Part shown: piece after piece, positions 1-64,000 of the stretch | How the letters are laid out: each line of letters opens with the position of its first letter | Position numbering within the stretch: the first letter of the stretch is position 1 | The notes under the pieces: model-generated | What the model was told of the DNA's origin: nothing | Database searches by the model: none | What the model saw: the letters and a program-made list of their open reading frames with translations, nothing else | Source: Luteitalea pratensis | GTDB taxonomy: Bacteria; Acidobacteriota; Vicinamibacteria; Vicinamibacterales; Vicinamibacteraceae | Assembly: GCF_001618865.1 (NCBI RefSeq) | Contig: NZ_CP015136.1 | Coordinates: forward strand, 2,887,001 to 2,951,000 | Direction: 5' to 3' | DNA: 64,000 bases | Position numbers and translations under genes: made by a program

Positions 1-2908
1 TGTAGCGGTACTCGGTCCAGTCCGAGTACGGGGCCTCGTCGATGGCTTTCGACCAGGTGTAGGCGCCCTTGAGCAGCAGGCCGTCCCTGAAGCGACGGTT
101 CAGGGTGGCTTGTAGAGCGTGGTAGATGCTGTGCGTGCGACCGTCCCACTCCCGCGTGGGCGTCGTCCGGCCGAACTCCGGGAAGAGCGGGCGCCCTTCG
201 TCGCCCGACCCCGGGATCTGCGACGCGTTGATATCGAGGAACGCGAAGCCGCGCTCCGAAGCCGACCCCACGTATCCGATCGATGCGGTGATTTCGCCCG
301 GCAACGTGCGTTCGCCGATCAGGTTCCACGACTGGATGTAGCCGCGGTGCAACTCCGTGTTCGCACGCGGATAGCCCGTTTCCGCCACGCCTGGCAGAGG
401 TATGCGGCCGGCGTCGATATCGGGACAGCAGATCGACGGGATGCCGACGTCAGGACCGAGCGGCGCGTTGGGAACGCCTGCGGCCACGTAGGCGCGGTCG
501 GTGGTGACTGGTTGGAAGCCGTTGATGCCCGAGAAGGCCGCCACCAGGGTCAGCGGATACCACCCGCGCAGCGCCTGCGCGCCCCACGGATGCGAGTGGT
601 ACGTGATGCCGTAGCCAGTGCGGATGACCGCCTTTTCACCGATGCGATAGGCAAGGCCGACACGTGGAGCGAAGAGTTTCTTGCTGTACCCCACGCCGTT
701 GTCCTGCGGCACGTCGCCCCTGCCGCCAATCAACGCCTCATTCGTGGCCGGGTCGTACGACTCAATCCCCATGCCGCCCGAGCGCCAGCGATTGGGGTAG
801 AGCTCCCATCGCAATCCCAGGTCGACCGTCAGCTGGTTCGTGGCACGCCAGCGATCGCGGATGAAGAACGCGAACTGGTTCTCGAAGCTGTTCATCTTGA
901 TGAACTGGCTGCTCTTGCCCGACGCGGACGCCGTGCCGAGCAGGAATGCCGCCAGGCCATTCCAGTCGTTCTCGAACGAGGGCGCACCATCCTGGAATCC
1001 CACGCTGCCGTCCAGCGCGTCGGGATTCAGGGCCGTCACGCCAGGATCAAAATGGAAGGCGCCGCGTGGACCCTCGCCGAGCTCCGGCTGCCAGTGGTTC
1101 ATCAGGTGATGCACGAAGTCGAAACCGAACCGGATGTCGTGCGTGTTCTTCGCCCAGCTCGCGTTGACGTTGGCGGTATATGACTGGTCGTTCCGGTAGA
1201 GCGGGTTCCAGCCCTCGTTGTTTCCCAGGTCGGAGTAGCCGGAGATGTACATCGGCGGCATGCCGCTTTCGCGCGGATCGGGACCGTTCGTGCCCGGGAT
1301 GCCGAGGACGTCGGACCCGAAGTTGACGCCGAGGTCGGGCGGTTCCACGTCCTGGCCGAAACGCGTCCAGCCGAAGTTGCCGTCGATCAGGAACGTCGGC
1401 GAGACGGTATATGTCTGTCCGATACTGGCGATCTGCACCAATGTGGAGCCGGTGCCGAGGCCGCCGCCGCTACACAAACACGGCCCTCCGGCATCGCCGA
1501 GGCCGAACTCGCCGCTGACCTCGGCCTTCATCATGCTGTACTTGAAGAACGTCTGGTGCCGCTCGTTGCGGTTCCAGTTCACCTTGGCGTCGATGTTGTT
1601 GCGGTTCAGCGGCTGCACGCCGGCATTGAAGTAGTTCTGCGTGTCGCCCGGTCGATTCGGAAGAGGAACGAGGGCCAGCAGCTTCATCATCGGCGCGTTC
1701 AGGCGGCCTTGCGGGATGACGTTGACCTGGCCGCCGCTCGAAAACACCGATCGGCCCGTCCCGTCCAGATTGCCGCTGAACGGATCGAAAATCATGCCTT
1801 CTCTGAGGGCCGTCGTGCCTCCCTCGGTGGTGGGAACCAGGATCGGCGCACCGGACGCGCTCAGAATCGGCGCGCCGAGCGTGCGGCTGAAATTGCCGCT
1901 CCTGAAGTCGGCAGTCGGCACCGCGAAGCTGCTCGAGAAGCCCGTCCGCTCGAAGGTGCCTTCCCAGTTGGTAAAGAAGAACAACTTGCTCTTCTCGATC
2001 GGGCCACCGAGACTGATGCCGCTGATGCTTCGCTTTCCTTCGGGCTTTTCACTGGCCCCGGCGCGGTTCTCGTCCCACGTGAACGCACGCATTGCAGTGC
2101 TGTCGAAGGTCGTGAATGCCGTTCCGCGGAAGAAGTTCGTCCCTGACTTGGTGATGACGGTCACCGCGGCGCCGCCGGTGATCCCCTGCTCGGCGTCGAA
2201 ATTGTTGGTCGAGATATTGACTTCCTGCACGCTCTCGATCGGGGCGACGTAGACCGCGTGGTGCGGCATCGTGACCAGGACGGCGGCAGATCCGTCCACG
2301 CGCGTATTGTTGGCGCCGCGCTCCTGGCCGTTGACGTTGGTTGACAGGGCGCGCCCCGGCGTGTCGGTGACGGCGTTCTGGAATCGCGCCGGTGTCGCGC
2401 CGGGCACCAGGTTGATGAGCGACTGATAGTTGCGGTACCCGGCCAGCGGCAGGTTCTCCATCGCTCGCGTGTCCAGACTCGTGCTGACATCAGCCTTGTT
2501 CGTCTGCAGGAGCGCGCTGGTGGCTTCCACGCTGACCTGTTCGGTCACCGCGCCCAGGTCGAGGGTGGCATCGATGCGGGTGACGCGGTTGACGGAAACG
2601 GTGACGCCCTTCTGCGTGTACGGCTTGAACCCGCCGGAGGTCACAGCGAGGTCGTACACGCCTTCGAGCAGGTTGGGGATGGAATAGTAGCCGCTTTGAT
2701 CGCTCACGACCTGCCGCGTCAGGCCGGTTGCCTGATTTGTGACCGTGACGGTCGAGCCCGGAACGACCGCCCCCGTGGCATCACTGAGGGTACCGACGAC
2801 CGACCCATACAACACTTGCCCGGCAGCGGTCGCGGCCGCAGAGGTCATGAGCACGAGGCCGATGACCAGGTCGACGAGTACCCGGCGCTCGCTACTTGCG
2901 AATATCAC
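1..2908 (-). CDS. TonB-dependent receptor, Oar-like, with N-terminal carboxypeptidase-regulatory domain (C-terminus beyond window)
   Basis: Outer-membrane beta-barrel receptor of the Oar/CarboxypepD_reg class, typical of Acidobacteriota, probably for uptake or export of a large substrate. The frame is open from a GTG at 2908 to the left window edge (about 969 codons visible). The GTG is preceded by GGGGGAGG six bases upstream. The N-terminus gives a signal peptide ending near AAATAAG. An Ig-like regulatory domain follows (GSVVGTLSDATGAVVPG, then SVNRVTRIDATLDLGAV). Next comes a plug-like region with the VNGQERGANNTRVDG stretch and VTVITKSGTNFFRGTA, and then aromatic-rich barrel strands. The last strands and the C-terminal signature lie outside the window. 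The substrate cannot be told from sequence. The family call is firm. Confidence 0.88.
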   Translation of the reverse strand, partial: MIFASSERRVLVDLVIGLVLMTSAAATAAGQVLYGSVVGTLSDATGAVVPGSTVTVTNQATGLTRQVVSDQSGYYSIPNLLEGVYDLAVTSGGFKPYTQKGVTVSVNRVTRIDATLDLGAVTEQVSVEATSALLQTNKADVSTSLDTRAMENLPLAGYRNYQSLINLVPGATPARFQNAVTDTPGRALSTNVNGQERGANNTRVDGSAAVLVTMPHHAVYVAPIESVQEVNISTNNFDAEQGITGGAAVTVITKSGTNFFRGTAFTTFDSTAMRAFTWDENRAGASEKPEGKRSISGISLGGPIEKSKLFFFTNWEGTFERTGFSSSFAVPTADFRSGNFSRTLGAPILSASGAPILVPTTEGGTTALREGMIFDPFSGNLDGTGRSVFSSGGQVNVIPQGRLNAPMMKLLALVPLPNRPGDTQNYFNAGVQPLNRNNIDAKVNWNRNERHQTFFKYSMMKAEVSGEFGLGDAGGPCLCSGGGLGTGSTLVQIASIGQTYTVSPTFLIDGNFGWTRFGQDVEPPDLGVNFGSDVLGIPGTNGPDPRESGMPPMYISGYSDLGNNEGWNPLYRNDQSYTANVNASWAKNTHDIRFGFDFVHHLMNHWQPELGEGPRGAFHFDPGVTALNPDALDGSVGFQDGAPSFENDWNGLAAFLLGTASASGKSSQFIKMNSFENQFAFFIRDRWRATNQLTVDLGLRWELYPNRWRSGGMGIESYDPATNEALIGGRGDVPQDNGVGYSKKLFAPRVGLAYRIGEKAVIRTGYGITYHSHPWGAQALRGWYPLTLVAAFSGINGFQPVTTDRAYVAAGVPNAPLGPDVGIPSICCPDIDAGRIPLPGVAETGYPRANTELHRGYIQSWNLIGERTLPGEITASIGYVGSASERGFAFLDINASQIPGSGDEGRPLFPEFGRTTPTREWDGRTHSIYHALQATLNRRFRDGLLLKGAYTWSKAIDEAPYSDWTEYRY

Positions 2909-3169
2909 GCTGCACCTCCCCCATGAACAGATGAGCTTGCCTGCGCGAACCCGATTTGCTGTCTGAATCAGGAATTGTTGTGCGGCTTGCGGCAAGATGC
3001 AACGTCATCGGTAGAGGTGCCGGCGTGCTCGTGCGCGTGTCCCCGGGGGCCAGGCCACCCACACGTCGATGATTCGGGTGCCCTTCGTTTCACGGAGGTG
3101 AACCCCATGGTGACACGCGGGCCTGCTCTTGTAGACTCTCCGAGACTGATCGCTCGCCGCCAGAGACCC

Positions 3170-3769
3170 ATGAAACGATTCTTGTTGTTGCTTCGCCGCA
3201 TCGCGCTTGTGGCACTTGTGATGTGGCTATCTGCCTGTGGATTGCTTCTCGTGATCATTCACTACACGGGAACACGTGATGAGGCTGTTCGCTCTGATCT
3301 GATTATCGTGCTTGGCGCGGCGCTGACCGATGAAGGCAAGCCGTACAAGGCATTGAGCCGCCGTTCCGAACATGCCGCCGAACTATGGAAGATGGGCTAC
3401 GCCGCAATGATTCTGTGCACGGGTGGGATTGGGCGTAGTGTGCGGATTCCTCGCAGCGAGGCCGATGGTTGCCGCGAGGTCGTGATGCGCGAAGGTGTTC
3501 CTCGAACGGCGATCGTCCTCGAGGAGAGAAGCCGAAGCACGGAAGAACAAGTGCGCAATACCCGTGACATCATGGTGAAACATGGCTGGCGACGCGCCAT
3601 CCTGGTCAGCGACAGTTACCATGTGTTTCGCGCCCGTCGTATCTTCAGCAGCATGGGTATCCATGTCGCGCTAAGTCCTGTGCCTGCGGCAAAGATAGAA
3701 AGTCCCTTGTTCTATGTCTTTTCGATGATACGGGAAGTACTGGCGCTGCATGAGCAAGTCCTGAAATAG
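3170..3769 (+). CDS. YdcF/ElyC/SanA-family membrane-anchored protein (DUF218)
   Basis: A 199-residue protein with an N-terminal transmembrane segment (LVALVMWLSACGLLLVIIHY) followed by a DUF218 domain. The domain begins with the diagnostic LIIVLGAALTDEGKP and continues with CTGGIG, SEADGCREVVMREGVP, EERSRSTEEQVRNT and ILVSDSYHVFRARRI. Family members such as ElyC and SanA act at the envelope and are linked to peptidoglycan or lipid-carrier homeostasis; their chemistry is not settled. I chose ATG 3170 because the transmembrane segment begins directly after it. An upstream in-frame extension to 2975 reads as non-coding. It stands alone between convergent and unrelated genes. Confidence 0.85.
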   Translation: MKRFLLLLRRIALVALVMWLSACGLLLVIIHYTGTRDEAVRSDLIIVLGAALTDEGKPYKALSRRSEHAAELWKMGYAAMILCTGGIGRSVRIPRSEADGCREVVMREGVPRTAIVLEERSRSTEEQVRNTRDIMVKHGWRRAILVSDSYHVFRARRIFSSMGIHVALSPVPAAKIESPLFYVFSMIREVLALHEQVLK

Positions 3770-3817
3770 GATTGCAATCCGCCCGGTGTCGCGTGATCGG
3801 TCGCGACACGGCTCGTC

Positions 3818-4369
3818 ATGAGGGTGTTGACCCCTTTCTGTCGTTCTTCGAGATGGAGCGGCGGCGAGACGGTGTCGAGCCCATCCTACCCGCGGATGGT
3901 GTTGGACGACGGAACGCTGTATGTCGCGTGGTCGAGCGACAGGACCGTCGAGGGCAGCACATACTACCGGTCGATCCACGTGGTGCGTTCACCCGACGGT
4001 GCGCTTACGTGGGCGAACCTCGCCGGAGCGGCGCTGATCCCGCCGTTTGCCGGCGACGAGAGGGGCGACACGACCGAAATCACGTTGCCCTCGGAGCGCG
4101 TGTGCGTCACGTGGTTGACCGGCTTCGCCATCACGCACGGCATGGGCCACTTCTTCTACCTCGCATCCCTCAACGCGCTCGAGCGTGGCTGTGCGCTGAG
4201 GAAGAACCTGGTCGCCCAATCGGCGCGGCTGAACGACCATCTGTATGCGATCGGTGGCCAACGATCGGTGGCCCGCGACGGCCTGCCGATCGGCAGCTAC
4301 ACGGACGATTCGCTGTCGCCCGATGACGTCCCGTCAGCGGTCCGCCTCTTTTCGGTCCGCGTCCAGTAG
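3818..4369 (+). pseudogene. remnant of an exported sialidase/BNR-repeat-type beta-propeller protein
   Basis: The frame is open for 183 codons but looks like pieces of a larger secreted propeller. YVAWSSDR and SIHVVRSPDGALTW form a BNR-like repeat. A later stretch (LYAIGGQRSVARDGLPIGSYTDD) looks like two repeats joined with material missing between them. There is no signal peptide and no convincing ribosome binding site. The first 18 residues are not protein-like. Codon use becomes coding-like from about 3870. I read it as a truncated, internally deleted gene. It could instead be a short cytoplasmic protein, which seems less likely. Confidence 0.5.
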
Positions 4370-4581
4370 CTCGAGCTCTGCCTTCATCGCCTGCCCGCTC
4401 CGGCAACCCCGCGATGTTGACCGTCGGAAGGATTCGGCGGGCTATGGGGACTTCCGCGCGCTCACGCGGAGCGGACTTGGCTGAGGGGAAGGGGAGTGCA
4501 CGAGCGTTCTCCCTATCGAATGCCTGGTCGGCCTGGCCGTGGAACGGCCGGCCGGGGCCAGGCGAGACAAGGAGCAGCGCC

Positions 4582-5478
4582 ATGTCCAGAACGACCACGA
4601 TTGCCTTGTTCGCCGCCGGTGTCCTTCTGGCGGGGTTGAGCTCACCGGCGGCTCGAGCCGATGTCGCCCACGATCGCTACTATTTCCTGAGCGAGATTGG
4701 CGGCTGCAGCAGGCTGGCCGCATTTCTGAAAGCCGTGCCGGGGACGGTCCACGCCAACGCGACGCTCGTCATAGACCAGGCGTGTATCGCGACCAGCGCC
4801 ATCAAGGAGACGCTGGTGCTACCCGATCGTTTCACGCTGGCGGGGGTCGGCATCAACGGAGAAGGCATGCTCCAGTTCAGCCTGCCGGAGAACGTGTCGG
4901 CCATTCGATTCGCGTCCTCTCCCGGGGTCGTCAATCGCATGGCGACCATTCGCGACCTCACCATCGTTGGCCGCTGCTGCGGTCAGACTGGTATCGACGT
5001 CTCCAACAGCCAGTTCGTGTACATCAGGAACGTGCGCCTGCAGGATTTCGCGTTCGGCCTGTCCGGCAACCACGCGTTCTCCATCTTCGTCGACGGCAGC
5101 ACCCTCCACAACAACGCCACCAACATCGTCATCGGGCACGACACGACCGCCTGGCGGATTCGCGACACCGTGACGAGCCAGGGAATCATCGGCATTCAGA
5201 TTCGATCGACTGGCCGTGGCCACGTCGTCTCCGGCGGGCGCGTGGAGAGCAACTCGTCATGGGGCATCCAGGTCGCGGGGGCCATGAACGTGATCGAGAA
5301 CACCTGGTTCGAAGGCAACGGAGGGGTGACGGCCATCTTCGTTACGGGCGAGGCGCAGAAGACACGCATACTCGGCAATCTGTTCTCGTCGCAGCTCGTG
5401 TCTGACCTCGGCACGGAAACGCAGATGTGCTTCAACATGTCGTTTGCGAACGATTCAGCGGACGTGAATGGATGCTGA
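4582..5478 (+). CDS. exported right-handed parallel beta-helix protein
   Basis: A 298-residue protein with a signal peptide (MSRTTTIALFAAGVLLAGL..., cleavage after ARA). It then has repeated short strands with Asn ladders typical of pectate-lyase-like beta-helices (GIDVSNSQFVYIRNVRLQDF, NNATNIVIGHD, GGRVESNSSWGIQV, MNVIENTWFEGNGG). No catalytic pattern of a defined polysaccharide lyase family is visible, so substrate and reaction are open. Start ATG 4582 has AAGGAG seven bases upstream. An in-frame upstream extension to 4414 lacks coding character. It ends 30 bp before the convergent stop of the next gene. Confidence 0.8.
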   Translation: MSRTTTIALFAAGVLLAGLSSPAARADVAHDRYYFLSEIGGCSRLAAFLKAVPGTVHANATLVIDQACIATSAIKETLVLPDRFTLAGVGINGEGMLQFSLPENVSAIRFASSPGVVNRMATIRDLTIVGRCCGQTGIDVSNSQFVYIRNVRLQDFAFGLSGNHAFSIFVDGSTLHNNATNIVIGHDTTAWRIRDTVTSQGIIGIQIRSTGRGHVVSGGRVESNSSWGIQVAGAMNVIENTWFEGNGGVTAIFVTGEAQKTRILGNLFSSQLVSDLGTETQMCFNMSFANDSADVNGC

Positions 5479-5508
5479 AGACCTGACCGGCACAGCCAGT
5501 CGCACTGC

Positions 5509-5967
5509 TCACGCACCAAACTGACGAAGATGGTGATCCGCGTGGAGGTACGCCCATCGCATCCACGACATACGCGACATCCTGCCGAAGATGGGATGCT
5601 CCGGCCACTCGGCATCCCGCGAGCGTGTCGCTACTCGTTCGAGCAGCACCGCCAGTTGCGCGACATCGCCGGCAAAGTCGGCTGGACTCGTGCCCTCACA
5701 TTGCTGATCGATTTCGGGGCGCGTCTCGATGCCCGCCGGCCACGGCACTGGAAGATAGAGCGCGGCCCATTTCACGGCGGTTCGGTGCAGCGCGCCAGTC
5801 GCAGGGCTGACGCGCCTCTCGTTCAACGCCATGCGGCACGCATCGCTCAAATGACAGATCATCTGATGCGCAGACATCTCGCCCCATCGACGAGTGCTGT
5901 CGGGGCGCACGGTTCTCAATCGTCGAAGGATCTCTGCCAGGCCGCCATCGCGAGCGAGCGTCTTCAT
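5509..5967 (-). CDS. DUF1569/DinB-like metal-binding four-helix protein
   Basis: A 152-residue protein. SAHQMICHLSDACRMAL gives a first histidine. The C-terminus HPIFGRMSRMSWMRWAYLHADHHLRQFG matches the DUF1569 ending (HPFFG...W...HxxHHLRQF), in which three histidines bind a metal in DinB-superfamily proteins. Members are often thiol-dependent enzymes, but the activity here is unknown. The start ATG 5967 lies 31 bp downstream of the stop of the kinase gene on the same strand, so the two are probably co-transcribed. Confidence 0.8.
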   Translation of the reverse strand: MKTLARDGGLAEILRRLRTVRPDSTRRWGEMSAHQMICHLSDACRMALNERRVSPATGALHRTAVKWAALYLPVPWPAGIETRPEIDQQCEGTSPADFAGDVAQLAVLLERVATRSRDAEWPEHPIFGRMSRMSWMRWAYLHADHHLRQFGA

Positions 5968-5998
5968 CGCTTGGCGAGGCGTCGCGTGTCGGCCTGTG

Positions 5999-8308
5999 TC
6001 ACGCGCCGATCAGCCGGTCGCCGCCGGCCTGCCGGAACAAGGCGCGGGCGCGCTGCCGGCCCGCTTCTGCATGGCCGACCAGCGCGCGAAACTCGGCATT
6101 GTCGCGCAGGGCGTCGAATTGCGGTCGTGTCGTCAACGTTGGCGACACGTAGTACCCCTTGGCCACCGCGCGCAGGAGTCGACCGAGGCCGGCTTCGTGA
6201 TCGCCGATGTCGCACAGCAGCCAGCCTTCCTGAAAGATGGCTTCGGGGTCGTCGTTGATCTTCAACCCACTGAACGTCCTTGCCCGACCCGTCATCTCTT
6301 CGCCGCGCCGATCGAGCCACGCCATCAAATACTCGATCCATGCCTCGAACACCGGAATGCGAGACGCGTCGCGCATCGCCAGCAACTTCTGACGTGCTTC
6401 GACGCGCCGCCCCGCAAGGCCCAGTCCAATGACGTGAATGCCGTCGTCTGCACCGGCGATGACGGGTGGCGGCGTGATGGCGACGAGTCGATCGATGTCC
6501 CCCATCATCAGCAAGGTCTGCTCGAGACTGGTCGGCACGTTCGGATCGAGTCGCCGCGCCTCGGCATGCGCAGCGATCGCTTGTTCGTACAAGCCGCAGT
6601 AGCGACAGGCGTGAACGAGGCCGGCAAACAACTCCGGATCGTTGCCATGCCGATTGGCCTCATCAAGGAGCCGAACCATCGCGGCCTCGGCGTGACCGAT
6701 ATCGGCTTCGAGCTGGGCGTAGAACTTGTGTGCGATCGACAAGCGCGGGCTGAGCGCGAGCGCGCGGCGGAAGGCATCCTCGGCACGCGCCTCGCTGTCG
6801 ACGGCGCCATCGATGTATTTGCCGATCACGCGGTGGCAGCGTCCCACGTGGGCCCACGCGGGAGCAAAGCGCGAGTCCAGAGCGAGGCAGCGCAGATACA
6901 AGTCGCGTGCGGCGGCAAGTCCATCGTACGTACGTGCCAACTCGTTCGCGCGCAAGAAGAGCTCATACGCTCGAGCGTCGTTTGGCGCGTCGGCGGCTGG
7001 CGCCATTTGTCCGCCCGAGAGCGGCAGCGCAAGCGCCTCGCACACGCGCAGCGCGATCTCGTCCTGGAGTTGGAAGAGCTCGCCCATGGACGACTGGACG
7101 ACGTGCGACGCGAGCAGCGTTCCCGCCGGTGCTTCGACCAGCTGCGCCACGGCGCGAATGTGATCGCCTGCTCGCATCAGCGTGCCCATCACGACGCGAT
7201 CGACGTCCGCCTCCGCTGCTAGCTCTTTCAGGACCGGCGAATCCATGCCGAAACGCGCCGCAACGGCGCTCGAGCGCACGACCAGCGCCGGATTGCGCGA
7301 CAACGAGGTCGCGATCGCGTCGGGCAGACTGAAGGCAAGGAAGTCCGTCTCCGGATCCTGCCGCAAGATGCGAAATGGAAGAACGACCAGGCGGGTGAGC
7401 GCGCGCGCCCCCGTCGCTGCCGTCGACGTCGCCGCGGCGGGAATGGCCTCCAGCTCCTGCGCCATCGCTTCGGCAGAGGCGGGGCGCTCGGCGGCACGCT
7501 TCGCCAGAGCGCGGCGAATGACGCGATCAATAGCCGCGACCGCGGGTGATCCGCTCAGCGCGGGCGGTTGCTCGTAGCGCGTGGCGTGGAACACCTCGGC
7601 GAGCATACGGCCGTTGAATGCCGGATATCCTGCCAACATCTCGAACAGAATCGCGCCGGCGGCGAACAGATCGCTACGGGCGTCGACGGGCTCGCCAATC
7701 ACTTGTTCGGGCGACATGTAACCGGGGGTGCCCATGACGATGCCAGTGCCTGTGAGTCGGGCATCGGGGCTCAGCCCGGCCTCCAACTCTGGCCGCGCGA
7801 GGCCGAAGTCGAGCAGCTTCACGCCATGGGCGGTCAGAAACACGTTGGAGGGTTTCAGATCACGATGCACGACACCGCGCGCGTGCATCGCCGCAAGGGC
7901 CGCGAGGATGCCGAGACCGATCGGGAGCACCTCTGAAGCGCGAAAGGGACCGCGGTGCAGTCGCTCTGACAAGGCTTCGCCGTCGAGCAACTCCATCGCG
8001 ATGAAGACGCGACCGTTATCTTCACCGACCTCGTAGATTTGGCAGATGTTCGGGTGGTTGACACTGGCCGCCGCCCGCGCCTCGCGCCAGAGCCGCTTCC
8101 GCGCCGCCTCGTCGTCAGCACGCGGCGACAGCGTTTTGACCGCGATCGTGCGCTGGAGTCGATCGTCATGCGCCGCGTAGACGACGCCCATGCCGCCCTG
8201 GCCCAGCAAGCGTTCGATCACGTACCGACCGATGCGACCCGGATGGCCCGCTGCGGACGGTGTAACGACGGTTGCCCCCAGCCGCTTGTCGAGCTGCTTG
8301 TCAGCCAC
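5999..8308 (-). CDS. serine/threonine protein kinase with C-terminal FlgO-like and TPR sensor region
   Basis: A 769-residue kinase. A short leader precedes the glycine loop LLGQGGMGVVYAA and lysine (IAVKTL). Then come the catalytic loop VVHRDLKPSNV, LLDFGLARP, and the activation-segment end GTPGYMSPEQ. From about residue 300 the sequence changes to VVLPFRILRQDPETDFLAFSLPDAIATSLS, the FlgO/adenylate-cyclase-associated fold. It continues with helical TPR-like repeats (ARAEDAFRRALALSPRLSIAHKFYAQLE...). No transmembrane segment is evident, so it is likely cytosolic. The start is GTG 8308; its ribosome binding site is weak. Unlike the other kinases in this window it is not preceded by a sigma factor. 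The DUF1569 gene follows 31 bp later. Confidence 0.9.
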   Translation of the reverse strand: MADKQLDKRLGATVVTPSAAGHPGRIGRYVIERLLGQGGMGVVYAAHDDRLQRTIAVKTLSPRADDEAARKRLWREARAAASVNHPNICQIYEVGEDNGRVFIAMELLDGEALSERLHRGPFRASEVLPIGLGILAALAAMHARGVVHRDLKPSNVFLTAHGVKLLDFGLARPELEAGLSPDARLTGTGIVMGTPGYMSPEQVIGEPVDARSDLFAAGAILFEMLAGYPAFNGRMLAEVFHATRYEQPPALSGSPAVAAIDRVIRRALAKRAAERPASAEAMAQELEAIPAAATSTAATGARALTRLVVLPFRILRQDPETDFLAFSLPDAIATSLSRNPALVVRSSAVAARFGMDSPVLKELAAEADVDRVVMGTLMRAGDHIRAVAQLVEAPAGTLLASHVVQSSMGELFQLQDEIALRVCEALALPLSGGQMAPAADAPNDARAYELFLRANELARTYDGLAAARDLYLRCLALDSRFAPAWAHVGRCHRVIGKYIDGAVDSEARAEDAFRRALALSPRLSIAHKFYAQLEADIGHAEAAMVRLLDEANRHGNDPELFAGLVHACRYCGLYEQAIAAHAEARRLDPNVPTSLEQTLLMMGDIDRLVAITPPPVIAGADDGIHVIGLGLAGRRVEARQKLLAMRDASRIPVFEAWIEYLMAWLDRRGEEMTGRARTFSGLKINDDPEAIFQEGWLLCDIGDHEAGLGRLLRAVAKGYYVSPTLTTRPQFDALRDNAEFRALVGHAEAGRQRARALFRQAGGDRLIGA

Positions 8309-8649
8309 ACCACCGCGATCATAACCCCCGTCCGCAGGAGCTCAGCGGCTGCCTCAGGCTCTCAATTGGTCCGCGGGCGAAGAGCGCCGCATGAAGACGC
8401 ACCCTCCACGTCGGCCGTCTCGGTGTTGTGCACTGTCGGGTCGCTTGCCGAGCAATGTCGCGCTGGTGGACGGAGGTGCAGGCCCCAGCTCTGCAACCTC
8501 TGGTGGTTGAGCGTTCTTCCTGTCACCATGCTGTACCCGATGGCACGCTCTGCCCTGGTTCCGCTCACCCGGCTCCCGGGCGTGCTCTCGATGATGGCCA
8601 AGTGCTTCGTTGTGCTGAGTGTGACGCCGCACGCGCATCGCCAGCCGCC
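8309..8649. other. intergenic stretch, no gene supported
   Basis: The region lies between the divergent kinase and the short membrane gene. On the plus strand, frames around 8530-8640 give scraps that could be the frameshifted N-terminus of the following membrane protein, but no continuous reading is convincing. Promoters of both neighbours must lie here. I see no clear operator. Confidence 0.4.
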
Positions 8650-8976
8650 GTGGCCCGCACGGCGTTGCCACTTGCCCTCGGGCTGGCGATTCGGGCCGGG
8701 TTCGTGGCTCTCGTGGGTGCGCAGATCGTCGGTGGCGTGATGATCGCGATCGGCATGCGACTGGTGTTCGGCGGCGATCCGCAACGCGCGTATGCCACGG
8801 GCGGATGGCTGAAGCCTGTCCACGCCCTCTTGATGCACGAGATTCTTGTGCTGCCGTTGCTGGCGTGGCAGATGTCGAGGACGGACTGGGACGAGCGCAC
8901 TCAGGTTCGGGCGGTGAGCATGGGCATAGTCCTCCATGCGTTGGTTGTCGTCGCGGCGGTTGTGAGCGTGCTTTAA
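8650..8976 (+). CDS. small membrane protein, possibly the C-terminal part of a longer one
   Basis: About 108 residues from GTG 8650 with three or four hydrophobic segments (LPLALGLAIRAGFVALVGAQIVGGVMIAI, LLMHEILVLPLLAW, VSMGIVLHALVVVAAVVSVL). A conserved-looking loop (GGWLKPVHALLMH) lies between helices one and two. I do not recognise the function. Similar proteins that I recall have extra N-terminal helices, so this may be a 5'-truncated gene. The frame is open further upstream but the residues there are not membrane-like. It is followed after 24 bp by the phosphatase gene and is probably in the same transcript. Confidence 0.5.
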   Translation: MARTALPLALGLAIRAGFVALVGAQIVGGVMIAIGMRLVFGGDPQRAYATGGWLKPVHALLMHEILVLPLLAWQMSRTDWDERTQVRAVSMGIVLHALVVVAAVVSVL

Positions 8977-9000
8977 GGAGAGGCAGGGGAACCTGCGGTC

Positions 9001-10413
9001 ATGCCTGTCAACCCCGCCGATCTGCGCGACATGCTGCGCGCGGACGCATTTGGTCTGGTCCTCGGGCTGCTCCTGATACTGACCGGGCTGGCCACCCTCG
9101 TGTTCGGTAGCGTGCTGCGACGACGCGCCGTCTCGTTGCTCTGGCTGGGCGCCTTCTCTCTGCTTTACGGCTCCCGGCTCCTGGAACGCGCCGGTATCCT
9201 CCGCCTCTCCTTCGACGTCCCCACGGCTGTGTGGGAGCGCATCGATGCCGCGATGACCTATACGGTTCCGATTCCCATCGTGCTCTTTGCGCGCGCCATC
9301 TTTCCTGCGTGGCGTCGGTTCTGGACCTCGGGCGCGATCGGATTGGCCGGCTTTGCGGTCTATGGCGTCATTGCCGACGCCACCCTCGACCATGCGCACT
9401 CGGCGGGCACGGTAAACAACGGTATCGCGATTGCGTTCTTCGTCGGTGTGATTGGTTGGGTGTATCGTCCAGGCCTGACGCCCTCGCGCGAGTTGCAAGC
9501 GCTTCGGATCGGCGCACTGAGCGTGTCGGTGGCGGCTGTCGCCGACAACCTGCGCGGGATGAAGGTCCTGGCATTCCCGGGGCCAGACCTGGAGCCGATC
9601 GGCTTTACGGTCCTTATCGCATCTCTTGCAACAGTCGCGACGTGGCGCGTCGTCGCCGACGCGCACCAACTGGTAGTGATCAACCGGGAACTGGACATCG
9701 CACGACAAATCCAGTCTTCCATCCTGCCGCAGGCTATGCCACAGATGCGGGGATTGACCGTCGTGTCGCGCTACCGCCCGCTGACGGCCGTCGCCGGGGA
9801 CTTCTATGACTTCGTCGAGATCGACACCGAGCGGCTCGGCATTCTCGTCGCCGACGTCGCGGGCCATGGAGTCCCGGCAGCCTTGCTCGCCTCAATGGTC
9901 AAAGTCGCACTCGCCGCGCAAAGAGATCACGCCGACAGCCCAGCCGCGGTGCTGGCGGGGATGAACCAGACGTTGTGCGGACGCCTTGCCGGACAGTACG
10001 TCACGGCCGCCTATCTCTTCATCGACATTCGATCTCGAATGATTCGGTATGGCGCCGCTGGCCACCCGCCGATGCTGCGCTCAACGCGCGGGAATGGAGA
10101 GGTGGACGAAGTGGAGCAGAACGGTCTGATGCTCGGCTTCGTGCAGAATCACGGCTACACGGAATTGCAAGAGGTCCTGCGCAGGGACGACCGGTTCCTC
10201 CTGTACACCGACGGCCTGATCGAGGCCTGCAATGCCGACGACGAGTTCTTTGGGATTGAGCGGCTCAAAGCGTCGCTCACTGCGGCAACCGCGCGCCATG
10301 CGGAGGATGCGACTGACGATCTTCTGACCTCAGTCCACCGATGGTCGGGACGACCGGCGGGTGACGATCTCACGCTGGTCCTCGTCGATTGGAACGATCG
10401 CGAGACGACGTGA
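9001..10413 (+). CDS. membrane-anchored PP2C-type (SpoIIE/RsbU) serine phosphatase
   Basis: A 470-residue protein. Residues 1-220 hold about seven hydrophobic segments (VLGLLLILTGLATLVFGS, TYTVPIPIVLFARAI, GLAGFAVYGVIAD and others), a 7TM-like sensor. A short coiled linker (INRELDIARQIQSSILPQ) leads into the SpoIIE domain, with GDFYDFVEID, LVADVAGHGVPAALLASMVK, YGAAGHPPML, LYTDGLIEA and GDDLTLVLV. The acidic residues of the GDFYDF, ADVAGHG and GDDLT motifs bind the two metals. Family members dephosphorylate STAS-domain anti-anti-sigma proteins. No such partner is adjacent. Start ATG 9001 has purine-rich AAGGAGAGG upstream, though spaced long. Confidence 0.9.
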   Translation: MPVNPADLRDMLRADAFGLVLGLLLILTGLATLVFGSVLRRRAVSLLWLGAFSLLYGSRLLERAGILRLSFDVPTAVWERIDAAMTYTVPIPIVLFARAIFPAWRRFWTSGAIGLAGFAVYGVIADATLDHAHSAGTVNNGIAIAFFVGVIGWVYRPGLTPSRELQALRIGALSVSVAAVADNLRGMKVLAFPGPDLEPIGFTVLIASLATVATWRVVADAHQLVVINRELDIARQIQSSILPQAMPQMRGLTVVSRYRPLTAVAGDFYDFVEIDTERLGILVADVAGHGVPAALLASMVKVALAAQRDHADSPAAVLAGMNQTLCGRLAGQYVTAAYLFIDIRSRMIRYGAAGHPPMLRSTRGNGEVDEVEQNGLMLGFVQNHGYTELQEVLRRDDRFLLYTDGLIEACNADDEFFGIERLKASLTAATARHAEDATDDLLTSVHRWSGRPAGDDLTLVLVDWNDRETT

Positions 10414-10577
10414 CGCGACTGCCCTCATGCTGGTGCTCGGCAACGAACACGTATGCCCAGAGTTCATCCGCTATCGAGAGAACAACGACGGCGAGACCGG
10501 GGCATGTCAGACTCGTGGACACGGAGCGGCCTCAGCGGACGTCCGTGTGAAAACCGACGGCATGGGAGGAGCAACGA

Positions 10578-10691
10578 ATGGGCGACAAAGGTGGCAAGAA
10601 AGACAAGGAAAAGATCAAGCAGCAGCAAGTGAAGAAGCAGAAGCAAGAGGCACAGAGGAAAGATGACAAGACCCGGCCCAGGACCCCTTAG
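10578..10691 (+). CDS. 37-residue Lys/Gln-rich small protein
   Basis: The ORF begins MGDKGGKKDKEKIKQQQ and ends KDDKTRPRTP. About a third of its residues are lysine. GGGAGGA sits seven bases before the ATG, a strong ribosome binding site. Short lysine/glutamine-rich proteins beginning MGDK are found in many Acidobacteriota and Planctomycetota genomes (from memory) and have no known role. The codon bias toward AAG/CAG inside a GC-rich context supports real selection on the peptide. It is too short for most gene callers. It could bind nucleic acid or another polyanion, but that is only a charge-based guess. Confidence 0.6.
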   Translation: MGDKGGKKDKEKIKQQQVKKQKQEAQRKDDKTRPRTP

Positions 10692-10972
10692 CATCATCAG
10701 CGTCCGCCGGGAGGGGCGGGCACCGGCGTACGTAGTGGACCGAGACACCCGTCAGCCTGAGTGAGCGGCGTTGGTGCACGGCGGCTGAGTCTCGGTCGGG
10801 GGGCCGGCTGTGGACGGCGATCGAGCCTGCCCTCACGCTCCGACTCGTCTTCCCGCCTGGCCTTGCGCCAGACGGAGGGCTTCGTCCGGTCGATCCTGAT
10901 CGTGATGCGCGCCGGTCTCGATGCCACGAACCACGCGATCACCTGCAGTCGCACGCTTAGTCGGACACGCTC

Positions 10973-11683
10973 CTAGCTGGCACCCGATAGCCGTTCGAGC
11001 TCGATCTCGAGGCTGACGGTCTGCACCGGGTTGACAGGAACGTAGGCGGACTTGTACCCAGGCTTCGAGACGTAGGCGTAGATGCCAAGAAGGGGAGTGC
11101 CCATGTTGCAGAGCACGTAGCGGCCTGTCGCGTCGGTTACCGTGCTCGCGACCGGGCCCCATCCCATTCCGCCACTGAAGTCCAGGACGATGCTGGCACC
11201 CGGCAGCCTCTGGATGCCTTCAGGGGAGCGTTCGAACACATGCCCCGCCAACATCGGCCCGGCCAATGGCAGCGACGCAGGAATGCCAGTCGTCGACAGC
11301 GTGTCATCCGGCACGAGGTACAGATCTTGATCCGCATCGGTCTGCATGACGGCAACGCGGCACGGCTGCTTGTAGCCCGGCATCTCGGCGATGATCTTGA
11401 GCGAGCCGCTCACCAACATGTTGGGCACGCGGTATCGGCCGGTCGTGTCGCTGAAGACCTTCGGCGGCCACGATTGGTACTCGACCGAGACGTCGAGTCC
11501 CACGCCCGCAAGCGGGCGGCGACCTGCGGTGGTGGCTTCGTACACCACGCCGGTCAGCGTGAAGCTCACGGGCGCCGACGGGGACGAGACGGGAGCCGGG
11601 CTCGAAGGGGCGACAGGCGAGCGCGTCTCGTTGCAGGCGACACCCAGCACGATCGCGCCGAGTATGAGCAGTCTTTGCGTCAT
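10973..11683 (-). CDS. lipoprotein with two carboxypeptidase-regulatory-like (Ig-fold) domains
   Basis: A 236-residue protein. The lipobox GVAC follows a short hydrophobic signal (MTQRLLILGAIVLGVAC), then a Ser/Pro/Ala-rich linker. Two repeats of the CarboxypepD_reg type follow. The first is FTLTGVVYEATTAGRRPLAGVGL...VFSDTTGRYRVPNM. The second is GHVFERSPEGIQRLPGASIVL...TVTDATGRYVLCNM. These are non-catalytic beta-sandwiches, usually for cell-surface display or sugar contact. The protein probably sits in the outer or inner membrane leaflet. The following gene on the same strand is also a lipoprotein but is 230 bp away. Confidence 0.75.
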   Translation of the reverse strand: MTQRLLILGAIVLGVACNETRSPVAPSSPAPVSSPSAPVSFTLTGVVYEATTAGRRPLAGVGLDVSVEYQSWPPKVFSDTTGRYRVPNMLVSGSLKIIAEMPGYKQPCRVAVMQTDADQDLYLVPDDTLSTTGIPASLPLAGPMLAGHVFERSPEGIQRLPGASIVLDFSGGMGWGPVASTVTDATGRYVLCNMGTPLLGIYAYVSKPGYKSAYVPVNPVQTVSLEIELERLSGAS

Positions 11684-11910
11684 TGCTGCCTCCCGGCTGA
11701 TACCAGGGGCGCCGATGGGGTACGCCTTCGACGCTCGACTGGCCCATTGGGCCGTCGACCATCACATGTGCTTCGCGCTGGACGGTACAGGCATCGTGCT
11801 CCTTCGGTTGGGCGAGCGCAAGACGTGAGCTCTGGGTGGCGCGGTCCGAGTGGAAGGGCCATGTCACGGCGCCCAGGGGGCGGGCGGCGTACTCGTCGAC
11901 GTCATGCCCT

Positions 11911-12363
11911 CTAGCGCCGGAGGTTCCAGGAGCCGTTATTGGATGCCAGTGTCACGTGGTCTTCAGAAGCCTGACCAGAAATGTGCGACTTGAAGGTCGG
12001 GTACACCAGGTTGCCCACGAGCACATTCCCGGCAAGAGTGCCCTCGAACCTGACTGATTCGTTGATGCAGTCGGCCACCGCCGGCAGCGTGCCAGAGACG
12101 GCCGAGCCGCTCTGAGTGAACGTCACGGTGACTGGCCCTGAGCAGCCGCCGCCGCCGTCCAGTTCGTGCCAGACCACGGTCGCGCTGCCCGTCCATGTCC
12201 CGGCCAGACTGGCGGCCGGAGGCAGTGGCGTAGGAGCAGTAGGAGTCGTCGGAGTGGTCGGAGTGGTCGAGCTGCCAGACTCACATGCCACCGCGGTGAG
12301 TCCGACCAGCGCGACAAGGGTGCCCGCCTGGAATCGCCGCTGCATGGAGACAGGGGATCGCAC
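11911..12363 (-). CDS. lipoprotein with Thr/Pro linker and small beta-sheet domain
   Basis: A 150-residue protein starting at GTG 12363, with GAAGGAG seven bases upstream. The signal peptide ends in lipobox TAVAC. A low-complexity linker (STTPTTPTTPTAPTP) follows, then LAGTWTGSATVVWHELDGGGGCSGPVTVTFTQSGSAVSGTL, typical of the small lipocalin-like or extracellular beta-barrel lipoproteins common in Acidobacteriota. Two cysteines (GGGGCSGP and VADCINES) may form a disulfide. Function unknown. The trinucleotide-like DNA repetition around 12230-12270 is just the linker's coding sequence. Confidence 0.7.
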   Translation of the reverse strand: MRSPVSMQRRFQAGTLVALVGLTAVACESGSSTTPTTPTTPTAPTPLPPAASLAGTWTGSATVVWHELDGGGGCSGPVTVTFTQSGSAVSGTLPAVADCINESVRFEGTLAGNVLVGNLVYPTFKSHISGQASEDHVTLASNNGSWNLRR

Positions 12364-12771
12364 GGGGAAGCTCCTTCAGCAACCTCGTCACGCGGTGACA
12401 AGGGCGCGTAGGCACGATGAACTGGCTCGCCAGCGAAGTCAATCGCATTTCGGGCGGCTCAGCCGCGGCACGCAATCCTTCACGCTGACCGTGAAAGAAG
12501 CGCCGGCGATCACGATCGCCAGCTCCGTGAAGGCGTCCCCGCCCCGGACCTGACCGGCGCGTCAGCCTGTCGGCCAAGGTCGTTGGCAACGGCCCCGACA
12601 CGGCGGCCGGGACGGCAAAGTCTGGAATGTCCTCAGGCGTACAGCTCGGCTCGTCGGCGGCCGATCAATGGTCGCCGGCGCATGCGCGCCAGCGACCCGC
12701 ACCGGCCAGTCGCCATCAAGCAACGAAGGCTCGAGACGCTGGTCGATTCCCGTCTGGCGAGCTCCGCCTTT
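12364..12771. other. intergenic, with a possible Ig-domain remnant
   Basis: No complete gene. On the plus strand about 12460-12553 one frame reads GTQSFTLTVKEAPAITIASS before a stop. That resembles the end of a putative-Ig (He_PIG) repeat of a large surface protein. It has no start and no partner repeats, so it is at most a fragment. Confidence 0.3.
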
Positions 12772-13293
12772 CTAGCGTCGAGAAACCCTGCGATGAATAC
12801 TCGATGGATAGTTGCCGGGAGGATCTGTCGCGATGAGCGCGAATTCGTTGCCGTCAGGCGCAATGAACAGATCGAAGGCCGGCCCATTGGCCACGCTGTA
12901 GCTGCCGGTGCAGTCCGCATTCACTGAATAGGTGATGGGTGTGACCAGGTTGCGCAACACGATGGTCCCGCCAATCCGGACGGTCACCGTATCAGTCCCC
13001 GTGCCGTCTCCATTGAAGACATGAAATCCGGCATCAGCGGAAGGCGTCGGAACTGTCAGCCCGAATGCCGGAGGGAGAGCGGTTCCGGAATTGGCAAACA
13101 GATACCGCCCGCTTAGCGTCGCCGCATTGCACTCGCCCTGGCCATCGCCGTTCGAGGCACTGAGCGTGCCCTGGAGAGTCAGGCCAGCGATGACCACCAG
13201 GCCGGCTGCAGTGGCCGCACGGATCGTTCGGCGCACGTGTGGGGATCGGGCGCTGAGGTGAGCGTTGGTCGCCGAGGTGCTGTGAAGCTGCAT
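12772..13293 (-). CDS. exported hypothetical protein
   Basis: A 173-residue protein with an N-terminal hydrophilic stretch, then a hydrophobic signal (TAAGLVVIAGLTLQGTLSA). The mature part has GECNAATLSGRYLFANSGTALPP, FHVFNGDGTGTDTVTV and TPITYSVNADCTGSYSVANGPAFDLFIAPDGNEFALI. The CNAATLSGRY...F.GDGTGTDTVTV...Y.VN.DCTGSY pattern recurs in exported Actinobacteria/Acidobacteria/cyanobacteria proteins of unknown role. The start ATG 13293 has AAGGAG seven bases upstream. It diverges from the decayed sigma-factor gene. No domain assignment can be made. Confidence 0.65.
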   Translation of the reverse strand: MQLHSTSATNAHLSARSPHVRRTIRAATAAGLVVIAGLTLQGTLSASNGDGQGECNAATLSGRYLFANSGTALPPAFGLTVPTPSADAGFHVFNGDGTGTDTVTVRIGGTIVLRNLVTPITYSVNADCTGSYSVANGPAFDLFIAPDGNEFALIATDPPGNYPSSIHRRVSRR

Positions 13294-13458
13294 GATGCGT
13301 TCTCCTTAAGGTTAGTGTTCCTTCCTCCTCGACAGAGGCGGGAAAACCTGTCCAAAACTCGCAGGGGTCGAGAAATCGCGTAAAGTTCGCGCATCAGCCA
13401 CCACACGCGCGACATCACCGCACTCCTTCTGTCATGGGGCACGGGGGATCAGGCCGCC

Positions 13459-13998
13459 GTGAACCAGTTGATCCCGCTCGTGCATGACGAGCTGCGCCGC
13501 ATCGCCAGACGCTGCATGGCCGGGGAGCGTGCCGGGCATAGCCTGCACGCGTCGGCGCTCGTGAACGAGGCGTACCTCCGACTGGTGGATCTGCAGCACG
13601 TCAACTGGCAGAATCGGGCTCACTTCCTGGCGATGTCCGCGCGGTTGATGCGGCGTATCCTCGTGGATGTCGCGCGATCGAAGGGCTATCAGAAGCGCGG
13701 TGGCGGGGCCGTCCGGGTAACGTTCGATGACGCGCTTGCGGTGACCGATGAGCGTGGCGAGGACCTCGTCGCCCTCGACGATGCGTTGCGGACGTTGGCT
13801 GGCGTGGACGAGCGCAAGGCCAGGGTGATTGAGCTTCGGTTCTTTGGCGGGTTGACTGTCGAGGAGACCGCTTCGGTCTTGCAGGTGTAGGTCGACACCG
13901 TCATGCGCGACTGGACGGTCGCGAAGGCCTGGCTGCTGCGCGAGTTGCGGGATCAGGGGCCACGAGGCCATTCCGGCGGCGCAGGTCCAGCGCCCTGA
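13459..13998 (+). pseudogene. ECF-type RNA polymerase sigma factor, degenerate (no start, in-frame TAG)
   Basis: The protein matches the acidobacterial ECF sigma subfamily paired with kinases: LIPLVHDELRRIARRCM, ASALVNEAYLRLVD, HFLAMSARLMRRILVDVAR, SKGYQKRGGG, and the region-4 start ARVIELRFFGGLTVEETASVLQV. A TAG at 13888-13890 interrupts helix-turn-helix region 4. Reading through it gives VDTVMRDWTVAKAWLLREL, the normal ending, to a TGA at 13996. The serine expected there (TCG) is one base from TAG. Upstream of the first GTG, the family's usual N-terminus (DITALLLSWGTGDQAA) can be read in frame with no ATG, GTG or TTG. So both ends are damaged. The kinase it should pair with follows 22 bp later and is also broken. 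Confidence 0.8.
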
Positions 13999-14020
13999 GT
14001 CCGATGTCGGTGATGCCAGA

Positions 14021-16876
14021 ATGACGACCGAACGATGGCGCCGGGTCGAGGCGCTCTTCCACGACGTGCTGGCGCGTCCCGCGGGCGAGCGCACGGCGGC
14101 GCTGGTTGCGGCGTGCCCGGACGACGCCGCGTTGCAGGCCGACGTGCAGTCGCTACTGGATCAGTCAGAGGGCCTTGATGGGTTTCTGGCCACTCCCGCC
14201 ATGGACGTGGCAGCGCGCTTCGTGTCGTCGGCGAGCCTGTCGCTCACCGATCGGTGCCTGGGCGTGTTCGAGTTGCGGGAGTTGATAGGGATTGGCGGTA
14301 TGGGCGAAGTGTACCGCGCGCGCGACACCCGGCTCGGACGAGACGTCGCGATCAAGATTCTGCCGCCCGCGTTTCAGAAGGATCCCGATCGGCTGGCTCG
14401 TTTCGAACGGGAGGCGCGGCTGCTGGCGTTGCTCAATCATCCGCACATCGCGCGATCTACGGGCTCGAGGACGAGGGCGGCGTGCGTGCGCTCATCCTGG
14501 AACTTGTCGAGGGTGAGACGCTCGCGGATCGAATCGAGCGCGGGCCGTTGCCGATGTCCGAAGTGCTGACGATCGCGGGCCAAATCGCCGATGCGTTGGA
14601 TACGGCGCATGAGAAAGGGATCATCCACCGCGACCTGAAGCCCGCCAACATCAAGATCACGCCCGAAGGCGTCGTGAAGGTCCTGGACTTCGGGCTCGCG
14701 AAGGCCGCGGCGAGCGACGGATCGAGTCCGGGCGTCTCGCAGTTGCCGACGATCACGGACGGTGCCCTGCGTGAAGGCCTCATCGTCGGAACCGCGGCGT
14801 ACATGAGCCCGGAGCAGGCGCGGGGCAAGCCGGTCGACAAGCGTACCGATATCTGGGCGTTCGGCTGTGTGCTGTACGAGATGTTGACCGGCCAGCTGCC
14901 GTTTCCGGGGAAGACGACCTCCGATACGGTGGCGGCGATCCTCGAACGTGAGGCCAACTGGGACGCCCTGCCCGTACCCACGCCCGAGTCGATTCGGCGG
15001 CTGCTCCGCGACGCCTTGCAGAAGGACACGAAATTGCGGCTCCGCGACATCGGCGACGCCCGTCGCGAGTTCGATGCCGCGCGGAGCGAATTGCTCTCTC
15101 CGTACCGAGCGACCCCACCACTTCGCCGCGCGGAACGGTTTATCTGGCTCACCGCCGTCAGCGTCCTGTTACTCGTCGCAGTGGTGGTGGCCATATGGGC
15201 GGCCCGCGCGACGCCGCCACTTCCCGAAGTGGATACGGAGATCAACACACCGACGGGATCGGATCCCGTCGATCTGAATTCACTGTCGCTGTCCGCCTGA
15301 TGGACAGAAACTGGCCTTCGTGGCCCCCCTGGACGGGGAGCCTCACCTCTGGCTCCGTCAGCTTGACTCGATCGTTTCACGGGCAGTCCCGGGGACTGGC
15401 GATGCGTCGATGCCGTTCTGGTCCCCGGACGGCCGTTCCGTGGCGTTCTATGCAGAGGGACTGCTCAAGCGCATTGAGCTTGCAGACGGTTTGGTGCGGA
15501 CCTTGACGGGCGCAACAGCCGGCGTCGGTGGTGCCTGGAATGGCGACGACGTCATTCTTCTGGTCCAGAATCCGGCCAGTCCCATTCATCGCATCTCCGC
15601 CGACGGAGGCATCCCGTCGGCGGTGACCCGGATCGAACGCGGCCATACAGGTCACGCGTTTCCGGACTTCCTGCCGCACGGCCGTCATTTTCTGTATTTC
15701 GTGCAAGGGAGTGCCGACGTCCGCGGCGTCTACGTCGGTCAACTCGATGCGTGGACCGCGCGGAAACTGTTCGACGCGGACTCGCCCGCGGTGTACGCGT
15801 CCAATCACCTCCTGTTCGTCCGCGGCGCGACGCTCTATGCGCAGCCAGTCGATGTGGCCCGGTGGAACCTGACCGGCACTCCTGTGCCGGTGGCCGCCGA
15901 CGTGATGGGCAGCATGCTCACGAACGCGCGAGCGGGTCTCTCGGCAACAGCGGGCGGCACCGTCGCGTTTCGCGCAGGATCGGCAAGCGCAGACCGGCAA
16001 TTCGCCTGGGTCGACCGGTCGGGTCACGAGATCGGTACGGTTGGCGCTCCTGACAGTGGGGATGTGATTTCCCCGTCCCTTTCGCCCGACGGCGCGTCCG
16101 TGGCGTTTCTGAGACGCGTGAACGGAAACACTGATGTGTGGTTGCTGGAGATGCGTCGCGGCTTGCTCAGCCGGTTCACGGATCACGGCGCTGAGGACAT
16201 CTTTCCCCTCTGGTCCCGGGATGGGGCGCGAATCGTGTTCACGTCGACCCGGAACGGCGGGTTCGACCTGTACCAGAAGCCGACGACAGGCGCGGGGCTG
16301 GAGGAGCTGCTGCTGCCAGGCCGGGAAGAGACGTTTGCGTGCGACTGGTCGCCAGATGGGCGGGTCCTGCTGTATGGGAGGCGGAGTGCGGAGACCGGGT
16401 TCGATCTCTGGGCGCTCCCGTTGGGCGGAGGTGCGAGACCGTTCCCGGTGATTCAGACGCCACATGATGAGAAAGACGGCCAGTTCTCACCGGATGGAAC
16501 GCAGATCGCGTTCCATTCCAACCGATCCGGGCGGTTTGAGACGTATGTTCAACCGTTTCCCGGTGTGGGAACGGCAGTGCGCGTGTCCACCAAAGGTGGT
16601 GCTCAGGTGCGGTGGCGGCCGGATGGACGCGAACTGTTCTACATTGCGCTGGACGGACGAATGATGGCGGCTCCGATCCAGTTGCATGCCGACGACCAGG
16701 TCGTTGTCGGTATACCCGTTCCCCTCTTCGGCACGCGCGTCGGCCGCGTCATTACACCTGTCGGTACCCAGTACGCCGTGTCTCCCGATGGGCAGCGGTT
16801 CATCATGAACACGGTCGTCGGCCACATCGGCCCGACACCGATCAGGCTGATTGTGAACTGGCACCCACGTCCGTAG
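14021..16876 (+). pseudogene. serine/threonine kinase with C-terminal TolB-like propeller, two frameshifts
   Basis: The whole coding sequence of a roughly 950-residue receptor kinase is present but in three frames. Segment one (14021 to about 14450) gives the N-terminal helical lead and ELIGIGGMGEVYRARDTRLGRDVAIKIL. At about 14450 one G is missing (HPHIA then AIYGLED). Segment two gives GIIHRDLKPANIK, VLDFGLAKA, AAYMSPEQARG and a transmembrane helix (WLTAVSVLLLVAVVVAIWAA). At about 15293 one extra base shifts SLS into PDGQKLAFVAPLDGEPHLW. Segment three, to 16876, is WD40/TolB-like with repeated SPDG/F blocks. It pairs with the broken sigma factor just upstream. Confidence 0.85.
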
Positions 16877-16950
16877 ACGTGTCGGTTGGACAATCACTGT
16901 AGGTCGAAGAACGCTGAGTAGGCGCCATTGACTTCACAAAGGAGGCTTGT

Positions 16951-17058
16951 ATGGGCGTGCAGAAGATCGACGTCACCATCGATCCCGCCGAGGAAACCAT
17001 CCACCTCGGGCCGCTCACCGTACGGCCTCACCCCGGCGCCGTAACTGCACACGTTTGA
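16951..17058 (+). CDS. short ORF with strong ribosome binding site, probable truncated gene start
   Basis: A 35-residue reading frame begins MGVQKIDVTIDPAEETIHLG and stops at 17058. AAAGGAGG lies six bases before the ATG, so it once, or still, begins a translated protein. No signal peptide. I do not recognise it. It is in the same frame as the peroxidase fragment that follows but does not resemble a peroxidase N-terminus, so it is probably a different gene's 5' end fused by deletion. Confidence 0.35.
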   Translation: MGVQKIDVTIDPAEETIHLGPLTVRPHPGAVTAHV

Positions 17059-17391
17059 GCGCGGTCTCTGCGGTCCAGAGAGAGCTCCGATCCCGGGCGC
17101 GCCCTGCTGGCCGGGTTCGTCGGCGGCGCCGCCCCATTGGACGACTGGGAGAAGTTCGACATTCCCGGACTTCGTGGCATCGGACAGACCGCGCCGTACT
17201 TTCACAACAACAGCGCCGGCACACTCGAGGAGGTGGTTGACCACTACATGGAGTTCTTCAAACTCGTGGAGGCCAATACCGCCCCGGGCGCCCCCGTGCC
17301 TCCACTTGCGACGACCGACGGTGTGCACTTCGATCGACGACCAACGCTCGAGGAGCGCACTGCGCTCATAGCGTATTTGCGAAAGCTGTAG
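17059..17391 (+). pseudogene. C-terminal fragment of a di-haem cytochrome c peroxidase (MauG/CcpA family)
   Basis: The frame carries SDPGRALLAGFV, then DDWEKFDIPGLRGIGQTAPYFHNNSAGTLEEVVDHY and ends PTLEERTALIAYLRKL. The PGLRGIGQTAPYFHNNSAGTLEEVVDHY block is the conserved C-terminal signature of the periplasmic di-haem peroxidases. Both CxxCH haem motifs and about 70 percent of the usual length are missing. An in-frame TGA at 17056-17058 separates it from the short ORF upstream. It cannot bind haem and is a remnant. Confidence 0.7.
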
Positions 17392-17657
17392 TGCACGAGT
17401 CGGCCGGTGCGCAGCCTGGCGAAGGTGGAAGGTCGACGGCTATATGCACGCCGTGTCGTGGCACAGGGTGCAATGGAGGAACGGGAGCACGTGATTCTGG
17501 AAGCGGTCGGCGATCTTGCTCGTGTGGGGTGCCGGCGTGGATCTCGAAACATGGCGGACGCCATGTCGTGTTCGTCGACCCGATTGCGATGTCCTCAATG
17601 GCGGAGTTGCGTGAGAAGCCAGGTGGCTTCCGGTCCCTCCGCCAGGAGGAACGGACT

Positions 17658-18098
17658 GTGAAGACCTTCATTCAAGCGTTAGCCATCCTGATGTGCGTCA
17701 CCATCGCAACCACCCACGCTGCAGGCCCCTCGACCGCCACAAAGTCCAGGGACGTGTGTATTGTCAACTTGACCGGTACGTCACCGTCGAACACATTCGT
17801 CTTCAAGGACGTCAAGCCGCTCGCTGCCGGCGGGGCGATCGCCGTTCAAGGGCTCTTCTTTACGACTGCCCGGAAGGTGGCGCCCTTTCACGGCAGCGCG
17901 GTGATGGCCTCGGACGGCTCGGTTCGCCTCGGACTCGTGGTGCACTCCAGCGCCGACTCGACCAACGACTTCACCATCGCTGGGATTACCAGCGTGGACT
18001 TCGTCGGCACGGTGAAGTTCGACTCCGATGGCGACTTCGTGCCCAACGGTACGCTCACGATGGAGCCTGCCGACTGCGCGACGGTGGTCGTTCCGTGA
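17658..18098 (+). CDS. exported hypothetical protein
   Basis: A 146-residue protein with a clear signal peptide (FIQALAILMCVTIATTHA). The mature domain is rich in beta strands (DVCIVNLTGTSPSNTFVFKDVK, GSAVMASDGSVRLGLVVHSS, SVDFVGTVKFDSDGDFVPNGTLTM) with two cysteines (DVCIV and ADCATV) that could pair. The start is GTG 17658, with AGGAGG upstream. Similar short exported proteins occur in Acidobacteriota. I know of no function. Confidence 0.65.
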   Translation: MKTFIQALAILMCVTIATTHAAGPSTATKSRDVCIVNLTGTSPSNTFVFKDVKPLAAGGAIAVQGLFFTTARKVAPFHGSAVMASDGSVRLGLVVHSSADSTNDFTIAGITSVDFVGTVKFDSDGDFVPNGTLTMEPADCATVVVP

Positions 18099-18218
18099 CG
18101 CTGCCGTGATCGATGCCCAGGCGAGCTGCATCGACGGGGGTGTATGAACCTGATCGCCTCGCGGTTGTGTGCGCTGGCGGCGTGTCATCGTCACACGCCC
18201 AAGCGATGGCGATCGGCC

Positions 18219-18479
18219 TCAACGAGGCTCGAGAAAGGGCGCGAAGGTTCCGCGGAAGTCGACTGGTGGCCGAAAGCGTGAGAATCCAGGCGCTCCCGCA
18301 TACTTGGTCCCGCTCAGGTAGCCCTGTGCACCCAGGAACTGGCCCTCGATGACGGCCACGCCTTCCCGGCCGTCAAAACCGGGACGGATGGGTACGCTGA
18401 GGAACGACGCTGGTCCGGTCCTTGTGGACAGCTTGAAGGTCAGTCCACGGGCGCCACACCGGCTAGTTCGTGCGCGGGA
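18219..18479 (-). pseudogene. C-terminal fragment of an unidentified protein
   Basis: On the minus strand a frame ends at a TGA at 18219 with protein-like sequence: LTFKLSTRTGPASFLSVPIR, then GFDGREGVAVIEGQFLGAQG, then a tail ending FRGTFAPFLEPR. There is no start codon that fits and no upstream continuation past the stop of the neighbouring small gene. The residue composition looks like a real C-terminus rather than chance, but I cannot name the family. The plus-strand readings over the same bases look random. Confidence 0.3.
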
Positions 18480-18482
18480 GGG

Positions 18483-18656
18483 CTACTCCTCACGTTGCCA
18501 GGGCTGAGGGGGCTGCGGGCCCAAACGGATGCCGGCGAGGTCTGCATCGACACCCACGTCCGTGAGAACCGTCTCCTTGGGTCCCGAGCGTCGTTGCTGC
18601 TTCTCGCGCCGGCGATCGGCTACGGCACGCTCGCGCTGCAGTTTCACCGCCGTCAT
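18483..18656 (-). CDS. 57-residue basic small protein
   Basis: It begins MTAVKLQRERAVADRRREKQQRRSG and ends LGPQPPQPWQREE. The first half is a highly basic, probably helical stretch; the second is proline-rich. AAGGA lies four bases before ATG 18656. No known domain. With the 37-residue Lys/Gln protein at 10.6 kb it is the second short, highly charged ORF with a good ribosome binding site in this window. Confidence 0.45.
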   Translation of the reverse strand: MTAVKLQRERAVADRRREKQQRRSGPKETVLTDVGVDADLAGIRLGPQPPQPWQREE

Positions 18657-18962
18657 TTTTCCTTTCCGACTCAATAGTGTATTCCTCCGTGTCTGTCTAA
18701 AACGCCGAAGCCCTGGCCACCCCAGCCGGGAAGCCATCGCCCGAGGTTCGGCTCACCTGATGAAGTGTGTCACATAGTTCACGGACGTGGTCGTAAAGTT
18801 GAGGATGGGCCGGGTTCGGTTCTCGATCTCCGGCGGCTATCGACGCCGGCGTCTCATCGTCGACAGCACGGCGCTATCCATTGTCGGTGAAGGCAATTGG
18901 GCCGCTGCCCAGCACGGCGGACGTGGCCCGCGAGCCGCGTTTGCTCGAGGGAGGGCGTTGGC
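18657..18962. other. intergenic, no complete gene
   Basis: One plus-strand frame reads RFSISGGYRRRRLIVDSTALSIVGEGNW, which vaguely resembles the strand pattern of AsmA-type repeats. It has no start or continuation. I treat it as non-coding. The promoter of the gene starting at 18963 must lie here. Confidence 0.3.
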
Positions 18963-19933
18963 ATGCATGAACTCACTGCGACCACGATGGCCGTCAGCCT
19001 ATGTGCTCTGCTGGCCACACCTTGCGGCGCCCAATCGCCTGGCGGTCCACCCGCCGCCGACCACTGGACGATCAGCGTCTACACAGGGTCGTCGCCGTTC
19101 GCGTTGACGCCGCCGGCCTCCGTGCCGCACCCGGTGTTGACGGCCGCACACGTGACCGACATGCCCGATCTGAAGATCGACACGGTGGCTCACCCGAACC
19201 TGGTCAGTGCCAACGGCCGGATCTACATGTTCTTCACGGCGAAGGACCTCTCGGTGAACAAGGGCGGCATCGGACTGGCCGAGAGTGTCGACGGCCTGCA
19301 TTGGACGTTCCGGAAGACCGTCCTTCGGGAGCCGTTCGTCCTGTCGAGTCCCTTCGTGTTCCGTTGGCAGGGCGCCTACTACATGGTCCCTGAGTCCTAC
19401 ACGGAGCACACGATTCGCCTCTATCGAGCGACATCGTTCCCTGACCAGTGGGAATACGTGCGCGACCTCCTCGCTGGCGAACCGGCCGAGGCATTCATCA
19501 GCCCGACGATCGTGCAACACGAGCAACGGTGGTATCTGTTCACATCGCCGTCGGGCAACGACACCCTGCGGCTGTTCGTCGCGGCAAATCCGACAGGGCC
19601 ATGGGCCGAGCATCCAGCCAGCCCCGTTGTCGGGAAAGACCCCCCACAACGCCAGGCCTGCGGGGACGACCCTTCGTGCAGGACGGCGCGCTCTACCGAG
19701 TGGCGCAGGACTGCTTCCCGACGTACGGCCTGCAGGTGTTCGCCTCGAAGATCACATCGCTCAGCCCGACGATCTACGCCGACACGAAGGTGGAGGCGCC
19801 GCTGATCAAGGCATCGGGCCAGGGATGGAACCGCAAGGCGATGCACCACGTGGAGGCACATCAGACGGGAACGAACCAGTGGCTCGCCGCCGTCGATGCG
19901 CTCGGCAACGCGTCCACGGCGCCATCGCGCTGA
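18963..19933 (+). pseudogene. exported five-bladed propeller protein, GINT1 N-terminal-like (glycan-related), two 1-bp insertions
   Basis: ATG 18963 follows GAGGGAGGG. A signal peptide (LCALLATPCGAQ) leads into a beta-propeller like the N-terminal domain of glucosamine inositolphosphorylceramide transferase and GH43/GH32-like folds: HPNLVSANGRIYMFF, GLAESVDGLHWTF, SSPFVFRWQGAYYMVPESY, SPTIVQHEQRWYLFTS, GPWAEHPASPVVGK. An extra C in a six-C run at about 19640 and an extra A at about 19663 break the frame. Correcting both gives NARPAGRPFVQDGALYRVAQDCFPTYG and an ending at 19933. Without correction the protein loses its last blade. It could be a real pseudogene or two assembly errors. Confidence 0.7.
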
Positions 19934-20126
19934 TTTGTCCTCCGACCAATTGTGACCTCCTCCCGGCGGCTGTCGGGAAGTGGCAGGTGTCCACCCGCGG
20001 CGGCAACCAGCCCCGAGTTCCATTGGCACTGGAGGAGGTGTTTCCGGTTATAAGTGCAGCGGAATGGATGTCGACGCGCGGACAGGTCCGTGCATCGGTC
20101 GCCTTCGAACCGACGAGGATCTGCGT

Positions 20127-20951
20127 ATGCGTTCACTCCTGCGAATCACCTCAGTCATCTGTGTGGCCGTGTGTCTCTCGGTCGCCGCGCCCGTCGCCGC
20201 GCAGGTACAGGGGCCGCGCAAGCGCCTCCTGGTGATCGGCGAGGAAAAGGGCTATCGGCACGAGGCCGTGACGCATGCGATGGTGACGATGGCGCGCCTC
20301 GGCAAGGAGACCGGCCTGTGGGACACCGTCATCCGTACCGATACCGAAGCGCTCACGAAGAAGAAGCTGGAATACAACGCGAAGAATCTGAACGACTTCG
20401 ACGCGGTCGTCTTCTACACGGGCGGCACTCTCGAGATGGACGCCAGCCAGCAGGCCGACTTCCTGTCCTTCGTTCACGACGACGGCAAGGGCTTCCTCGG
20501 CATTCACAGCGCGACGATCACGTTCACGAAGTGGCCGGCATACGGCGAGCTGATCGGCGGCTACTTCGACGAGCACCCGTGGGGCACGTTCGACGCGCCC
20601 GTCATCATCGAAGACCCGGCATTCCCCGGCATGAAGCAATGGCCATCGGCGTTCACGATCAGCGACGAGATCTATCAGATCAGGAATTTCTCGAGAACGA
20701 CGACGCGGGTCTTGATGCGCCTCGATCCGTCGAAGCTGGACCTCGACAACCCGCGCGTGCATCGCACGGATGCCGACTTCGCGGTCACGTGGGCGCGGAT
20801 GTACGGCCAGGGACGCGTCTTCTACTCGACGCTCGGCCACGTCGAGGCCAACTGGGACAAACCGGAGATGCAGACGATGATCGCCGAAGCGATCAAGTGG
20901 GTGCTCAAGCTCGTCGACGCGGACGTCAGTCCACGCGCAGCGCCCCGATAG
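20127..20951 (+). CDS. exported ThuA-domain protein (class I glutamine amidotransferase-like fold)
   Basis: A 274-residue protein. The signal peptide is VICVAVCLSVAAPVAAQ. The ThuA domain then runs from KRLLVIGEEKGYRHEAVTHAM through DFDAVVFYTGGTLEMDASQQADFLSFVHDDGKGFLGIHSAT, GGYFDEHPWGTFDAPVI and AVTWARMYGQGRVFYSTLGHVEANW. ThuA proteins in Acidobacteriota and Planctomycetota are secreted and associated with sugar degradation, though the reaction is mostly unproven. The strand/nucleophile position has S (GIHSAT) rather than the Cys of true amidotransferases, as is usual for ThuA. I chose ATG 20127, immediately before the signal peptide. Part of this gene (20548-20895) is duplicated at 35164-35511. 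Confidence 0.88.
   Translation: MRSLLRITSVICVAVCLSVAAPVAAQVQGPRKRLLVIGEEKGYRHEAVTHAMVTMARLGKETGLWDTVIRTDTEALTKKKLEYNAKNLNDFDAVVFYTGGTLEMDASQQADFLSFVHDDGKGFLGIHSATITFTKWPAYGELIGGYFDEHPWGTFDAPVIIEDPAFPGMKQWPSAFTISDEIYQIRNFSRTTTRVLMRLDPSKLDLDNPRVHRTDADFAVTWARMYGQGRVFYSTLGHVEANWDKPEMQTMIAEAIKWVLKLVDADVSPRAAPR
20548..20895. repeat. 348-bp direct repeat, copy 1 (inside the ThuA gene)
   Basis: The sequence from agctgatcggcgg to gaagcgatca is matched without gaps at 35164-35511 with only scattered substitutions, mostly silent or conservative. It covers the C-terminal half of the ThuA domain. Confidence 0.85.
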
Positions 20952-21018
20952 CCCGAGCGGCTGTGGGCGGACACAGCTCCCATCGTCCTATTCGGTCGGG
21001 AACGACGCGAGTAGAGTC

Positions 21019-21774
21019 ATGGGCGTGCCACAGATGAACAGCGTCAACCGCTTCGACGACCGTGCCAGCGACTACGTCCGGTGTCGGCCGTCGTATCCCG
21101 CCTCGGCCATCGACCACATCCTCGCAGGGTTGGGTCCGCCCGATGGCCTGAGCGCTGCGGACGTCGGCGCCGGCACCGGCATCTCCGCGCGACTGCTCGG
21201 CGATCGAGGCGTTCGCGTGGTGGCCGTCGAGCCCGGGGTGGCGATGCGCGGTGCGGCGGCGCCTCATCTCCAGGTGAACTGGGTCGCGGGGCTGGCCGAA
21301 GCGACGGGGCTCGCGCCACAGGCGGTGGACCTGGTCCTGTCGGCACAATCGTTCCACTGGTTCCGCCCGGCCGAGGCACTCACCGAGTTCGCCCGCATCC
21401 TCCGGCCGGGCGGACGCCTGGCCATCATGTGGAACCGGCCAAGTACCAGCGACGCGCTGACGGCTGGCTACGGTCAGGCGGTCATCGACGTCGGCGGCGA
21501 CGTCGGCAGCGCGCGCATGTCCTTCGACGCAGTCGACGTGTCGCGCAGCGGCGTCTTCACTCCGGCAGTCCGGACGACGTTCCCCAACACCCAGCAGCTC
21601 GACCTCGCCGGCCTGATCGGCCGCGCCAACAGCGCGTCCTACGTGCCGAAGTCCACCGCGGCGAGCGCTCGTCTCAGGTCGTTGCTCACTGACCTGCACG
21701 ATCGCTACGCCGACCGCGATGGTCTGGTCACGATGTGCTACGAGACGGAAGTGTTCCTCGCGCACAGGATGTGA
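21019..21774 (+). CDS. class I SAM-dependent methyltransferase
   Basis: A 251-residue protein of the small-molecule methyltransferase type. SAADVGAGTGISARLLGDRG is motif I for SAM binding. VVAVEPGVAMRG carries the acidic residue at the end of strand 2. VDLVLSAQSFHWFRPAEAL is motif post-I/II, with the SFHWF variant common in this subfamily. ILRPGGRLAIMWN is motif III. The substrate is not predictable. Cytosolic, no signal. ATG 21019 is used; ATG 21034 would also fit. It lies 67 bp after the ThuA gene on the same strand but has no functional link that I can see. Confidence 0.88.
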   Translation: MGVPQMNSVNRFDDRASDYVRCRPSYPASAIDHILAGLGPPDGLSAADVGAGTGISARLLGDRGVRVVAVEPGVAMRGAAAPHLQVNWVAGLAEATGLAPQAVDLVLSAQSFHWFRPAEALTEFARILRPGGRLAIMWNRPSTSDALTAGYGQAVIDVGGDVGSARMSFDAVDVSRSGVFTPAVRTTFPNTQQLDLAGLIGRANSASYVPKSTAASARLRSLLTDLHDRYADRDGLVTMCYETEVFLAHRM

Positions 21775-21866
21775 GTGCCTGTGCATGGACACGCGCGCCA
21801 CGTTTAGCCAGAACCTGAGTGAGGGGCCCTTGACGGCCCGACGATCGACGAGTACATGTCGTCGAC

Positions 21867-23045
21867 ATGAGCCCCACGCGTATCGCCGCCCTGGTCCTCG
21901 CCGCCACTTTGACCGCGTCCGCCCAGGCGCAGACGCTCCCGGGCGTCGGCGCAGCCATGCAGGAGATGGTGGCCAGCAAGGAAGTGGCCGGCGCCGTCAC
22001 CGTCGTCGTCTCGAAAGATCGTGTCCTGCATCTGGACGCCACCGGGTCGGCCGATCTGTCGGCGAAGCGTCCGATGACTCCGGACACGCTGTTCTGGATT
22101 GCCTCGATGACCAAGCCGGTCACGGGCGTGGCCATCCTGATGCTCCAGGACGAAGGCAAGCTGAAGATCTCGGACCCGGTGGCGAAGTACTTGCCAGGGT
22201 TCGCCGATCTGAAGACGCCGTCCGGCAAGCCCGCCAACCTCACGATCACGCAGATCCTCACCCATACGTCGGGTCTCGGCGAGGCGCCCGGCCCGGCCGC
22301 GCAGGACGCCAGGACGCTCGCCGACCTGGAGAAGCTGTGGCTCGTCACGCCGATGCAGTACGAGCCCGGCGAGAAGTGGCAGTACACACAAAGCGGGATC
22401 AACGCCGCGTCGCGCATCGTCGAGGTGATCAGCGCGATGACGTTCGACGCGTTCGTGCAGCAGCGGATCTTCGACCCGCTCGGCATGAAGGACACGACGT
22501 TCTACCCGACCGACGCACAGCTCGCGCGGCTGGCCACCGCCTACGTCAAGAACGCGGCGACCGGCGCGCTCGACGCGGTACCGCCGCGCCGCGACTACGG
22601 CCCGCGCAACCGGCCGCCACAAGGCAACGGTGGGCTCTACTCGACAGCACCCGACTATGCGCGCTTCTGTCGGATGCTGCTCAATGGCGGCACACTCGAA
22701 GGCCGCCGCTACCTCAGCGCCGCCTCGATGAGGTCTCTGACGACTCCCCTCACCGGCGACTTGCCGACCGGATTCTTCCAGAGCGACGCATGGGGGAACC
22801 GCGGCGCCAACTACGGCTGGGGCCTGGCCACCAGCATCCTGCGAACCCCACACGACGGCGTGGCGTCGATGCTCTCGACGGGGACCTACGGCCACGGCGG
22901 CGCCTGGGGCACGCAGGCCTGGATCGATCCCGTGAAGGGCGTGGCGTACATCCTCATGATCCAGCGATCTGGCCTGCCCAACAGCGATGGCAGCGACATC
23001 CGCCGAGCCTTCCAGCAGGCGGCGGCCGCGGCGCTCGCGAAGTAG
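21867..23045 (+). CDS. exported serine hydrolase of the class C beta-lactamase/esterase fold
   Basis: A 392-residue protein. Signal peptide IAALVLAATLTASAQAQ. The catalytic SxxK motif is IASMTKPVTG (Ser-Met-Thr-Lys) near residue 90. A YxS/N-type second motif is seen in QYTQSGINAASRIVEVI. The third motif is HGGAWGT near the C-terminus. The spacing fits beta-lactamase-related esterases and D-aminopeptidases rather than true AmpC resistance enzymes. It acts in the periplasm or outside the cell; the natural substrate is unknown. The IS1182-type element starts about 100 bp downstream. Confidence 0.9.
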   Translation: MSPTRIAALVLAATLTASAQAQTLPGVGAAMQEMVASKEVAGAVTVVVSKDRVLHLDATGSADLSAKRPMTPDTLFWIASMTKPVTGVAILMLQDEGKLKISDPVAKYLPGFADLKTPSGKPANLTITQILTHTSGLGEAPGPAAQDARTLADLEKLWLVTPMQYEPGEKWQYTQSGINAASRIVEVISAMTFDAFVQQRIFDPLGMKDTTFYPTDAQLARLATAYVKNAATGALDAVPPRRDYGPRNRPPQGNGGLYSTAPDYARFCRMLLNGGTLEGRRYLSAASMRSLTTPLTGDLPTGFFQSDAWGNRGANYGWGLATSILRTPHDGVASMLSTGTYGHGGAWGTQAWIDPVKGVAYILMIQRSGLPNSDGSDIRRAFQQAAAAALAK

Positions 23046-23156
23046 CTTCTCGGTATCCATCGAGTTTCCGAGTGCGGGCTGACGTGCCGCGCCGAAGCGA
23101 GTCCAGTCGTCAACGGCGCTGCGCGATCTGTGTCCGAGCCTGCCTGGCTCAGCTAG

Positions 23157-23175
23157 CAGCCCGTGGCGCAAGTCA
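23157..23175 (+). repeat. left terminal inverted repeat of the IS1182-type element
   Basis: AGCAGCCCGTGGCGCAAGT pairs with the inverse of the right end (AGCAGCCCGTGGTGAAAGT) with two mismatches. A nearly identical copy without an element lies at 46861. Confidence 0.8.
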
Positions 23176-23180
23176 CTGAC

Positions 23181-24539
23181 TCACGCCGGTAGCGCACCGC
23201 CGAGGTCGTCGGTGGTGTAGGTCGACACGGGCACCGACAAGGGTGTGGTGCCCGGCAGGTCGGCCCAGCGCGGGGCGAGCAGGCCGAGATAGCGCGTGAT
23301 GAGGCGCGTGAGCGCACCGAGGCGGCTCCGGAGGCCTCGCGGCGTGCCCCAGCCGGTCAGTTGTCGCAGGATCAGGCCAAGATTGAAGGCGCCCGCATGC
23401 ACCAGGAGCCGCTTGAGGATGTTCTGATGCCCGCGCAGATGCGTGCGGCGCATCGCGCCGGTCTCGTAGAGGTGCGCGAACGAGCGTTCGACGTACTCGG
23501 CGCGCTGCCGGCGGAGTCGTCCGCCACGCGCGCCATGCAGGCGTCGGCGATTCGCGTAGACGAGCGCTTTCGCTTCGGGAAGGTCCCGCCATTGCCGGCG
23601 CCCGCGGTCCGGTTCGGCGATGTACGGACGGACGTCGAGCGCGTGCAGGTCGATGAGGGTCCGATTGCTGTGGTAGCCCTTGTCGGCGATCAGCTCCTCC
23701 AGCCGGTGCGGCGCGCCGGCCCGTTCCAATTGCTCCGTCGCGTCGACGACGGTCTCGATCACCGTGGTGGTGTCGCCGACGTCGGCGCCGTCCACGCGCA
23801 CGGAGACGACCGCCCCGCTGTCGACATCGACGGCGTGCTCGGCCTTGTGCGCGAGGTGCGTCCGCCCGTTCTTCATCTTGGTGATCTTCGCGTCGGGATC
23901 GACCGGGTGCGTCCACTCCTGGTTGGAGCTCTTCTTCTTGCGACGCCGGTCGAAGCGCGCCAGGGCCTCCCGCGTGGGCGTCGTGATGCCGGAGGCCTCG
24001 GCGAGTTGCGTCAGGTAGGCCTGGTAGGTCTCGCCCGTGTCGCGCCGCACGATGCTGCGCATGGCGGCATTGGCCTCGAGTGTCGTCGCATCGACCGCCA
24101 CGGTCTGGCCGCGCAGCAGCCCGTGCGCCACCAACTGCGTCTGCACCCACGTGAAGACGGCTCGATGGGTCTCGATGTCGATCAGCCGCCGCGTGCGGGA
24201 GATCGTCGAATGATCCGGCGTGCCGTCCTCGAGCCCCAGATGCAGGAAGCGACGGATGGCCAGCGAATCGGCGGCACGCCAGGCAATGCCGCGCTCGGAG
24301 CCGAGGCCCTCGAAGTACCCGAGCAGGAGCAGCCGGAAGTACCGACCCGGCGCCAGCCCAGGGCGTCCCATCACCGCCGCGTAGAACCGACGGCATTCCG
24401 CCTCGACGAACGCGTCGAAGCCGGCCGCGTCGAGCACTGTATTCAACCGCGCGTAGAACGGATGCCCAGGTGCCGTTGGCAGGTCCGACGTCGCGATCCA
24501 CAGCAGCGGTTGTTCATCCTGGCGGGTGCCCATGGCCAT
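23181..24539 (-). CDS. IS1182-family DDE transposase
   Basis: A 452-residue transposase. An N-terminal DUF772-type domain (PFYARLNTVLDAAGFDAFVEAEC, GRPGLAPGRYFRLLLLGYFEG, DHSTISRTRRLI) precedes the catalytic core. The core has the first Asp in VAVDATTLEANAAM, the second in ELIADKGYHSN, and Glu in AEYVERSFAHLYETG. This is the order of the IS1182/IS5-like DDE fold. The length is normal for the family and I see no lesions. Two ATGs lie six bases apart (24539 and 24533); the first is used. It ends 24 bp inside the left terminal repeat. Confidence 0.9.
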   Translation of the reverse strand: MAMGTRQDEQPLLWIATSDLPTAPGHPFYARLNTVLDAAGFDAFVEAECRRFYAAVMGRPGLAPGRYFRLLLLGYFEGLGSERGIAWRAADSLAIRRFLHLGLEDGTPDHSTISRTRRLIDIETHRAVFTWVQTQLVAHGLLRGQTVAVDATTLEANAAMRSIVRRDTGETYQAYLTQLAEASGITTPTREALARFDRRRKKKSSNQEWTHPVDPDAKITKMKNGRTHLAHKAEHAVDVDSGAVVSVRVDGADVGDTTTVIETVVDATEQLERAGAPHRLEELIADKGYHSNRTLIDLHALDVRPYIAEPDRGRRQWRDLPEAKALVYANRRRLHGARGGRLRRQRAEYVERSFAHLYETGAMRRTHLRGHQNILKRLLVHAGAFNLGLILRQLTGWGTPRGLRSRLGALTRLITRYLGLLAPRWADLPGTTPLSVPVSTYTTDDLGGALPA

Positions 24540-24597
24540 GCGCAGCCAGTCTATCGAGCGCGATCGATCGTGTCGATCCCTCGGAACGACTCAGGAG

Positions 24598-24616
24598 ATA
24601 CTTTCACCACGGGCTG
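24598..24616 (-). repeat. right terminal inverted repeat of the IS1182-type element
   Basis: Read on the minus strand it is AGCAGCCCGTGGTGAAAGT. It is flanked by CTAG on the outside, as at the left end. Confidence 0.8.
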
Positions 24617-25606
24617 CTAGGGCTGAAACGTGAATCCTGGTTTCAGCTCGCAGCGATACATACGTGTGCCGTCAGCGCGGGCATCGAGACGGCACGTCGC
24701 CCACGAGAGTCGCAGCATCGGGCCGAGCGGGAAGATGATCCCCTCGCCTTTGACCTCTGCCTCGATGCTGGGCCCCTGCGCGCCGGGCGGCAGCGTGAAG
24801 TTCATGAACCGCTCGAAGATTACCGGATACGCGTGCCGGACCAGGTCACTGACGATGTGCTGGGCGACTTCGGCCTCCACGAGATAGGTCACCGAGTCGG
24901 ACCAGTTCAGGACCGATCCCCGAATCATCTGGCCGCCGCGCGAGAAGTTGTCGGCTGCCACCCGCGTGAACGGGCACGGGCCCGCCAGGCACGACACACG
25001 CACGTTCTGGAACTGACGGTCCGGGCCCGCCTCGAGCGAGAAACTTCCGAGCGTCGCCTTCCAACGCCCGTCCGGAGAGCAGGGCGCCTGACCGGCGCAC
25101 GGCACGTTGGCCGTGTTGGCGAACTCGAAGGTCCGGGCGGCACTGGCGATCTCGATGGTGGCCTCGGCCTTGGAGGTGTATCGCACCCGAACGTTCGCGA
25201 TTGCGACCTCCGGCTTCTCGTTCGCTCGTTCGTACGCCGCGAGCATCGGTCGCAGGCGGACGAGGTGAAGCTGGTTCGCGACCAGGTTGCTCGCGTCGAA
25301 CGGGTGGTACTGCGGGTGTTCGACCTTCAGCGTGATGGACTGCTCCCGCGGCACTGGGGGATCCAGGGTGAGGCGGAACAGGCCCGATTCGTCGGTCCTG
25401 CCGGAAGCTGACGAGGCACCGGCGAGGGCACTGACGCGGGCCTGGGCAACAGGCCGCTGACGCTGGGGATTGGTATCGGCGGTCAGGACCGCGCCGGTCA
25501 CCAGCCGCAAGCCCTCAGGCCGGCGCCACTTGATCAGCGCCAATACCGCCATCGTCATGGCGATGGCGATGACCCCGCTTACTGCGAGCCGCTTCGCGTG
25601 TCTCAT
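24617..25606 (-). CDS. membrane-anchored protein with carboxypeptidase-regulatory-like domain, unknown function
   Basis: A 329-residue protein with one N-terminal transmembrane segment (LAVSGVIAIAMTMAVLALI), then an Ig-like segment (PVAQARVSALAG...SGRTDESGLFRLTLD). The larger C-terminal domain contains cysteine pairs (VPCAGQAPCSPDG and VSCLAGPCPFTRV) and ends RMYRCELKPGFTFQP. Its function is not recognised. The stop codon TAG lies in the CTAG that borders the IS, so the element inserted at or within the last codon. The true C-terminus may have been altered slightly, but the ending looks natural. Confidence 0.65.
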   Translation of the reverse strand: MRHAKRLAVSGVIAIAMTMAVLALIKWRRPEGLRLVTGAVLTADTNPQRQRPVAQARVSALAGASSASGRTDESGLFRLTLDPPVPREQSITLKVEHPQYHPFDASNLVANQLHLVRLRPMLAAYERANEKPEVAIANVRVRYTSKAEATIEIASAARTFEFANTANVPCAGQAPCSPDGRWKATLGSFSLEAGPDRQFQNVRVSCLAGPCPFTRVAADNFSRGGQMIRGSVLNWSDSVTYLVEAEVAQHIVSDLVRHAYPVIFERFMNFTLPPGAQGPSIEAEVKGEGIIFPLGPMLRLSWATCRLDARADGTRMYRCELKPGFTFQP

Positions 25607-25696
25607 GGCGCTGCCGCCCTATTTTAGTGACGTTGTGGTAGAAGGCGGACGCATATACTCGTCGACCTCGTCCTCTGTCGGTCGACGGTACAGCTG

Positions 25697-27007
25697 ATGC
25701 CCTCGCGAACCCCATCCATCCGTCGTCGCCACGTTCTCACAGGGCTCGGAGGGGGCCTGGCGCTGGCTGCCGCCGGTTTCCGGGCCGCTCGCGCCCAGCA
25801 GGCATCGAAGGGGGCGGCGGCGTCCGCGGCCGAGGGCGAGGGGCTGCTCGACGAGATTCAGCGCGCCACCTTCGACTTCTTCTGGGAGCAGACCGACCCC
25901 GCCACGGGACTCGTTCGCGATCGCTTCAGCGTCCGTGCCGCCAGCGATTCGCGAACGGCGGCGAGCATCGCCGCGACGGGGTTCGGCCTGACGGCCATCT
26001 GCATCGGCGCGCGTCGACAGTATGTGCCGATGGAGGAGGCGCGCGACCGCGCCATTGCCGCGCTCCAGTTCCTCGACGGGAGCATGCCCACGCACCGTGG
26101 CTTCTTCTACCACTGGGCCGACGTGCATACCGGCGCGCGCATCTGGGATTCGGAGATTTCGTCGATTGACACGGCGATCCTGCTGTGCGGCGTCCTCACG
26201 TGCGGCGAGTACTTCCGCGACTCGGCGGCGGCGGAGCTGGCGGCGCGGATCTTCGACCGGGTGGACTGGACATGGCTCTCGGCCGACACGGCGTTCCTGC
26301 CGCACGGCTGGCGACCCGAGGTCGGCTTCCTTCAGTATCGATGGGACGTCTACAGCGAGCTGATGATGATGTACCTGCTCGGTCTCGGGTCCTCGACGTT
26401 CCCGCTGCCGGTCGAGACCTGGCATGCGTGGAAGCGGACGATCTTCGAGTACGACGGGTTACGCTACATCGGCTCGTTCGCGCCACTCTTCGTCCACCAG
26501 TACTCGCAGGCCTGGTTCGACTTTCGCGGCCGCCGCGACCGTTACGGCGACTACTTTCGCAACTCGGCGACGGCCACCGAGGTCCATCGCCGGTTCTGCC
26601 TGGAGCTGGCTGAGCGGTTCCCGCATTTCAGCGACGATCTCTGGGGAATCACTGCCTCGGACTCGGAGCACGGCTACGTCGCCTGGGGCGGTCCGCCAGA
26701 GGTCGGGCCGCTCGACGGGTCGGTCGTGCCGAGCGCCACGACCGGTTCGTTGCCGTTCATGCCGAAGGAAACCCTGCGTGTGCTGCGCACGATTCGCACG
26801 CGATATTCCCGCGCCTGGAGCCGCTACGGTTTCGTCAACGCGTTCAACCCGATGACCGACTGGTATGACCCCGACGTCGTCGGTATCGACACCGGCATCA
26901 CGCTCGTGATGGCCGAAAATCTGCGGACCGGCTTTGTGTGGGAGACCTTCATGCGCAACGTGAACGTGCGCCGCGCGCTCCAGCGCGCGGGATTCAGGTC
27001 CTACTGA
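25697..27007 (+). CDS. exported glucoamylase-like protein (PF10091 family)
   Basis: A 436-residue protein with a Tat-type signal (RRRHVLTGLGGGLALAAAGF). The glycoamylase-like (alpha/alpha)6 domain runs from LLDEIQRATFDFFWEQTDPATGLVRDR through TAASIAATGFGLTAICIGA, RGFFYHWADVHTGARIWDSEISSIDTAIL, WDVYSELMMMYLLGLGS and WGITASDSEHGYVAWGGPP. It ends with GFVNAFNPMTDWYDPDVVGIDTGITLVMAENLR. Family members are linked to beta-1,2- or beta-1,3-glucan breakdown (for example sophorose-releasing enzymes). The substrate here is unverified. The acidic residues in WDSEISSID and TASDSEHG are candidate catalytic groups. An inverted repeat follows at 27039. Confidence 0.88.
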   Translation: MPSRTPSIRRRHVLTGLGGGLALAAAGFRAARAQQASKGAAASAAEGEGLLDEIQRATFDFFWEQTDPATGLVRDRFSVRAASDSRTAASIAATGFGLTAICIGARRQYVPMEEARDRAIAALQFLDGSMPTHRGFFYHWADVHTGARIWDSEISSIDTAILLCGVLTCGEYFRDSAAAELAARIFDRVDWTWLSADTAFLPHGWRPEVGFLQYRWDVYSELMMMYLLGLGSSTFPLPVETWHAWKRTIFEYDGLRYIGSFAPLFVHQYSQAWFDFRGRRDRYGDYFRNSATATEVHRRFCLELAERFPHFSDDLWGITASDSEHGYVAWGGPPEVGPLDGSVVPSATTGSLPFMPKETLRVLRTIRTRYSRAWSRYGFVNAFNPMTDWYDPDVVGIDTGITLVMAENLRTGFVWETFMRNVNVRRALQRAGFRSY

Positions 27008-27038
27008 TCTGGTCAGGATACGTACGCGTCCACGAAGC

Positions 27039-27060
27039 GGCCGGGCTCGGAGAGCCGGCC
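27039..27060. repeat. GC-rich inverted repeat, REP-like or terminator
   Basis: GGCCGGGCTC-GG-AGAGCCGGCC can form a strong hairpin just after the glucoamylase-like gene, with one bulge. It has no T-tract, so it fits a REP-type palindrome at least as well as an intrinsic terminator. I found no second copy in the window. Confidence 0.5.
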
Positions 27061-27105
27061 CTACCTTCTGTATGGATCAGTCCCCTGCGGTACACTGCGA
27101 CCTCC

Positions 27106-27963
27106 ATGCGCTCAGGCTCGGCACTGGCGTTCCTCTTCGTGTTGCTCCTGCTCGCCGCTCCGTCGTCGGCACAGCTGTCTGCGGCCAAGGAGGGCCCCGT
27201 CGTCTACGGTCATCATCACGTCAACGCGACGAGCATTGCAGCGCACTCGACGTTCTGGGTCGACACGCTGGGCGGTGTTCCGATCACCATTGGTGGCCGC
27301 CAGATCGTCAAGTTCCCCAACGTGTTGGTCTTCCTCCGCGAGCAGGCGCCGACAGGCGGCTCGATCGGGACGACAGCCGATCACCTCGGCCTGGCGGTGC
27401 CGGACCTCCGACCGGTGATCGACAAGCTGAAGGCCGGCGGTTACCGAATGATCACGCGCGACTCGGTGCCGGCTGACTGGGCGGTGAGCGACGACATCAC
27501 GAGAAGCCCGGCAGGTGGACGTCCGATCGCATTCGTACTGGGCCCGGACGATCTCAAGGTGGAACTCGTGCAGATCGCGGACCAGAAGGCGCCGGCGATG
27601 CTCCAGCATGTGCACTTCTTCGGACCGGAGAGAGACGAGATGCAGGCCTGGTACGTCAAGGTGTTCGGCGCACGCGCGGGTGCGCCAGCGCCAGGCGCGC
27701 GGTTCCTGACGGCAGCCTTGCCAGGCGTCTCGCTGAACTTTTCCGCCTCGCCTGCTCCTGTCGTCGGCACGAAGGGCCGTGTCGTCGACCACGTGGGTTT
27801 CGAGATCGACGACCTTCCGACCTTCCTCAAGAAACTCGACGCGATGGGGATCAGGCCGGAGAACGTGCGTCAGGTGCCCGATCTCGGCATAGCCATCGCG
27901 TTCATCACCGATCCGTGGGGAACGTTGATCGAACTGACCGAGGGGCTCGACAAGATCCAATGA
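27106..27963 (+). CDS. exported VOC (glyoxalase/dioxygenase-fold) protein, two modules
   Basis: A 285-residue protein. Signal peptide LAFLFVLLLLAAPSSAQ. Two VOC half-domains follow: VVYGHHHVNATSIAAHSTFWVDTLGG to IAFVLGPDDLKVELVQI, and MLQHVHFFGPERDEMQAWYVKVFGA to AIAFITDPWGTLIELTEG. Each has a His near the first strand and a Glu in the last strand (KVELV, LIELT), the usual metal ligands. Exported VOC proteins are unusual, since most are cytosolic, but are known in Acidobacteriota. The reaction is not predictable. ATG 27106 directly precedes the signal peptide. Confidence 0.85.
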   Translation: MRSGSALAFLFVLLLLAAPSSAQLSAAKEGPVVYGHHHVNATSIAAHSTFWVDTLGGVPITIGGRQIVKFPNVLVFLREQAPTGGSIGTTADHLGLAVPDLRPVIDKLKAGGYRMITRDSVPADWAVSDDITRSPAGGRPIAFVLGPDDLKVELVQIADQKAPAMLQHVHFFGPERDEMQAWYVKVFGARAGAPAPGARFLTAALPGVSLNFSASPAPVVGTKGRVVDHVGFEIDDLPTFLKKLDAMGIRPENVRQVPDLGIAIAFITDPWGTLIELTEGLDKIQ

Positions 27964-28124
27964 CGTGGCGGCCGGGCCCTTCCGGAGAGCGTGGCGCCGG
28001 GACGTGACGCCACACCGATGCCCGGCCCCCGAAGGTCCATCTCGACCAATGGGGTCGCTCGGTCTACGCGGAACACCATCCGTGGTACCGTGTGCCCAGC
28101 TCTTCAGTTCACAGGAGGGAGCCC

Positions 28125-28622
28125 ATGCGGTATCTGACTCTCGGCATCATGCTCTGCGCCAGCCTCGTCGTCGGATCGACGGTGCAGGCGCAGCCAATCG
28201 ATCCTCAGATCGCGGCCCCCGTCACCAGGTTCATCGATGCCTTCAACAAGGGCGATGTGGCCGGCGCGGCGGCGACGCATGCGTCGGCAGCCGACCTCGT
28301 CATCATCGACGAAGTGGCGCCTTACCTGTGGCGTGGTGCGAAGGCGTTCGAGACGTGGATGGGCGATCTGGATCGCGATGCCAAGGCGAAGGGCATCACC
28401 GACCAGCAGGTGACGCTCGGCAAGGTGACGCGTGTCGAAACCAACGGCACCTCGGCCTATGTCGTCGTTCCATCGGCCTATGCCTTCAAGGAGAAGGGCG
28501 TCGCGATGCGCGAAGAGGCGCAGATGACGTTTGTCTTGAAGAAGGATCCCGCTGGCTGGTCGATCCATGGCTGGACGTGGACTGGCCCGCGAGGGAAGAA
28601 GATCACCACCGCAACGAAGTAA
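28125..28622 (+). CDS. exported SnoaL/NTF2-like protein
   Basis: A 165-residue protein. Signal peptide YLTLGIMLCASLVVGSTVQAQ. The NTF2-like cone-fold pattern is APVTRFIDAFNKGDVAGAAATHASAADLVIIDEVAPYLWRGAKAFETWM, then strands ending WSIHGWTWTGPRGKKIT. AGGAGG lies close upstream of ATG 28125. NTF2-like domains bind small ligands or act as isomerases; this one has no obvious catalytic Asp/His pair that I can assign. It follows the VOC gene by 160 bp on the same strand. Confidence 0.8.
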   Translation: MRYLTLGIMLCASLVVGSTVQAQPIDPQIAAPVTRFIDAFNKGDVAGAAATHASAADLVIIDEVAPYLWRGAKAFETWMGDLDRDAKAKGITDQQVTLGKVTRVETNGTSAYVVVPSAYAFKEKGVAMREEAQMTFVLKKDPAGWSIHGWTWTGPRGKKITTATK

Positions 28623-29060
28623 CGATCCGCTGCACGCCGCCTGTTGGTGGCTCTGAACGTGGCTGTCCCATTGCAGTCCGTCGCGAAGTACATTCGGCCT
28701 TGCGGGCGATCGACATCAAAGTCCTGGCGCACCCGGTGCGCAATTGCGCTCGACACACGACGACACCTTGATGAGAGCGTGATTGACGCCCTCAGTCGTG
28801 AGTTCGGCGGCGCCTGAGCCGGCGATGGAGTTTGTCGCCCGGCAGGTCGGGCGACGACGCGTTCAACTCCTGTCCATCCTCCATGTACGCTGAAAGCGCC
28901 CGGAGCGTTTAGATCGACGGGCGCATTCCAGCGGTGAGTGCGAGCCCACTTCAGCGCCCCGGCTGGAGTTCCTCAGCGCGTCGTCCGGAGGGCACATGCG
29001 CGACGCCGTGTTCTCGCGGTGGCGTCGGGTCGGCGACGCGACCACAGGAAGCAGCGGCAC
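28623..29060. other. intergenic stretch, nothing recognised
   Basis: No frame shows consistent protein-like composition. A weak palindrome (GTCGCCCGGCAGGTCGGGCGAC) at about 28832-28853 could act as a terminator or protein site. The upstream region of the YCF48-like gene lies at its right end. Confidence 0.4.
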
Positions 29061-30707
29061 ATGACCAGACTCGACCGCGTCACCCAGATTCTCGATCAGG
29101 CGATCGGCGGACCGAACGTCAACATCGGCGTGCATCGTGCGTTCTGGCGGGGCTTGACACGCGAACAGTTCGTCACGAAGAAGGTGTTCGACCTGCCGCT
29201 GGTGACCGTCTCCGATGGGCAACACTCGAACCTGGTCAAGGCGCTCAGAGGAGAGTCGCCGTTCGGCATCGATCTGCCGACTCCGCCACCTGACGCCGAG
29301 TTCAGTCGTATGCCAGCCGGCCTTGCCGCAGTGGCGGAAGAAGACATCGCGTTCATTCAGCAATGGATCGACGACGGCTGTCCGGATGAGCCGCCAGTGG
29401 TCAACGAACTGCGTTGGCGAGCCACGAATGCACCCCGCGCGAGTTCGCGCACTGACGACATCTGGTTCGTAGATCCAGCAATCGGGTGGGCCGTCAACAG
29501 TAATGGCCAGATTGTGCACACCGAAGACGGCGGGACGTCGTGGGTCGAGCAGTTGCACGACGAAGACGTCTATTTTCGGTGCGTGGGGTTTGCGTCTCGC
29601 ACGCGCGGCTGGGCGGGCACGCTGACCGCTTCCAAGCGGCTCTTCCAGACTCGCGATGGCGGTGGACACTGGACGGCAGTTTCCAACTTGCCACCGGGAA
29701 CACCGGCGGCCATCTGTGGATTGTCCGTGGTGAACGATCAGGTGGTCTTCGCCTCGGGAACGAATTTTCCAAACAGGCCGCCCGCGGTGATCAAGACCGT
29801 CGACGGTGGTCAGACATGGACGGCGATTGACATGAAGCCGTTTGCTGACCTGCTGATCGATACGTTCTTCACCAGCCCGGATACCGGGTGGGTCGTCGGG
29901 GGCAAGACCGATCAACCACCAGCGACGCGAACCAATGTACGGCCGGTGGTGCTCCGTACGGAGGATGGCGGGCGGACCTGGGTCGACCGGGCCGCAGCGA
30001 TCCAGGGGGTGTTTCCTCGCGGAGAGTGGGGGTGGAAGATTCAGTTCCTGGACGACGGCGTCGGGTTCGTCTCGCTGGAAAACTTCAACGCCGGCGCCAT
30101 TCTGAAGACGCTGGATGGTGGGCTCACCTGGACCCGACACGCCATCAACGACCCACAGCTCAACGCCAACCTGGAGGGCGTGGGGTTCGTCGACGCGCAG
30201 CATGGGTGGGTCGGCGGGTGGGGCGACGCCAATTTCCAGCGACTCTCGAGCAGCGAGACCCGCGACGGCGGCATCACCTGGAAGGATGCCAATGAAATCG
30301 GGAAGGCCATCAACCGCTTTCGCTTCTTCGGTCGCCCCGTCACGGTGGGCTACGCCTCTGGCGAGACGGTCTACAAATACTCCTCCGAGCCCACGCGTGC
30401 CCCCCGGGCGGCGGCAGCCGAGGAACGGCCGCGATTTCTGGAATCGCTGGAGCCTGTCTCGGCCGTCGGTCCTCTGACCATTGGCGTGACGGTGCCGCCG
30501 GCGGCGGAGCGCTTGACCGTCAGAATCTGGGATCGGTTCGGCGACTTCGTGTTGATGTTGGTCGACGAGCCCGATCCGAGAGCCGGCCGACGCGAGCTGA
30601 CATGGGATCGACACGACGCCACTGGAGAGCGTCGCCCGCCGGGCTATTTCATTTGGCGCGTCACGGTGGACGGCGTGTCAGAGAGCCGTCTCGTACGGTT
30701 GCAGTGA
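29061..30707 (+). CDS. YCF48/BNR-type beta-propeller protein with C-terminal FlgD-like Ig domain
   Basis: A 548-residue protein without signal peptide. Residues 1-115 form a helical domain ending IAFIQQWIDDGCPD, which resembles the IxxWIxxG tail seen near planctomycete-type cytochrome domains but has no CxxCH. Then come propeller blades with the YCF48/sialidase Asp-box signature: VHTEDGGTSWVE, FQTRDGGGHWTA, IKTVDGGQTWTA, LRTEDGGRTWVD, LKTLDGGLTWTR, SETRDGGITWKD. Residues 450-548 look like a FlgD-type Ig domain (ERLTVRIWDRFGDFV...LTWDRHDATGERRPPGYFIWRVTVDG). AGGAAG lies upstream of ATG 29061. It probably forms a unit with the phospholipase D gene 68 bp downstream. The role is unknown. Confidence 0.8.
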   Translation: MTRLDRVTQILDQAIGGPNVNIGVHRAFWRGLTREQFVTKKVFDLPLVTVSDGQHSNLVKALRGESPFGIDLPTPPPDAEFSRMPAGLAAVAEEDIAFIQQWIDDGCPDEPPVVNELRWRATNAPRASSRTDDIWFVDPAIGWAVNSNGQIVHTEDGGTSWVEQLHDEDVYFRCVGFASRTRGWAGTLTASKRLFQTRDGGGHWTAVSNLPPGTPAAICGLSVVNDQVVFASGTNFPNRPPAVIKTVDGGQTWTAIDMKPFADLLIDTFFTSPDTGWVVGGKTDQPPATRTNVRPVVLRTEDGGRTWVDRAAAIQGVFPRGEWGWKIQFLDDGVGFVSLENFNAGAILKTLDGGLTWTRHAINDPQLNANLEGVGFVDAQHGWVGGWGDANFQRLSSSETRDGGITWKDANEIGKAINRFRFFGRPVTVGYASGETVYKYSSEPTRAPRAAAAEERPRFLESLEPVSAVGPLTIGVTVPPAAERLTVRIWDRFGDFVLMLVDEPDPRAGRRELTWDRHDATGERRPPGYFIWRVTVDGVSESRLVRLQ

Positions 30708-30775
30708 GATCGCCGGCATCGAGGCGTCGATCGTCGTGAAGGGCCGAGCACCCCAGCCAGAGATCCGAGGCTCCC

Positions 30776-32578
30776 ATGCGAAGCAAGTCAGCAATGGTGG
30801 ATGGTTTTCAAGTCTTTGCCGTGACCGGCGTCAACACGATTTCGTTCGCGATCGCCGCCGACGCGCCGGCGCGCGCGGGCCTGCTCGGGTTTGCGGTCGA
30901 GCGCGCGGATCCAACCGAGAACGAGCGGTTCTTCATGTTCGGGTTCAAGGTCTTCAAGTCGCTCGTGCCCCAGCCTGACGAGACCTTGAAGGTGAGCACA
31001 TTCCAGCACCCGGTGCAGAGTCTCGTGTGGGACGATTTCACCGCGAAGCCGGATCGCGACTACACGTATACGTTTTATCCATTGCGGGGCAAGCCGAAGA
31101 ACATCGACCGCAGCGCGACGCCAATTTCCATCACGGTGCATACCGAGCCGCTTTTCAGCACGAACGAGCACGACATCTTCTTCAATCGCGGCGTGGCGAG
31201 CAGCCAGGCCTATGTCCGGCAGTTCGGCAACAAGAAGCCGGATGACCCGACCTTGAGCAGGGAGGAACAGGAGCGGGCCTTCCAATGGCTCACGCGCGAG
31301 CTCGACGAAGCGATTCTCAGGTTCATCCGCGCCGCGCAGGCTGGCGACGCGTTGCGCTGCTGCTTCTACGAGTTCCGGTATCTGCCGGTCGCGCAAGAGC
31401 TCAAGAAGGCGATCGACCGGGGCGTCGACGTGCAGATCATCTGTGACGGCAAGGACAACGGCCTGCCGGCCAGGGACGGGAACCCGGCTGTCGCGCCGTT
31501 TCCGCGGCAGGACAATCTCGCGACGATCAAGAAAGCAGAGCTGCCCAAGACGAGCATCGTGCTGCGCGAGGCGAGGCCAAATGTCATCTCGCACAACAAG
31601 TTCATGGTGCTCGTGAAAGGCCCCGGCTCGACGGCCACCGAGGTGTGGACGGGCTCCACGAACCTCTCGCTGGGGGGCATTTCGGGTCAGACCAACGTCG
31701 GCCACTGGATCCGGAACCAGGACGTCGCCAGGCAGTACCTGGCGTACTGGGATGTCATGAGCGAGGATCTCGGCGCACCGAAAGGCGTAAGTGGGGCGTC
31801 GGCGGCCGGCAAGGCGAAGAATGCCGAGCTCCTGGATCGGGTCGAAGGACTGGCGCCCGTGCCGACGTCGCTCGCCGGTATTCCCAGCGGCGTCACGCCG
31901 GTGTTCAGTCCACGCCGCGGCAGCGCCGTGCTGAAGAACTACATCGAGCTCGTCGACGCCGCCGAGAGGTTCTCGGCCGTCACGCTCGCGTTCGGTGTGA
32001 ACAGGAAGTTCAAGGACGCCCTGAAAGACAACACCATCAAGAGCCCGCTCCTCTTCCTGCTGCTCGAGAAGGAGGACGTGCCGAATCCGCAGAGCACGTC
32101 AGAATTCGTGCGCCTCAAGGCCGCGAACAACATCTATCAGGCCTTCGGGGCCTTCATCAGGAATCCTGTGTACCAATGGGCGCGGGAAACCAACGCGCGT
32201 GCCCTGAGCTTGAACTCGCACGTGGTCTACATCCACTCGAAATTCCTGCTCCGCGATCCGCTTGGCGCGGATCCGATTGTCGTCACGGGTTCGGCGAACT
32301 TCAGCGATGCGTCCACGAACGACAACGACGAGAACATGATCCTGATCCGCGGTGATCTGCGCGTGGCCGACATCTACTTCACCGAGTTCAACCGGCTGTT
32401 CAATCACTACTACTTCCGAGCCGTGATGGAGCTCGTGCTGCGCAACCGCCCCAACGCCAATCAGGACGCGAGCCTCTTCCTGGCTGAGGACGACAGCTGG
32501 ACGCAGAAGTACAAGCCCGGCACGCTCCGCAGCAAACGCGTCGAGGTGTTCACACACATGGCGATTCCAGGGGTCTAG
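30776..32578 (+). CDS. phospholipase D-superfamily protein with N-terminal beta domain
   Basis: A 600-residue protein. Residues 1-130 are beta-rich (VFAVTGVNTISFAIAADAPARAGLLGFAVER...), likely an Ig-like or C2-like module. Two PLD half-sites follow. The second is canonical: HSKFLLRDPLGADPIVVTGSANFSDAS (HxKx4D plus GSAN). The first, HNKFMVLVKGPGSTATEVWTGSTNLS, has HxK and GSTN but lacks the aspartate at the expected place. No signal peptide, so it would act inside the producer or be delivered by another route. Substrate could be phospholipid or nucleic acid. It lies between the YCF48-like gene and dodecin. Confidence 0.85.
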   Translation: MRSKSAMVDGFQVFAVTGVNTISFAIAADAPARAGLLGFAVERADPTENERFFMFGFKVFKSLVPQPDETLKVSTFQHPVQSLVWDDFTAKPDRDYTYTFYPLRGKPKNIDRSATPISITVHTEPLFSTNEHDIFFNRGVASSQAYVRQFGNKKPDDPTLSREEQERAFQWLTRELDEAILRFIRAAQAGDALRCCFYEFRYLPVAQELKKAIDRGVDVQIICDGKDNGLPARDGNPAVAPFPRQDNLATIKKAELPKTSIVLREARPNVISHNKFMVLVKGPGSTATEVWTGSTNLSLGGISGQTNVGHWIRNQDVARQYLAYWDVMSEDLGAPKGVSGASAAGKAKNAELLDRVEGLAPVPTSLAGIPSGVTPVFSPRRGSAVLKNYIELVDAAERFSAVTLAFGVNRKFKDALKDNTIKSPLLFLLLEKEDVPNPQSTSEFVRLKAANNIYQAFGAFIRNPVYQWARETNARALSLNSHVVYIHSKFLLRDPLGADPIVVTGSANFSDASTNDNDENMILIRGDLRVADIYFTEFNRLFNHYYFRAVMELVLRNRPNANQDASLFLAEDDSWTQKYKPGTLRSKRVEVFTHMAIPGV

Positions 32579-32705
32579 CCGGCGATTGGTCGTCCCTGGA
32601 AGCACCGATGGGCCAGGGACGGGTGGGCGCTCGCCGATCATCACTGATATGTTGGCGTGCAGCCGGTCGAAATCCATCGACCGACCCAGTCTGGAGGAGG
32701 GCGGA

Positions 32706-32909
32706 ATGTCAGTCGCCAAGGTGTCGGAAATCAGCGCCACGTCATTGAAGAGCTTCGAAGACGCGATTCAGCTGGGAATTGCCCGGGCATCGAAAACGCT
32801 ACGCAATGTCCGAGGTGCCTGGATCAAGGAGCAGCACGTGCGCTGTGACAGCGGCAAGGTCGTGGAATACCAGGTCAACATGATGGTCACCTTCGTTCTC
32901 GACGACTAA
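32706..32909 (+). CDS. dodecin family flavin-binding protein
   Basis: A 67-residue protein matching dodecin over its full length: MSVAKVSEISATSLKSFEDAI, GIARASKTLRNVRGAWIKEQ and YQVNMMVTFVLDD. Dodecins form hollow dodecamers that bind and store flavins in the cytosol. The conserved aromatic that stacks on the isoalloxazine ring is present (W in RGAWIKEQ). GGAGGAGGG lies just upstream of ATG 32706. It may be transcribed with the PLD gene (127 bp upstream) or alone. It is convergent with the GH43 gene, 13 bp apart. Confidence 0.92.
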   Translation: MSVAKVSEISATSLKSFEDAIQLGIARASKTLRNVRGAWIKEQHVRCDSGKVVEYQVNMMVTFVLDD

Positions 32910-32922
32910 CGTCATACCGCCA

Positions 32923-33930
32923 TTACGGCTGTGCCACCGGCTGGCCGACCCTTGGCCAGCCGTCGCCGGTCCACGTAAGCGGGCGCACCTGCAGGATCCG
33001 CTGGGCCTCCAGGTTCTGCATGTCGTAGGTGTGGTGGACCATGTACTGGAGTGCACCGCTGGTGACGACGCCGTTGTGTCCGGGCCCGCGCCAGCGCTCG
33101 TCGCTCTGGAGCACCAGCGTGCCGCCTCCCTCGAGCATGGGCTTGCCCGCAGCATCGACGTACGGCCCGGTCGCCGTGCGGCTGCGGCCCACCGTGACTT
33201 TGTACGTGCTCTTGGCGCCATCGCAGCAGCCATCCCACGACACGAACAGGTAGTAGTAGCCGCCGTGAAAGATCACGAAGGGGGCCTCGATCGCGTGAGA
33301 CTTCGTATCGGGACGGGCGGCGACGGGCTGGACCTTGGCACCAGGCCTGGGCTTGCCTGTCGCGGGATCGACCTCCACCATCTTGAGTCCCGACCAATGC
33401 GATCCCCAGAACAGCAGCCATCGGTCCTGTTCGTCGACCAGGAGCGCGGGATCGATGGCGTTGAAGTCCGAGGTGTCCGCGGACGACTCGAGCACCTTGC
33501 CGCGGTCCTGCCACTTGTAGTCGGGACTCGCGGAGTCGAGCGTCCGGTTCACGGCCAAACCGATCACCGACCGCTGACTGCCGAATGTCGAGACGCTGTA
33601 ATACAGGTAGTACAGGCCATCGTGGTAGCTGAGGTCGGGAGCCCAGATACCCTGCGTGCCCGGTACCTCACGTTGTGCCCAATCGGGGACGGCTTGCTCG
33701 AATACGCGGCCGGCGGGTTCCCATCGCACGAGATCGGTGCTCCTGAGCAACTGCACGCCACGGCCCGTGGCGGCGACGTAGTAGACGGTCTCCCCTGCCT
33801 GGTTCTTCGTGGCGACCGCCGTCGGATCGGGCGCGCCGGTGAGCAGGCCTTCACGCGGCTGGGCCAAGGCAATGGCGGGGACGCAAAGAAGCAGCGATAG
33901 CGCCGAGAAGCACTGCGGCAGGTGAGTCAT
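32923..33930 (-). CDS. exported GH43-family glycosidase (arabinanase-like)
   Basis: A 335-residue protein. Signal peptide ALSLLLCVPAIALAQ. The five-bladed propeller has the three acidic positions of GH43. The base is in GAPDPTAVATK, the pKa-modulating Asp in FNAIDPALLVDEQDRWLLFWGSHW, and the acid in AIEAPFVIFHGGYYYLFVSWD. Also present are IWAPDLSYHDGLYYLYYSVSTFG and GPGHNGVV. The pattern fits extracellular endo-1,5-alpha-L-arabinanases. ATG 33930 is used; in-frame sequence further upstream is not protein-like. Convergent with dodecin. Confidence 0.9.
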   Translation of the reverse strand: MTHLPQCFSALSLLLCVPAIALAQPREGLLTGAPDPTAVATKNQAGETVYYVAATGRGVQLLRSTDLVRWEPAGRVFEQAVPDWAQREVPGTQGIWAPDLSYHDGLYYLYYSVSTFGSQRSVIGLAVNRTLDSASPDYKWQDRGKVLESSADTSDFNAIDPALLVDEQDRWLLFWGSHWSGLKMVEVDPATGKPRPGAKVQPVAARPDTKSHAIEAPFVIFHGGYYYLFVSWDGCCDGAKSTYKVTVGRSRTATGPYVDAAGKPMLEGGGTLVLQSDERWRGPGHNGVVTSGALQYMVHHTYDMQNLEAQRILQVRPLTWTGDGWPRVGQPVAQP

Positions 33931-34294
33931 GAGCGCGCTCACACTACACGATCTCAGGCGGATCCTTGGCGGCTCGACTCGCGGAACAACCACGCACGCG
34001 GCCCCAACTGTGCGGTCACTGCGAGCGCCCGGCCGCAACGCCGACGCTGGCCGCGTGCAGTCGTGCCCAGCGTGTGCTGGCGCGCTCTCCACTTCGCGCG
34101 GGCGCCAGACGCCTTGCGGGCGGGCGGTGAGTGAACGACGCGACCTCGTCCAACGCACCGGTGACAGCCCGCGGACGCAACGTTGGAGTGTCGACGCCGA
34201 TCGCTGAGTGGACCGAACTGTCCGTTCTGAACGAACAGGACGTTTTGGATGTGGCGCGCACCGCAAGCACCAGCGGAGGCTGCGTGGAGAATGG
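33931..34294. other. intergenic stretch between divergent genes
   Basis: Nothing protein-like in any frame. It should hold the promoters for the GH43 gene (leftward) and the RES-like gene (rightward). No operator is recognisable. Confidence 0.4.
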
Positions 34295-35095
34295 ATGCCT
34301 GCTGTCAAATCGTTCGCCGTTCTGGACGCCGTCTACAAGGCCACCCTCAAGATCGGGCGGGAAGCTCCGACGACGCCGTTCATGCACATGACCCCGGTAT
34401 TCCGGTCGTTTCCGCAGGGCCATTTCGTCGTGGACACCCATCGGCATGTTTTCCGACGCGACCATGCCGACCGCGCACTGGTGATCCCGCGCAAGTCCAG
34501 TGATGACAACCGTTGGACTGGGAACGCGCAGCCGTCCGTCCCCGCAGGACGAGGCGGCCTCTATTGTTCGGTGCAGGGTCAGGCGACCATTAATGAGGCT
34601 GCGTACTACTTTCAACGCCAGCGCCACACGCGGGCAGTCGCCGCCGGGAATCCCACACCGGCGCCAGTCGCAAGGACTGCGGTGTTGACCGGCAAATGCG
34701 TCGTTCGAATCCGGCTCCTTGGCCACTGGCTGGCGGCCGATCTCTCACCCCGGCACAACCCTGGAGCCATCGGGTTTCTCGGTCGCATCGAGAAAGATCC
34801 GAACGTCAAGGCGGCATTTCGGAGCGCCGGATACGCGAGCCGCACCGTCGTCGATCTCATCAATGATTCTGACGATTGTTCGGTTGCCCGCGGCATCGGA
34901 CTCGCTCTCGATGAGACCGGCCATCAGGCATTGATGGTGGAGACAGCCCGGCAGTCCGAGCGGTCCCCGATCGAGCGCGGCGACAACTTGATCTTCTTTG
35001 GCGCCCTCGAAGAGAAGATCCGCAACCTCTCGATTGACGAGGCATACATTTTCCCCGTCGTGGGCGAACCGGAACGATATCCCGTGTCGTTCTGA
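34295..35095 (+). CDS. putative RES-domain-like protein
   Basis: A 266-residue cytosolic protein. It has GGLYCSVQGQATINEAAYYFQRQ, a reasonable match to the RES motif region (R...LY.S....A..E), and later DLSPRHNPGAIGFLGRIEKD and ARGIGLALDETGHQALMVETARQSERSP. RES-domain toxins degrade NAD+ and are normally preceded by a small Xre-type antitoxin. No antitoxin ORF is seen upstream here. The conserved Arg/Tyr/Glu/Ser set cannot be confirmed by eye, so this is a tentative call; an orphan or unrelated protein is possible. GGAG lies five bases before ATG 34295. Confidence 0.4.
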   Translation: MPAVKSFAVLDAVYKATLKIGREAPTTPFMHMTPVFRSFPQGHFVVDTHRHVFRRDHADRALVIPRKSSDDNRWTGNAQPSVPAGRGGLYCSVQGQATINEAAYYFQRQRHTRAVAAGNPTPAPVARTAVLTGKCVVRIRLLGHWLAADLSPRHNPGAIGFLGRIEKDPNVKAAFRSAGYASRTVVDLINDSDDCSVARGIGLALDETGHQALMVETARQSERSPIERGDNLIFFGALEEKIRNLSIDEAYIFPVVGEPERYPVSF

Positions 35096-35163
35096 GACGA
35101 AGTCGGGCGCGTCTGTGGGCGTCCAGCGCGACACGATCCATCAAGGGAGCTGCGACGGAGACC

Positions 35164-35511
35164 AGCTGATCGGCGGCTACTTCGACGAGCACCCGTGGGG
35201 CACGTTCGACGCGCCCGTCATCGTCGAAGACCCGGCGTTCCCCGGCGTGAAGCAATGGCCATCGGCGTTCACGATCAGCGACGAGATCTATCAGATCAAG
35301 AATTTCTCGAGAACGACGACGCGTGTCCTGGTGCGCCTCGATCCGTCGAAGCTGGACCTCAACAACCCGCGCGTGTATCGCACGGACGCCGACTTCGCGG
35401 TCACGTGGGCCAGGATGTACGGCCAGGGACGCGTGTTCTACTCCACGCTCGGCCACGTCGAAGCCAACTGGGACAGACCCGAGATGCAGACGATGATTGC
35501 CGAAGCGATCA
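35164..35511. repeat. 348-bp direct repeat, copy 2 (ThuA fragment)
   Basis: It matches 20548-20895 base for base without gaps and with only a few percent differences. Outside these exact limits the flanks are unrelated. The match includes third-codon positions, so it is recent duplication or transfer from a close paralogue. Confidence 0.85.
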
Positions 35512-35579
35512 TGCGCCGAGCTTCCCTGAGTGTGGGCGCGAGAATGAACTTCTCGGCGACGGCTCCGCCTACTCCATAG
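35164..35579 (+). pseudogene. truncated ThuA-domain fragment
   Basis: The frame contains the C-terminal half of the exported ThuA protein at 20 kb (GGYFDEHPWGTFDAPVIVEDPAFPG to HVEANWDRPEMQTMIAEAI) and then runs into unrelated residues to a stop at 35579. The N-terminal half, including the signal peptide and first strands, is absent. The upstream sequence is the tail of the RES-like gene. It is a duplicated piece, not a functional gene. Confidence 0.8.
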
Positions 35580-35645
35580 GCTAATCTACAAGAGAGGGCA
35601 TCGTGAGCGTCCAGAGCGATCACGGCGACCTGCCGACGGAGGACA

Positions 35646-36546
35646 ATGATGACCATCGTCGGCGCCGACCGAACAAAGAGAATGACGCCCCTGGTCGCTC
35701 TCGGGTTGCTCGTCGCCGGCTCCACGTTGGGCGCACAGAATCAGCCTCTGCCCAATCAGGAATCCTTCCTCATTGAAACGCGCAGACACCTCCAGAGCGA
35801 CAGCACGCGTCAGAGCAACTATGTGTACGTGGAGACGCGACGTGCGCTGAAGCTCGACAAGGGCGGGCGTACCCGCGAGGAATCGGTCAAGGTTGTCGAG
35901 AGCTATCCCGGCCTTCCCGGCGAGGAGCGCTGGGAGCGGCTCATCGCCGAGGATGGCCGGCCGGTGCCACCGGAAGAATTGGCCAGGGAGGATCGGGAGC
36001 GCCAGCAGAAGGCCAACGAGATGGTCCAGCGGCTGGCCCGGGACTCATCGAAAGAGCTGGCGCGGCAAGAGCGTGCGCTTGAGAAGGCTCGTCGTGAGCG
36101 CGACGAGGCGGTAGGCGACATCGACAACGTCTTCGAGGTCCGGATGATCGGACGCGAGCGGGGTCGAAGAGCACGACACGATCGCATTCTTACTGACGCC
36201 CAGGCGAGATACGAAACCAAAGACCCGCGCGGGCGAACAGATGCGGCACTTCAGCGTGCGCGCCTGGGTCAGCGAGAACGATCACGAGTTGGTGAAACTG
36301 GAGGCCGAGGCGATCGACAACCTGAGGCTGGGCCTGGGTGGGCTGGCCAGGCTGCACAAGGGTGCCCGACTGTCGTTCCTGCGCCGAAAGGTCAATGGCG
36401 AGCTCTGGCTGCCTGCCGTTGTCAGTTATAACGGCAGCGCACGGGTGGGCCTGCTCGTCACGCTGCGGCGCGGCGGCACCTCAGAGTTTTCCGGCTATCG
36501 CAAGTACTCGGTCGATACATCCGAGGGTGTCAGCCGGCCGAAGTAG
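35646..36546 (+). pseudogene. exported coiled-coil-containing hypothetical protein, one frameshift
   Basis: The N-terminal segment has a signal-like start (TPLVALGLLVAGSTLGAQ). It is followed by YVYVETRRALKLDKGGRTREESVKVVESYPG and a charged helix (LARQERALEKARRERDEAVG). At about 36160 a four-G run has one G too many. Correcting it joins GRE to RVEEHDTIAFLLTPR and then to the frame ending MRHFSVRAWVSENDHELVKLEAEAID...GTSEFSGYRKYSVDTSEG at 36546. That ending is typical of acidobacterial exported proteins of about 300 residues with no known role. As written, the protein is cut after about 175 true residues. Confidence 0.7.
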
Positions 36547-36672
36547 CCAATCGCGACCACGCGTTGGTCGACGAGGCGCCGGTGAGGACACTCCTACGTT
36601 GCGCGCTCTTTGGCGAGCAGGATGCCCAGCCGATAGGTTCACGTTTCATCGCGCCGTGATGCGGGGAGCACT

Positions 36673-37001
36673 GTGAGCGACCAGACGGACGTCCTGCAAG
36701 GCACTCTCGACCTGTTGATCATGCGAACGATCGCCCTCGAACCCTTGCATGGCTGGGCAATCGCGCAGCGCATCCAGCAGATTTCCGATGACCTGCTGAG
36801 GGTCCAACAGGGCTCGCTCTATCCCGCGCTCCACCGGCTCGAACACCAGGGCTGGATCACGGCCGAATGGGGCGCATCGGAGAACAACCGCCGCGCCCGC
36901 TTCTACGCGCTGACGAAGGCGGGTCGTAAGCAGCTCGAGGCGAAGTCGCGAAGTGGGAGCGCCTGTCGGCCGGCGTCAACCTCGTCTTGCAACGGACGTA
37001 G
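36673..37001 (+). pseudogene. PadR-family transcriptional regulator with C-terminal frameshift
   Basis: From GTG 36673 (GGGGAG upstream) the frame gives [61 protein letters not shown], the full winged helix of the acidobacterial PadR type. At about 36940 one G is missing. Restoring it gives [22 protein letters not shown] and a TAG at 36999-37001, the usual ending. Without correction the frame runs to 37131 with junk residues. The DNA-binding domain is intact; the last helix used for dimer contact is altered. The ABC/ADOP permease gene that usually follows such regulators is absent. Confidence 0.75.
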
Positions 37002-37042
37002 CCGTGCACGACCGTTCGCCCTCCCTGTCCCAGCCAGGGGTG

Positions 37043-37930
37043 CTACCGCGCGGCGGCAGCCATCTCCTTCAGGAACTTCAGCGCTGGCCCGCAGTCACCG
37101 GCCACGTCAGATGAATTGGCCTCGATGCTGAGGCGCCCTTGGTAGCCAATCTTCAGCAGGTTGTCGAAGAACCGGCGATAGCGGGCCTCACCAGCTTCCT
37201 GCCTGGGGAAGCCGCGCGCCGACGGTTCGGCGATCTGCAGGTGCACGATCAGATCCTTCGCGTCGAGGATCGCGTCTGGATCCTCGTTCTCGAACGTCAG
37301 GTGATAGAAATCGACGATGATCCGGACCTTCGGGTGATTCACCTCACGCGCCAGGCGGGCGGCTTCGGCAACGGTGTTGACGATGTTGCTCTCGGGCTTG
37401 CGGAGCGGCTCGATGCCGATGACCATGCCGTAGCGGCGCGCCTCGATGATGTCACCTGCCGTGCGCAGGAACGCCTTCAGCTGATCCCACGCCCGCTCGC
37501 GCGGGAATCCCTCCGGAAACGAGCGGGCGCCCGGGCTACCGAAGACGATGACCTTGACGCCCAGCTGCTCGGCCAGCGCAAGGGAGCGCTCCAGAAAGTC
37601 GTTGACGCGCGCCTGATCGGCGGTGGGTCCGGTCAGCTTGATGTCGGCACCGGGCAGGAACCAGTTCATCGTCTCGACGCGGAGCCCGGTTGCTGACAGT
37701 CGACGCAACTGCTCTTGCCGGTCCGGGTCGGGCAGGGCAAGCGTTTTCGCGAGTCCGGGCTCGATGTAGTCGTATCCGCACGCGGCAATCGTGGCGGCAT
37801 CACGCAAGGGCTCGACCTCACCGAACGAGGCCACACCGTACCGCAGCCTTACGCCCTGGGCCTCTGCGCGCCCTGGGGCGACGATCGCGGTCAGCGCGAC
37901 GAGAGCGCGTAACCAGTTCGCGAGTCTCAT
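37043..37930 (-). CDS. exported xylose-isomerase-like TIM-barrel sugar isomerase/epimerase
   Basis: A 295-residue protein. Signal peptide [19 protein letters not shown]. The TIM barrel follows ([119 protein letters not shown]). The metal-binding acids sit in GIEPL, VDFYH and SIEAN, as in AP_endonuc_2-type isomerases. The likely substrate is a free or phosphorylated keto-sugar in the periplasm; it cannot be specified. Confidence 0.88.
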
Positions 37931-38470
37931 TGATGGGCCACTTTGACAGGGACGGTCGAAAAGTCAAACCGGTGCCGGCCGGAAGTGCGTCGGGCGAATG
38001 TGTGATACCGCCTCGCGGCAAACGGCGAGCTGGCGCAACCACGTGACGAGTTGGTTCCAGGTGGCAGCTTTCAGGTCCGCCAGACTTCGCCGCGGGCGGG
38101 CCGTAAAGGACCCTGCGAACCAGCGCGTTCTAAATGTCGCCGCACCGCCGTTCGCCGCGCCTGTCGTGGTCGTGGTGAAGGCGACGCCACACCGGAACGC
38201 CCCCAGACGTCCCCCACGCGCTGCCGCGGAAGGCGGGTGGTTCGGGAGGGGAAGTAGGGCAGGGGCCTGCGTCGCGCCGCTGCACGGACACCGACGATGC
38301 CGGCTCGCCATCGGTGCGGACTAATCCTCGGCAGCGTGATAAAATCATCGGCCAGCTCGTGAGGGTCTCCTGGCATCGCCAGATGACGGCGTCGTGGCGG
38401 GTGCAGATGGTGCCGCGGCGCCTGCTGCCGTGGCACACGCTATGCACCATGATCGCGCGGAGGCACCCAT
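37931..38470. other. intergenic stretch, nothing recognised
   Basis: 540 bp between divergent genes. Several short frames exist on both strands but none has protein-like composition, a signal peptide or a credible ribosome binding site. No repeat or RNA gene is visible by eye. Confidence 0.4.
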
Positions 38471-39214
38471 ATGCACCGCTTGCTTTCTGGTCGACGCATC
38501 CAGTGGTTGACGATGTTCGCCGCGCCGCTCCTGGCGTGGGCGTCCCTCACGGCGCAGGTCCGGCCCCAATCACCCGAGCGACACAATCCGCTTCGCGCTG
38601 CGTACATGCGTGCCCACTTCTACCAGGCGATGCTGCTGCACGATGCCGTGGCTCGCGGCGACCTGGAGACGGCGCGACTCGAGGCGACGCGCCTGCAGCA
38701 GCACAGCGCGACGGTGCCGATGCCTGCGCGTGCGCAAGCCTTCCAGGGAGCGATGACCCGCATGGCGACGCAGGCCTCAGCGGCGACCACACTGCTGGAA
38801 GCGGCGCGGATCACGGCCGCAATCCTCGGCACGTGCGGCCAGTGCCACCGTGCGATGCAGGTGCGGGCGATGCCCCCCCTGAACACGGACATCAAGGTGG
38901 GCGGGATCGTCGGGCACATGCTGCTGCACCAGCACGGTTCCGACGCGCTCGTCGAAGGCCTGGTTGCACCGTCCGACTCAGCTTGGACTGAAGGGGTGAA
39001 GACGTTCGCAACGCAGAAGCTCGATTCCGCCGATGCACCGCGCAAGTTCCGCAAGGAGTTGGCCGCCGCTGAGGCGCAGCTGGCGGAGTTGGCGGGGCAG
39101 GCGGCCCAGGCACAGGGCAGCCGCGATCGTGAGGTCGTCTACGGCAAGGTGCTGGCGACCTGCGGCGCGTGCCACGGCATGGTGTCGCATTCCGCGGGGC
39201 CCGATCGTCATTGA
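38471..39214 (+). CDS. exported c-type cytochrome with two CxxCH motifs
   Basis: A 247-residue protein. Signal-like start (WLTMFAAPLLAWASLTAQ), then a largely helical protein. The first haem motif is TCGQCHRAM near residue 119 and the second TCGACHGMV near 235, close to the C-terminus. Long helices between them (RKFRKELAAAEAQLAELAGQAAQAQG) suggest a four-helix, cytochrome c'-like arrangement with two haems. Distal ligands cannot be assigned. It is probably a periplasmic electron carrier; the partner is unknown. Confidence 0.8.
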   Translation: MHRLLSGRRIQWLTMFAAPLLAWASLTAQVRPQSPERHNPLRAAYMRAHFYQAMLLHDAVARGDLETARLEATRLQQHSATVPMPARAQAFQGAMTRMATQASAATTLLEAARITAAILGTCGQCHRAMQVRAMPPLNTDIKVGGIVGHMLLHQHGSDALVEGLVAPSDSAWTEGVKTFATQKLDSADAPRKFRKELAAAEAQLAELAGQAAQAQGSRDREVVYGKVLATCGACHGMVSHSAGPDRH

Positions 39215-39761
39215 GTCTCACGCGGCGCACGGCCATGGCTGGCCGGCACGCCGTGCACCTGCTGCGCGGTGGTCGGCCGAAGGTGCGCGTGCGCGATTCC
39301 GTGAGCCTGGATCACCGAGGTGGGAACGCTCGGGCGGCGGCAATGGAAGGAGGCCCGTCTCACCAGGTTGGTCGCGAGTGGCGCTTGCAGGCGAGCACCA
39401 TTTGACACCATCGTGCTGATCTCGGACGCAGAAGTCCCGCGTCTTTGCCCGCGTCCTGCTCGACCTGTGACTCACGGCTGGAGTCGCGTCGCGGTGGCGT
39501 TGCTGCCGGCGGCCCAGTGGAGCGTGCAACGCGGCGACCCGCGCCCACGCGTCGGTCGGCGTCGCGGTGCGCTGAGTGATTGCCGCGAGGACGGCGAGCG
39601 CTATCCATGCGCGCATCATCTGCTGGCACATCTTTCGAGACGAACGGCGAGCCCGGAGCGGCCTCGACTCCTGTCCGCTGCGGCAGCGTGCGCCGTTCTA
39701 GTCAGGGTCGACGCTGATCGCTGCAGGTCCTGGATATGCTGGGGCAGCCGGTCGGACGCGA
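39215..39761. other. intergenic stretch, nothing recognised
   Basis: 547 bp between convergent genes. One minus-strand frame near 39630 begins like a signal peptide (MMRAWIALAVLAAIT) but continues as arginine/alanine-rich chance sequence. No gene, repeat or RNA is supported. Confidence 0.4.
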
Positions 39762-40208
39762 TCATCCACCTGCCGCAGTTCCCTCCTGCATCACGGCGGC
39801 AACGGCGGACAGGGCCACCCGCCAGGCCTCGCGGGTGGGTTTGTCGAAATCAGGACCGAGCGCCTGCGCAAATGCCCAGAGCAGCGCCGTGATCAACCTG
39901 TCGTAGTCGGCCGGACCGACTCCGTAATCGGCATGGCGTCGTCCGAGCTGAAGCAGACGGGGCCGCAGCGACTCGAGGTTGTCGAGCGAGCTTGCGACCG
40001 CGTCGAGCGTGTCCATCAACTTGCGGCCTTGGACAGCGAGATCGTTGTGGAACAAGCGGCGGGCGGAGGGGTCCAGCTCGAAGAGCTTGCCATAGAGCAG
40101 CAGCGTCACGGGAACGGCGTCGACGGTGAGTCGATCGAGGCTCTGCCTGACCAGGTCGCGCTGGGTGCGTGTGATCATCACCTTGTCGGGCGAAATCCGA
40201 TGCGTCAT
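39762..40208 (-). CDS. single-domain globin
   Basis: A 148-residue haem protein. Helical globin pattern VPVTLLLYGKLFELDPSARRLFHNDLAVQGRKLMDTL, with Phe at CD1 (LFHND) and a Gln at or near E7 (LAVQ). The proximal His is H92 in LGRRHADYGVGPADYD, then LLWAFAQALGPDF. The RHADYGV block is typical of flavohaemoglobin-like and Vitreoscilla-type globins, which bind O2 or detoxify NO given a reductase. No reductase domain is attached. Its ATG (40206-40208) overlaps the stop of the kinase gene by four bases (ATGA), so it is translationally coupled as the last gene of the sigma-kinase-globin operon. Confidence 0.9.
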   Translation of the reverse strand: MTHRISPDKVMITRTQRDLVRQSLDRLTVDAVPVTLLLYGKLFELDPSARRLFHNDLAVQGRKLMDTLDAVASSLDNLESLRPRLLQLGRRHADYGVGPADYDRLITALLWAFAQALGPDFDKPTREAWRVALSAVAAVMQEGTAAGG

Positions 40209-42637
40209 TCGATCACCGCGCCTTCAATTTGGGCGAGCGCTGCCTCGATCTCGCGCATCTCGCGCCGATCGGGCGCCTCGACCGAGGTGCCGGGCTGAGC
40301 CTTCTGCCACCCCTGGGCAGCCTCGCGCAGCCAGCGGAGGGCGTTCTGGCGGTCCCCGGGTTCACCCACCTGGCTGCGCATCAATGCCGCATAGGTCAAG
40401 CCCATCGCCGACACGCCCCGCTGGCCGGCTCGCAGCATCCGCGCGTCGGCCGACGAACTGTCTCCCGCATCAAGCGCGCATACAGCGAACGCCAGCGCGT
40501 CGGCGCGCCGGCCCCTGGCGACGGCGTTCAGCGCGAGCCGCTGGTTGGCCCGTATGAACATCACGAGCAGGGTGGCGTCCCCGTGTGCCAGGGACGGTTC
40601 GGCAATCGCTGCCGAATTCAGATAGGCGAGGTGGGCATTGTCGACCTCGCCTGCGGCAGTCAATGTGTTCCCGACATCGAGGTGCGCGATCGCCCGATCC
40701 GTCCGGAGTGTCATGTCATGCGGGCTACGCCGGCCGAGCTCGTCGAGCATGCGGAGCCTTTCGCGTTGAACCGCAAGCTTCTGCGTGCAGTCGTTGCCAT
40801 CCATCGCGGTGTCGACGCGGTTCAGGGCGTTGCTGTAGTCGGCGGCCGCGCGTCTATCCGAGCGGTCCAGCTCATACAATCGTCTTGCGACGTCCGCGGC
40901 TTGCCCGTATGCCCGAAGCGCTTGACGCCGTTGGCCGAGCTTCTGAATGCCGGGCTTACCGAGCACGTCGCCGATCTGCCCGTATGCCAGCATCAGCGCT
41001 CGCTCCATGCCGGCATCCCGCGGCTCGGCGGCAGTGAACCTCTCCGGCATCGCTGCGGCATCGTGAAAATGGGCGTGCCCAGGTCTCAGGTGTGCACGGC
41101 GCTTCTCGCTCGCACCGATGCTGGCAGGCATGTTGGCCACCCCGCTCAGCACGACCGGCGTCGACCAGCCAGCACCAGCGGCTTCGAAGTACAGCCGCAG
41201 CGACTCGGCGGCGGCTGCGCACGCCCCGCGAACGTCACCAAGGTGTCGTTTCGCGTTGCTGGAATCCATGTATCCGTCAGCGAGCGCGAGCCGCAACTCG
41301 CGATTGTTCGCGACGGCCGGTATCGACACTCGTGCAATCGCGCGGTCGATCGCCTGCAGCGCCTCGTGACCGTCGAGCACGAGCGTGGACGCGAGCGAGC
41401 GGATGTGCCCGACTCGCGCATCGGCACGTCGCGCCTCGTACAGGGCCACGGCGGCGGCTGCCATCACACTGCCCCCCACGGCCGCGGCTGCCGCCACTGC
41501 ACCTCGATGACGGCGCACGAAGGTGTAGGCACGATAGGCAAGCGTCTGCGGCCTGGCCGTGACCGGCTCGTGCAGCAGGTGCCGTCGAACGTCGTCTGCA
41601 AGCTGTGCGGCTGAGTCGTACCGCCGTCCAGGCGAGGCGTCGAGAGCCCGCGACACAATGTTGTCCAGGTCGCCGGTCAGCTGGCGTGCGAGTCGCGGCT
41701 CGTCGACTGCCGCGCTCGGCCGCACAATCGGTGTCTCGAGAGCTCGCTGGATCGCCAGCGCGGTCAGGTTCTCGAATCGCCGCGGACCCGTTCCAGTGAG
41801 TAATTCGTAGAGCACTGCGCCGAGCGAGTAGATGTCCGAAGAAGGCGTCGCGGCCTCCCCCCGAATCTGCTCGGGACTGGCATAACGCGGCGTCAACAAC
41901 GCCGCGACCGTGTCAGTGGCGGCATTGCCAGCTTCGACGAGCAGCTTGCAGATGCCGAAGTCGAGCAGCTTGGGCACCCCTCGGGTGTCGACCAGGATGT
42001 TGCCTGGCTTCAGGTCGCGGTGGACGATGAAGTTGCGGTGCGCGTAATCGACCGCGGAGCAGACCGCCAGAAAGAGGCGCAGGCGGGTCTCGACTGCCAG
42101 CGCGTGCTGCGCGGCATACCTCGTGATCCATGGACCGTCGATGTATTCCATCACGATGTACGGGAGACCATCGTCGGTCGTCCCGCCATCGAGCAGGCGG
42201 CTGATGTTCGGGTGCTGGAGCCGGGCCAGTGTCTGCCGCTCGCGGCGGAAGCGGGCGAGGATGAACTCGGTGTCCATCCCTGGCCGTACGAGTTTGATCG
42301 CGACCCTCGCCCGGTACTCGTCGTCGTCGCGTTCGGCGAGAAACACCGTGCCCATACCGCCGCGGCCAAGCTCGCGCATCAGTCGATACGGACCGACCCG
42401 AGTCGGTGCGCTGACGCCTGTGCTCGTCTGCTGGAACGATTCGAGTGCGGCATCGATTCGCTTCTGGACGAACCCGCCAGGAACTGCTTGATGACTTGCC
42501 AGCAGCGACCGCACCTCCCGCCGAACCTCGTCGTCTGTTTGCGCGAGGCGATCGATCAAGATGGTTCGCTCGTTGACCGGCGCCGTCAGTGCCAGCTCGA
42601 AGAGCTCGCCGACAGCCAGCCATCGCTCCGGAGTCAT
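40205..42637 (-). CDS. serine/threonine protein kinase, transmembrane, with C-terminal TPR-like region
   Basis: An 810-residue protein. N-terminal helical lead of the sigma-linked kinase type (RWLAVGELFELALTAPVNERT...EVRSLLASH). The kinase follows: ELGRGGMGTVFLAERDDDEYRARVAIKLV, IVHRDLKPGNILVD, LLDFGICKLL, PRYASPEQIRGE. A single transmembrane helix lies near residue 390 (GAVAAAAAVGGSVMAAAAVALYE), and then a periplasmic TPR-like region. The acidic DFG and HRD residues are all present. It starts at 42637, overlapping the sigma gene stop by four bases, and ends overlapping the globin start. Confidence 0.92.
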   Translation of the reverse strand: MTPERWLAVGELFELALTAPVNERTILIDRLAQTDDEVRREVRSLLASHQAVPGGFVQKRIDAALESFQQTSTGVSAPTRVGPYRLMRELGRGGMGTVFLAERDDDEYRARVAIKLVRPGMDTEFILARFRRERQTLARLQHPNISRLLDGGTTDDGLPYIVMEYIDGPWITRYAAQHALAVETRLRLFLAVCSAVDYAHRNFIVHRDLKPGNILVDTRGVPKLLDFGICKLLVEAGNAATDTVAALLTPRYASPEQIRGEAATPSSDIYSLGAVLYELLTGTGPRRFENLTALAIQRALETPIVRPSAAVDEPRLARQLTGDLDNIVSRALDASPGRRYDSAAQLADDVRRHLLHEPVTARPQTLAYRAYTFVRRHRGAVAAAAAVGGSVMAAAAVALYEARRADARVGHIRSLASTLVLDGHEALQAIDRAIARVSIPAVANNRELRLALADGYMDSSNAKRHLGDVRGACAAAAESLRLYFEAAGAGWSTPVVLSGVANMPASIGASEKRRAHLRPGHAHFHDAAAMPERFTAAEPRDAGMERALMLAYGQIGDVLGKPGIQKLGQRRQALRAYGQAADVARRLYELDRSDRRAAADYSNALNRVDTAMDGNDCTQKLAVQRERLRMLDELGRRSPHDMTLRTDRAIAHLDVGNTLTAAGEVDNAHLAYLNSAAIAEPSLAHGDATLLVMFIRANQRLALNAVARGRRADALAFAVCALDAGDSSSADARMLRAGQRGVSAMGLTYAALMRSQVGEPGDRQNALRWLREAAQGWQKAQPGTSVEAPDRREMREIEAALAQIEGAVIE

Positions 42638-43203
42638 GACTCACCGCGCGACAGCTCGCGATGGAGCCAGGCCTCGGCCAGGCGCTGGTCGCGGCCGATC
42701 GTTCCGACCGAGACGTTCAGCGCCCGCGCCGTTTCCTCAACACTCAATCCCCCGAAAAAGCGCAGCTCGATGACCCTGGATTTGCGCGCATCCACTGCTG
42801 CCAGTGCGCTGAGGGCGTCGTCGAGCGCCACGATGTCGTCCGACTTCATCGGCACGAGAGCGACCACGCCGTCAAGCGCCAACGTCACCTGTCCGCCGCC
42901 GCGCTTCTGACTGCGGTGACGGCGTGCGTGGTCGACGAGGATCTGGCGCATCAGGTGTGCGGCGACGCCATAGAAATGCGAGCGGGATTCCCAGTCGGGC
43001 ATGGCCTGCGCCACCAGGCGCAGGTACGCCTCGTGCACGAGCGCCGTCGGTTGCAGGGTGATGGCCGCATGCTCGTCGCGCAAGTAGTGCGCGGCGAGGC
43101 GGCGGAGCTCCTCGTAGACGATGGGGATCAGCCGATCGGCCGCCGCCGGCTCGCCGTTGGTGAGATCGAGCAACAGCCTCGTAACCTCGGCCGCGGGGTC
43201 CAT
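42634..43203 (-). CDS. ECF-type RNA polymerase sigma factor
   Basis: A 189-residue sigma factor, intact: ADRLIPIVYEELRRLAAHYL (region 2.1), ALVHEAYLRLVAQAMPDWESRSHFYGVAAHLMRQILVDHAR (2.2-2.4), SQKRGGG linker, ARKSRVIELRFFGGLSVEETARALNVSVGTIGRDQRLAEAWLHRELS (region 4). It is the same subfamily as the broken one at 13.4 kb, which shows what an intact end looks like. These sigma factors have no anti-sigma; the kinase encoded next is thought to phosphorylate them. It is first of the three-gene operon; the promoter must lie in 43204-43417. Confidence 0.93.
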   Translation of the reverse strand: MDPAAEVTRLLLDLTNGEPAAADRLIPIVYEELRRLAAHYLRDEHAAITLQPTALVHEAYLRLVAQAMPDWESRSHFYGVAAHLMRQILVDHARRHRSQKRGGGQVTLALDGVVALVPMKSDDIVALDDALSALAAVDARKSRVIELRFFGGLSVEETARALNVSVGTIGRDQRLAEAWLHRELSRGES

Positions 43204-43417
43204 CCGTCGCTCCTCGTCAGGGTCGCTCGGGAGCGAAGTCTAGCACGGCCGGTGCGGCACGTTTCGTCGCCCGTTTGTCCCTGCCGGAGTGGCGCGATTG
43301 GCCACGTGATCGATCCGGGCACGTTCCTGCGCCCGTAGACACAGAGCTGCCCACGCCGGGCGGTTGGCACCCTCGGAATGTTCGAGGGGTCTGTCACGTT
43401 CGAACCAGGGAAATGTC

Positions 43418-44629
43418 ATGAACAGCCATTTTTTCAAAGCCATCCTGATCGGGTCGATCATCCACGTCGTGGCGGTACCAGTCCGCGGCGAAACGGCCTG
43501 GAGCCGTGTATCGCCGCCGGGAGCAGGCTTCTCCGTCGAGGCACCGGGGACTGCACAACCGGATGCTGATTCCGGTCAATACACGTACAGCTCCGGCTTC
43601 TGGTCGTTATCGGTCAAGTTGCTGGCCGTGCATCCAGGGACGCGGGCGCTCGTCGAGCGCCGCGATCGCAAGGCGTTGGTCAGGTGTCTGGAGTCGATGA
43701 GGGACACCATGGCCGGCGCCGTCACCGCAGAGTGGAGTGGCTCCTCGTCGGGTGACATCGACGGCTACCCGTCACTCCGCTTCTCGATCAAGACGGCGGA
43801 GATCGAAGGGGAGGACCTTCTCGTCCTGACCGGCGAGCACCTCTACCTGGTCATGACCGTGGGCCCGAGGGGAACACGCAAGGACGACGCGAAGCGCTTC
43901 CTCCGAAGCTTTCGTCTCCTTGCCACCGATGGTCTACCCGTCAGCGATTCGCGCGCTGCCGACGCGGCGTCGACCAATCCGGTCGCAACGACGCTGGCCG
44001 GGCCCATGTTCACAGCGACGCGCCTGATCATCGAAGAGAGGACCAACCGGCGAATCGAAGGGTTGCTGCAAGCCGCGCCGCCGGCAGCGCGGCTTGGCAC
44101 CCGGTGGAACCCGTCGACCCAGGCATGGCAGGACGCGCCCACATCGATCACCGGTCGTATTGCCCAACTCGTCGATGCGTACGGGAAGTCCGGCAATGTC
44201 GTCCGTGCACTCGAATCGGAACTCGAACAGCTCACGCCGGAATCCCGGGCCGCACTCGCGGCCTCGTTGCACGGACCCGCCGGTCCGGCCATTGTCAGGC
44301 AGTTGGCCCGATCTCAGTTCGTCTTGATGATGATGACCGACGATCCGGATGGACCGCGGGCTGGCGAGCCTGCCTGGCGCGAGAAGCTCAAGGCGCTGCA
44401 GACGCTGTTCGATCAGCGCATCGGCTCGGCATTGCCCAGCGCGGACGGCAGTGACCGGACCGCTGTGGACGCGTTCTTTTCGGACTCGTCCGCCGATGCA
44501 CTCAGGCTCTGTTCCGTGGTCATCGGACGAGCGACGCGTGAACTCGAAGATGCCATCAATCTGATGATGTTCGATAACGGCGACGCAATCGGCCGCGAAA
44601 TCGAAACCGTCATCGCCGGCGTGAAGTGA
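43418..44629 (+). CDS. exported hypothetical protein
   Basis: A 403-residue protein. Signal peptide FKAILIGSIIHVVAVPVRGE. The N-terminal domain has SPPGAGFSVEAPGTAQPDADSGQYTYSSGFWSLSVKLL and AKRFLRSFRLL, a fold-like pattern of exported PsbP/MOG1-type beta domains. The C-terminal half is helical (RIAQLVDAYGKSGNVVRALESELEQLTPESRAALAASL). No catalytic motif is visible. Stop at 44629. It probably forms a unit with the following exported protein 20 bp later. Divergent from the sigma-kinase-globin operon. Confidence 0.65.
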   Translation: MNSHFFKAILIGSIIHVVAVPVRGETAWSRVSPPGAGFSVEAPGTAQPDADSGQYTYSSGFWSLSVKLLAVHPGTRALVERRDRKALVRCLESMRDTMAGAVTAEWSGSSSGDIDGYPSLRFSIKTAEIEGEDLLVLTGEHLYLVMTVGPRGTRKDDAKRFLRSFRLLATDGLPVSDSRAADAASTNPVATTLAGPMFTATRLIIEERTNRRIEGLLQAAPPAARLGTRWNPSTQAWQDAPTSITGRIAQLVDAYGKSGNVVRALESELEQLTPESRAALAASLHGPAGPAIVRQLARSQFVLMMMTDDPDGPRAGEPAWREKLKALQTLFDQRIGSALPSADGSDRTAVDAFFSDSSADALRLCSVVIGRATRELEDAINLMMFDNGDAIGREIETVIAGVK

Positions 44630-44649
44630 CGCTGCCCCGGAGACTCGCC

Positions 44650-45483
44650 ATGACATGCACACACCGGATGCGGCAGTCGTTTCACATCGCGACAGTTTGT
44701 CTCTGCCTGCTGAGCGGCGCGGTCGTCAACGCTGCCAGTGGCCAGCCCGAGCAGGCAGTCCGTGACTTCATACGCGCACTGGCGCTGCACGACGTTCACG
44801 CGTTTTCGCGCGCTGTTCGATCCGACCCGCGTGCGAGGCGTTTCATCAATCCGCAACCGTTGACGCCGGAAGGACAAGTGGAGGCCGTGCGACGGCTCGA
44901 GACGCTGCAAGTCCATCGCCGCGATGACGTCCTGCTCCGCGGCAGGCCGATCGCCGCGGATGGCCAGGGCGACTACCCGGTCGGCAGCGTCGGTCACTTC
45001 ATCGCAGCTGGCAGCGGCGGGCCTGCGGTCGTGACCGTCGTGCGCGAGCCAGAGGGCTGGAAGGTCGACCTGCGATGGTGGCTGGCCATGCTCGACATGG
45101 CGGCCGGTCGAACTCCCGCGGCGAACTCGCCGGAAAATGCGATCCGCGGATTGACCCTGGCGCTCATTGCGCTCGATCGTGAGGGGGCGTTGCGCTTCGC
45201 GGTGTCTGGCGCGGAGATCAGTGAATTGTTCGACGGCGCCCCGCCAGTGCGTGAGCCGTCTGGAGTGCTGGAAGCCGCTGCCATGGAGATGCCACTGGTC
45301 GAGGTCGGCTCTGGAGAGTTCTACCCGATGCCATCCGGCCGGGTTGTCGAGGGCTCTACGGCTGCAGATCGGAAGGTCATCGTCGGCCAGTTCGGACCTG
45401 TCGACATGCCGTTCGTGCTTCGCTACGTCGGCGGCGTCTGGCGCGTCGAGCCAGAGCCCTACTTCGCTCTGATCAATCGTTAG
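44650..45483 (+). CDS. exported hypothetical protein
   Basis: A 277-residue protein. Signal peptide HIATVCLCLLSGAVVNAAS. The mature part begins with EQAVRDFIRALALHDVHAFSRAVRSDP, an NTF2-like opening, and repeats a related motif in PENAIRGLTLALIALDREGALRFAVSG, so it may hold two NTF2-like/SnoaL-type modules. ATG 44650 follows CGGAGA; a GTG at 44626 overlapping the previous stop is an alternative. The stop at 45483 is overlapped by a minus-strand remnant of another gene, which marks the edge of the mobile-element graveyard. Confidence 0.6.
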   Translation: MTCTHRMRQSFHIATVCLCLLSGAVVNAASGQPEQAVRDFIRALALHDVHAFSRAVRSDPRARRFINPQPLTPEGQVEAVRRLETLQVHRRDDVLLRGRPIAADGQGDYPVGSVGHFIAAGSGGPAVVTVVREPEGWKVDLRWWLAMLDMAAGRTPAANSPENAIRGLTLALIALDREGALRFAVSGAEISELFDGAPPVREPSGVLEAAAMEMPLVEVGSGEFYPMPSGRVVEGSTAADRKVIVGQFGPVDMPFVLRYVGGVWRVEPEPYFALINR

Positions 45484-45652
45484 CGTCCAGACCGGCGGCG
45501 TACGTGATCAGCTGCCCCAGATGTGAGTGATCTGTTCTTACGAGTTGGTTCTCGATCAGGACCCAGCTGCTATCGAGCGTGTTGCGGCACAGGATATCGG
45601 CGCGGAAGGGACCGACATTCTCCTCCTGGGCCGCCACCTCGAGTTCCAGGCC
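45473..45652 (-). pseudogene. fragment of a DUF4268/PD-(D/E)XK nuclease-like protein
   Basis: The minus-strand frame reads LELEVAAQEENVGPFRADILCRN, SSWVLIENQLVRTDHSHLGQLITYAAGLDA and then stops. ADIL...VLIENQL...TDHxHLGQLxTYAAG is the N-terminal signature of the DUF4268 family, restriction-nuclease-like proteins common in defence and mobile islands, with the D/ExK core in ADIL and IENQ. Both the first ~50 residues and the C-terminal half are missing. Its upstream end abuts the IS630 fragment at about 45652, so an insertion probably cut it. Confidence 0.7.
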
Positions 45653-45859
45653 AATGGCCATTTCACCCCGACCTACAGCTCGTGGCTGAACCAGGTCGAG
45701 CTGTGGTTCAGCACGATCGCGCGCGACCTGCTCGCCCGCGGCATCTTCACGTCGACCACCGACCTCGCGCGCACGATCCGGCGGTACATCGACCGCTACC
45801 ACCGCGCAGCGAGGCCGGTGCGCTGGACGTATCGCGACCTTACCCGGCGCATCGCGTGA
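45653..45859 (+). mobile_element. 3' remnant of an IS630-family transposase
   Basis: The frame reads HFTPTYSSWLNQVELWFSTIARDLLARGIFTSTTDLARTIRRYIDRYHRAARPVRWTYRD and ends at 45859. HFTPTYSSWLNQVE...F is the conserved block holding the last catalytic acidic residue of IS630 DDE transposases. About two thirds of the gene, including the first two catalytic aspartates, are missing. The upstream codons in the same frame belong to the opposite-strand DUF4268 remnant. Confidence 0.75.
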
Positions 45860-46028
45860 TACTTCACTTTCAGCTGATACAGTCCACCTAGGGATACTTC
45901 ATTGCCACTGCTTGTGGTGGTTCCTGGTGTAGTATCCGCGTGTCCGGCCCAGGTTAATCGGAAATCCCTGCTCAGACGTCCCGCGCCGGGGTTGTCGTGG
46001 CGCGGCCCGCCGCGCTCATCCCGAAAGC

Positions 46029-46826
46029 ATGCAATTGAATTCATTGGATTCGAGCCTTTCGACGATCGCGCTCAACCAGATGCCGACGACCTCGCGCCGA
46101 CGGGGCCTGGATCGTTGGTTCTATGTGGGCGTCACGTCGGTGCTCGTTGGACTGAACCTCGCCGCGTTCGGCCCATCACTCATCGAGCCGTCCGCCCGCG
46201 CAGTGCCGCTCCCGCTTACGGCGCTTGTTGGCGCGCATGCGGCGGTTTCGGCGGCATGGCTGCTGGTGTTCCTGGCGCAGACGATTCTCGTCGCCACGGG
46301 CCGCACGGCCGTTCACCGACAACTCGGGATCGCGGGCGTGCTGCTGGCAGTGGCGTTGGTGGCAACCGGACCGCTCGTGGCCATCGGGGAGGCGCGTCGA
46401 GGCTTCGACCTCAGCGGCGATCTCGTACCACGTGGCACATCCCAGAGCGCGGGCACGTTACTGTCGGTTCTTTTCCTCTTCGTCTTGTTCGGGCTGCTGG
46501 TGGCGGGAGCGGTCTGGTACCGTCGCCGACCCGAGGTGCACAAGCGGCTGATGCTGCTCGCGATCCTCGGTCCGCTCATGGGTGCACCCGTTGCGCACCT
46601 GGTCGGTCACTGGGATGCCCTACGGCCGTTGGCGGGTCTGATCTTTCCGATCGCCAATGCGGTGCTGCTGGCCGTGTTGCCGATTCACGATCGGCTCACG
46701 CGCGGGCGTATCCATCCGGTATCCCTGTGGGGCGCGATCATGGTGTTCATCTGGTTCATCGTCACTTTCGTTGTCGTGGCGCCCACACCGGCGTGGCAAG
46801 ATTTCGCCGAGTGGCTCGTTCGATGA
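46029..46826 (+). CDS. polytopic membrane protein (about seven helices)
   Basis: A 265-residue protein with hydrophobic segments VGVTSVLVGLNLAAF, LTALVGAHAAVSAAWLLVFLAQTILV, GIAGVLLAVALVATGPLVAI, TLLSVLFLFVLFGLLVAGAVWY, LMLLAILGPLMGAPVAHLV, PLAGLIFPIANAVLLAVLP and LWGAIMVFIWFIVTFVVVAP. The loop HRQLGIAG between helices and RRPEVHKRLMLLA recall DUF2306-type membrane proteins. The function is unknown. The start is unclear: ATG 46029 and ATG 46080 are both weak in ribosome binding site; 46080 gives a more usual N-terminus. Confidence 0.75.
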   Translation: MQLNSLDSSLSTIALNQMPTTSRRRGLDRWFYVGVTSVLVGLNLAAFGPSLIEPSARAVPLPLTALVGAHAAVSAAWLLVFLAQTILVATGRTAVHRQLGIAGVLLAVALVATGPLVAIGEARRGFDLSGDLVPRGTSQSAGTLLSVLFLFVLFGLLVAGAVWYRRRPEVHKRLMLLAILGPLMGAPVAHLVGHWDALRPLAGLIFPIANAVLLAVLPIHDRLTRGRIHPVSLWGAIMVFIWFIVTFVVVAPTPAWQDFAEWLVR

Positions 46827-46860
46827 GTGACACGCCCGCGCCACCTGGCTAGGGTGCCGC

Positions 46861-46888
46861 AGCAGCCCGTGGCGCAAGTCACTGAGTC
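46861..46888. repeat. solitary IS1182-type terminal repeat
   Basis: AGCAGCCCGTGGCGCAAGTC followed by ACTGAGTC matches the left end of the complete element at 23157 with a single mismatch. No transposase sequence and no second end follow, and it is not flanked by CTAG on the outside. It is the scar of an excised or deleted sister element. Confidence 0.75.
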
Positions 46889-47446
46889 GATGCATGTGGC
46901 CCGCATGCATCCGGCGAAGCCGAAGGTCAGGGTGCGCACCAGCCGACCGGACGAAATTGGCTCGCGAGGACGCGAGTCCAAGTCGGGCCACGCACCAATT
47001 CCCTGGTTGCCCGGACACTATGACCGCAAGAGAAGCGTGCGGCGAACGGCGCGCAACCCTATCATCGCGGCTGCGACTCCGACCAGGGTCATCGTCGTTG
47101 GTTCTGGAATGGCTGCCGACGCCTGCGGTGCATAGACACACTGACGAGCGCGCGGCGGATCATATCGGCCTCACAGTTGTTCTACGCCCAACAGGGCCTT
47201 GCGGGTCGTGCGATAGCTCCTACAGTGGTGACTGCTCCGCGTGATGCACGAGGGTGGCGTCGAAGACCCCGAGTCATTCCATGCGATTCCCTGTGAGACG
47301 CGCCCCACGGCTGTTCAGATCCAGAGTGTCTGCGCCGCGTCTTCTCCACGCATTGGCAGATCCTGCTTGTCTGCGATCGGCGCGCCGACCGTGTGTGGGC
47401 AAGACACTCGCTCAAACCGTGCATGCGGATGTCTCGCACGCGCGCC
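46889..47446. other. intergenic stretch, probably degenerate
   Basis: No protein-like frame on either strand. Being next to the solitary IS end and other IS pieces, it is likely debris. Confidence 0.4.
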
Positions 47447-48331
47447 CTACGGTTCATGCAGCGCAGCATCGATGGTCCTCTGGCCGAGGGCCGCCATTGC
47501 GGGATCGTCACGAGAGTGCGTCAGGTACGCCAGTCCCAGCGCCAGCGCCCAGCCGCGGGCCCGCGTCTTCAATGCATCAGGCTCCTCGCCCGTCCACGCG
47601 TCGAAGCTCGATCGAATCGATCGCGGCAGCATCCAGAGAAGGGAGAGATCCGTCGCTGGATCACCGGAGGTGAGATCGCCGAAGTCGATCACGCCCGACA
47701 GGGAGCCGTCGCTCACCAGCAGGTTGCCCGGATGAAGATCCCCGTGGAGCCACAGTGGCGGTCCGGACCACGGCGGCGCCGAGAGCGCGCGGTCCCACAG
47801 GCTGAGCACTGCGGCTCGGTCCACGACGCCGTCAAGCTGTTGGAGATGCTGGTGCAATGCAGCGGTGCGCGCCTCGAGCGGCACACCTCGCCACGGATTA
47901 CGCGGGGCGTCCGCAGGTGCGGGCTGGTGGAGCGCGCGAGAGAAGCGCTCCAATGCGGCACCGGTTGCCACGGGGTCCGGCAAGGCGGCATGCAGGAGAC
48001 TCTCGCCAGGCAGCCATCGGACGACGGACCACGACCAGCCGAACATGGCGCCAGCAACCCCCACACGAACAGGTACGGGCACCGGCACGGGCAGTCGCAG
48101 GGACAACTGCGGCAGCCACCGTTGCTCGTATTCGATCAGCGGCGCGGACGCCGCGCGACGAGGCAAACGGACAGCCAGCTCGTCCCCCAGGCGGAACACG
48201 GCGTTGTCCCAGCCTTCGGAGACCTTGACTGGCACCAGATGGGCGAGGTCCGGATGTTGTTCCTGGAGCAGGGCGTGAACGAGTGAAGCGTCGACGATGA
48301 GGTCGGCCGCTGGCTTTGTCCCGATGGCCAT
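47447..48331 (-). CDS. aminoglycoside phosphotransferase-fold (APH) kinase
   Basis: A 294-residue protein. VSEGWDNAVFRLGDELAVRLPRR holds the nucleotide-binding lysine/arginine region, with VVRWLPGES at the hinge. LWLHGDLHPGNLLVSDGSLSGVIDFGDLTSGDPATDLSLLWM gives the catalytic HGDxxxxN and DFGD motifs. Family members phosphorylate aminoglycosides, macrolides or metabolic alcohols. The subgroup beginning with EGWDN...LRLP is often called streptomycin/macrolide-type, but the substrate is not assured. ATG 48331. Flanked on both sides by mobile-element remnants, so it may have been carried in. Confidence 0.88.
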   Translation of the reverse strand: MAIGTKPAADLIVDASLVHALLQEQHPDLAHLVPVKVSEGWDNAVFRLGDELAVRLPRRAASAPLIEYEQRWLPQLSLRLPVPVPVPVRVGVAGAMFGWSWSVVRWLPGESLLHAALPDPVATGAALERFSRALHQPAPADAPRNPWRGVPLEARTAALHQHLQQLDGVVDRAAVLSLWDRALSAPPWSGPPLWLHGDLHPGNLLVSDGSLSGVIDFGDLTSGDPATDLSLLWMLPRSIRSSFDAWTGEEPDALKTRARGWALALGLAYLTHSRDDPAMAALGQRTIDAALHEP

Positions 48332-48426
48332 GCTTGGCAGTGATCGTACAACTGTGGCGCGCTGCCGCCACGCCGCATGCGACGCGACGAGCGCGCGTCC
48401 ACGCTCCTGACGTCGAACCGTCCCGT

Positions 48427-48576
48427 CGACGACTGGGGAAGCTTCTCGGCCACACGGCTGCGGTGAGCGCGCTCCTCGATCGCCTGCGCCATCACGCCAA
48501 CGTCCTCAAGTGCGGCCTCCAGAGCTGGGGGACGAAGCTCCAGACCGATGTGCGACCAGAGGAAACAATGCGATAA
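48427..48576 (+). mobile_element. 3' remnant of an IS21-family istB helper ATPase
   Basis: The frame reads LGKLLGHTAAVSALLDRLRHHANVLKCGLQSW and ends RPEETMR at 48576. This matches the C-terminal end of IstB proteins (GKxLGDTxAVxALLDRLLHHxHVLKCGPRSW). The ATPase core is gone. It begins just after the divergent APH gene's promoter region. Confidence 0.65.
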
Positions 48577-49131
48577 TCCTGCCTCGTTTCGGACGCCACG
48601 TTATCGCTAAGCAGAAGCAGGAAGGGTTGCCTCCGAGATGGCGGAGACAGACGCAGGGATGAACAGGCCGAGGAGTGCCTCGGCCGGGTCATGCCCATTT
48701 CCGAGGCGATGCCGTGAACCGCTGGGACGTGCGACCCATCGTCTGGTCGAACCATCCGTTGATCGTCGCCACCAGGTCGGTCGGCGCCCTGCATCGTGAC
48801 CTCACAAGGCCGGCCACCTGCCGGTTGCGTCCATGAACGTCGAGCCCAGCCGAGCCGTACGGGTCTCGCGAGCGTCGGCCTGCCCTGTACGTACCGCGGC
48901 CGGCGGACGTTCTACCTTCCACCTGCCGGAGAAGTCGCTCGTGTCTGAGCGTCGCTTTCGTAATGTCACGGCCTTCAAACCGGCGCAGCACGTCGCAATG
49001 GCCTTCACGGCCGCAACCGGGAGTGCGGAAGAAGGCGTCGCAGCTGTCCCGGGCTGCGCTTGGTCGCCGTGCGAAGTGCAGCCGGAAGTTCACCAGGCAT
49101 AGTCGTCGTTTCGCGAGAGGACAGCGACCGT
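48577..49131. other. intergenic stretch, possible small remnants
   Basis: No complete gene. On the minus strand a frame reads DLVATINGWFDQTMGRTSQRFTA before losing sense. That resembles the INGWFDxxMxRxSxxF start of an acidobacterial membrane protein, so it may be debris. The promoter of the protease gene must lie near the right end. Confidence 0.35.
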
Positions 49132-50811
49132 ATGGCGAAGAAGCCACGCAAGCCGAAGCAACGGGAGGCCCCTGCCGACGGGGGCGCCGCGCCGGACCAG
49201 CCGCCGCCAGAGGACCAGAAGGAGCATCGAGAGGCGGTCATCGAGAAGGCCGAGAGCCGCGACCTCAATCAACGCAAGCGGCCGGAAGAGATGCGCATGG
49301 ACATGATGCGCTCGATCATCACCGAGCCGCTGCTCTCGCAGATTCAGCAGGCGCAGGAACGAAAGGAAACGGGCGCCACCTTCGATGTCATCATCGCGAT
49401 CAACGAGTTCTTCGAAGGCGGCGTGCCGAACGCCCTCCAGGAGATTCGGACTCGTGCCGAGAAGTGGGGCGTCACGTACGCGACGGTCTCCAACTATTGC
49501 TTCGCCACCCTGACTGCCGATCAGGTCCTCAAGCTGGCCGACGAGGCGCGTGCACTGTTTGCCAAGTACGGACGCAGCGGTAGCGTCATCTATCGCATCT
49601 GGGAGGACACGGACATCGATGTCACGCTGACGAAATCGCTGGCGACGATCAAGGCCGATGCGGCACAGCGTTCGTTTCGGGCCTTCGGGAGAGAGATAGT
49701 CTGGGCCGTGCTTGATTCCGGCGTTCAGGGGGATCACCCGCACTTCGCGGCAAAGGCCACGCCCTTCGGCCCGATGAACACCCTCGCAACAGATGCGCCG
49801 CTTGCGCACACCGATTTCACACCGGACGGCAGCCGATCCGAGAACGCGGGCCAGAACATGGCGCTCGTGGACCGGTTCGGCCACGGCTCGCACGTGGCCG
49901 GCATCATCGCCGGGTACTGGCAATCACCGTCCGGAACCGAGGAGCCGGTCGTCGGCACCGAAATGCGCAACGAAGCTACGAACGAGCCGATCCGGCAGCG
50001 CGATGGGCTCTCGGCGATTTCTGGCGTGGCACCGCTGTGCAAGGTTCTGAGTCTGAAGGTAATCGCCGACGTGACCCTGCCCGGTGCAAGCAAGCAGACG
50101 GCGGGGCAGGGCAAGGTCAGCTGGGTGCTCAAGGCGATCGAGCAGATCCAGGAGTGGAACCAGCACGGCAAACGGCTCCTGATCCAGGGCGCGAACCTGA
50201 GTCTCGGCTACGAATTCGACCCGCGGTGGTTCGCCTGCGGGCAGAGCCCGGTCTGCGTCGAGGTCAACCGCCTGGTCAAGAGCGGTGTGTCGGTCGTGGT
50301 CTCCGCGGGCAACAGCGGCTACTCGACGTTCGTGCTCGCGAATGGTCGCAGCGAAGCGCGGTTCAACGATCTGTCGGTCACCGATCCAGGCAACGCGGAA
50401 CTCGCCGTGACCGTCGGATCGACCCATCGCGACATGCCGCATACGTATGGCGTGTCGTACTTCTCTTCACGCGGTCCAACCGGCGACGGCCGTACGAAAC
50501 CTGATCTGCTCGCCCCCGGCGAACGCATCATCTCCTGCGCGGCGGGGCTCGAGGCCGCGAAGTACGGAACGGCACCGAACGGTCAGGGAGAGCCAATCCC
50601 GGCGCTGTACTGCGAGCAGACCGGCACCAGCATGGCGGCACCGCACGTCTCGGGCGCGATTGCGGCATTCCTGTCGGTGCGCCACGAGTTCGTGGGACAG
50701 CCCGAACGGGTGAAGGAGATCTTCATGGCCAACTGCGTCGATCTGAAGCGAGAGCGGAGCTTCCAGGGGGCGGGCCTCCTCGATCTGATGAAAGCACTTC
50801 AGGCGGTGTGA
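49132..50811 (+). CDS. subtilisin-family (S8) serine protease without signal peptide
   Basis: A 559-residue protein. It has a long charged N-terminus (MAKKPRKPKQREAPADGG...) and no signal peptide, unlike most S8 enzymes. Residues 60-180 are a helical/mixed domain with RSIITEPLLSQIQQAQERKETGATFDVIIAINEFF, possibly an inhibitory prodomain. The catalytic residues are all present: D195 in AVLDSGVQGDHPHF, H251 in GHGSHVAGIIAG, Asn in SAGNSG, S500 in GTSMAAPHVSGAIAAF. It is probably cytosolic or self-activating inside the cell. AGAGGA lies ten bases before ATG 49132. The alpha/beta hydrolase gene follows 39 bp later on the same strand. Confidence 0.88.
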   Translation: MAKKPRKPKQREAPADGGAAPDQPPPEDQKEHREAVIEKAESRDLNQRKRPEEMRMDMMRSIITEPLLSQIQQAQERKETGATFDVIIAINEFFEGGVPNALQEIRTRAEKWGVTYATVSNYCFATLTADQVLKLADEARALFAKYGRSGSVIYRIWEDTDIDVTLTKSLATIKADAAQRSFRAFGREIVWAVLDSGVQGDHPHFAAKATPFGPMNTLATDAPLAHTDFTPDGSRSENAGQNMALVDRFGHGSHVAGIIAGYWQSPSGTEEPVVGTEMRNEATNEPIRQRDGLSAISGVAPLCKVLSLKVIADVTLPGASKQTAGQGKVSWVLKAIEQIQEWNQHGKRLLIQGANLSLGYEFDPRWFACGQSPVCVEVNRLVKSGVSVVVSAGNSGYSTFVLANGRSEARFNDLSVTDPGNAELAVTVGSTHRDMPHTYGVSYFSSRGPTGDGRTKPDLLAPGERIISCAAGLEAAKYGTAPNGQGEPIPALYCEQTGTSMAAPHVSGAIAAFLSVRHEFVGQPERVKEIFMANCVDLKRERSFQGAGLLDLMKALQAV

Positions 50812-50850
50812 GGTAGATCGGTTCGGTGGCCAACAGCAGGAGAGAAACAG

Positions 50851-52206
50851 ATGGAGACACTGCAGGAATTCGACTTCGTCGCGCTCAACTTCGATCGAGA
50901 CGGGACGCTGACCAATCCCGCCAGCTGGACCGAATTCAAGGCCGCGGCCGCGCGACCTGGCGGGCCGACCGATGCGATCTTCATCGCGCACGGCTTTCGG
51001 AACGACGAGACGGAGGCGCGCGGCCTCTACAGCGAATTCCTCCGGACGTTCCGCAGGAACATGGCGCAAGCGAGCGTCGCCGGTGCGCTCGCGCCACGGC
51101 GCTTTCTCGTCGCCGGCATCTTCTGGCCGTCCAAGGCATTCCGCGAGTCGTTCGGCGACGGCGGCGTACAGTCGGCCGACAACGACGCCGTGCAACTCGA
51201 GTTCGCCCGCGAGCAACTGGCGGAGCTTCGGGACCTGGCCAGGACGCCCGAGCAGGAGCGCCAGATCGCGGAAGCGATGCGGCTCCTGCCCTCACTCGAG
51301 GGGAACGAGGGTGCGCAGGACGAGTTCGCCGCCCTCGTGCTTTCGATCGCGGAGCAGGAAGGAGCGGTGCTGGATCCTTCAGACGGCTTCGACCGGATCC
51401 AGAACACGCCGGGCTCGACGCTGCTGGCCAAGCTTCAGGCGCCAGTGATTCTCCCGACTCGACGGCGAGATCCGGACGAAGGCGGAGTGCTCGCGATCGA
51501 TGACGGTTCGAGCTTTGGCGGTGAGGGAGAGGGCCAGGGCCTCCGTGCAGTGTTCGGCTCGATATTCGGCCGCGTCGGCCAGTTGCTCAACCTGACGTCG
51601 TGGTACGTGATGAAGACGCGCTCGGGCACGGTCGGCGAGACCGGGGTGGCGACCTGTGTACGGCAACTGCGGGGCGAGCGACCCGGACTCCGCGTACATC
51701 TGGTCGGCCACAGTCTCGGGGGACGCCTGATGGCCGCGTGCGCGAAGGCATTGGCGCAGCCACCCGTCGTCCACGTCCATTCACTGACCTTGCTGCAAGC
51801 CGCGTTCTCGCACTTCGGCCTGAGCGCGGACAACCGAGAAGGCACACGCGGGTTCTTCCGCGACGTCATCGAGCAGGAGGTCGTCGAAGGACCGATGGTC
51901 GCCACCTTCTCGTTCGAGGATGCGGTCGTCGGCAAGGCGTATGCAATCGCGTCCAGATTGGCCGGCGACAACGTGCAGGCCGTTGGCGATCGGCACGATC
52001 CGTTCGGCGGGATTGGCCGCAATGGCGCGCAGAATCTGACCGAGTCGACCGAAGGACCATTGCAGGCTGTCGGGAGTGCCTACGCGTTCTCCCCGCGCGT
52101 GGTCCACTGTCTCGACGGCTCTGGCGGGCTCATCACCAGCCACGGTGACGTCGAGAACGAAAATGTGACATGGGCGTTCGCGTCCGCGGTCGCGTCGACG
52201 CCGTAG
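50851..52206 (+). CDS. alpha/beta hydrolase fold protein, cytosolic
   Basis: A 451-residue protein. The start METLQEFDFVALNFDRDGTLTNP is followed by DAIFIAHGFRNDETEARGLYSEFLR (oxyanion-type HGF) and RRFLVAGIFWPSK. A long inserted helical region (residues 110-230) follows. The nucleophile elbow is VHLVGHSLGGRLMAACAK near residue 290. The catalytic His is probably in the C-terminal GLITSHGDVENENVTWAF. No signal peptide. It probably forms an operon with the preceding protease. Large cytosolic hydrolases of this layout act on unknown esters or lipids. It converges with the GH19 gene. Confidence 0.85.
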   Translation: METLQEFDFVALNFDRDGTLTNPASWTEFKAAAARPGGPTDAIFIAHGFRNDETEARGLYSEFLRTFRRNMAQASVAGALAPRRFLVAGIFWPSKAFRESFGDGGVQSADNDAVQLEFAREQLAELRDLARTPEQERQIAEAMRLLPSLEGNEGAQDEFAALVLSIAEQEGAVLDPSDGFDRIQNTPGSTLLAKLQAPVILPTRRRDPDEGGVLAIDDGSSFGGEGEGQGLRAVFGSIFGRVGQLLNLTSWYVMKTRSGTVGETGVATCVRQLRGERPGLRVHLVGHSLGGRLMAACAKALAQPPVVHVHSLTLLQAAFSHFGLSADNREGTRGFFRDVIEQEVVEGPMVATFSFEDAVVGKAYAIASRLAGDNVQAVGDRHDPFGGIGRNGAQNLTESTEGPLQAVGSAYAFSPRVVHCLDGSGGLITSHGDVENENVTWAFASAVASTP

Positions 52207-52338
52207 CAGCACGCCGAGGTACTGACGCTCGACGGGGCTGGGCACTGGGCCGCGCCGGCCTCGACGGGTGCCGACACCGACCCAGTCGAGACGGCACGGC
52301 AGGAGACGGCCGGGCTGAAATCGTGTCGAGCCTGCGAC

Positions 52339-52983
52339 TCAGCCCACGGACCTGATGCCAAGATCGAGCATCGTGAGGAGACCATTCGCCTTGTTGAGCA
52401 ACTCACGGCGATGGGCCAGGCCGTTGGCACCCCCGTTGATCTTCTTCGTCAATCCGACGACGTCGTCCCGGTCTGCGAGCCTGTTCAGGTTGTTCTTGTC
52501 CCAGAAGAACACGGCGGAGTGCACGGCGTACTCGCTGGACACGAGATCCGGTTCACTGTCGATCCGCTGGTCGTCTACCCAGTTGGCGAACGCCTGATAA
52601 TTGCTTCGGCCCGTCAACTGGATGAGGCCCCGGCCCCGATACTTCCAGCCATCGCCGCTGGACTCGGCACGGTTGCCCATGCGGTTTGCATACACCCTGT
52701 TTGCGATCTTCTCAGGCTGGCGCGCGTACGCGTCGGCTTCTGCCCGCGTCGGAAAATACTTACCGAAGACCTTCATCAGGCCGTCGGCCGAGTAGTTCAG
52801 GTTCTCCATGTCGAACCGCATGCAGCCGGACTCGTGCAGGACCTGTGCGAAGAAGTGTGCGAGCCGCAGCCGGGAGTCCGCAATGCCGAACCGCGGCAAC
52901 GTCTCCTCGAGGTGGTGTACGTACTGCTGGGCGTCCGATTCAGAGACTCCCATTTCCATCAACATTTCGATGCGCGTGCTCAT
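52339..52983 (-). CDS. GH19-family chitinase/lysozyme-like glycoside hydrolase
   Basis: A 214-residue protein. The GH19 fold is given by LRLAHFFAQVLHESGCMRFDMENLNYSADGLMKVFGKYFP, IANRVYANRMGN, DGWKYRGRGLIQLTGRSNYQAF and KKINGGANGLAHRRELLNKA. The catalytic glutamates are expected in HESG and in the downstream ENLNYSA region. No signal peptide, so it is phage-endolysin-like or delivered by some other system. It lies 72 bp after the unknown gene on the same strand. Confidence 0.9.
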   Translation of the reverse strand: MSTRIEMLMEMGVSESDAQQYVHHLEETLPRFGIADSRLRLAHFFAQVLHESGCMRFDMENLNYSADGLMKVFGKYFPTRAEADAYARQPEKIANRVYANRMGNRAESSGDGWKYRGRGLIQLTGRSNYQAFANWVDDQRIDSEPDLVSSEYAVHSAVFFWDKNNLNRLADRDDVVGLTKKINGGANGLAHRRELLNKANGLLTMLDLGIRSVG

Positions 52984-53055
52984 GCGGTCTCCGTTGAGAA
53001 GAGGCCACCAGACGGGTCAGCCAGGGTGCCGCTGGTGGGCGAATCAGTCGTGATG

Positions 53056-53952
53056 TCACGCTCGTGGCAGCAGCCGATATCCCGGGTCGAGGTGCTGATG
53101 TGCCATGAGGAGCTGATGGATGTCGAAGGGATGTGTCTGCGTGTCGTGTAGCTCGTTGCGCACGACCTGGAACACGTGACCGAGGCCTGCGGCATCGTCA
53201 ATGTCGATGTCCGCGCGCCAGTCGCTGCCACTGGTGAAGAAGGTGACCTGAAGGTTTCCGAAGGCGTCGCCGGTCTTGAAGCTGCCGGCCGCCACAAACC
53301 CTGGCGGCGGTTTGTGAAGCGCGCCGTTGACCTCGTGAAAGTGATCAGCCTGCACCAGGCTGGGCATCTGCACCCGCAGCGCTTGCGGCACCGAGACGAA
53401 GCACCGGTCACGCCGGGCCTCCAGCAGCGTCACGTGCGGGAGCAGGTCCGCCCCATCGGTGAACTGCGTTGCCAGCGACTTCTTTGCGATGTTCAGGAGA
53501 CCGGCCCTGGCTTCGTCGCTCAGCGCCTCGTAGAGCGCCCGCCCGGTCACCCCCTCGTGGCCGGCGACCGTGTGGCTGCGATCGAGGATGCCCTGGACTC
53601 TGGCATCGACGTCATCGAAGTCAGGGAAGACGGCTCGCGCGCGGTCCGGCCGGATTGGAAGCGCGACCGTCTCCTGCCTGGCACCACTCGGAGGGATGCT
53701 CACGAACCGCCTGATGGACCGGTACGAGGGTGCCCTCACCTCCAGCACGTACAGTCCTTGCGGTTCACGCCGGAGGTCGTTGATGGCGATCACCCGGGTG
53801 GCGTCCACCCCCGACGCTGTCCGCTGATCGTCCAGCACGTGATGACGCAGCCCGACATCGACCCGTTCGGTGAGCGAGTGCCCGTCCACATCGACCAACT
53901 TCAGTTCCAGCCGTCCCGTGTGGTCCACTCGTGGTCTCCTCGCGTTGGTCAC
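53056..53952 (-). CDS. conserved hypothetical protein, partner of the GH19 gene
   Basis: A 298-residue cytosolic protein. The first 80 residues are Ig-like (GRLELKLVDVDGHSLTERVDVGLRHHVL, QGLYVLEVRAPSYRSIRRFVSIPP). A middle helical part is VTGRALYEALSDEARAGLLNIAKKSL. The C-terminal domain has GSFKTGDAFGNLQVTFFTSGSDWRADIDIDDAAGLGHVFQVVRNE and ends HPFDIHQLLMAHQHLDPGYRLLP. I cannot name a family with a known role. It probably shares an operon with the GH19 gene. The acidic WRADIDIDDA strand may bind a metal. Confidence 0.65.
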   Translation of the reverse strand: MTNARRPRVDHTGRLELKLVDVDGHSLTERVDVGLRHHVLDDQRTASGVDATRVIAINDLRREPQGLYVLEVRAPSYRSIRRFVSIPPSGARQETVALPIRPDRARAVFPDFDDVDARVQGILDRSHTVAGHEGVTGRALYEALSDEARAGLLNIAKKSLATQFTDGADLLPHVTLLEARRDRCFVSVPQALRVQMPSLVQADHFHEVNGALHKPPPGFVAAGSFKTGDAFGNLQVTFFTSGSDWRADIDIDDAAGLGHVFQVVRNELHDTQTHPFDIHQLLMAHQHLDPGYRLLPRA

Positions 53953-54374
53953 CTGCGCACTCGCGGCGTCGGCCCGGACACGTCAAGGCGTAGCGCTCAA
54001 TGTAGAACGTTCGGGAGGGCGCACCCGGACACGTTCCAACGCCGCCACAGCTGTACGTTTTCATGAAGTGTGGCGTTTCACATCTCGGTCGATCTGGTGT
54101 GTGCCAGGTCGGAAACAGGCGGGCGCATGCGGAACGCAGGTGGACATTCGCGACCGACACCGTTGCGGGTGATATCGGCCGCCGCGCCCAGGGACTGGAT
54201 ATCGACGTACGTAAACGACTGGGACGCTGGCCATCGCCGCCTGCCAAATGTAGCGCGGCGCTACGACGAGGTCGCTGGCCTTGCGCCGGGCGATGCCCGC
54301 AGCACGCGCCGGGACGCGGCTCCGCGGCCGATGGTTGTGACAGGCACCTCATCAGCGCGTGACAGGAGACTCAC
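53953..54374. other. intergenic stretch between divergent genes
   Basis: No protein-like frame. It holds the promoters of the unknown/GH19 pair and of the truncated subtilase. No obvious operator. Confidence 0.4.
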
Positions 54375-54770
54375 ATGGCAACCAAAAAGTACATTGTCCT
54401 GCACGCCAACCGCGGACTCGGCACAGGCGAGCCGTTCAGCGGCGGCGTCGCATCCATCGGCGCGAGCGCGACGACGGCAGCGCCGGTGGCGCAGGTCGAG
54501 GTGACCGACCTCACCGAGGAAAACGTGCGCGATCTCGCTCGCGACCCGGAGGTGGCGGCGATCACGCTACCGATGCCGCTGACGATCATCGCGCCCCACG
54601 TCGCGGGCGTTGCTGCGCTCTAGCGCGAGTCGCTCACCACGGGTGGACTTCCGGTGACCAGCCTGAACGTCATGGCCAGCGTCCTCGCCACGACGACGCG
54701 CACCGGCTTCGCCCCAGGTGTGTCTGCGGCGTTGCGCGGTAATGGGCTCGTACAGGCGCCTCAGGCCTAG
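54375..54770 (+). pseudogene. subtilase remnant: propeptide fused to the extreme C-terminus, catalytic core deleted, TAG inside
   Basis: From ATG 54375 the frame gives KYIVLHANRGLGTGEPFSGG...VEVTDLTEENVRDLARDPEVAAITLPMPLTII, an inhibitor-I9-like subtilase propeptide. It goes straight into APHVAGVAAL, the sequence that follows the catalytic Ser in GTSMxxPHVAGVAALW. A TAG at 54621-54623 stands where the Trp (TGG) is expected. Beyond it, in the same frame, RESLTTGGLPVTSLNVMASVLATTTRTGFAPG...GNGLVQAPQA gives the usual tail, ending at 54770. The Asp, His, Asn and Ser of the active site are all missing. The 132-codon frame is otherwise undamaged. Confidence 0.8.
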
Positions 54771-54865
54771 GTGCGAGCAGGCGGCATCGGCGTCAGAAGG
54801 ATCCGCCGGCCGGCGGGCAGCCCAGGCTCCTGCACACGCTGTCGATTCGACTCTCAGGAGGGCAT

Positions 54866-56173
54866 ATGCCAACGTGCTTCGTCGTGATGGGGTTCGGTCT
54901 CAAGACCGACTATGCGCAGCAGAAGACATTCGATCTCGACAAGTCGTACCGCAACCTGATCAAGCCGGCGGTCGAGGCCGCCGGCTTCACGTGCATCAGG
55001 GCGGACGAGATCCAGCACGCCGGCAACATCAACATCCCGATGTACGAACAGCTACTCAATGCGGATCTCGTCATCGCGGATCTGTCCACGGCCAACCTGA
55101 ACGCCTTCTTCGAGCTCGGGATTCGCTATGCCCTGAAGCCCAGGACGACAATCGTCATCGCCGAGAGCGGCTTCATCATTCCATTCGACATGGGACAGGT
55201 CGTCATCCGCCGCTATCAGCACCTTGGGCCTGGCCTCGATTACGACGAGGTCATCGTCAAGAAGCAGGAACTGACACAGGCGTGCACGGAAGTCGTCGCC
55301 GCGAGCCGCGATGACAGCCCGGTTTACACGTTCCTGACGAATCTGGCGCCGCCGATGTTGAGAGGGGTCGCGGCGGCCCAGGCACAGGTTGCCAACCAGC
55401 AGACTCGCGTCGCGCTGGGCCAAGCGGAGACGAGCGACCAGGCGGCGGCGCTGACGTTGCCGCTCGCCGCGCTGATGGCGAAGGCGATGGAGGCGCGGGC
55501 CGGCAAGAGGTTCGGCGAGACGTGCGCCATCCTCGCTGGCGTCAAGGCCGTCCAGGGTGCCGCGGTTGACCCGTTCGTGATCCAGCAACTGGCGCTGGCG
55601 ACCTACAAGCAGAATGAGAAGGACCCGGCCACGCTGATGGCCGCCCGGGCCGTCCTGAGCGACCTGTCGCCCGACACCTCGATCGATCCCGAAACCCTTG
55701 GTCTGTGGGGGGCTGTGCACAAACGCCTGTTCGACGCCGGCGGGTCGACGGAAATGAGCCCGGAGGCGGCGCTGGACGTGGCGATCGAGGCCTACGGACG
55801 AGGATTCGTCCTCAAACATGACTATTACAACGGCATCAACTTCGCTTTCCTGCTGGATACGCGAGCTGCCGCGAGCAGCGGGAACGAGGCGATTGCCGAC
55901 CATGTGCACGCGCGACGGGTGCGGACGAAGGTGCTCTCGGTCTGTGACGAGGCGCTCGCACGAGAAGTGAAGGCCGAGAGTGCGCAGGGTCGGGCGGAAG
56001 CCGAGTACTGGCTGCGCGCCACCCGGGCCGAGGCCCGCCTCGGTCTTCGAGAGATCGCCAGCGTCGACGAGGCTCTGAGCGACGCTGCCAACATGACCCC
56101 GGCGCCGGAGTCATGGATGATCGACACGACCGCCAGTCAGCTGCGAAAACTCGCACGCCTGTTGGGCATGTGA
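54866..56173 (+). CDS. TIR/deoxyribosyltransferase-like N-terminus with TRAFs-binding (TPR-S-like) C-terminal domain
   Basis: A 435-residue cytosolic protein. Residues 1-130: CFVVMGFGLKTDYAQQKTFDLDKSYRNLIKPAVEAAGFTCIRADEIQHAGNINIPMYEQLLNADLVIADLSTANLNAFFELGIRYAL. This is the nucleoside-2-deoxyribosyltransferase/TIR-like fold, with candidate catalytic acid in the ADLSTANxNAFFELG motif. Residues 190-435 are helical repeats with DPETLGLWGAVHKRLFD and DYYNGINFAFLLDTRAA, the signature of the TRAFs-binding/TPR-S domain. Such proteins are placed in bacterial conflict (NAD/nucleotide-targeting) systems. AGGAGG lies six bases before ATG 54866. It follows the dead subtilase by 95 bp. Confidence 0.8.
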   Translation: MPTCFVVMGFGLKTDYAQQKTFDLDKSYRNLIKPAVEAAGFTCIRADEIQHAGNINIPMYEQLLNADLVIADLSTANLNAFFELGIRYALKPRTTIVIAESGFIIPFDMGQVVIRRYQHLGPGLDYDEVIVKKQELTQACTEVVAASRDDSPVYTFLTNLAPPMLRGVAAAQAQVANQQTRVALGQAETSDQAAALTLPLAALMAKAMEARAGKRFGETCAILAGVKAVQGAAVDPFVIQQLALATYKQNEKDPATLMAARAVLSDLSPDTSIDPETLGLWGAVHKRLFDAGGSTEMSPEAALDVAIEAYGRGFVLKHDYYNGINFAFLLDTRAAASSGNEAIADHVHARRVRTKVLSVCDEALAREVKAESAQGRAEAEYWLRATRAEARLGLREIASVDEALSDAANMTPAPESWMIDTTASQLRKLARLLGM

Positions 56174-56626
56174 GCGGGCGCGCGAGTTGCCGTCAGGGCG
56201 TATGGCGACAACGCTGATGGGCTCTCCGGCAGGCCGTCTCGCAGGCGCGATAGAAGAGTGCAGAATGTCGGTGGACGTAGCTGCGATGGACACGCTGGAG
56301 CTCACGAGTGGCGACACGGCTCCGAGCGACACGGCAATCAATCCGCCATCGCCACCGCATTCGATCGCACGAACAACGTCGAGCAGGTCGTCTGGAGCCA
56401 ACCGCCGGCGGGCCATTCTGGTGCGGGCGTTCCGAGCGGGACAGTGCCCACAGTCGTACGCTCTCGTGGCTCGCGTCCGTTGAACGCGCCTACACCCCTG
56501 GGCCGTTCTCGTGACCCGGGCTGCGACAGGTAACTGGAGGCTTGCTTGCCGATGACGAATGAAAGTGTCTCAAGTGCTTCGGGATCAATCCCGGTGGACG
56601 TGCACTCGCCGGCGTCGCAGCGGGTG
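56174..56626. other. intergenic, mostly debris
   Basis: Apart from the subtilase tail at 56360-56483, nothing protein-like. The region separates the conflict-like block from the convergent nor operon. No clear terminator hairpin was found. Confidence 0.35.
56360..56483 (+). pseudogene. broken C-terminal tail of a subtilase
   Basis: One frame reads NNVEQVVWSQPPAGHS. After a frame change at about 56415 another reads ILVRAFRAGQCPQSYALVARVR and stops at 56483. NNVEQV...PPAG...V.VRAFRVP.GPQSYALV is the usual end of secreted subtilases with a pre-peptidase-like tail. No start and no catalytic part. It is a second subtilase scrap near the one at 54.4 kb. Confidence 0.5.
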
Positions 56627-58630
56627 TCATCGCACCAACTGTCGCAGCACATCGACCACGACCATTGGAAGTGCATCGGCGTGGCGCAAGATCGCGAACC
56701 CACTGCGGCCGAAAACACGAGCCGCATAGCGGGGCGCCTCGCGATCAACCGTCACGCAGAACACGGCGATGCCCTGAAGGCGCGCCTCGGCGACCGCCTG
56801 GCGGGTGTCCTCCACCCCGTAAGAACCCTCGTAGACATCGACATCGTTTGGCTTGCCGTCGGAAAGGATCAGCAAGAGTCGACGTGCTGCCGACTCACGG
56901 GCGAGCGCGGCCGTCGTGTGCCGAATGGCCGCGCCCATGCGGGTGTACCGATCGGAGTCGAGCGCTGCAATCCGACGGTCGACGACGAGGGTCCGGCGCT
57001 CGTCGAACGACTTCAGCGACAGCACGGCCACGTCATCCGGCCCCTCGCCTGAGAACGCGAAGATGCCATAGCGGTCGCCCAAGGCATCAAGCGCTTCGCA
57101 CACGACCAGAAGCGCGTCCTTCTCGACGTCGACGATGCGCCGGGTGTCCGAGACCCAGCCGTCGGTGGACGCGCTGACGTCGGCCAGCAGCGCCACGGCC
57201 AGTTGGCGACGCGACCGGCGATGCTCGATGTAGAGACGACCATCGGTGGCAACCCCGGCGCGCTGGTCGGCGCAGGCGCTCACCCATCCGGCGATGTCGG
57301 GCTCCGAACCGTCCGTCTGCCGATCCAGCCTGACGTAGCAGGGTCGCAGGCGCTCGAACCGGGCGCGCACGCGGCGTGCGAGCCTGGCATGACGCGCCTT
57401 GGCCGCGCCGATCCACGCGACATCTCCCAGCGGCGGCGCCGGCTCGCGCACGATCGCACCCCGGGATCGGTATGCGCGCAGCCGGTGATCCCACTCCGGG
57501 TACACCAGGCCCCACCGTGCCGGCGCGATCGGTGTCGACCCTGGAACGCGCTCGACCGGGTCTCCGGAGCGAAGCGCCTCCCTGACCGGCCCCGGCGTGC
57601 ACACCACGCGGGCCTCGGGCAGATCCGACAGCGAATCGGCCAGTGCTTCAGGGTCGGCGTCGTCATCGCGATCGACTGGCCGCTGCATGCCGAATGGATC
57701 TTCGACACTCTCCTGCGGCTCGTCGGCACGGATGACCCAGGTCCCCGCGTTGTCATCGTCCTCGCCCTCAGCGGCGGCACGCACCTCCGGGCGCCGGCGC
57801 ATCTCGGTCACACGAAGCCTCGGGATCGTGGGTACAGACTCTCCCGCTGCGGGAGGTGTGGCCGGCTCCAGCAAGCGGTGCGCCGCGATGATGTTCCCCC
57901 AGTACCACGGCAGCAACACCTCGCGATACCGGCGGCGATCGCCGCGCCCGGTCTGCGCACGTGCCCAGGCGAGGGACTGCTCGGGCGAACCATCGGCATC
58001 TACAGTGAAGGGTGGCGTCAGCGGGTCCGCAGCCAGAAACGCCTGGATCTGGTCCTCAACCGCGAAACTGAATGGCGACGGGCGGCGACCGATACCGCTG
58101 GCGAGCGCGAACGCACGCGCCGCACTCAGACCGGGTACGAGCCCACGGACCTCGCGCGCAATCCAGCGATCAACAGTCGCCGCTTCCGCGAGCAGAAACC
58201 AGTCGCGCGTCTCGCCGCTGGCGATGTCCTCCGACACCACCGCCGTCCCTCGCACCATGCGCACCGCCTGTTGCACGGCCATCAGTCGGTAGATCGCGAG
58301 AGCGTCCAGGCCGCACGTTTCCGGCGGCACCGCCGCCGGCAGATAGACCCGGCGTCCGTCGGTGGCCGAGTGCAGCAAGCCGTCGGGGCGGCTGCGCGAG
58401 GGGTGGCGGGCCAGGCGGGCGAGCCAGCTCACCGGTGCGGGCGGCTGCATTGGCGCAATCGCGATGGACCTCCCGAGCAAGGCCGTGAGGAAGATCTCCA
58501 GCCGAGTGCGTACGGCACAGAGCGCGGTCGCTCGATCTTCAGGTGTCGCTCCGTAGCGCCGCCACGCTTCACGCGCGACCCGCGTTGCGAAGTGCGCGCC
58601 CTCGAGGATCAGCTCTTCGGGTTCGGCCAT
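56627..58630 (-). CDS. norD: nitric oxide reductase activation protein NorD (VWA domain)
   Basis: A 667-residue cytosolic protein. N-terminal helical region with AIYRLMAVQQAVRMVRGTAVV. The C-terminal von Willebrand A domain has MIDAS residues in LLADVSASTDGWV (DxSxS), continuing with YGIFAFSGEGPDDVAVLSLK, DSDRYTRMGAAIRHTTAAL and LLLILSDGKPNDVDVYEG. NorD works with the AAA+ ATPase NorQ to insert or activate the non-haem iron of NorB. It is the last gene of the operon; its start lies 26 bp after the norQ stop. Length and motif order fit the family. Confidence 0.93.
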   Translation of the reverse strand: MAEPEELILEGAHFATRVAREAWRRYGATPEDRATALCAVRTRLEIFLTALLGRSIAIAPMQPPAPVSWLARLARHPSRSRPDGLLHSATDGRRVYLPAAVPPETCGLDALAIYRLMAVQQAVRMVRGTAVVSEDIASGETRDWFLLAEAATVDRWIAREVRGLVPGLSAARAFALASGIGRRPSPFSFAVEDQIQAFLAADPLTPPFTVDADGSPEQSLAWARAQTGRGDRRRYREVLLPWYWGNIIAAHRLLEPATPPAAGESVPTIPRLRVTEMRRRPEVRAAAEGEDDDNAGTWVIRADEPQESVEDPFGMQRPVDRDDDADPEALADSLSDLPEARVVCTPGPVREALRSGDPVERVPGSTPIAPARWGLVYPEWDHRLRAYRSRGAIVREPAPPLGDVAWIGAAKARHARLARRVRARFERLRPCYVRLDRQTDGSEPDIAGWVSACADQRAGVATDGRLYIEHRRSRRQLAVALLADVSASTDGWVSDTRRIVDVEKDALLVVCEALDALGDRYGIFAFSGEGPDDVAVLSLKSFDERRTLVVDRRIAALDSDRYTRMGAAIRHTTAALARESAARRLLLILSDGKPNDVDVYEGSYGVEDTRQAVAEARLQGIAVFCVTVDREAPRYAARVFGRSGFAILRHADALPMVVVDVLRQLVR

Positions 58631-58656
58631 GTCGGACTCGGCTCCCAGCGTTCCCG

Positions 58657-59508
58657 CTACGGCATCGTCGAGGTCACGAGATCGTGCATGGCTGCGAGCA
58701 GCTCGGGATCGTCGGTGAGGGGGCCGAGAAGCGCCGCATGGCAGGCCGCTCGCACCGGAATGTTCCCGGCGACGAGGCGCGCGGCAGCAACAATCAGGCG
58801 TGTGCTCGGTACCTCGGCCAGACCTCGGTCGCCGAGCTGGCGGAGACGATTCGTGAGTGTGACCAGCGCGATCGCCCGATCGCGTTCGATCCCGCTCTCG
58901 TGTTCCACGATCTCCGCCTCGAGCTCCGGGCTCGGAAAAGCGAACTCGAGGGCGACGAAGCGCTGGCGCGTGCTCGGCTTGAGGTCCTTGAGGCCGTGCT
59001 GGTAGCCGGGGTTGTAGGAGATCACGAGCTGGAAGCCGGGCGCTGCGTCCAGAATCTCGCCAGTCTTGTCCAGCGGCAGGACGCGCCGGTCGTCGGTCAA
59101 CGGATGGATGACCACGACGGTATCCTGCCGGGCTTCGATGATCTCGTCGAGGTAACAGAGGGCGCCATGCCTGGCCGCCCGCGTGAGTGGGCCGTCGAGC
59201 CAGACCGTATCGCTGCCGCGAATGAGATAGCGGCCGGTCAGGTCACTCGCGGACAGGTCGTCGTGGCAGGCTACCGTGACGAGCGGCCTGCCCAGACGCC
59301 ACGCCATGTGCTCGACGAAGCGCGTCTTGCCGCATCCCGTGGGCCCCTTGAGCATCACCGGCAGTCCGCGCGCGTGGCACGTCTCGAAGACGGCGATCTC
59401 GTTGCCCGTGGCCAGATAGAACGGCGCGTCCGGCCCCGGGTAGCGGAGGCCGTCGTGGTGATCCGGGCCGATCGATGGCGCGGCGTCCGTCCGGCTGTAG
59501 TCGCTCAT
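58657..59508 (-). CDS. norQ: NorQ/CbbQ-family AAA+ ATPase
   Basis: A 283-residue MoxR-class AAA+ protein. Walker A is MLKGPTGCGKTRFVEHMA and Walker B GALCYLDEIIEAR. Sensor 1 is LVISYNPGYQHGLKDLKPSTRQRF, typical of CbbQ/NirQ/NorQ. Its ATG at 59508 overlaps the norB stop by four bases (ATGA), so translation is coupled. It remodels the NorB/NorC complex together with NorD. Confidence 0.94.
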   Translation of the reverse strand: MSDYSRTDAAPSIGPDHHDGLRYPGPDAPFYLATGNEIAVFETCHARGLPVMLKGPTGCGKTRFVEHMAWRLGRPLVTVACHDDLSASDLTGRYLIRGSDTVWLDGPLTRAARHGALCYLDEIIEARQDTVVVIHPLTDDRRVLPLDKTGEILDAAPGFQLVISYNPGYQHGLKDLKPSTRQRFVALEFAFPSPELEAEIVEHESGIERDRAIALVTLTNRLRQLGDRGLAEVPSTRLIVAAARLVAGNIPVRAACHAALLGPLTDDPELLAAMHDLVTSTMP

Positions 59509-60869
59509 GCCGGCATTCGGGCCGCGGCGGCCGCCGGCTCGACGTGCGTGCGCTGGCGAGGCGCCAGGAAGAAGAAGTCCCAGAGAAACAGCGCCACGCC
59601 GGCGGTGAACAGCGTCCCGGTGGCCACGAGCATCAGGAAATGCACCTGGATCTTCGCCTGCGTCTCGAGGTAACCCATCCCGAGGACGCGCTCGAGGTAC
59701 ACCTGGCCGATCCCGGCGGCCGCGAAGGCCATCGTCATCCCGAACATGCCGCCGACCTGCAGCCAGAACGCCCACAGCCCGGTCCTGGTCTCACGCTGCG
59801 ATTCGTCGTGGCCCATCAGCGCGGGCGTCGCGTAGGTGATCACCGCGAGGACGATCATCACGTACGCGCCGAAGAACGCGGAGTGGCCGTGCATGGGCGT
59901 GATCAAGGTGCCGTGTGTCCAGCGGTTGACCGATGGCCAGGTGTGGGCGAGGCCGAGCAGGCCCGCGCCCAGTGCGGAGAAGATGGCGCTGCCCAGCGTC
60001 CAGTGCAAGGCGAGCGTGTTCGGGTGGGAGAGCCCCGACCGTCGGATGGCCTGGTAGGCGTACGCCGACATCGCCACGAAGACCAGCGGCTCGAGCGCCG
60101 AGAAGAAGCCGCCGAGCGGCAACCAGTAGGACGGCACGCCGACGAAGTAGTAGTGGTGCGCCGTGCCGAGCAGGCCCGAGATGAACGTCAGCCCGACGAT
60201 GACGTACAGCCACTTCTCCATCACCTCGCGGTCGATGCCCGACAGGCGGATCAGCAGGTAGGCGAGGAGCGCGCCCTGGATCATCTCCCACACGCCCTCG
60301 ACCCACAGGTGCACCGTCCACCAGCGGTAGAAAATCGCGACCGTGTAGTTGTCGAACTCGAGCAACGAGGGCAGGTACAGGATGGCCGTGAAGGCAAGGC
60401 CGGCCATCAGAACACCTTCAGTGGTCGTCAGGCGCTTCGCCTTCCAGATCGTCATGCCCAGGTTGTAGAGAAACATCAGCATGACCACCACGATGGCCAG
60501 TTTCACGGGCAGCGGTTGTTCGAGCAGCTTGTTTCCGGCGGTCCAGCCGAAGAGGTAACCGACGACGGCGGTCACCCCCGCCAGCGTCCACAAGCCGAGG
60601 GCGGCGTAGGCCATGGTCGGGCTGTGCAGCTCGGTGCGGGACTCCTCGGGCACCAGCCAGTAGGCGGCGCCCATGAAGCCGGTGAGGACCCACACGATCA
60701 GCAGGTTGGTGTGGATTGCCTTGGACACATCGAACGGCAGCAGATGAATCAGCGGGTCGGGCCCGAGGTACTTCGCCACCGATAGCAGCCCGAACACCAT
60801 CTGGAGGCCGTACAACAGCAGCGCCACGACGAAGTAGGGGTAAGCGACGGCCTGCGTGCGGAAGCGCAT
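59505..60869 (-). CDS. norB: nitric oxide reductase large subunit (cytochrome b), NorB
   Basis: A 454-residue haem-copper oxidase-superfamily protein with about 12 transmembrane helices. The haem and FeB ligands are visible: H53 in AIHTNLLIVW, H187 and Glu-191 in WWTVHLWVEGVWE, H238/H239 in GTAHHYYFVG, and H327/H329 in PMHGHSAFFGAY. The Glu in HLWVEG, in place of the oxidase Tyr, is diagnostic of cNOR. It reduces 2 NO to N2O using electrons from NorC in the cytoplasmic membrane. The start lies 13 bp after the norC stop. Length is normal. Confidence 0.96.
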   Translation of the reverse strand: MRFRTQAVAYPYFVVALLLYGLQMVFGLLSVAKYLGPDPLIHLLPFDVSKAIHTNLLIVWVLTGFMGAAYWLVPEESRTELHSPTMAYAALGLWTLAGVTAVVGYLFGWTAGNKLLEQPLPVKLAIVVVMLMFLYNLGMTIWKAKRLTTTEGVLMAGLAFTAILYLPSLLEFDNYTVAIFYRWWTVHLWVEGVWEMIQGALLAYLLIRLSGIDREVMEKWLYVIVGLTFISGLLGTAHHYYFVGVPSYWLPLGGFFSALEPLVFVAMSAYAYQAIRRSGLSHPNTLALHWTLGSAIFSALGAGLLGLAHTWPSVNRWTHGTLITPMHGHSAFFGAYVMIVLAVITYATPALMGHDESQRETRTGLWAFWLQVGGMFGMTMAFAAAGIGQVYLERVLGMGYLETQAKIQVHFLMLVATGTLFTAGVALFLWDFFFLAPRQRTHVEPAAAAARMPA

Positions 60870-60882
60870 CCGGGGGCTCCTC

Positions 60883-61689
60883 TCATTTGAACGTCGCGAG
60901 GTACGCGACGAGCTGTTCGACTTCCTCGGGCTTCAGCAGCGCGCCCAGCGGCGGCATGACTGACTGGCCGCCGGCGCCGAACGTCGGGCCGGGCACGACG
61001 TAGGCGCTTGGATTGAGGATCGATTCGCGGATGTAGTCGGGGGCCGATCGCGCCGCACCCTTGTAGGAGGAGTCGGCAATCAGCGTGGCGGCACGCGTCG
61101 CGATGCCGGCCATCGACGGTCCGACGAGCACCGTCCCTGCTGTCGTCGAATGGCAGCTGAAACACGCCGGCGGCGAACGCCGGAAAACGGCTTCGCCCAA
61201 CGCGACCGGGTCGCCGGAGGCCGCGGTCGCAGCATTGGCGGCGGTGGCGTCCGGCAGTGCAGCGCTGACCACGATCGGCCGTGGCGGCCAACCCTGGTTG
61301 TCGATGTTGGAGACCCACGTCAGGAAGGCAATGACGTCGGTGATCTGCTCGTCCGAGAGCTTCATGTTGGGCATCACCCGCCCATGACGCTGCTCGGAGT
61401 AGAACCGTGACGGATCCCGCAGGAACAGTCGGAGGTAGGCCTCGCCGCGTTGCTGCGTGATCTTGGTCAGGTCCGGCGCGTAGTATGCCCCCTCTCCGAG
61501 CAGCGTGTGGCAGTTGATGCAGTTCTTCCGGTGCCACACGTGCTTGCCGGCGATCACTTGCGGCGTGATCGCCTCGGCATGCGTCAACTCGCCGAATCGC
61601 ATGTGGCTGTGAATCGTCAGCCCGAGGAAGATCGCCGCGAAGACGCTGGTGCCGACGACGAAGAACAGCCGCGTGTGCCGTTTTGTCAT
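60883..61689 (-). CDS. norC: nitric oxide reductase cytochrome c subunit NorC, with an extra C-terminal haem c domain
   Basis: A 268-residue protein. N-terminal membrane anchor (RLFFVVGTSVFAAIFLGLTIHSH). The first haem domain has CINCH (C57-H61), HTLLGEGAYYAPDLTKI and Met in RVMPNMKLSDEQ, as in normal NorC (about 150 residues). After an Ala-rich linker (residues 145-160), a second domain has CFSCH (C176-H180) and a Met in SVMPPLG (M245). Standard NorC has only the first. The extra module makes it resemble a fused monohaem cytochrome c. First of norCBQD. The start is ATG 61689. A small membrane ORF lies 83 bp upstream. Confidence 0.94.
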   Translation of the reverse strand: MTKRHTRLFFVVGTSVFAAIFLGLTIHSHMRFGELTHAEAITPQVIAGKHVWHRKNCINCHTLLGEGAYYAPDLTKITQQRGEAYLRLFLRDPSRFYSEQRHGRVMPNMKLSDEQITDVIAFLTWVSNIDNQGWPPRPIVVSAALPDATAANAATAASGDPVALGEAVFRRSPPACFSCHSTTAGTVLVGPSMAGIATRAATLIADSSYKGAARSAPDYIRESILNPSAYVVPGPTFGAGGQSVMPPLGALLKPEEVEQLVAYLATFK

Positions 61690-61771
61690 TCTGACCTCAC
61701 ATCGGGATCGCAGCCATCAGGCGGGCGTGCGCGGGAGTCCAACGGGGTCTGACTGGAACAGCGACGTCGTC

Positions 61772-61909
61772 TCAGACGCCGATCCGCGAGAAATTGAGGA
61801 TGGCGATCCAGGCTGAGAAGGCCACGGCCACCGCCATGCCAAGCAGGACCACGACGCAGAGCGCGCGTGTCAGAGTCGAGGACCGAGAGACACGAACAGC
61901 GTCAGTCAC
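61772..61909 (-). CDS. 45-residue single-helix membrane protein upstream of norC
   Basis: Starts at GTG 61909 with AGGAG five bases upstream. Sequence: short polar start VTDAVRVSRSSTLTR, a transmembrane helix ALCVVVLLGMAVAVAFSAWIA, and a short tail ILNFSRIGV. Same strand as nor, first in line. Small one-helix proteins accompany haem-copper oxidases (CcoQ, CydX-like). This could be a nor assembly or stability peptide, but that is inferred only from position. A longer in-frame reading to 62014 is less likely because the ribosome binding site and helix favour 61909. Confidence 0.55.
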   Translation of the reverse strand: MTDAVRVSRSSTLTRALCVVVLLGMAVAVAFSAWIAILNFSRIGV

Positions 61910-62022
61910 GGCTGCTCCTCTTCTTGAGGGTGAGGCTCTCCGACTATCGGAGCGTAGCGTACACACGAAGTCCGCCGGCTGCAACTGGCGCGATCGGGTG
62001 ACGGTCGTCGTCATGTTCGTGC

Positions 62023-62793
62023 CTACTGCCGATCGAACACCACCTTGTACTTCTCGGTCGGGGCGTTGACCGGCGTGCCGTCGATGGTGAGTGTCTTTCC
62101 GTCTGCAGACACCGAGTAGACCTCCGCGTACATGGGCTGGCCGTCGACGCTGGTCCTCATCTCGAAGCCGTTGGCTCCGGTCTTCCTGAAAATCGTCGTG
62201 TACTTCGAACCTTTGAGGCGACCGAGCCCTGGCGCCGCCGTGCCGTCGAACTGCCCGCTGAACACTGCGCCGGTGTCATCCGTGATCGTGACACCGTCGG
62301 GCGCTACGGCCGCGACCTCCAGAAGCGAGACAGGCATCGTCACTTCGGTGCTGGTCCACTTTCCTACAAGACCCGGTCCGCCGGCCGTCCGCTTGTAGGC
62401 GACGGTGAAGTCGCTCGTCGTGCCGTCGGGCTTGGTCAACTTGCCCGCGAGCCTCATGGTCTCGCCCTTGACGACCGCGCGATAGCCGACCAGCAACTTC
62501 CCGCCGGCCTTGATCGTCACGTCCCAGGCATCGGGCTCCGGCTGAGTCCATGACGCTCTCGATCCGTCGGGTGTCGGGTATTCCTTACCGTCGACCTTGA
62601 ACGAGTATTTGAAGCCCTGGCCGTCGAAGGTCATCGTACCGTCGGCGCCGCTCGAGATCGTGACGGTATCGCCGGTGAGCTGACTCCTGGCAGCATTGAA
62701 CTTCCACTTGCCGACGTAGGCGGGTTCGGCGGCAACGAGGCTGACGCCGGCGAGCATGACGAGAGCGGCGGTCTCACGAAGGCGTGTGTTCAC
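62023..62793 (-). CDS. exported beta-sandwich protein, unknown function
   Basis: A 256-residue protein. Starts at GTG 62793 (GGAGA upstream). Signal peptide TAALVMLAGVSLVAAEP. Two related beta modules follow: YVGKWKFNAARSQLTGDTVTISSGADGTMTFDGQGFKYSFKVDGKEYPTP and GLVGKWTSTEVTMPVSLLEVAAVAPDGVTITDDTG. Each begins with a V.GKW signature common in exported acidobacterial lipocalin-like proteins. There is no catalytic motif. It probably is not part of the nor operon, although it is on the same strand 113 bp upstream of the small ORF. Confidence 0.65.
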   Translation of the reverse strand: MNTRLRETAALVMLAGVSLVAAEPAYVGKWKFNAARSQLTGDTVTISSGADGTMTFDGQGFKYSFKVDGKEYPTPDGSRASWTQPEPDAWDVTIKAGGKLLVGYRAVVKGETMRLAGKLTKPDGTTSDFTVAYKRTAGGPGLVGKWTSTEVTMPVSLLEVAAVAPDGVTITDDTGAVFSGQFDGTAAPGLGRLKGSKYTTIFRKTGANGFEMRTSVDGQPMYAEVYSVSADGKTLTIDGTPVNAPTEKYKVVFDRQ

Positions 62794-62903
62794 AGGCGGT
62801 CTCCATTTCTTCGGCCTGTGGCCGAATGTTCGCATGTAGTAAGTTGCCCTTCGGCCTCCTGGTCGAAGCGAGAAACGGTAAGTCTCGTCGCAACGTTGCA
62901 TGA

Positions 62904-64000
62904 TCATCGTCCCGAAGACGTGACACGTCGCCGCACCTCGTCGAGGAAGTTCAGCACCAGCGTCACCTGCTGCTGCGCCGGTTGCGGCGCGTCGGCCGAG
63001 AGCACGGCGGCGACGCGCTTGCCGTCCGGCGCCAGATCGAACGACGGGACCCCGAGGTTGTGCAGGCGCCGGTCGGACCACACCCGTGGCCGTCCCGCGA
63101 CAAACGCTCCATCTGTCACCGTGTAGGGCACGACCATCAGGCGAAGGTCCTCCCTGCGGTAGAAGAGTTCGTTCGCGCTGCGCGACCACACAGGATGCAT
63201 GCCGCCAGCAGTCGAGATGACCCACTGCCGGCCCGTATCGGGGAAGCCGCGCACGTAGATTTCTATCCGTCCCGAGTCGGCCGCCATGAGCGCCATCCAG
63301 CGCCCGTCCGGCGAGAAGGCCGGAAGCGGGCTGTTCCATTTCCAGTTCCGATATGCCAGGGATTCAGCGAGGCGCAACCGGCCGGTGCTGACGTCGACTG
63401 CCGCAGTCTGGATGAGGCTGCCGCTGCCGGGCAGGATGTCGAAGAAGGCGAAGACCTTGCCGTCCGGCGAGAACGAACCGGGAAACTGCTGGCCCTGCTG
63501 GCGTGCCGTCAAGGGCTCGGCCGGACTCGCGCCATCGGCGCGCCTCCAGAACAACCGACCAGAGGATTGGAAGACCACGTACTGTCCATCCGGACTCCAG
63601 ACGGGATCGCTGTGCACGCCCGATCCCTCGGTGAGCTTCGTGCGCGTCCCTCGCTGCCAGTCGTACACCAAGATGTCCGAGGTCGCTCCCTCGTTCAACT
63701 CGAACGCGACGCGGCTGCCGTCAGGCGACACGCGAGGGAACTGGTAGAACGCCGGCTCGAGACCCATCGATTCGGTCCGTCCCGTGCTGTCCAGCCATTC
63801 GAGGACCCGCAGTCCGCTCGTCGCGCCGCGCCGGTAGACCATGGTGCCGTCCGATGACATGTCGATCTGCGCCGATCCGAACTCGGGCGCGGCGGCGATC
63901 CCCTCGAGCACCGCGACCGCATCACCGCGCACTTCAAGTCGGTCGAGGTCGAACGGCACTGCGTACAGTGTGCCCTTCGACACGTATGCGAGGTGCCCGG
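62904..64000 (-). CDS. C-terminal TolB-like propeller of a larger protein, probably a serine/threonine kinase (N-terminus beyond window)
   Basis: About 365 residues of TolB/WD40 propeller enter from the right edge: LAYVSKGTLYAVPFD, IDMSSDGTMVYRRG, RVSPDGSRVAFELN, VWSPDGQYVVFQSSG, SFSPDGKVFAFFD, AFSPDGRWMALMAAD. It ends NFLDEVRRRVTSSGR. The same arrangement follows the kinase in the broken gene at 14-16.9 kb, so an N-terminal kinase outside the window is likely. No stop or frameshift is seen within the visible part. Divergent orientation relative to any gene further right is unknown. Confidence 0.75.
   Translation of the reverse strand, partial: GHLAYVSKGTLYAVPFDLDRLEVRGDAVAVLEGIAAAPEFGSAQIDMSSDGTMVYRRGATSGLRVLEWLDSTGRTESMGLEPAFYQFPRVSPDGSRVAFELNEGATSDILVYDWQRGTRTKLTEGSGVHSDPVWSPDGQYVVFQSSGRLFWRRADGASPAEPLTARQQGQQFPGSFSPDGKVFAFFDILPGSGSLIQTAAVDVSTGRLRLAESLAYRNWKWNSPLPAFSPDGRWMALMAADSGRIEIYVRGFPDTGRQWVISTAGGMHPVWSRSANELFYRREDLRLMVVPYTVTDGAFVAGRPRVWSDRRLHNLGVPSFDLAPDGKRVAAVLSADAPQPAQQQVTLVLNFLDEVRRRVTSSGR

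Follow-up and report, generated by a model that had tools for sequence, protein, structure and literature searches.

Genes and features of the locus

The window analysed here is a 64,000-nucleotide stretch of the Luteitalea pratensis genome (contig NZ_CP015136.1), for part of which a sequence-only reading had proposed a defence-like island of cytosolic enzymes. The features of this region are listed in Table 1.

Table 1. Features in and around the proposed island (coordinates within the window)
Feature	Position	Strand	Remarks
IS21-type istB remnant (read by eye)	48316-48576	+	Mobile debris upstream of the pair
S8 subtilisin-type peptidase	49132-50811	+	559 aa; first gene of the S8-hydrolase module
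Alpha/beta hydrolase	50851-52206	+	451 aa; starts 39 bp past the S8 stop
GH19 phage-type endolysin-like enzyme	52339-52983	-	PF00182, phrog_181; convergent to the pair
298-aa protein, unnamed family	53056-53952	-	Homologues L029-L038
Candidate core-deleted subtilase remnant	54375-54623	+	82-aa ORF; APHVAGVAAL end, in-frame TAG
TPR-S (DUF4071-type) protein	54866-56173	+	435 aa; TIR/deoxyribosyltransferase-like N-terminus
vWA gene	56627-58630	opposite to pair	Downstream
AAA gene	58657-59775	opposite to pair	Carries CbbQ_C

The assignment of the first gene to the S8 proteases was borne out by matches to PF00082 (Pfam, E 2.5e-35) and to the PADLOC 'subtilase' model (E 1.5e-48). The catalytic residues D195, H251 and S500 are all intact in the window protein, and in an alignment of 75 rows they are conserved in 72/72, 72/72 and 75/75 sequences, respectively. 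The N-terminal region, in which Pfam finds no match, looks prodomain-like by eye. Signal peptides had been noted as missing, and a simple hydropathy scan identified neither a signal peptide nor a transmembrane segment in six proteins, the S8 protease included. Among the S8 homologues one hydrophobic stretch was seen in 1/77, the others being free of transmembrane or signal sequences, as are the homologues of the hydrolase.

The second protein possesses a nucleophile elbow (GHSLGG) and a large helical insert, and S288, D357 and H431, which are invariant in 79/79 sequences, are read as its putative catalytic triad. Comparison with sequence families returned DUF726, Abhydrolase_6 and Lipase_3, all weakly and under cut-off, and none of 60 sequences of this family matched a PADLOC model at E 0.001. 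The proposed alpha/beta hydrolase identity was confirmed by an AlphaFold2 model (pLDDT 88.9, pTM 0.91) that aligns to lipase/esterase folds with a Z of about 13; a Foldseek search with this model found nothing in the PDB at E <=0.001 (best 8.8e-3), and the fold match points to no particular substrate.

Conservation of the protease-hydrolase pair

A scan with the hydrolase profile, using one genome per species, yielded 441 confirmed stretches, of which the best 80, i.e. the top scorers against the window hydrolase, were analysed as loci. An S8 protease of the window clade directly adjoins the hydrolase in 76 of these 80, a figure that holds for the close family and not for all relatives of the hydrolase, since the loci are the best scorers; of the remaining four, two are truncated by the end of their contig and the other two are genuine singles. 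The two genes are adjacent on the same strand in the window, and the gap between them across the loci has a median of 19 bp, being 50 bp or less in 66 of the 73 measured. Additionally, single-ORF fusions occur at two of the 80 loci, in the order hydrolase-S8 in L095 and S8-hydrolase in L137, the model of the latter being poor (pTM 0.51) and uninformative on docking. The loci come from 12 phyla, and the distances among the S8 proteins correlate with those among the hydrolases (r 0.756 over 70 pairs, with no value above 0.142 in 2000 permutations), including when distant pairs only are considered (0.509). Adjacency, breadth across phyla, fusion in both orders and correlated divergence thus support the conclusion that the cytosolic S8 protease and the hydrolase belong together. 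The pair is unnamed in the literature searched, which left out most subscription papers.

Both partners may be exchanged. In 24 plasmid records carrying this S8 protease, the next gene encodes the alpha/beta hydrolase in 18, an MBL-fold hydrolase in five and neither in one. Conversely, nine plasmid contexts of the hydrolase include the S8 protease in three and annotated CHAT or C25 proteases, next to it or one gene further on, in five, these latter arrangements being found on plasmids of Bradyrhizobium, Sinorhizobium, Nostoc, Gemmobacter and Planktothrix. A conserved third gene was not detected, the largest cluster of flanking genes covering 6/53 loci, five of which are from Nitrosospira or Nitrosovibrio. 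Phage carriage of the pair was also considered and set aside: the hydrolase profile confirmed no relative in viral_contigs, and the best 80 of 163 matches to the S8 protease in that collection are 22-30% identical and represent generic subtilases.

Proposed role and comparison with known systems

Several of the genes that flank the pair point to conflict biology, namely those for gasdermin, SIR2 and SLATT proteins in some loci. A gasdermin gene lies directly upstream of the S8 gene in two unrelated loci, at 1 bp in Pedobacter (L121) and at 44 bp in Novosphingobium (L130), and in both the protease that follows belongs to the same clade as that of the window. Gasdermins are rare in these groups (3/345 and 1/337 genomes from the phylum or class of L121 and L130, both centres counted); with the L121 protein as query, none was found near the pair in the other 78 of the 80 loci. 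The Pfam families of the 133 nearest flanking ORFs are led by SIR2_2, with four members as against at most one among 125 control ORFs. PADLOC families as a whole are not enriched, with 28 in the 133 flanking ORFs versus 77 in the 125 control ORFs, the controls being taxonomically narrow and happening to take in CRISPR genes. As a side observation, bGSDM, nacht and subtilase bear nearby accession numbers among the PADLOC models, and may, as a guess, derive from one system definition.

The closest parallel is the pairing of a caspase-superfamily peptidase with an alpha/beta-hydrolase, which is described, with a proposed joint operation, for VMAP (MoxR-vWA) and DO-GTPase conflict systems by Kaur et al. 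2020 (PMC7159879). Relative to that account, the window likewise pairs a protease gene with an alpha/beta-hydrolase gene, and relatives of its hydrolase sit with CHAT/C25 proteases, a likeness at the level of gene arrangement. Unlike the caspase pair, however, the window protease is an S8 subtilase, and the S8-hydrolase pair lacks a recurrent third gene while showing fusions and gasdermin neighbours. A vWA-MoxR ternary system built from the downstream genes of the window appears disfavoured, as the AAA gene carries CbbQ_C; together with the vWA gene it is read, by sequence, as probably NorD/NorQ-type, and the gene that follows matches ccoN weakly (25 bits, cut-off 583).

In bacterial gasdermin systems a protease reportedly adjoins the gasdermin pore-former. 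The Pedobacter and Novosphingobium loci share this arrangement (PADLOC bGSDM), whereas the window genome has no match to the bGSDM family and the constant partner of the S8 protease is the alpha/beta hydrolase. A fungal precedent for a subtilisin-like protease paired with a cell-damage effector may be seen in HET-Q1, a gasdermin that HET-Q2, a subtilisin-like protease, probably cuts to trigger cell death (PMC12881547), although this is an allorecognition pair for which the sections consulted of that source mention no alpha/beta hydrolase partner. The anti-phage system IetAS also includes a protein, IetS, that is by family name an S8 peptidase; yet the window S8 protease scores 25.3 bits against the IetS model NF042956, far below its cut-off of 900, and is accompanied by the hydrolase and istB debris rather than by an AAA ATPase.

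Its recurrence across bacteria, sometimes in fused form or beside a gasdermin, gives the pair the look of a protease-triggered switch for cell damage that has drawn little notice. The best reading of these sequence comparisons is that it represents a conflict or cell-death module, a putative subtilase variant of the caspase-alpha/beta-hydrolase pairing (Kaur et al. 2020). More specifically, we assign a probability of roughly 60% to its being an autonomous intracellular two-gene module in which the S8 protease, on cue, licenses a partner effector that harms its own cell. The subtilase would be kept inactive, probably through its N-terminal prodomain-like region, until a cue of invasion or damage switches it on; the active protease would then cleave and thereby license its partner, be it the lipase/esterase-like hydrolase, the gasdermin where present or the MBL hydrolase, and the freed effector would turn on the membrane of its own cell, or on a central metabolite, such that the infected or damaged cell is stopped.

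Phages lyse their hosts with a holin-endolysin pair, in which the endolysin reaches the wall via the damaged membrane. Peptidoglycan hydrolase or binding domains occur near the S8-hydrolase pair in L070, L121, L130 and L140 (a lead from few loci), among them GH108 in Hymenobacter (L070) and GH25 in Pedobacter (L121). A bolder and tentative version of the model, which we consider possible rather than probable, would have the pair as an unrecognised widespread cell-death module, parallel to and sometimes joined with gasdermins, in which the S8 protease licenses an intracellular phospholipase-like hydrolase and, at some loci, a cytosolic peptidoglycan hydrolase (GH19 in the window, GH108 or GH25 elsewhere) may then gain access to the wall across the damaged membrane, much as in phage lysis.

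Alternatively, the pair might be a housekeeping or nutritional unit of intracellular turnover, in which both enzymes act on one bulk substrate such as a storage polymer, lipids or proteins. The lipase/esterase fold, the lack of PADLOC enrichment and the many metabolic genes among the neighbours are in keeping with this, but the distribution of the pair is not: the S8-linked form is patchy (2/247 genomes sampled from the phylum, counting that of the window), the seven Acidobacteriota rows require seven changes on the hydrolase tree, and the pair is frequent on rhizobial and rhodococcal plasmids. Given these features and the gasdermin, SIR2 and SLATT neighbours, a turnover function appears unlikely. 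It appears still less likely that the S8 protease is a toxic effector and the hydrolase a partner that inhibits it, gives immunity to it or matures it, in a toxin-antitoxin-like arrangement: tight linkage and correlated divergence would be compatible with such a relationship, but the retention of the hydrolase Ser, Asp and His in every sequence is unexpected for an inert inhibitor, and each partner also pairs with unrelated enzymes.

Caspases and gasdermins are protease-activated effectors that link bacterial and eukaryotic cell death. If the protease-triggered switch is indeed what the pair encodes, a free-standing subtilase-hydrolase unit with exchangeable partners would offer a simple two-gene test bed for proteolytic effector release, and the Pedobacter and Novosphingobium loci, with gasdermin, S8 and hydrolase genes in succession, allow a direct test of the link to gasdermin activation.

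Surrounding genes of the block

The remaining genes of the block are real, but the unit was drawn too wide in the sequence-only reading. The mobile-element debris that it had noted upstream was verified, as positions 48376-48562 are 78% identical over 187 bp to a region of the same genome (G000:C1:3361298-3361485) with an istB-like ORF of 253 aa, the frame of the window copy being damaged. The supposed pair of GH19 lysozymes comprises a single GH19 enzyme, which scores 26.6 bits against PF00182 (cut-off 25.5) and matches phrog_181, an endolysin family of PHROG, at E 1.3e-74. Its neighbour, the 298-aa protein, has no match in Pfam, NCBIfam, PADLOC or PHROG and belongs to a family found in 11/247 genomes sampled from the phylum, the window genome among them. 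Neither subtilase relic could be substantiated: a second subtilase tail was not found, and the ORF thought to have lost its core is not matched by the S8 profile and, when searched against the genome it comes from, hits only itself and one sequence at E 0.06; a core-deleted remnant is weakly suggested, as a possibility, by a short motif and a prodomain-like look. Sought as a marker of an empty site in relatives, the vWA gene that flanks the block was unmatched in all 8 of those searched.

The proposed co-occurrence of four enzymes holds for the S8 protease and the hydrolase but not for the other genes, as homologues of the TPR-S, GH19 and 298-aa proteins were found in 0/80 S8-hydrolase loci (about 6 kb on each side where the contig allows), and joint action of protease, hydrolase and TIR-like protein is therefore unsupported. 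Similarly, homologues of the hydrolase, the GH19 enzyme and the 298-aa protein were all absent from ten TPR-S loci (eight from relatives' genomes and two from plasmids, some matching one of the two domains only), and an S8 protease was present in one (L065), about 14 kb off. Conservation of the whole block was thus found in neither set, and the pair appears to be a stand-alone unit within a chance cluster of neighbours of separate origin. That the entire 49.1-56.2 kb block was acquired as one multi-gene conflict system, with protease, hydrolase, lysozyme and TPR-S/TIR-like protein working together, is the least probable reading of all, for although the genes are physically close, istB debris lies upstream, peptidoglycan-directed domains recur at the four loci named above and a Rhizobium plasmid has adjoining SLATT, DUF3380 lysozyme, patatin and TPR-S genes with an S8 gene about 14 kb off, it is opposed by the 0/80 count and by the setting of the closest TPR-S homologue.

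The TIR-like/TPR-S designation itself was upheld by PF20308 (80 bits, cut-off 27.6, E 2.2e-22) and, at the N-terminus, by the PADLOC model 'Effector, TIR' (E 5.4e-9), placing the protein among the TPR-S/DUF4071 proteins, albeit without an evident partner in the window. No relatives were confirmed in viral_contigs. The closest homologue, full-length and 62% identical, stands in a relative's genome (G011) in a row with TIR-SIR2, nSTAND1 and HEAT proteins, with no S8, alpha/beta hydrolase or GH19 gene in the 18 kb read. Since the family elsewhere sits among TIR-SIR2, nSTAND, SLATT and DUF4062 genes, the window TPR-S protein is plausibly a separate conflict component.

Linkage of the S8 peptidase and the alpha/beta hydrolase

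The subtilisin-type (S8) peptidase and the alpha/beta hydrolase (ABH) that open the 49.1-56.2 kb block constitute one unit. A profile of ABH was used to scan one genome per species, and among the best 80 loci of at least 441 confirmed stretches, an S8 of the same clade was present in 76. The scripted adjacency rule identified 75 of these; the 76th (L133, gap -4) failed it only because the ABH frame is open through S8. Of the four loci without S8, L113 and L119 are cut by the end of the contig, whereas Pseudonocardia L105 and Streptomyces L146 are true singles. The S8-ABH gap had a median of 19 bp and was 50 bp or less in 66 of 73 cases, while single-ORF fusions occurred in both orders (ABH-S8 in L095, S8-ABH in L137). 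Additionally, S8 and ABH distances were correlated (r 0.756, 70 pairs; highest of 2000 permuted values 0.142), and the correlation was 0.509 when restricted to distant pairs.

The sequence-only reading had placed protease, hydrolase and TIR-like protein in a candidate conflict island and suggested that they act together; the S8-ABH association was borne out in these loci, while TPR-S did not co-occur with ABH, GH19 or the 298-aa protein in any of the 10 TPR-S loci examined.

Features of the block and of compared loci (L-numbers, loci read out of other records)
Feature	Record	Position (strand)	Remark
S8 peptidase	window	49132-50811 (+)	first gene of block
ABH	window	50851-52206 (+)	39 bp 3' of S8, same strand
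GH19 phage-type endolysin	window	52339-52983 (-)	strand opposite to S8-ABH
298-aa protein	window	53056-53952 (-)	strand opposite to S8-ABH; no Pfam, PHROG, PADLOC or NCBIfam match
Short ORF	window		in block; ends in subtilase-like motif, then stop
TPR-S protein	window	54866-56173 (+)	N-terminus TIR/deoxyribosyltransferase-like
vWA, AAA/CbbQ and weakly ccoN-matching genes	window	56627-60869	3' of block
Gasdermin-S8-ABH	L121	3685-7269	Pedobacter aquatilis
ParA-like NTPase fused to GH25 lysozyme domain	L121	8887-11544	3' of gasdermin-S8-ABH (Pfam)
Gasdermin-S8-ABH, then SIR2-domain protein	L130	3534-11496	Novosphingobium MAG
S8, then MBL-fold hydrolase, no ABH	L067	5326-8466	plasmid
S8, then MBL-fold hydrolase, no ABH	L068	5506-8329	plasmid
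S8, then MBL-fold hydrolase, no ABH	L069	4666-7965	plasmid
S8, then MBL-fold hydrolase, no ABH	L177	2873-6093	plasmid
S8, then MBL-fold hydrolase, no ABH	L178	3233-6416	plasmid
TIR-SIR2 protein, nSTAND1 NTPase, HEAT/TM protein, TPR-S	L039	4220-12598	one row, genome G011

Counting alignment rows with a letter at the position, S8 residues D195 and H251 (72/72 each) and S500 (75/75) were invariant, as were S288, D357 and H431 of ABH (79/79). The predicted ABH structure (pLDDT 88.9, pTM 0.91) aligned over about 165-230 residues (Z 13.7 to 12.3) to alpha/beta hydrolases including Legionella effector RavL, yeast Lpx1, a B. subtilis lipase, esterases and the T6SS protein Tle3, with no clear leader among them; in the Foldseek search no hit reached E 0.001.

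Distribution and alternative partners

By record title, the 80 loci span 12 phyla (13 if two "Cyanobacteriota" loci, which are Rhodococcus records with a clashing name, are left uncorrected). Within the phylum, ABH matched four times among 247 genomes (own included): in G145 an S8 47% identical to that of the window lies directly 5' of ABH; G276 and G107 showed no such S8 next to ABH, and G276 carries CHAT-like genes 3' of ABH (by eye). As the ABH tree requires seven changes for seven Acidobacteriota rows, the module is patchy in its distribution and has probably been transferred.

ABH was detected in 29 plasmid records and S8 in 24. In the latter, S8 was next to ABH in 18 (by position; NC_008269 via locus L057), next to an MBL-fold hydrolase in five and next to neither in one. 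Some of the five MBL-fold loci have patatin, FRG, SIR2, TIR or cyclase genes nearby. Of nine ABH plasmid contexts read, three contained S8, five had an annotated CHAT or C25 protease adjoining ABH or one gene away, and one, an unannotated record, looked CHAT-like by eye.

Gasdermin neighbours and known protease-effector systems

A gasdermin adjoins S8-ABH in two of the 80 loci, L121 (1 bp 5' of S8) and L130 (44 bp 5' of S8), and the two gasdermins are 42% identical over 219 residues. Since gasdermin is rare in the respective phylum (Pedobacter, 3/345 genomes) and class (Novosphingobium, 1/337; centres included in both), two chance adjacencies are very unlikely, the expectation being ~0.0002 for independent events in genomes of 4000 genes at a frequency of 3 in 682. 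Other neighbours identified by Pfam were SIR2_2 proteins (L079, L130, L139), GH108 (L070) and a below-cut-off TIR_2 match (L121) 3' of ABH, DUF4231/SLATT 5' of S8 (L145), and, nearby, a LysM/VgrG3-like protein (L130) and PG_binding_1 (L140). SIR2_2 was the top family among the 133 nearest flank ORFs (four, versus at most one in 125 control ORFs). By contrast, PADLOC matches overall were not enriched near S8-ABH (28 families versus 77 in these controls, which are taxonomically narrow and include CRISPR genes).

In excerpts of Kaur et al. 2020 (PMC7159879), an alpha/beta hydrolase is invariably encoded next to the caspase-superfamily domains of VMAP systems, with joint action proposed, and subtilisin is mentioned once, for a different system; a review (PMC12881547) describes the fungal gasdermin HET-Q1 as likely cut by subtilisin-like HET-Q2. 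By analogy, the S8-ABH pair may work like these systems. However, its protease is no caspase and the Luteitalea genome has no gasdermin match; the pair was therefore not classed as a member of either.

Remainder of the block and its surroundings

The window covers C1:2887001-2951000 of a 7.48 Mb genome. Hydropathy revealed neither signal peptides nor TM segments in the six block proteins; for four of them the absence of signal peptides had been noted from sequence. Also as noted from sequence, mobile-element debris, the frame-damaged end of an istB-like gene, lies 5' of the block. The vWA, CbbQ-type AAA and ccoN-like genes 3' of the block were read as NorD/NorQ (nitric-oxide-reductase) type; a search of eight relatives found no counterpart of the vWA gene. 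Genome-wide, TIR_2 has 14 matches (12 above the family cut-off), one of them ~6.4 kb ahead of the window start.

Among 60 relatives, counting the Luteitalea genome itself, 9 carry TPR-S relatives, as do 74 plasmid records. The G011 homologue is 62% identical to that of the window, and its row (L039) is a possible NLR-like conflict operon; on one Rhizobium plasmid, SLATT, DUF3380 lysozyme, patatin and TPR-S genes are grouped. The 298-aa family was found in 11 of 247 phylum genomes and in no plasmid record, and GH19, TPR-S and S8 neighbours were absent from the six loci examined. GMC oxidoreductase- or metallophosphatase-like genes lie near some of its relatives (L047-L052; by eye).
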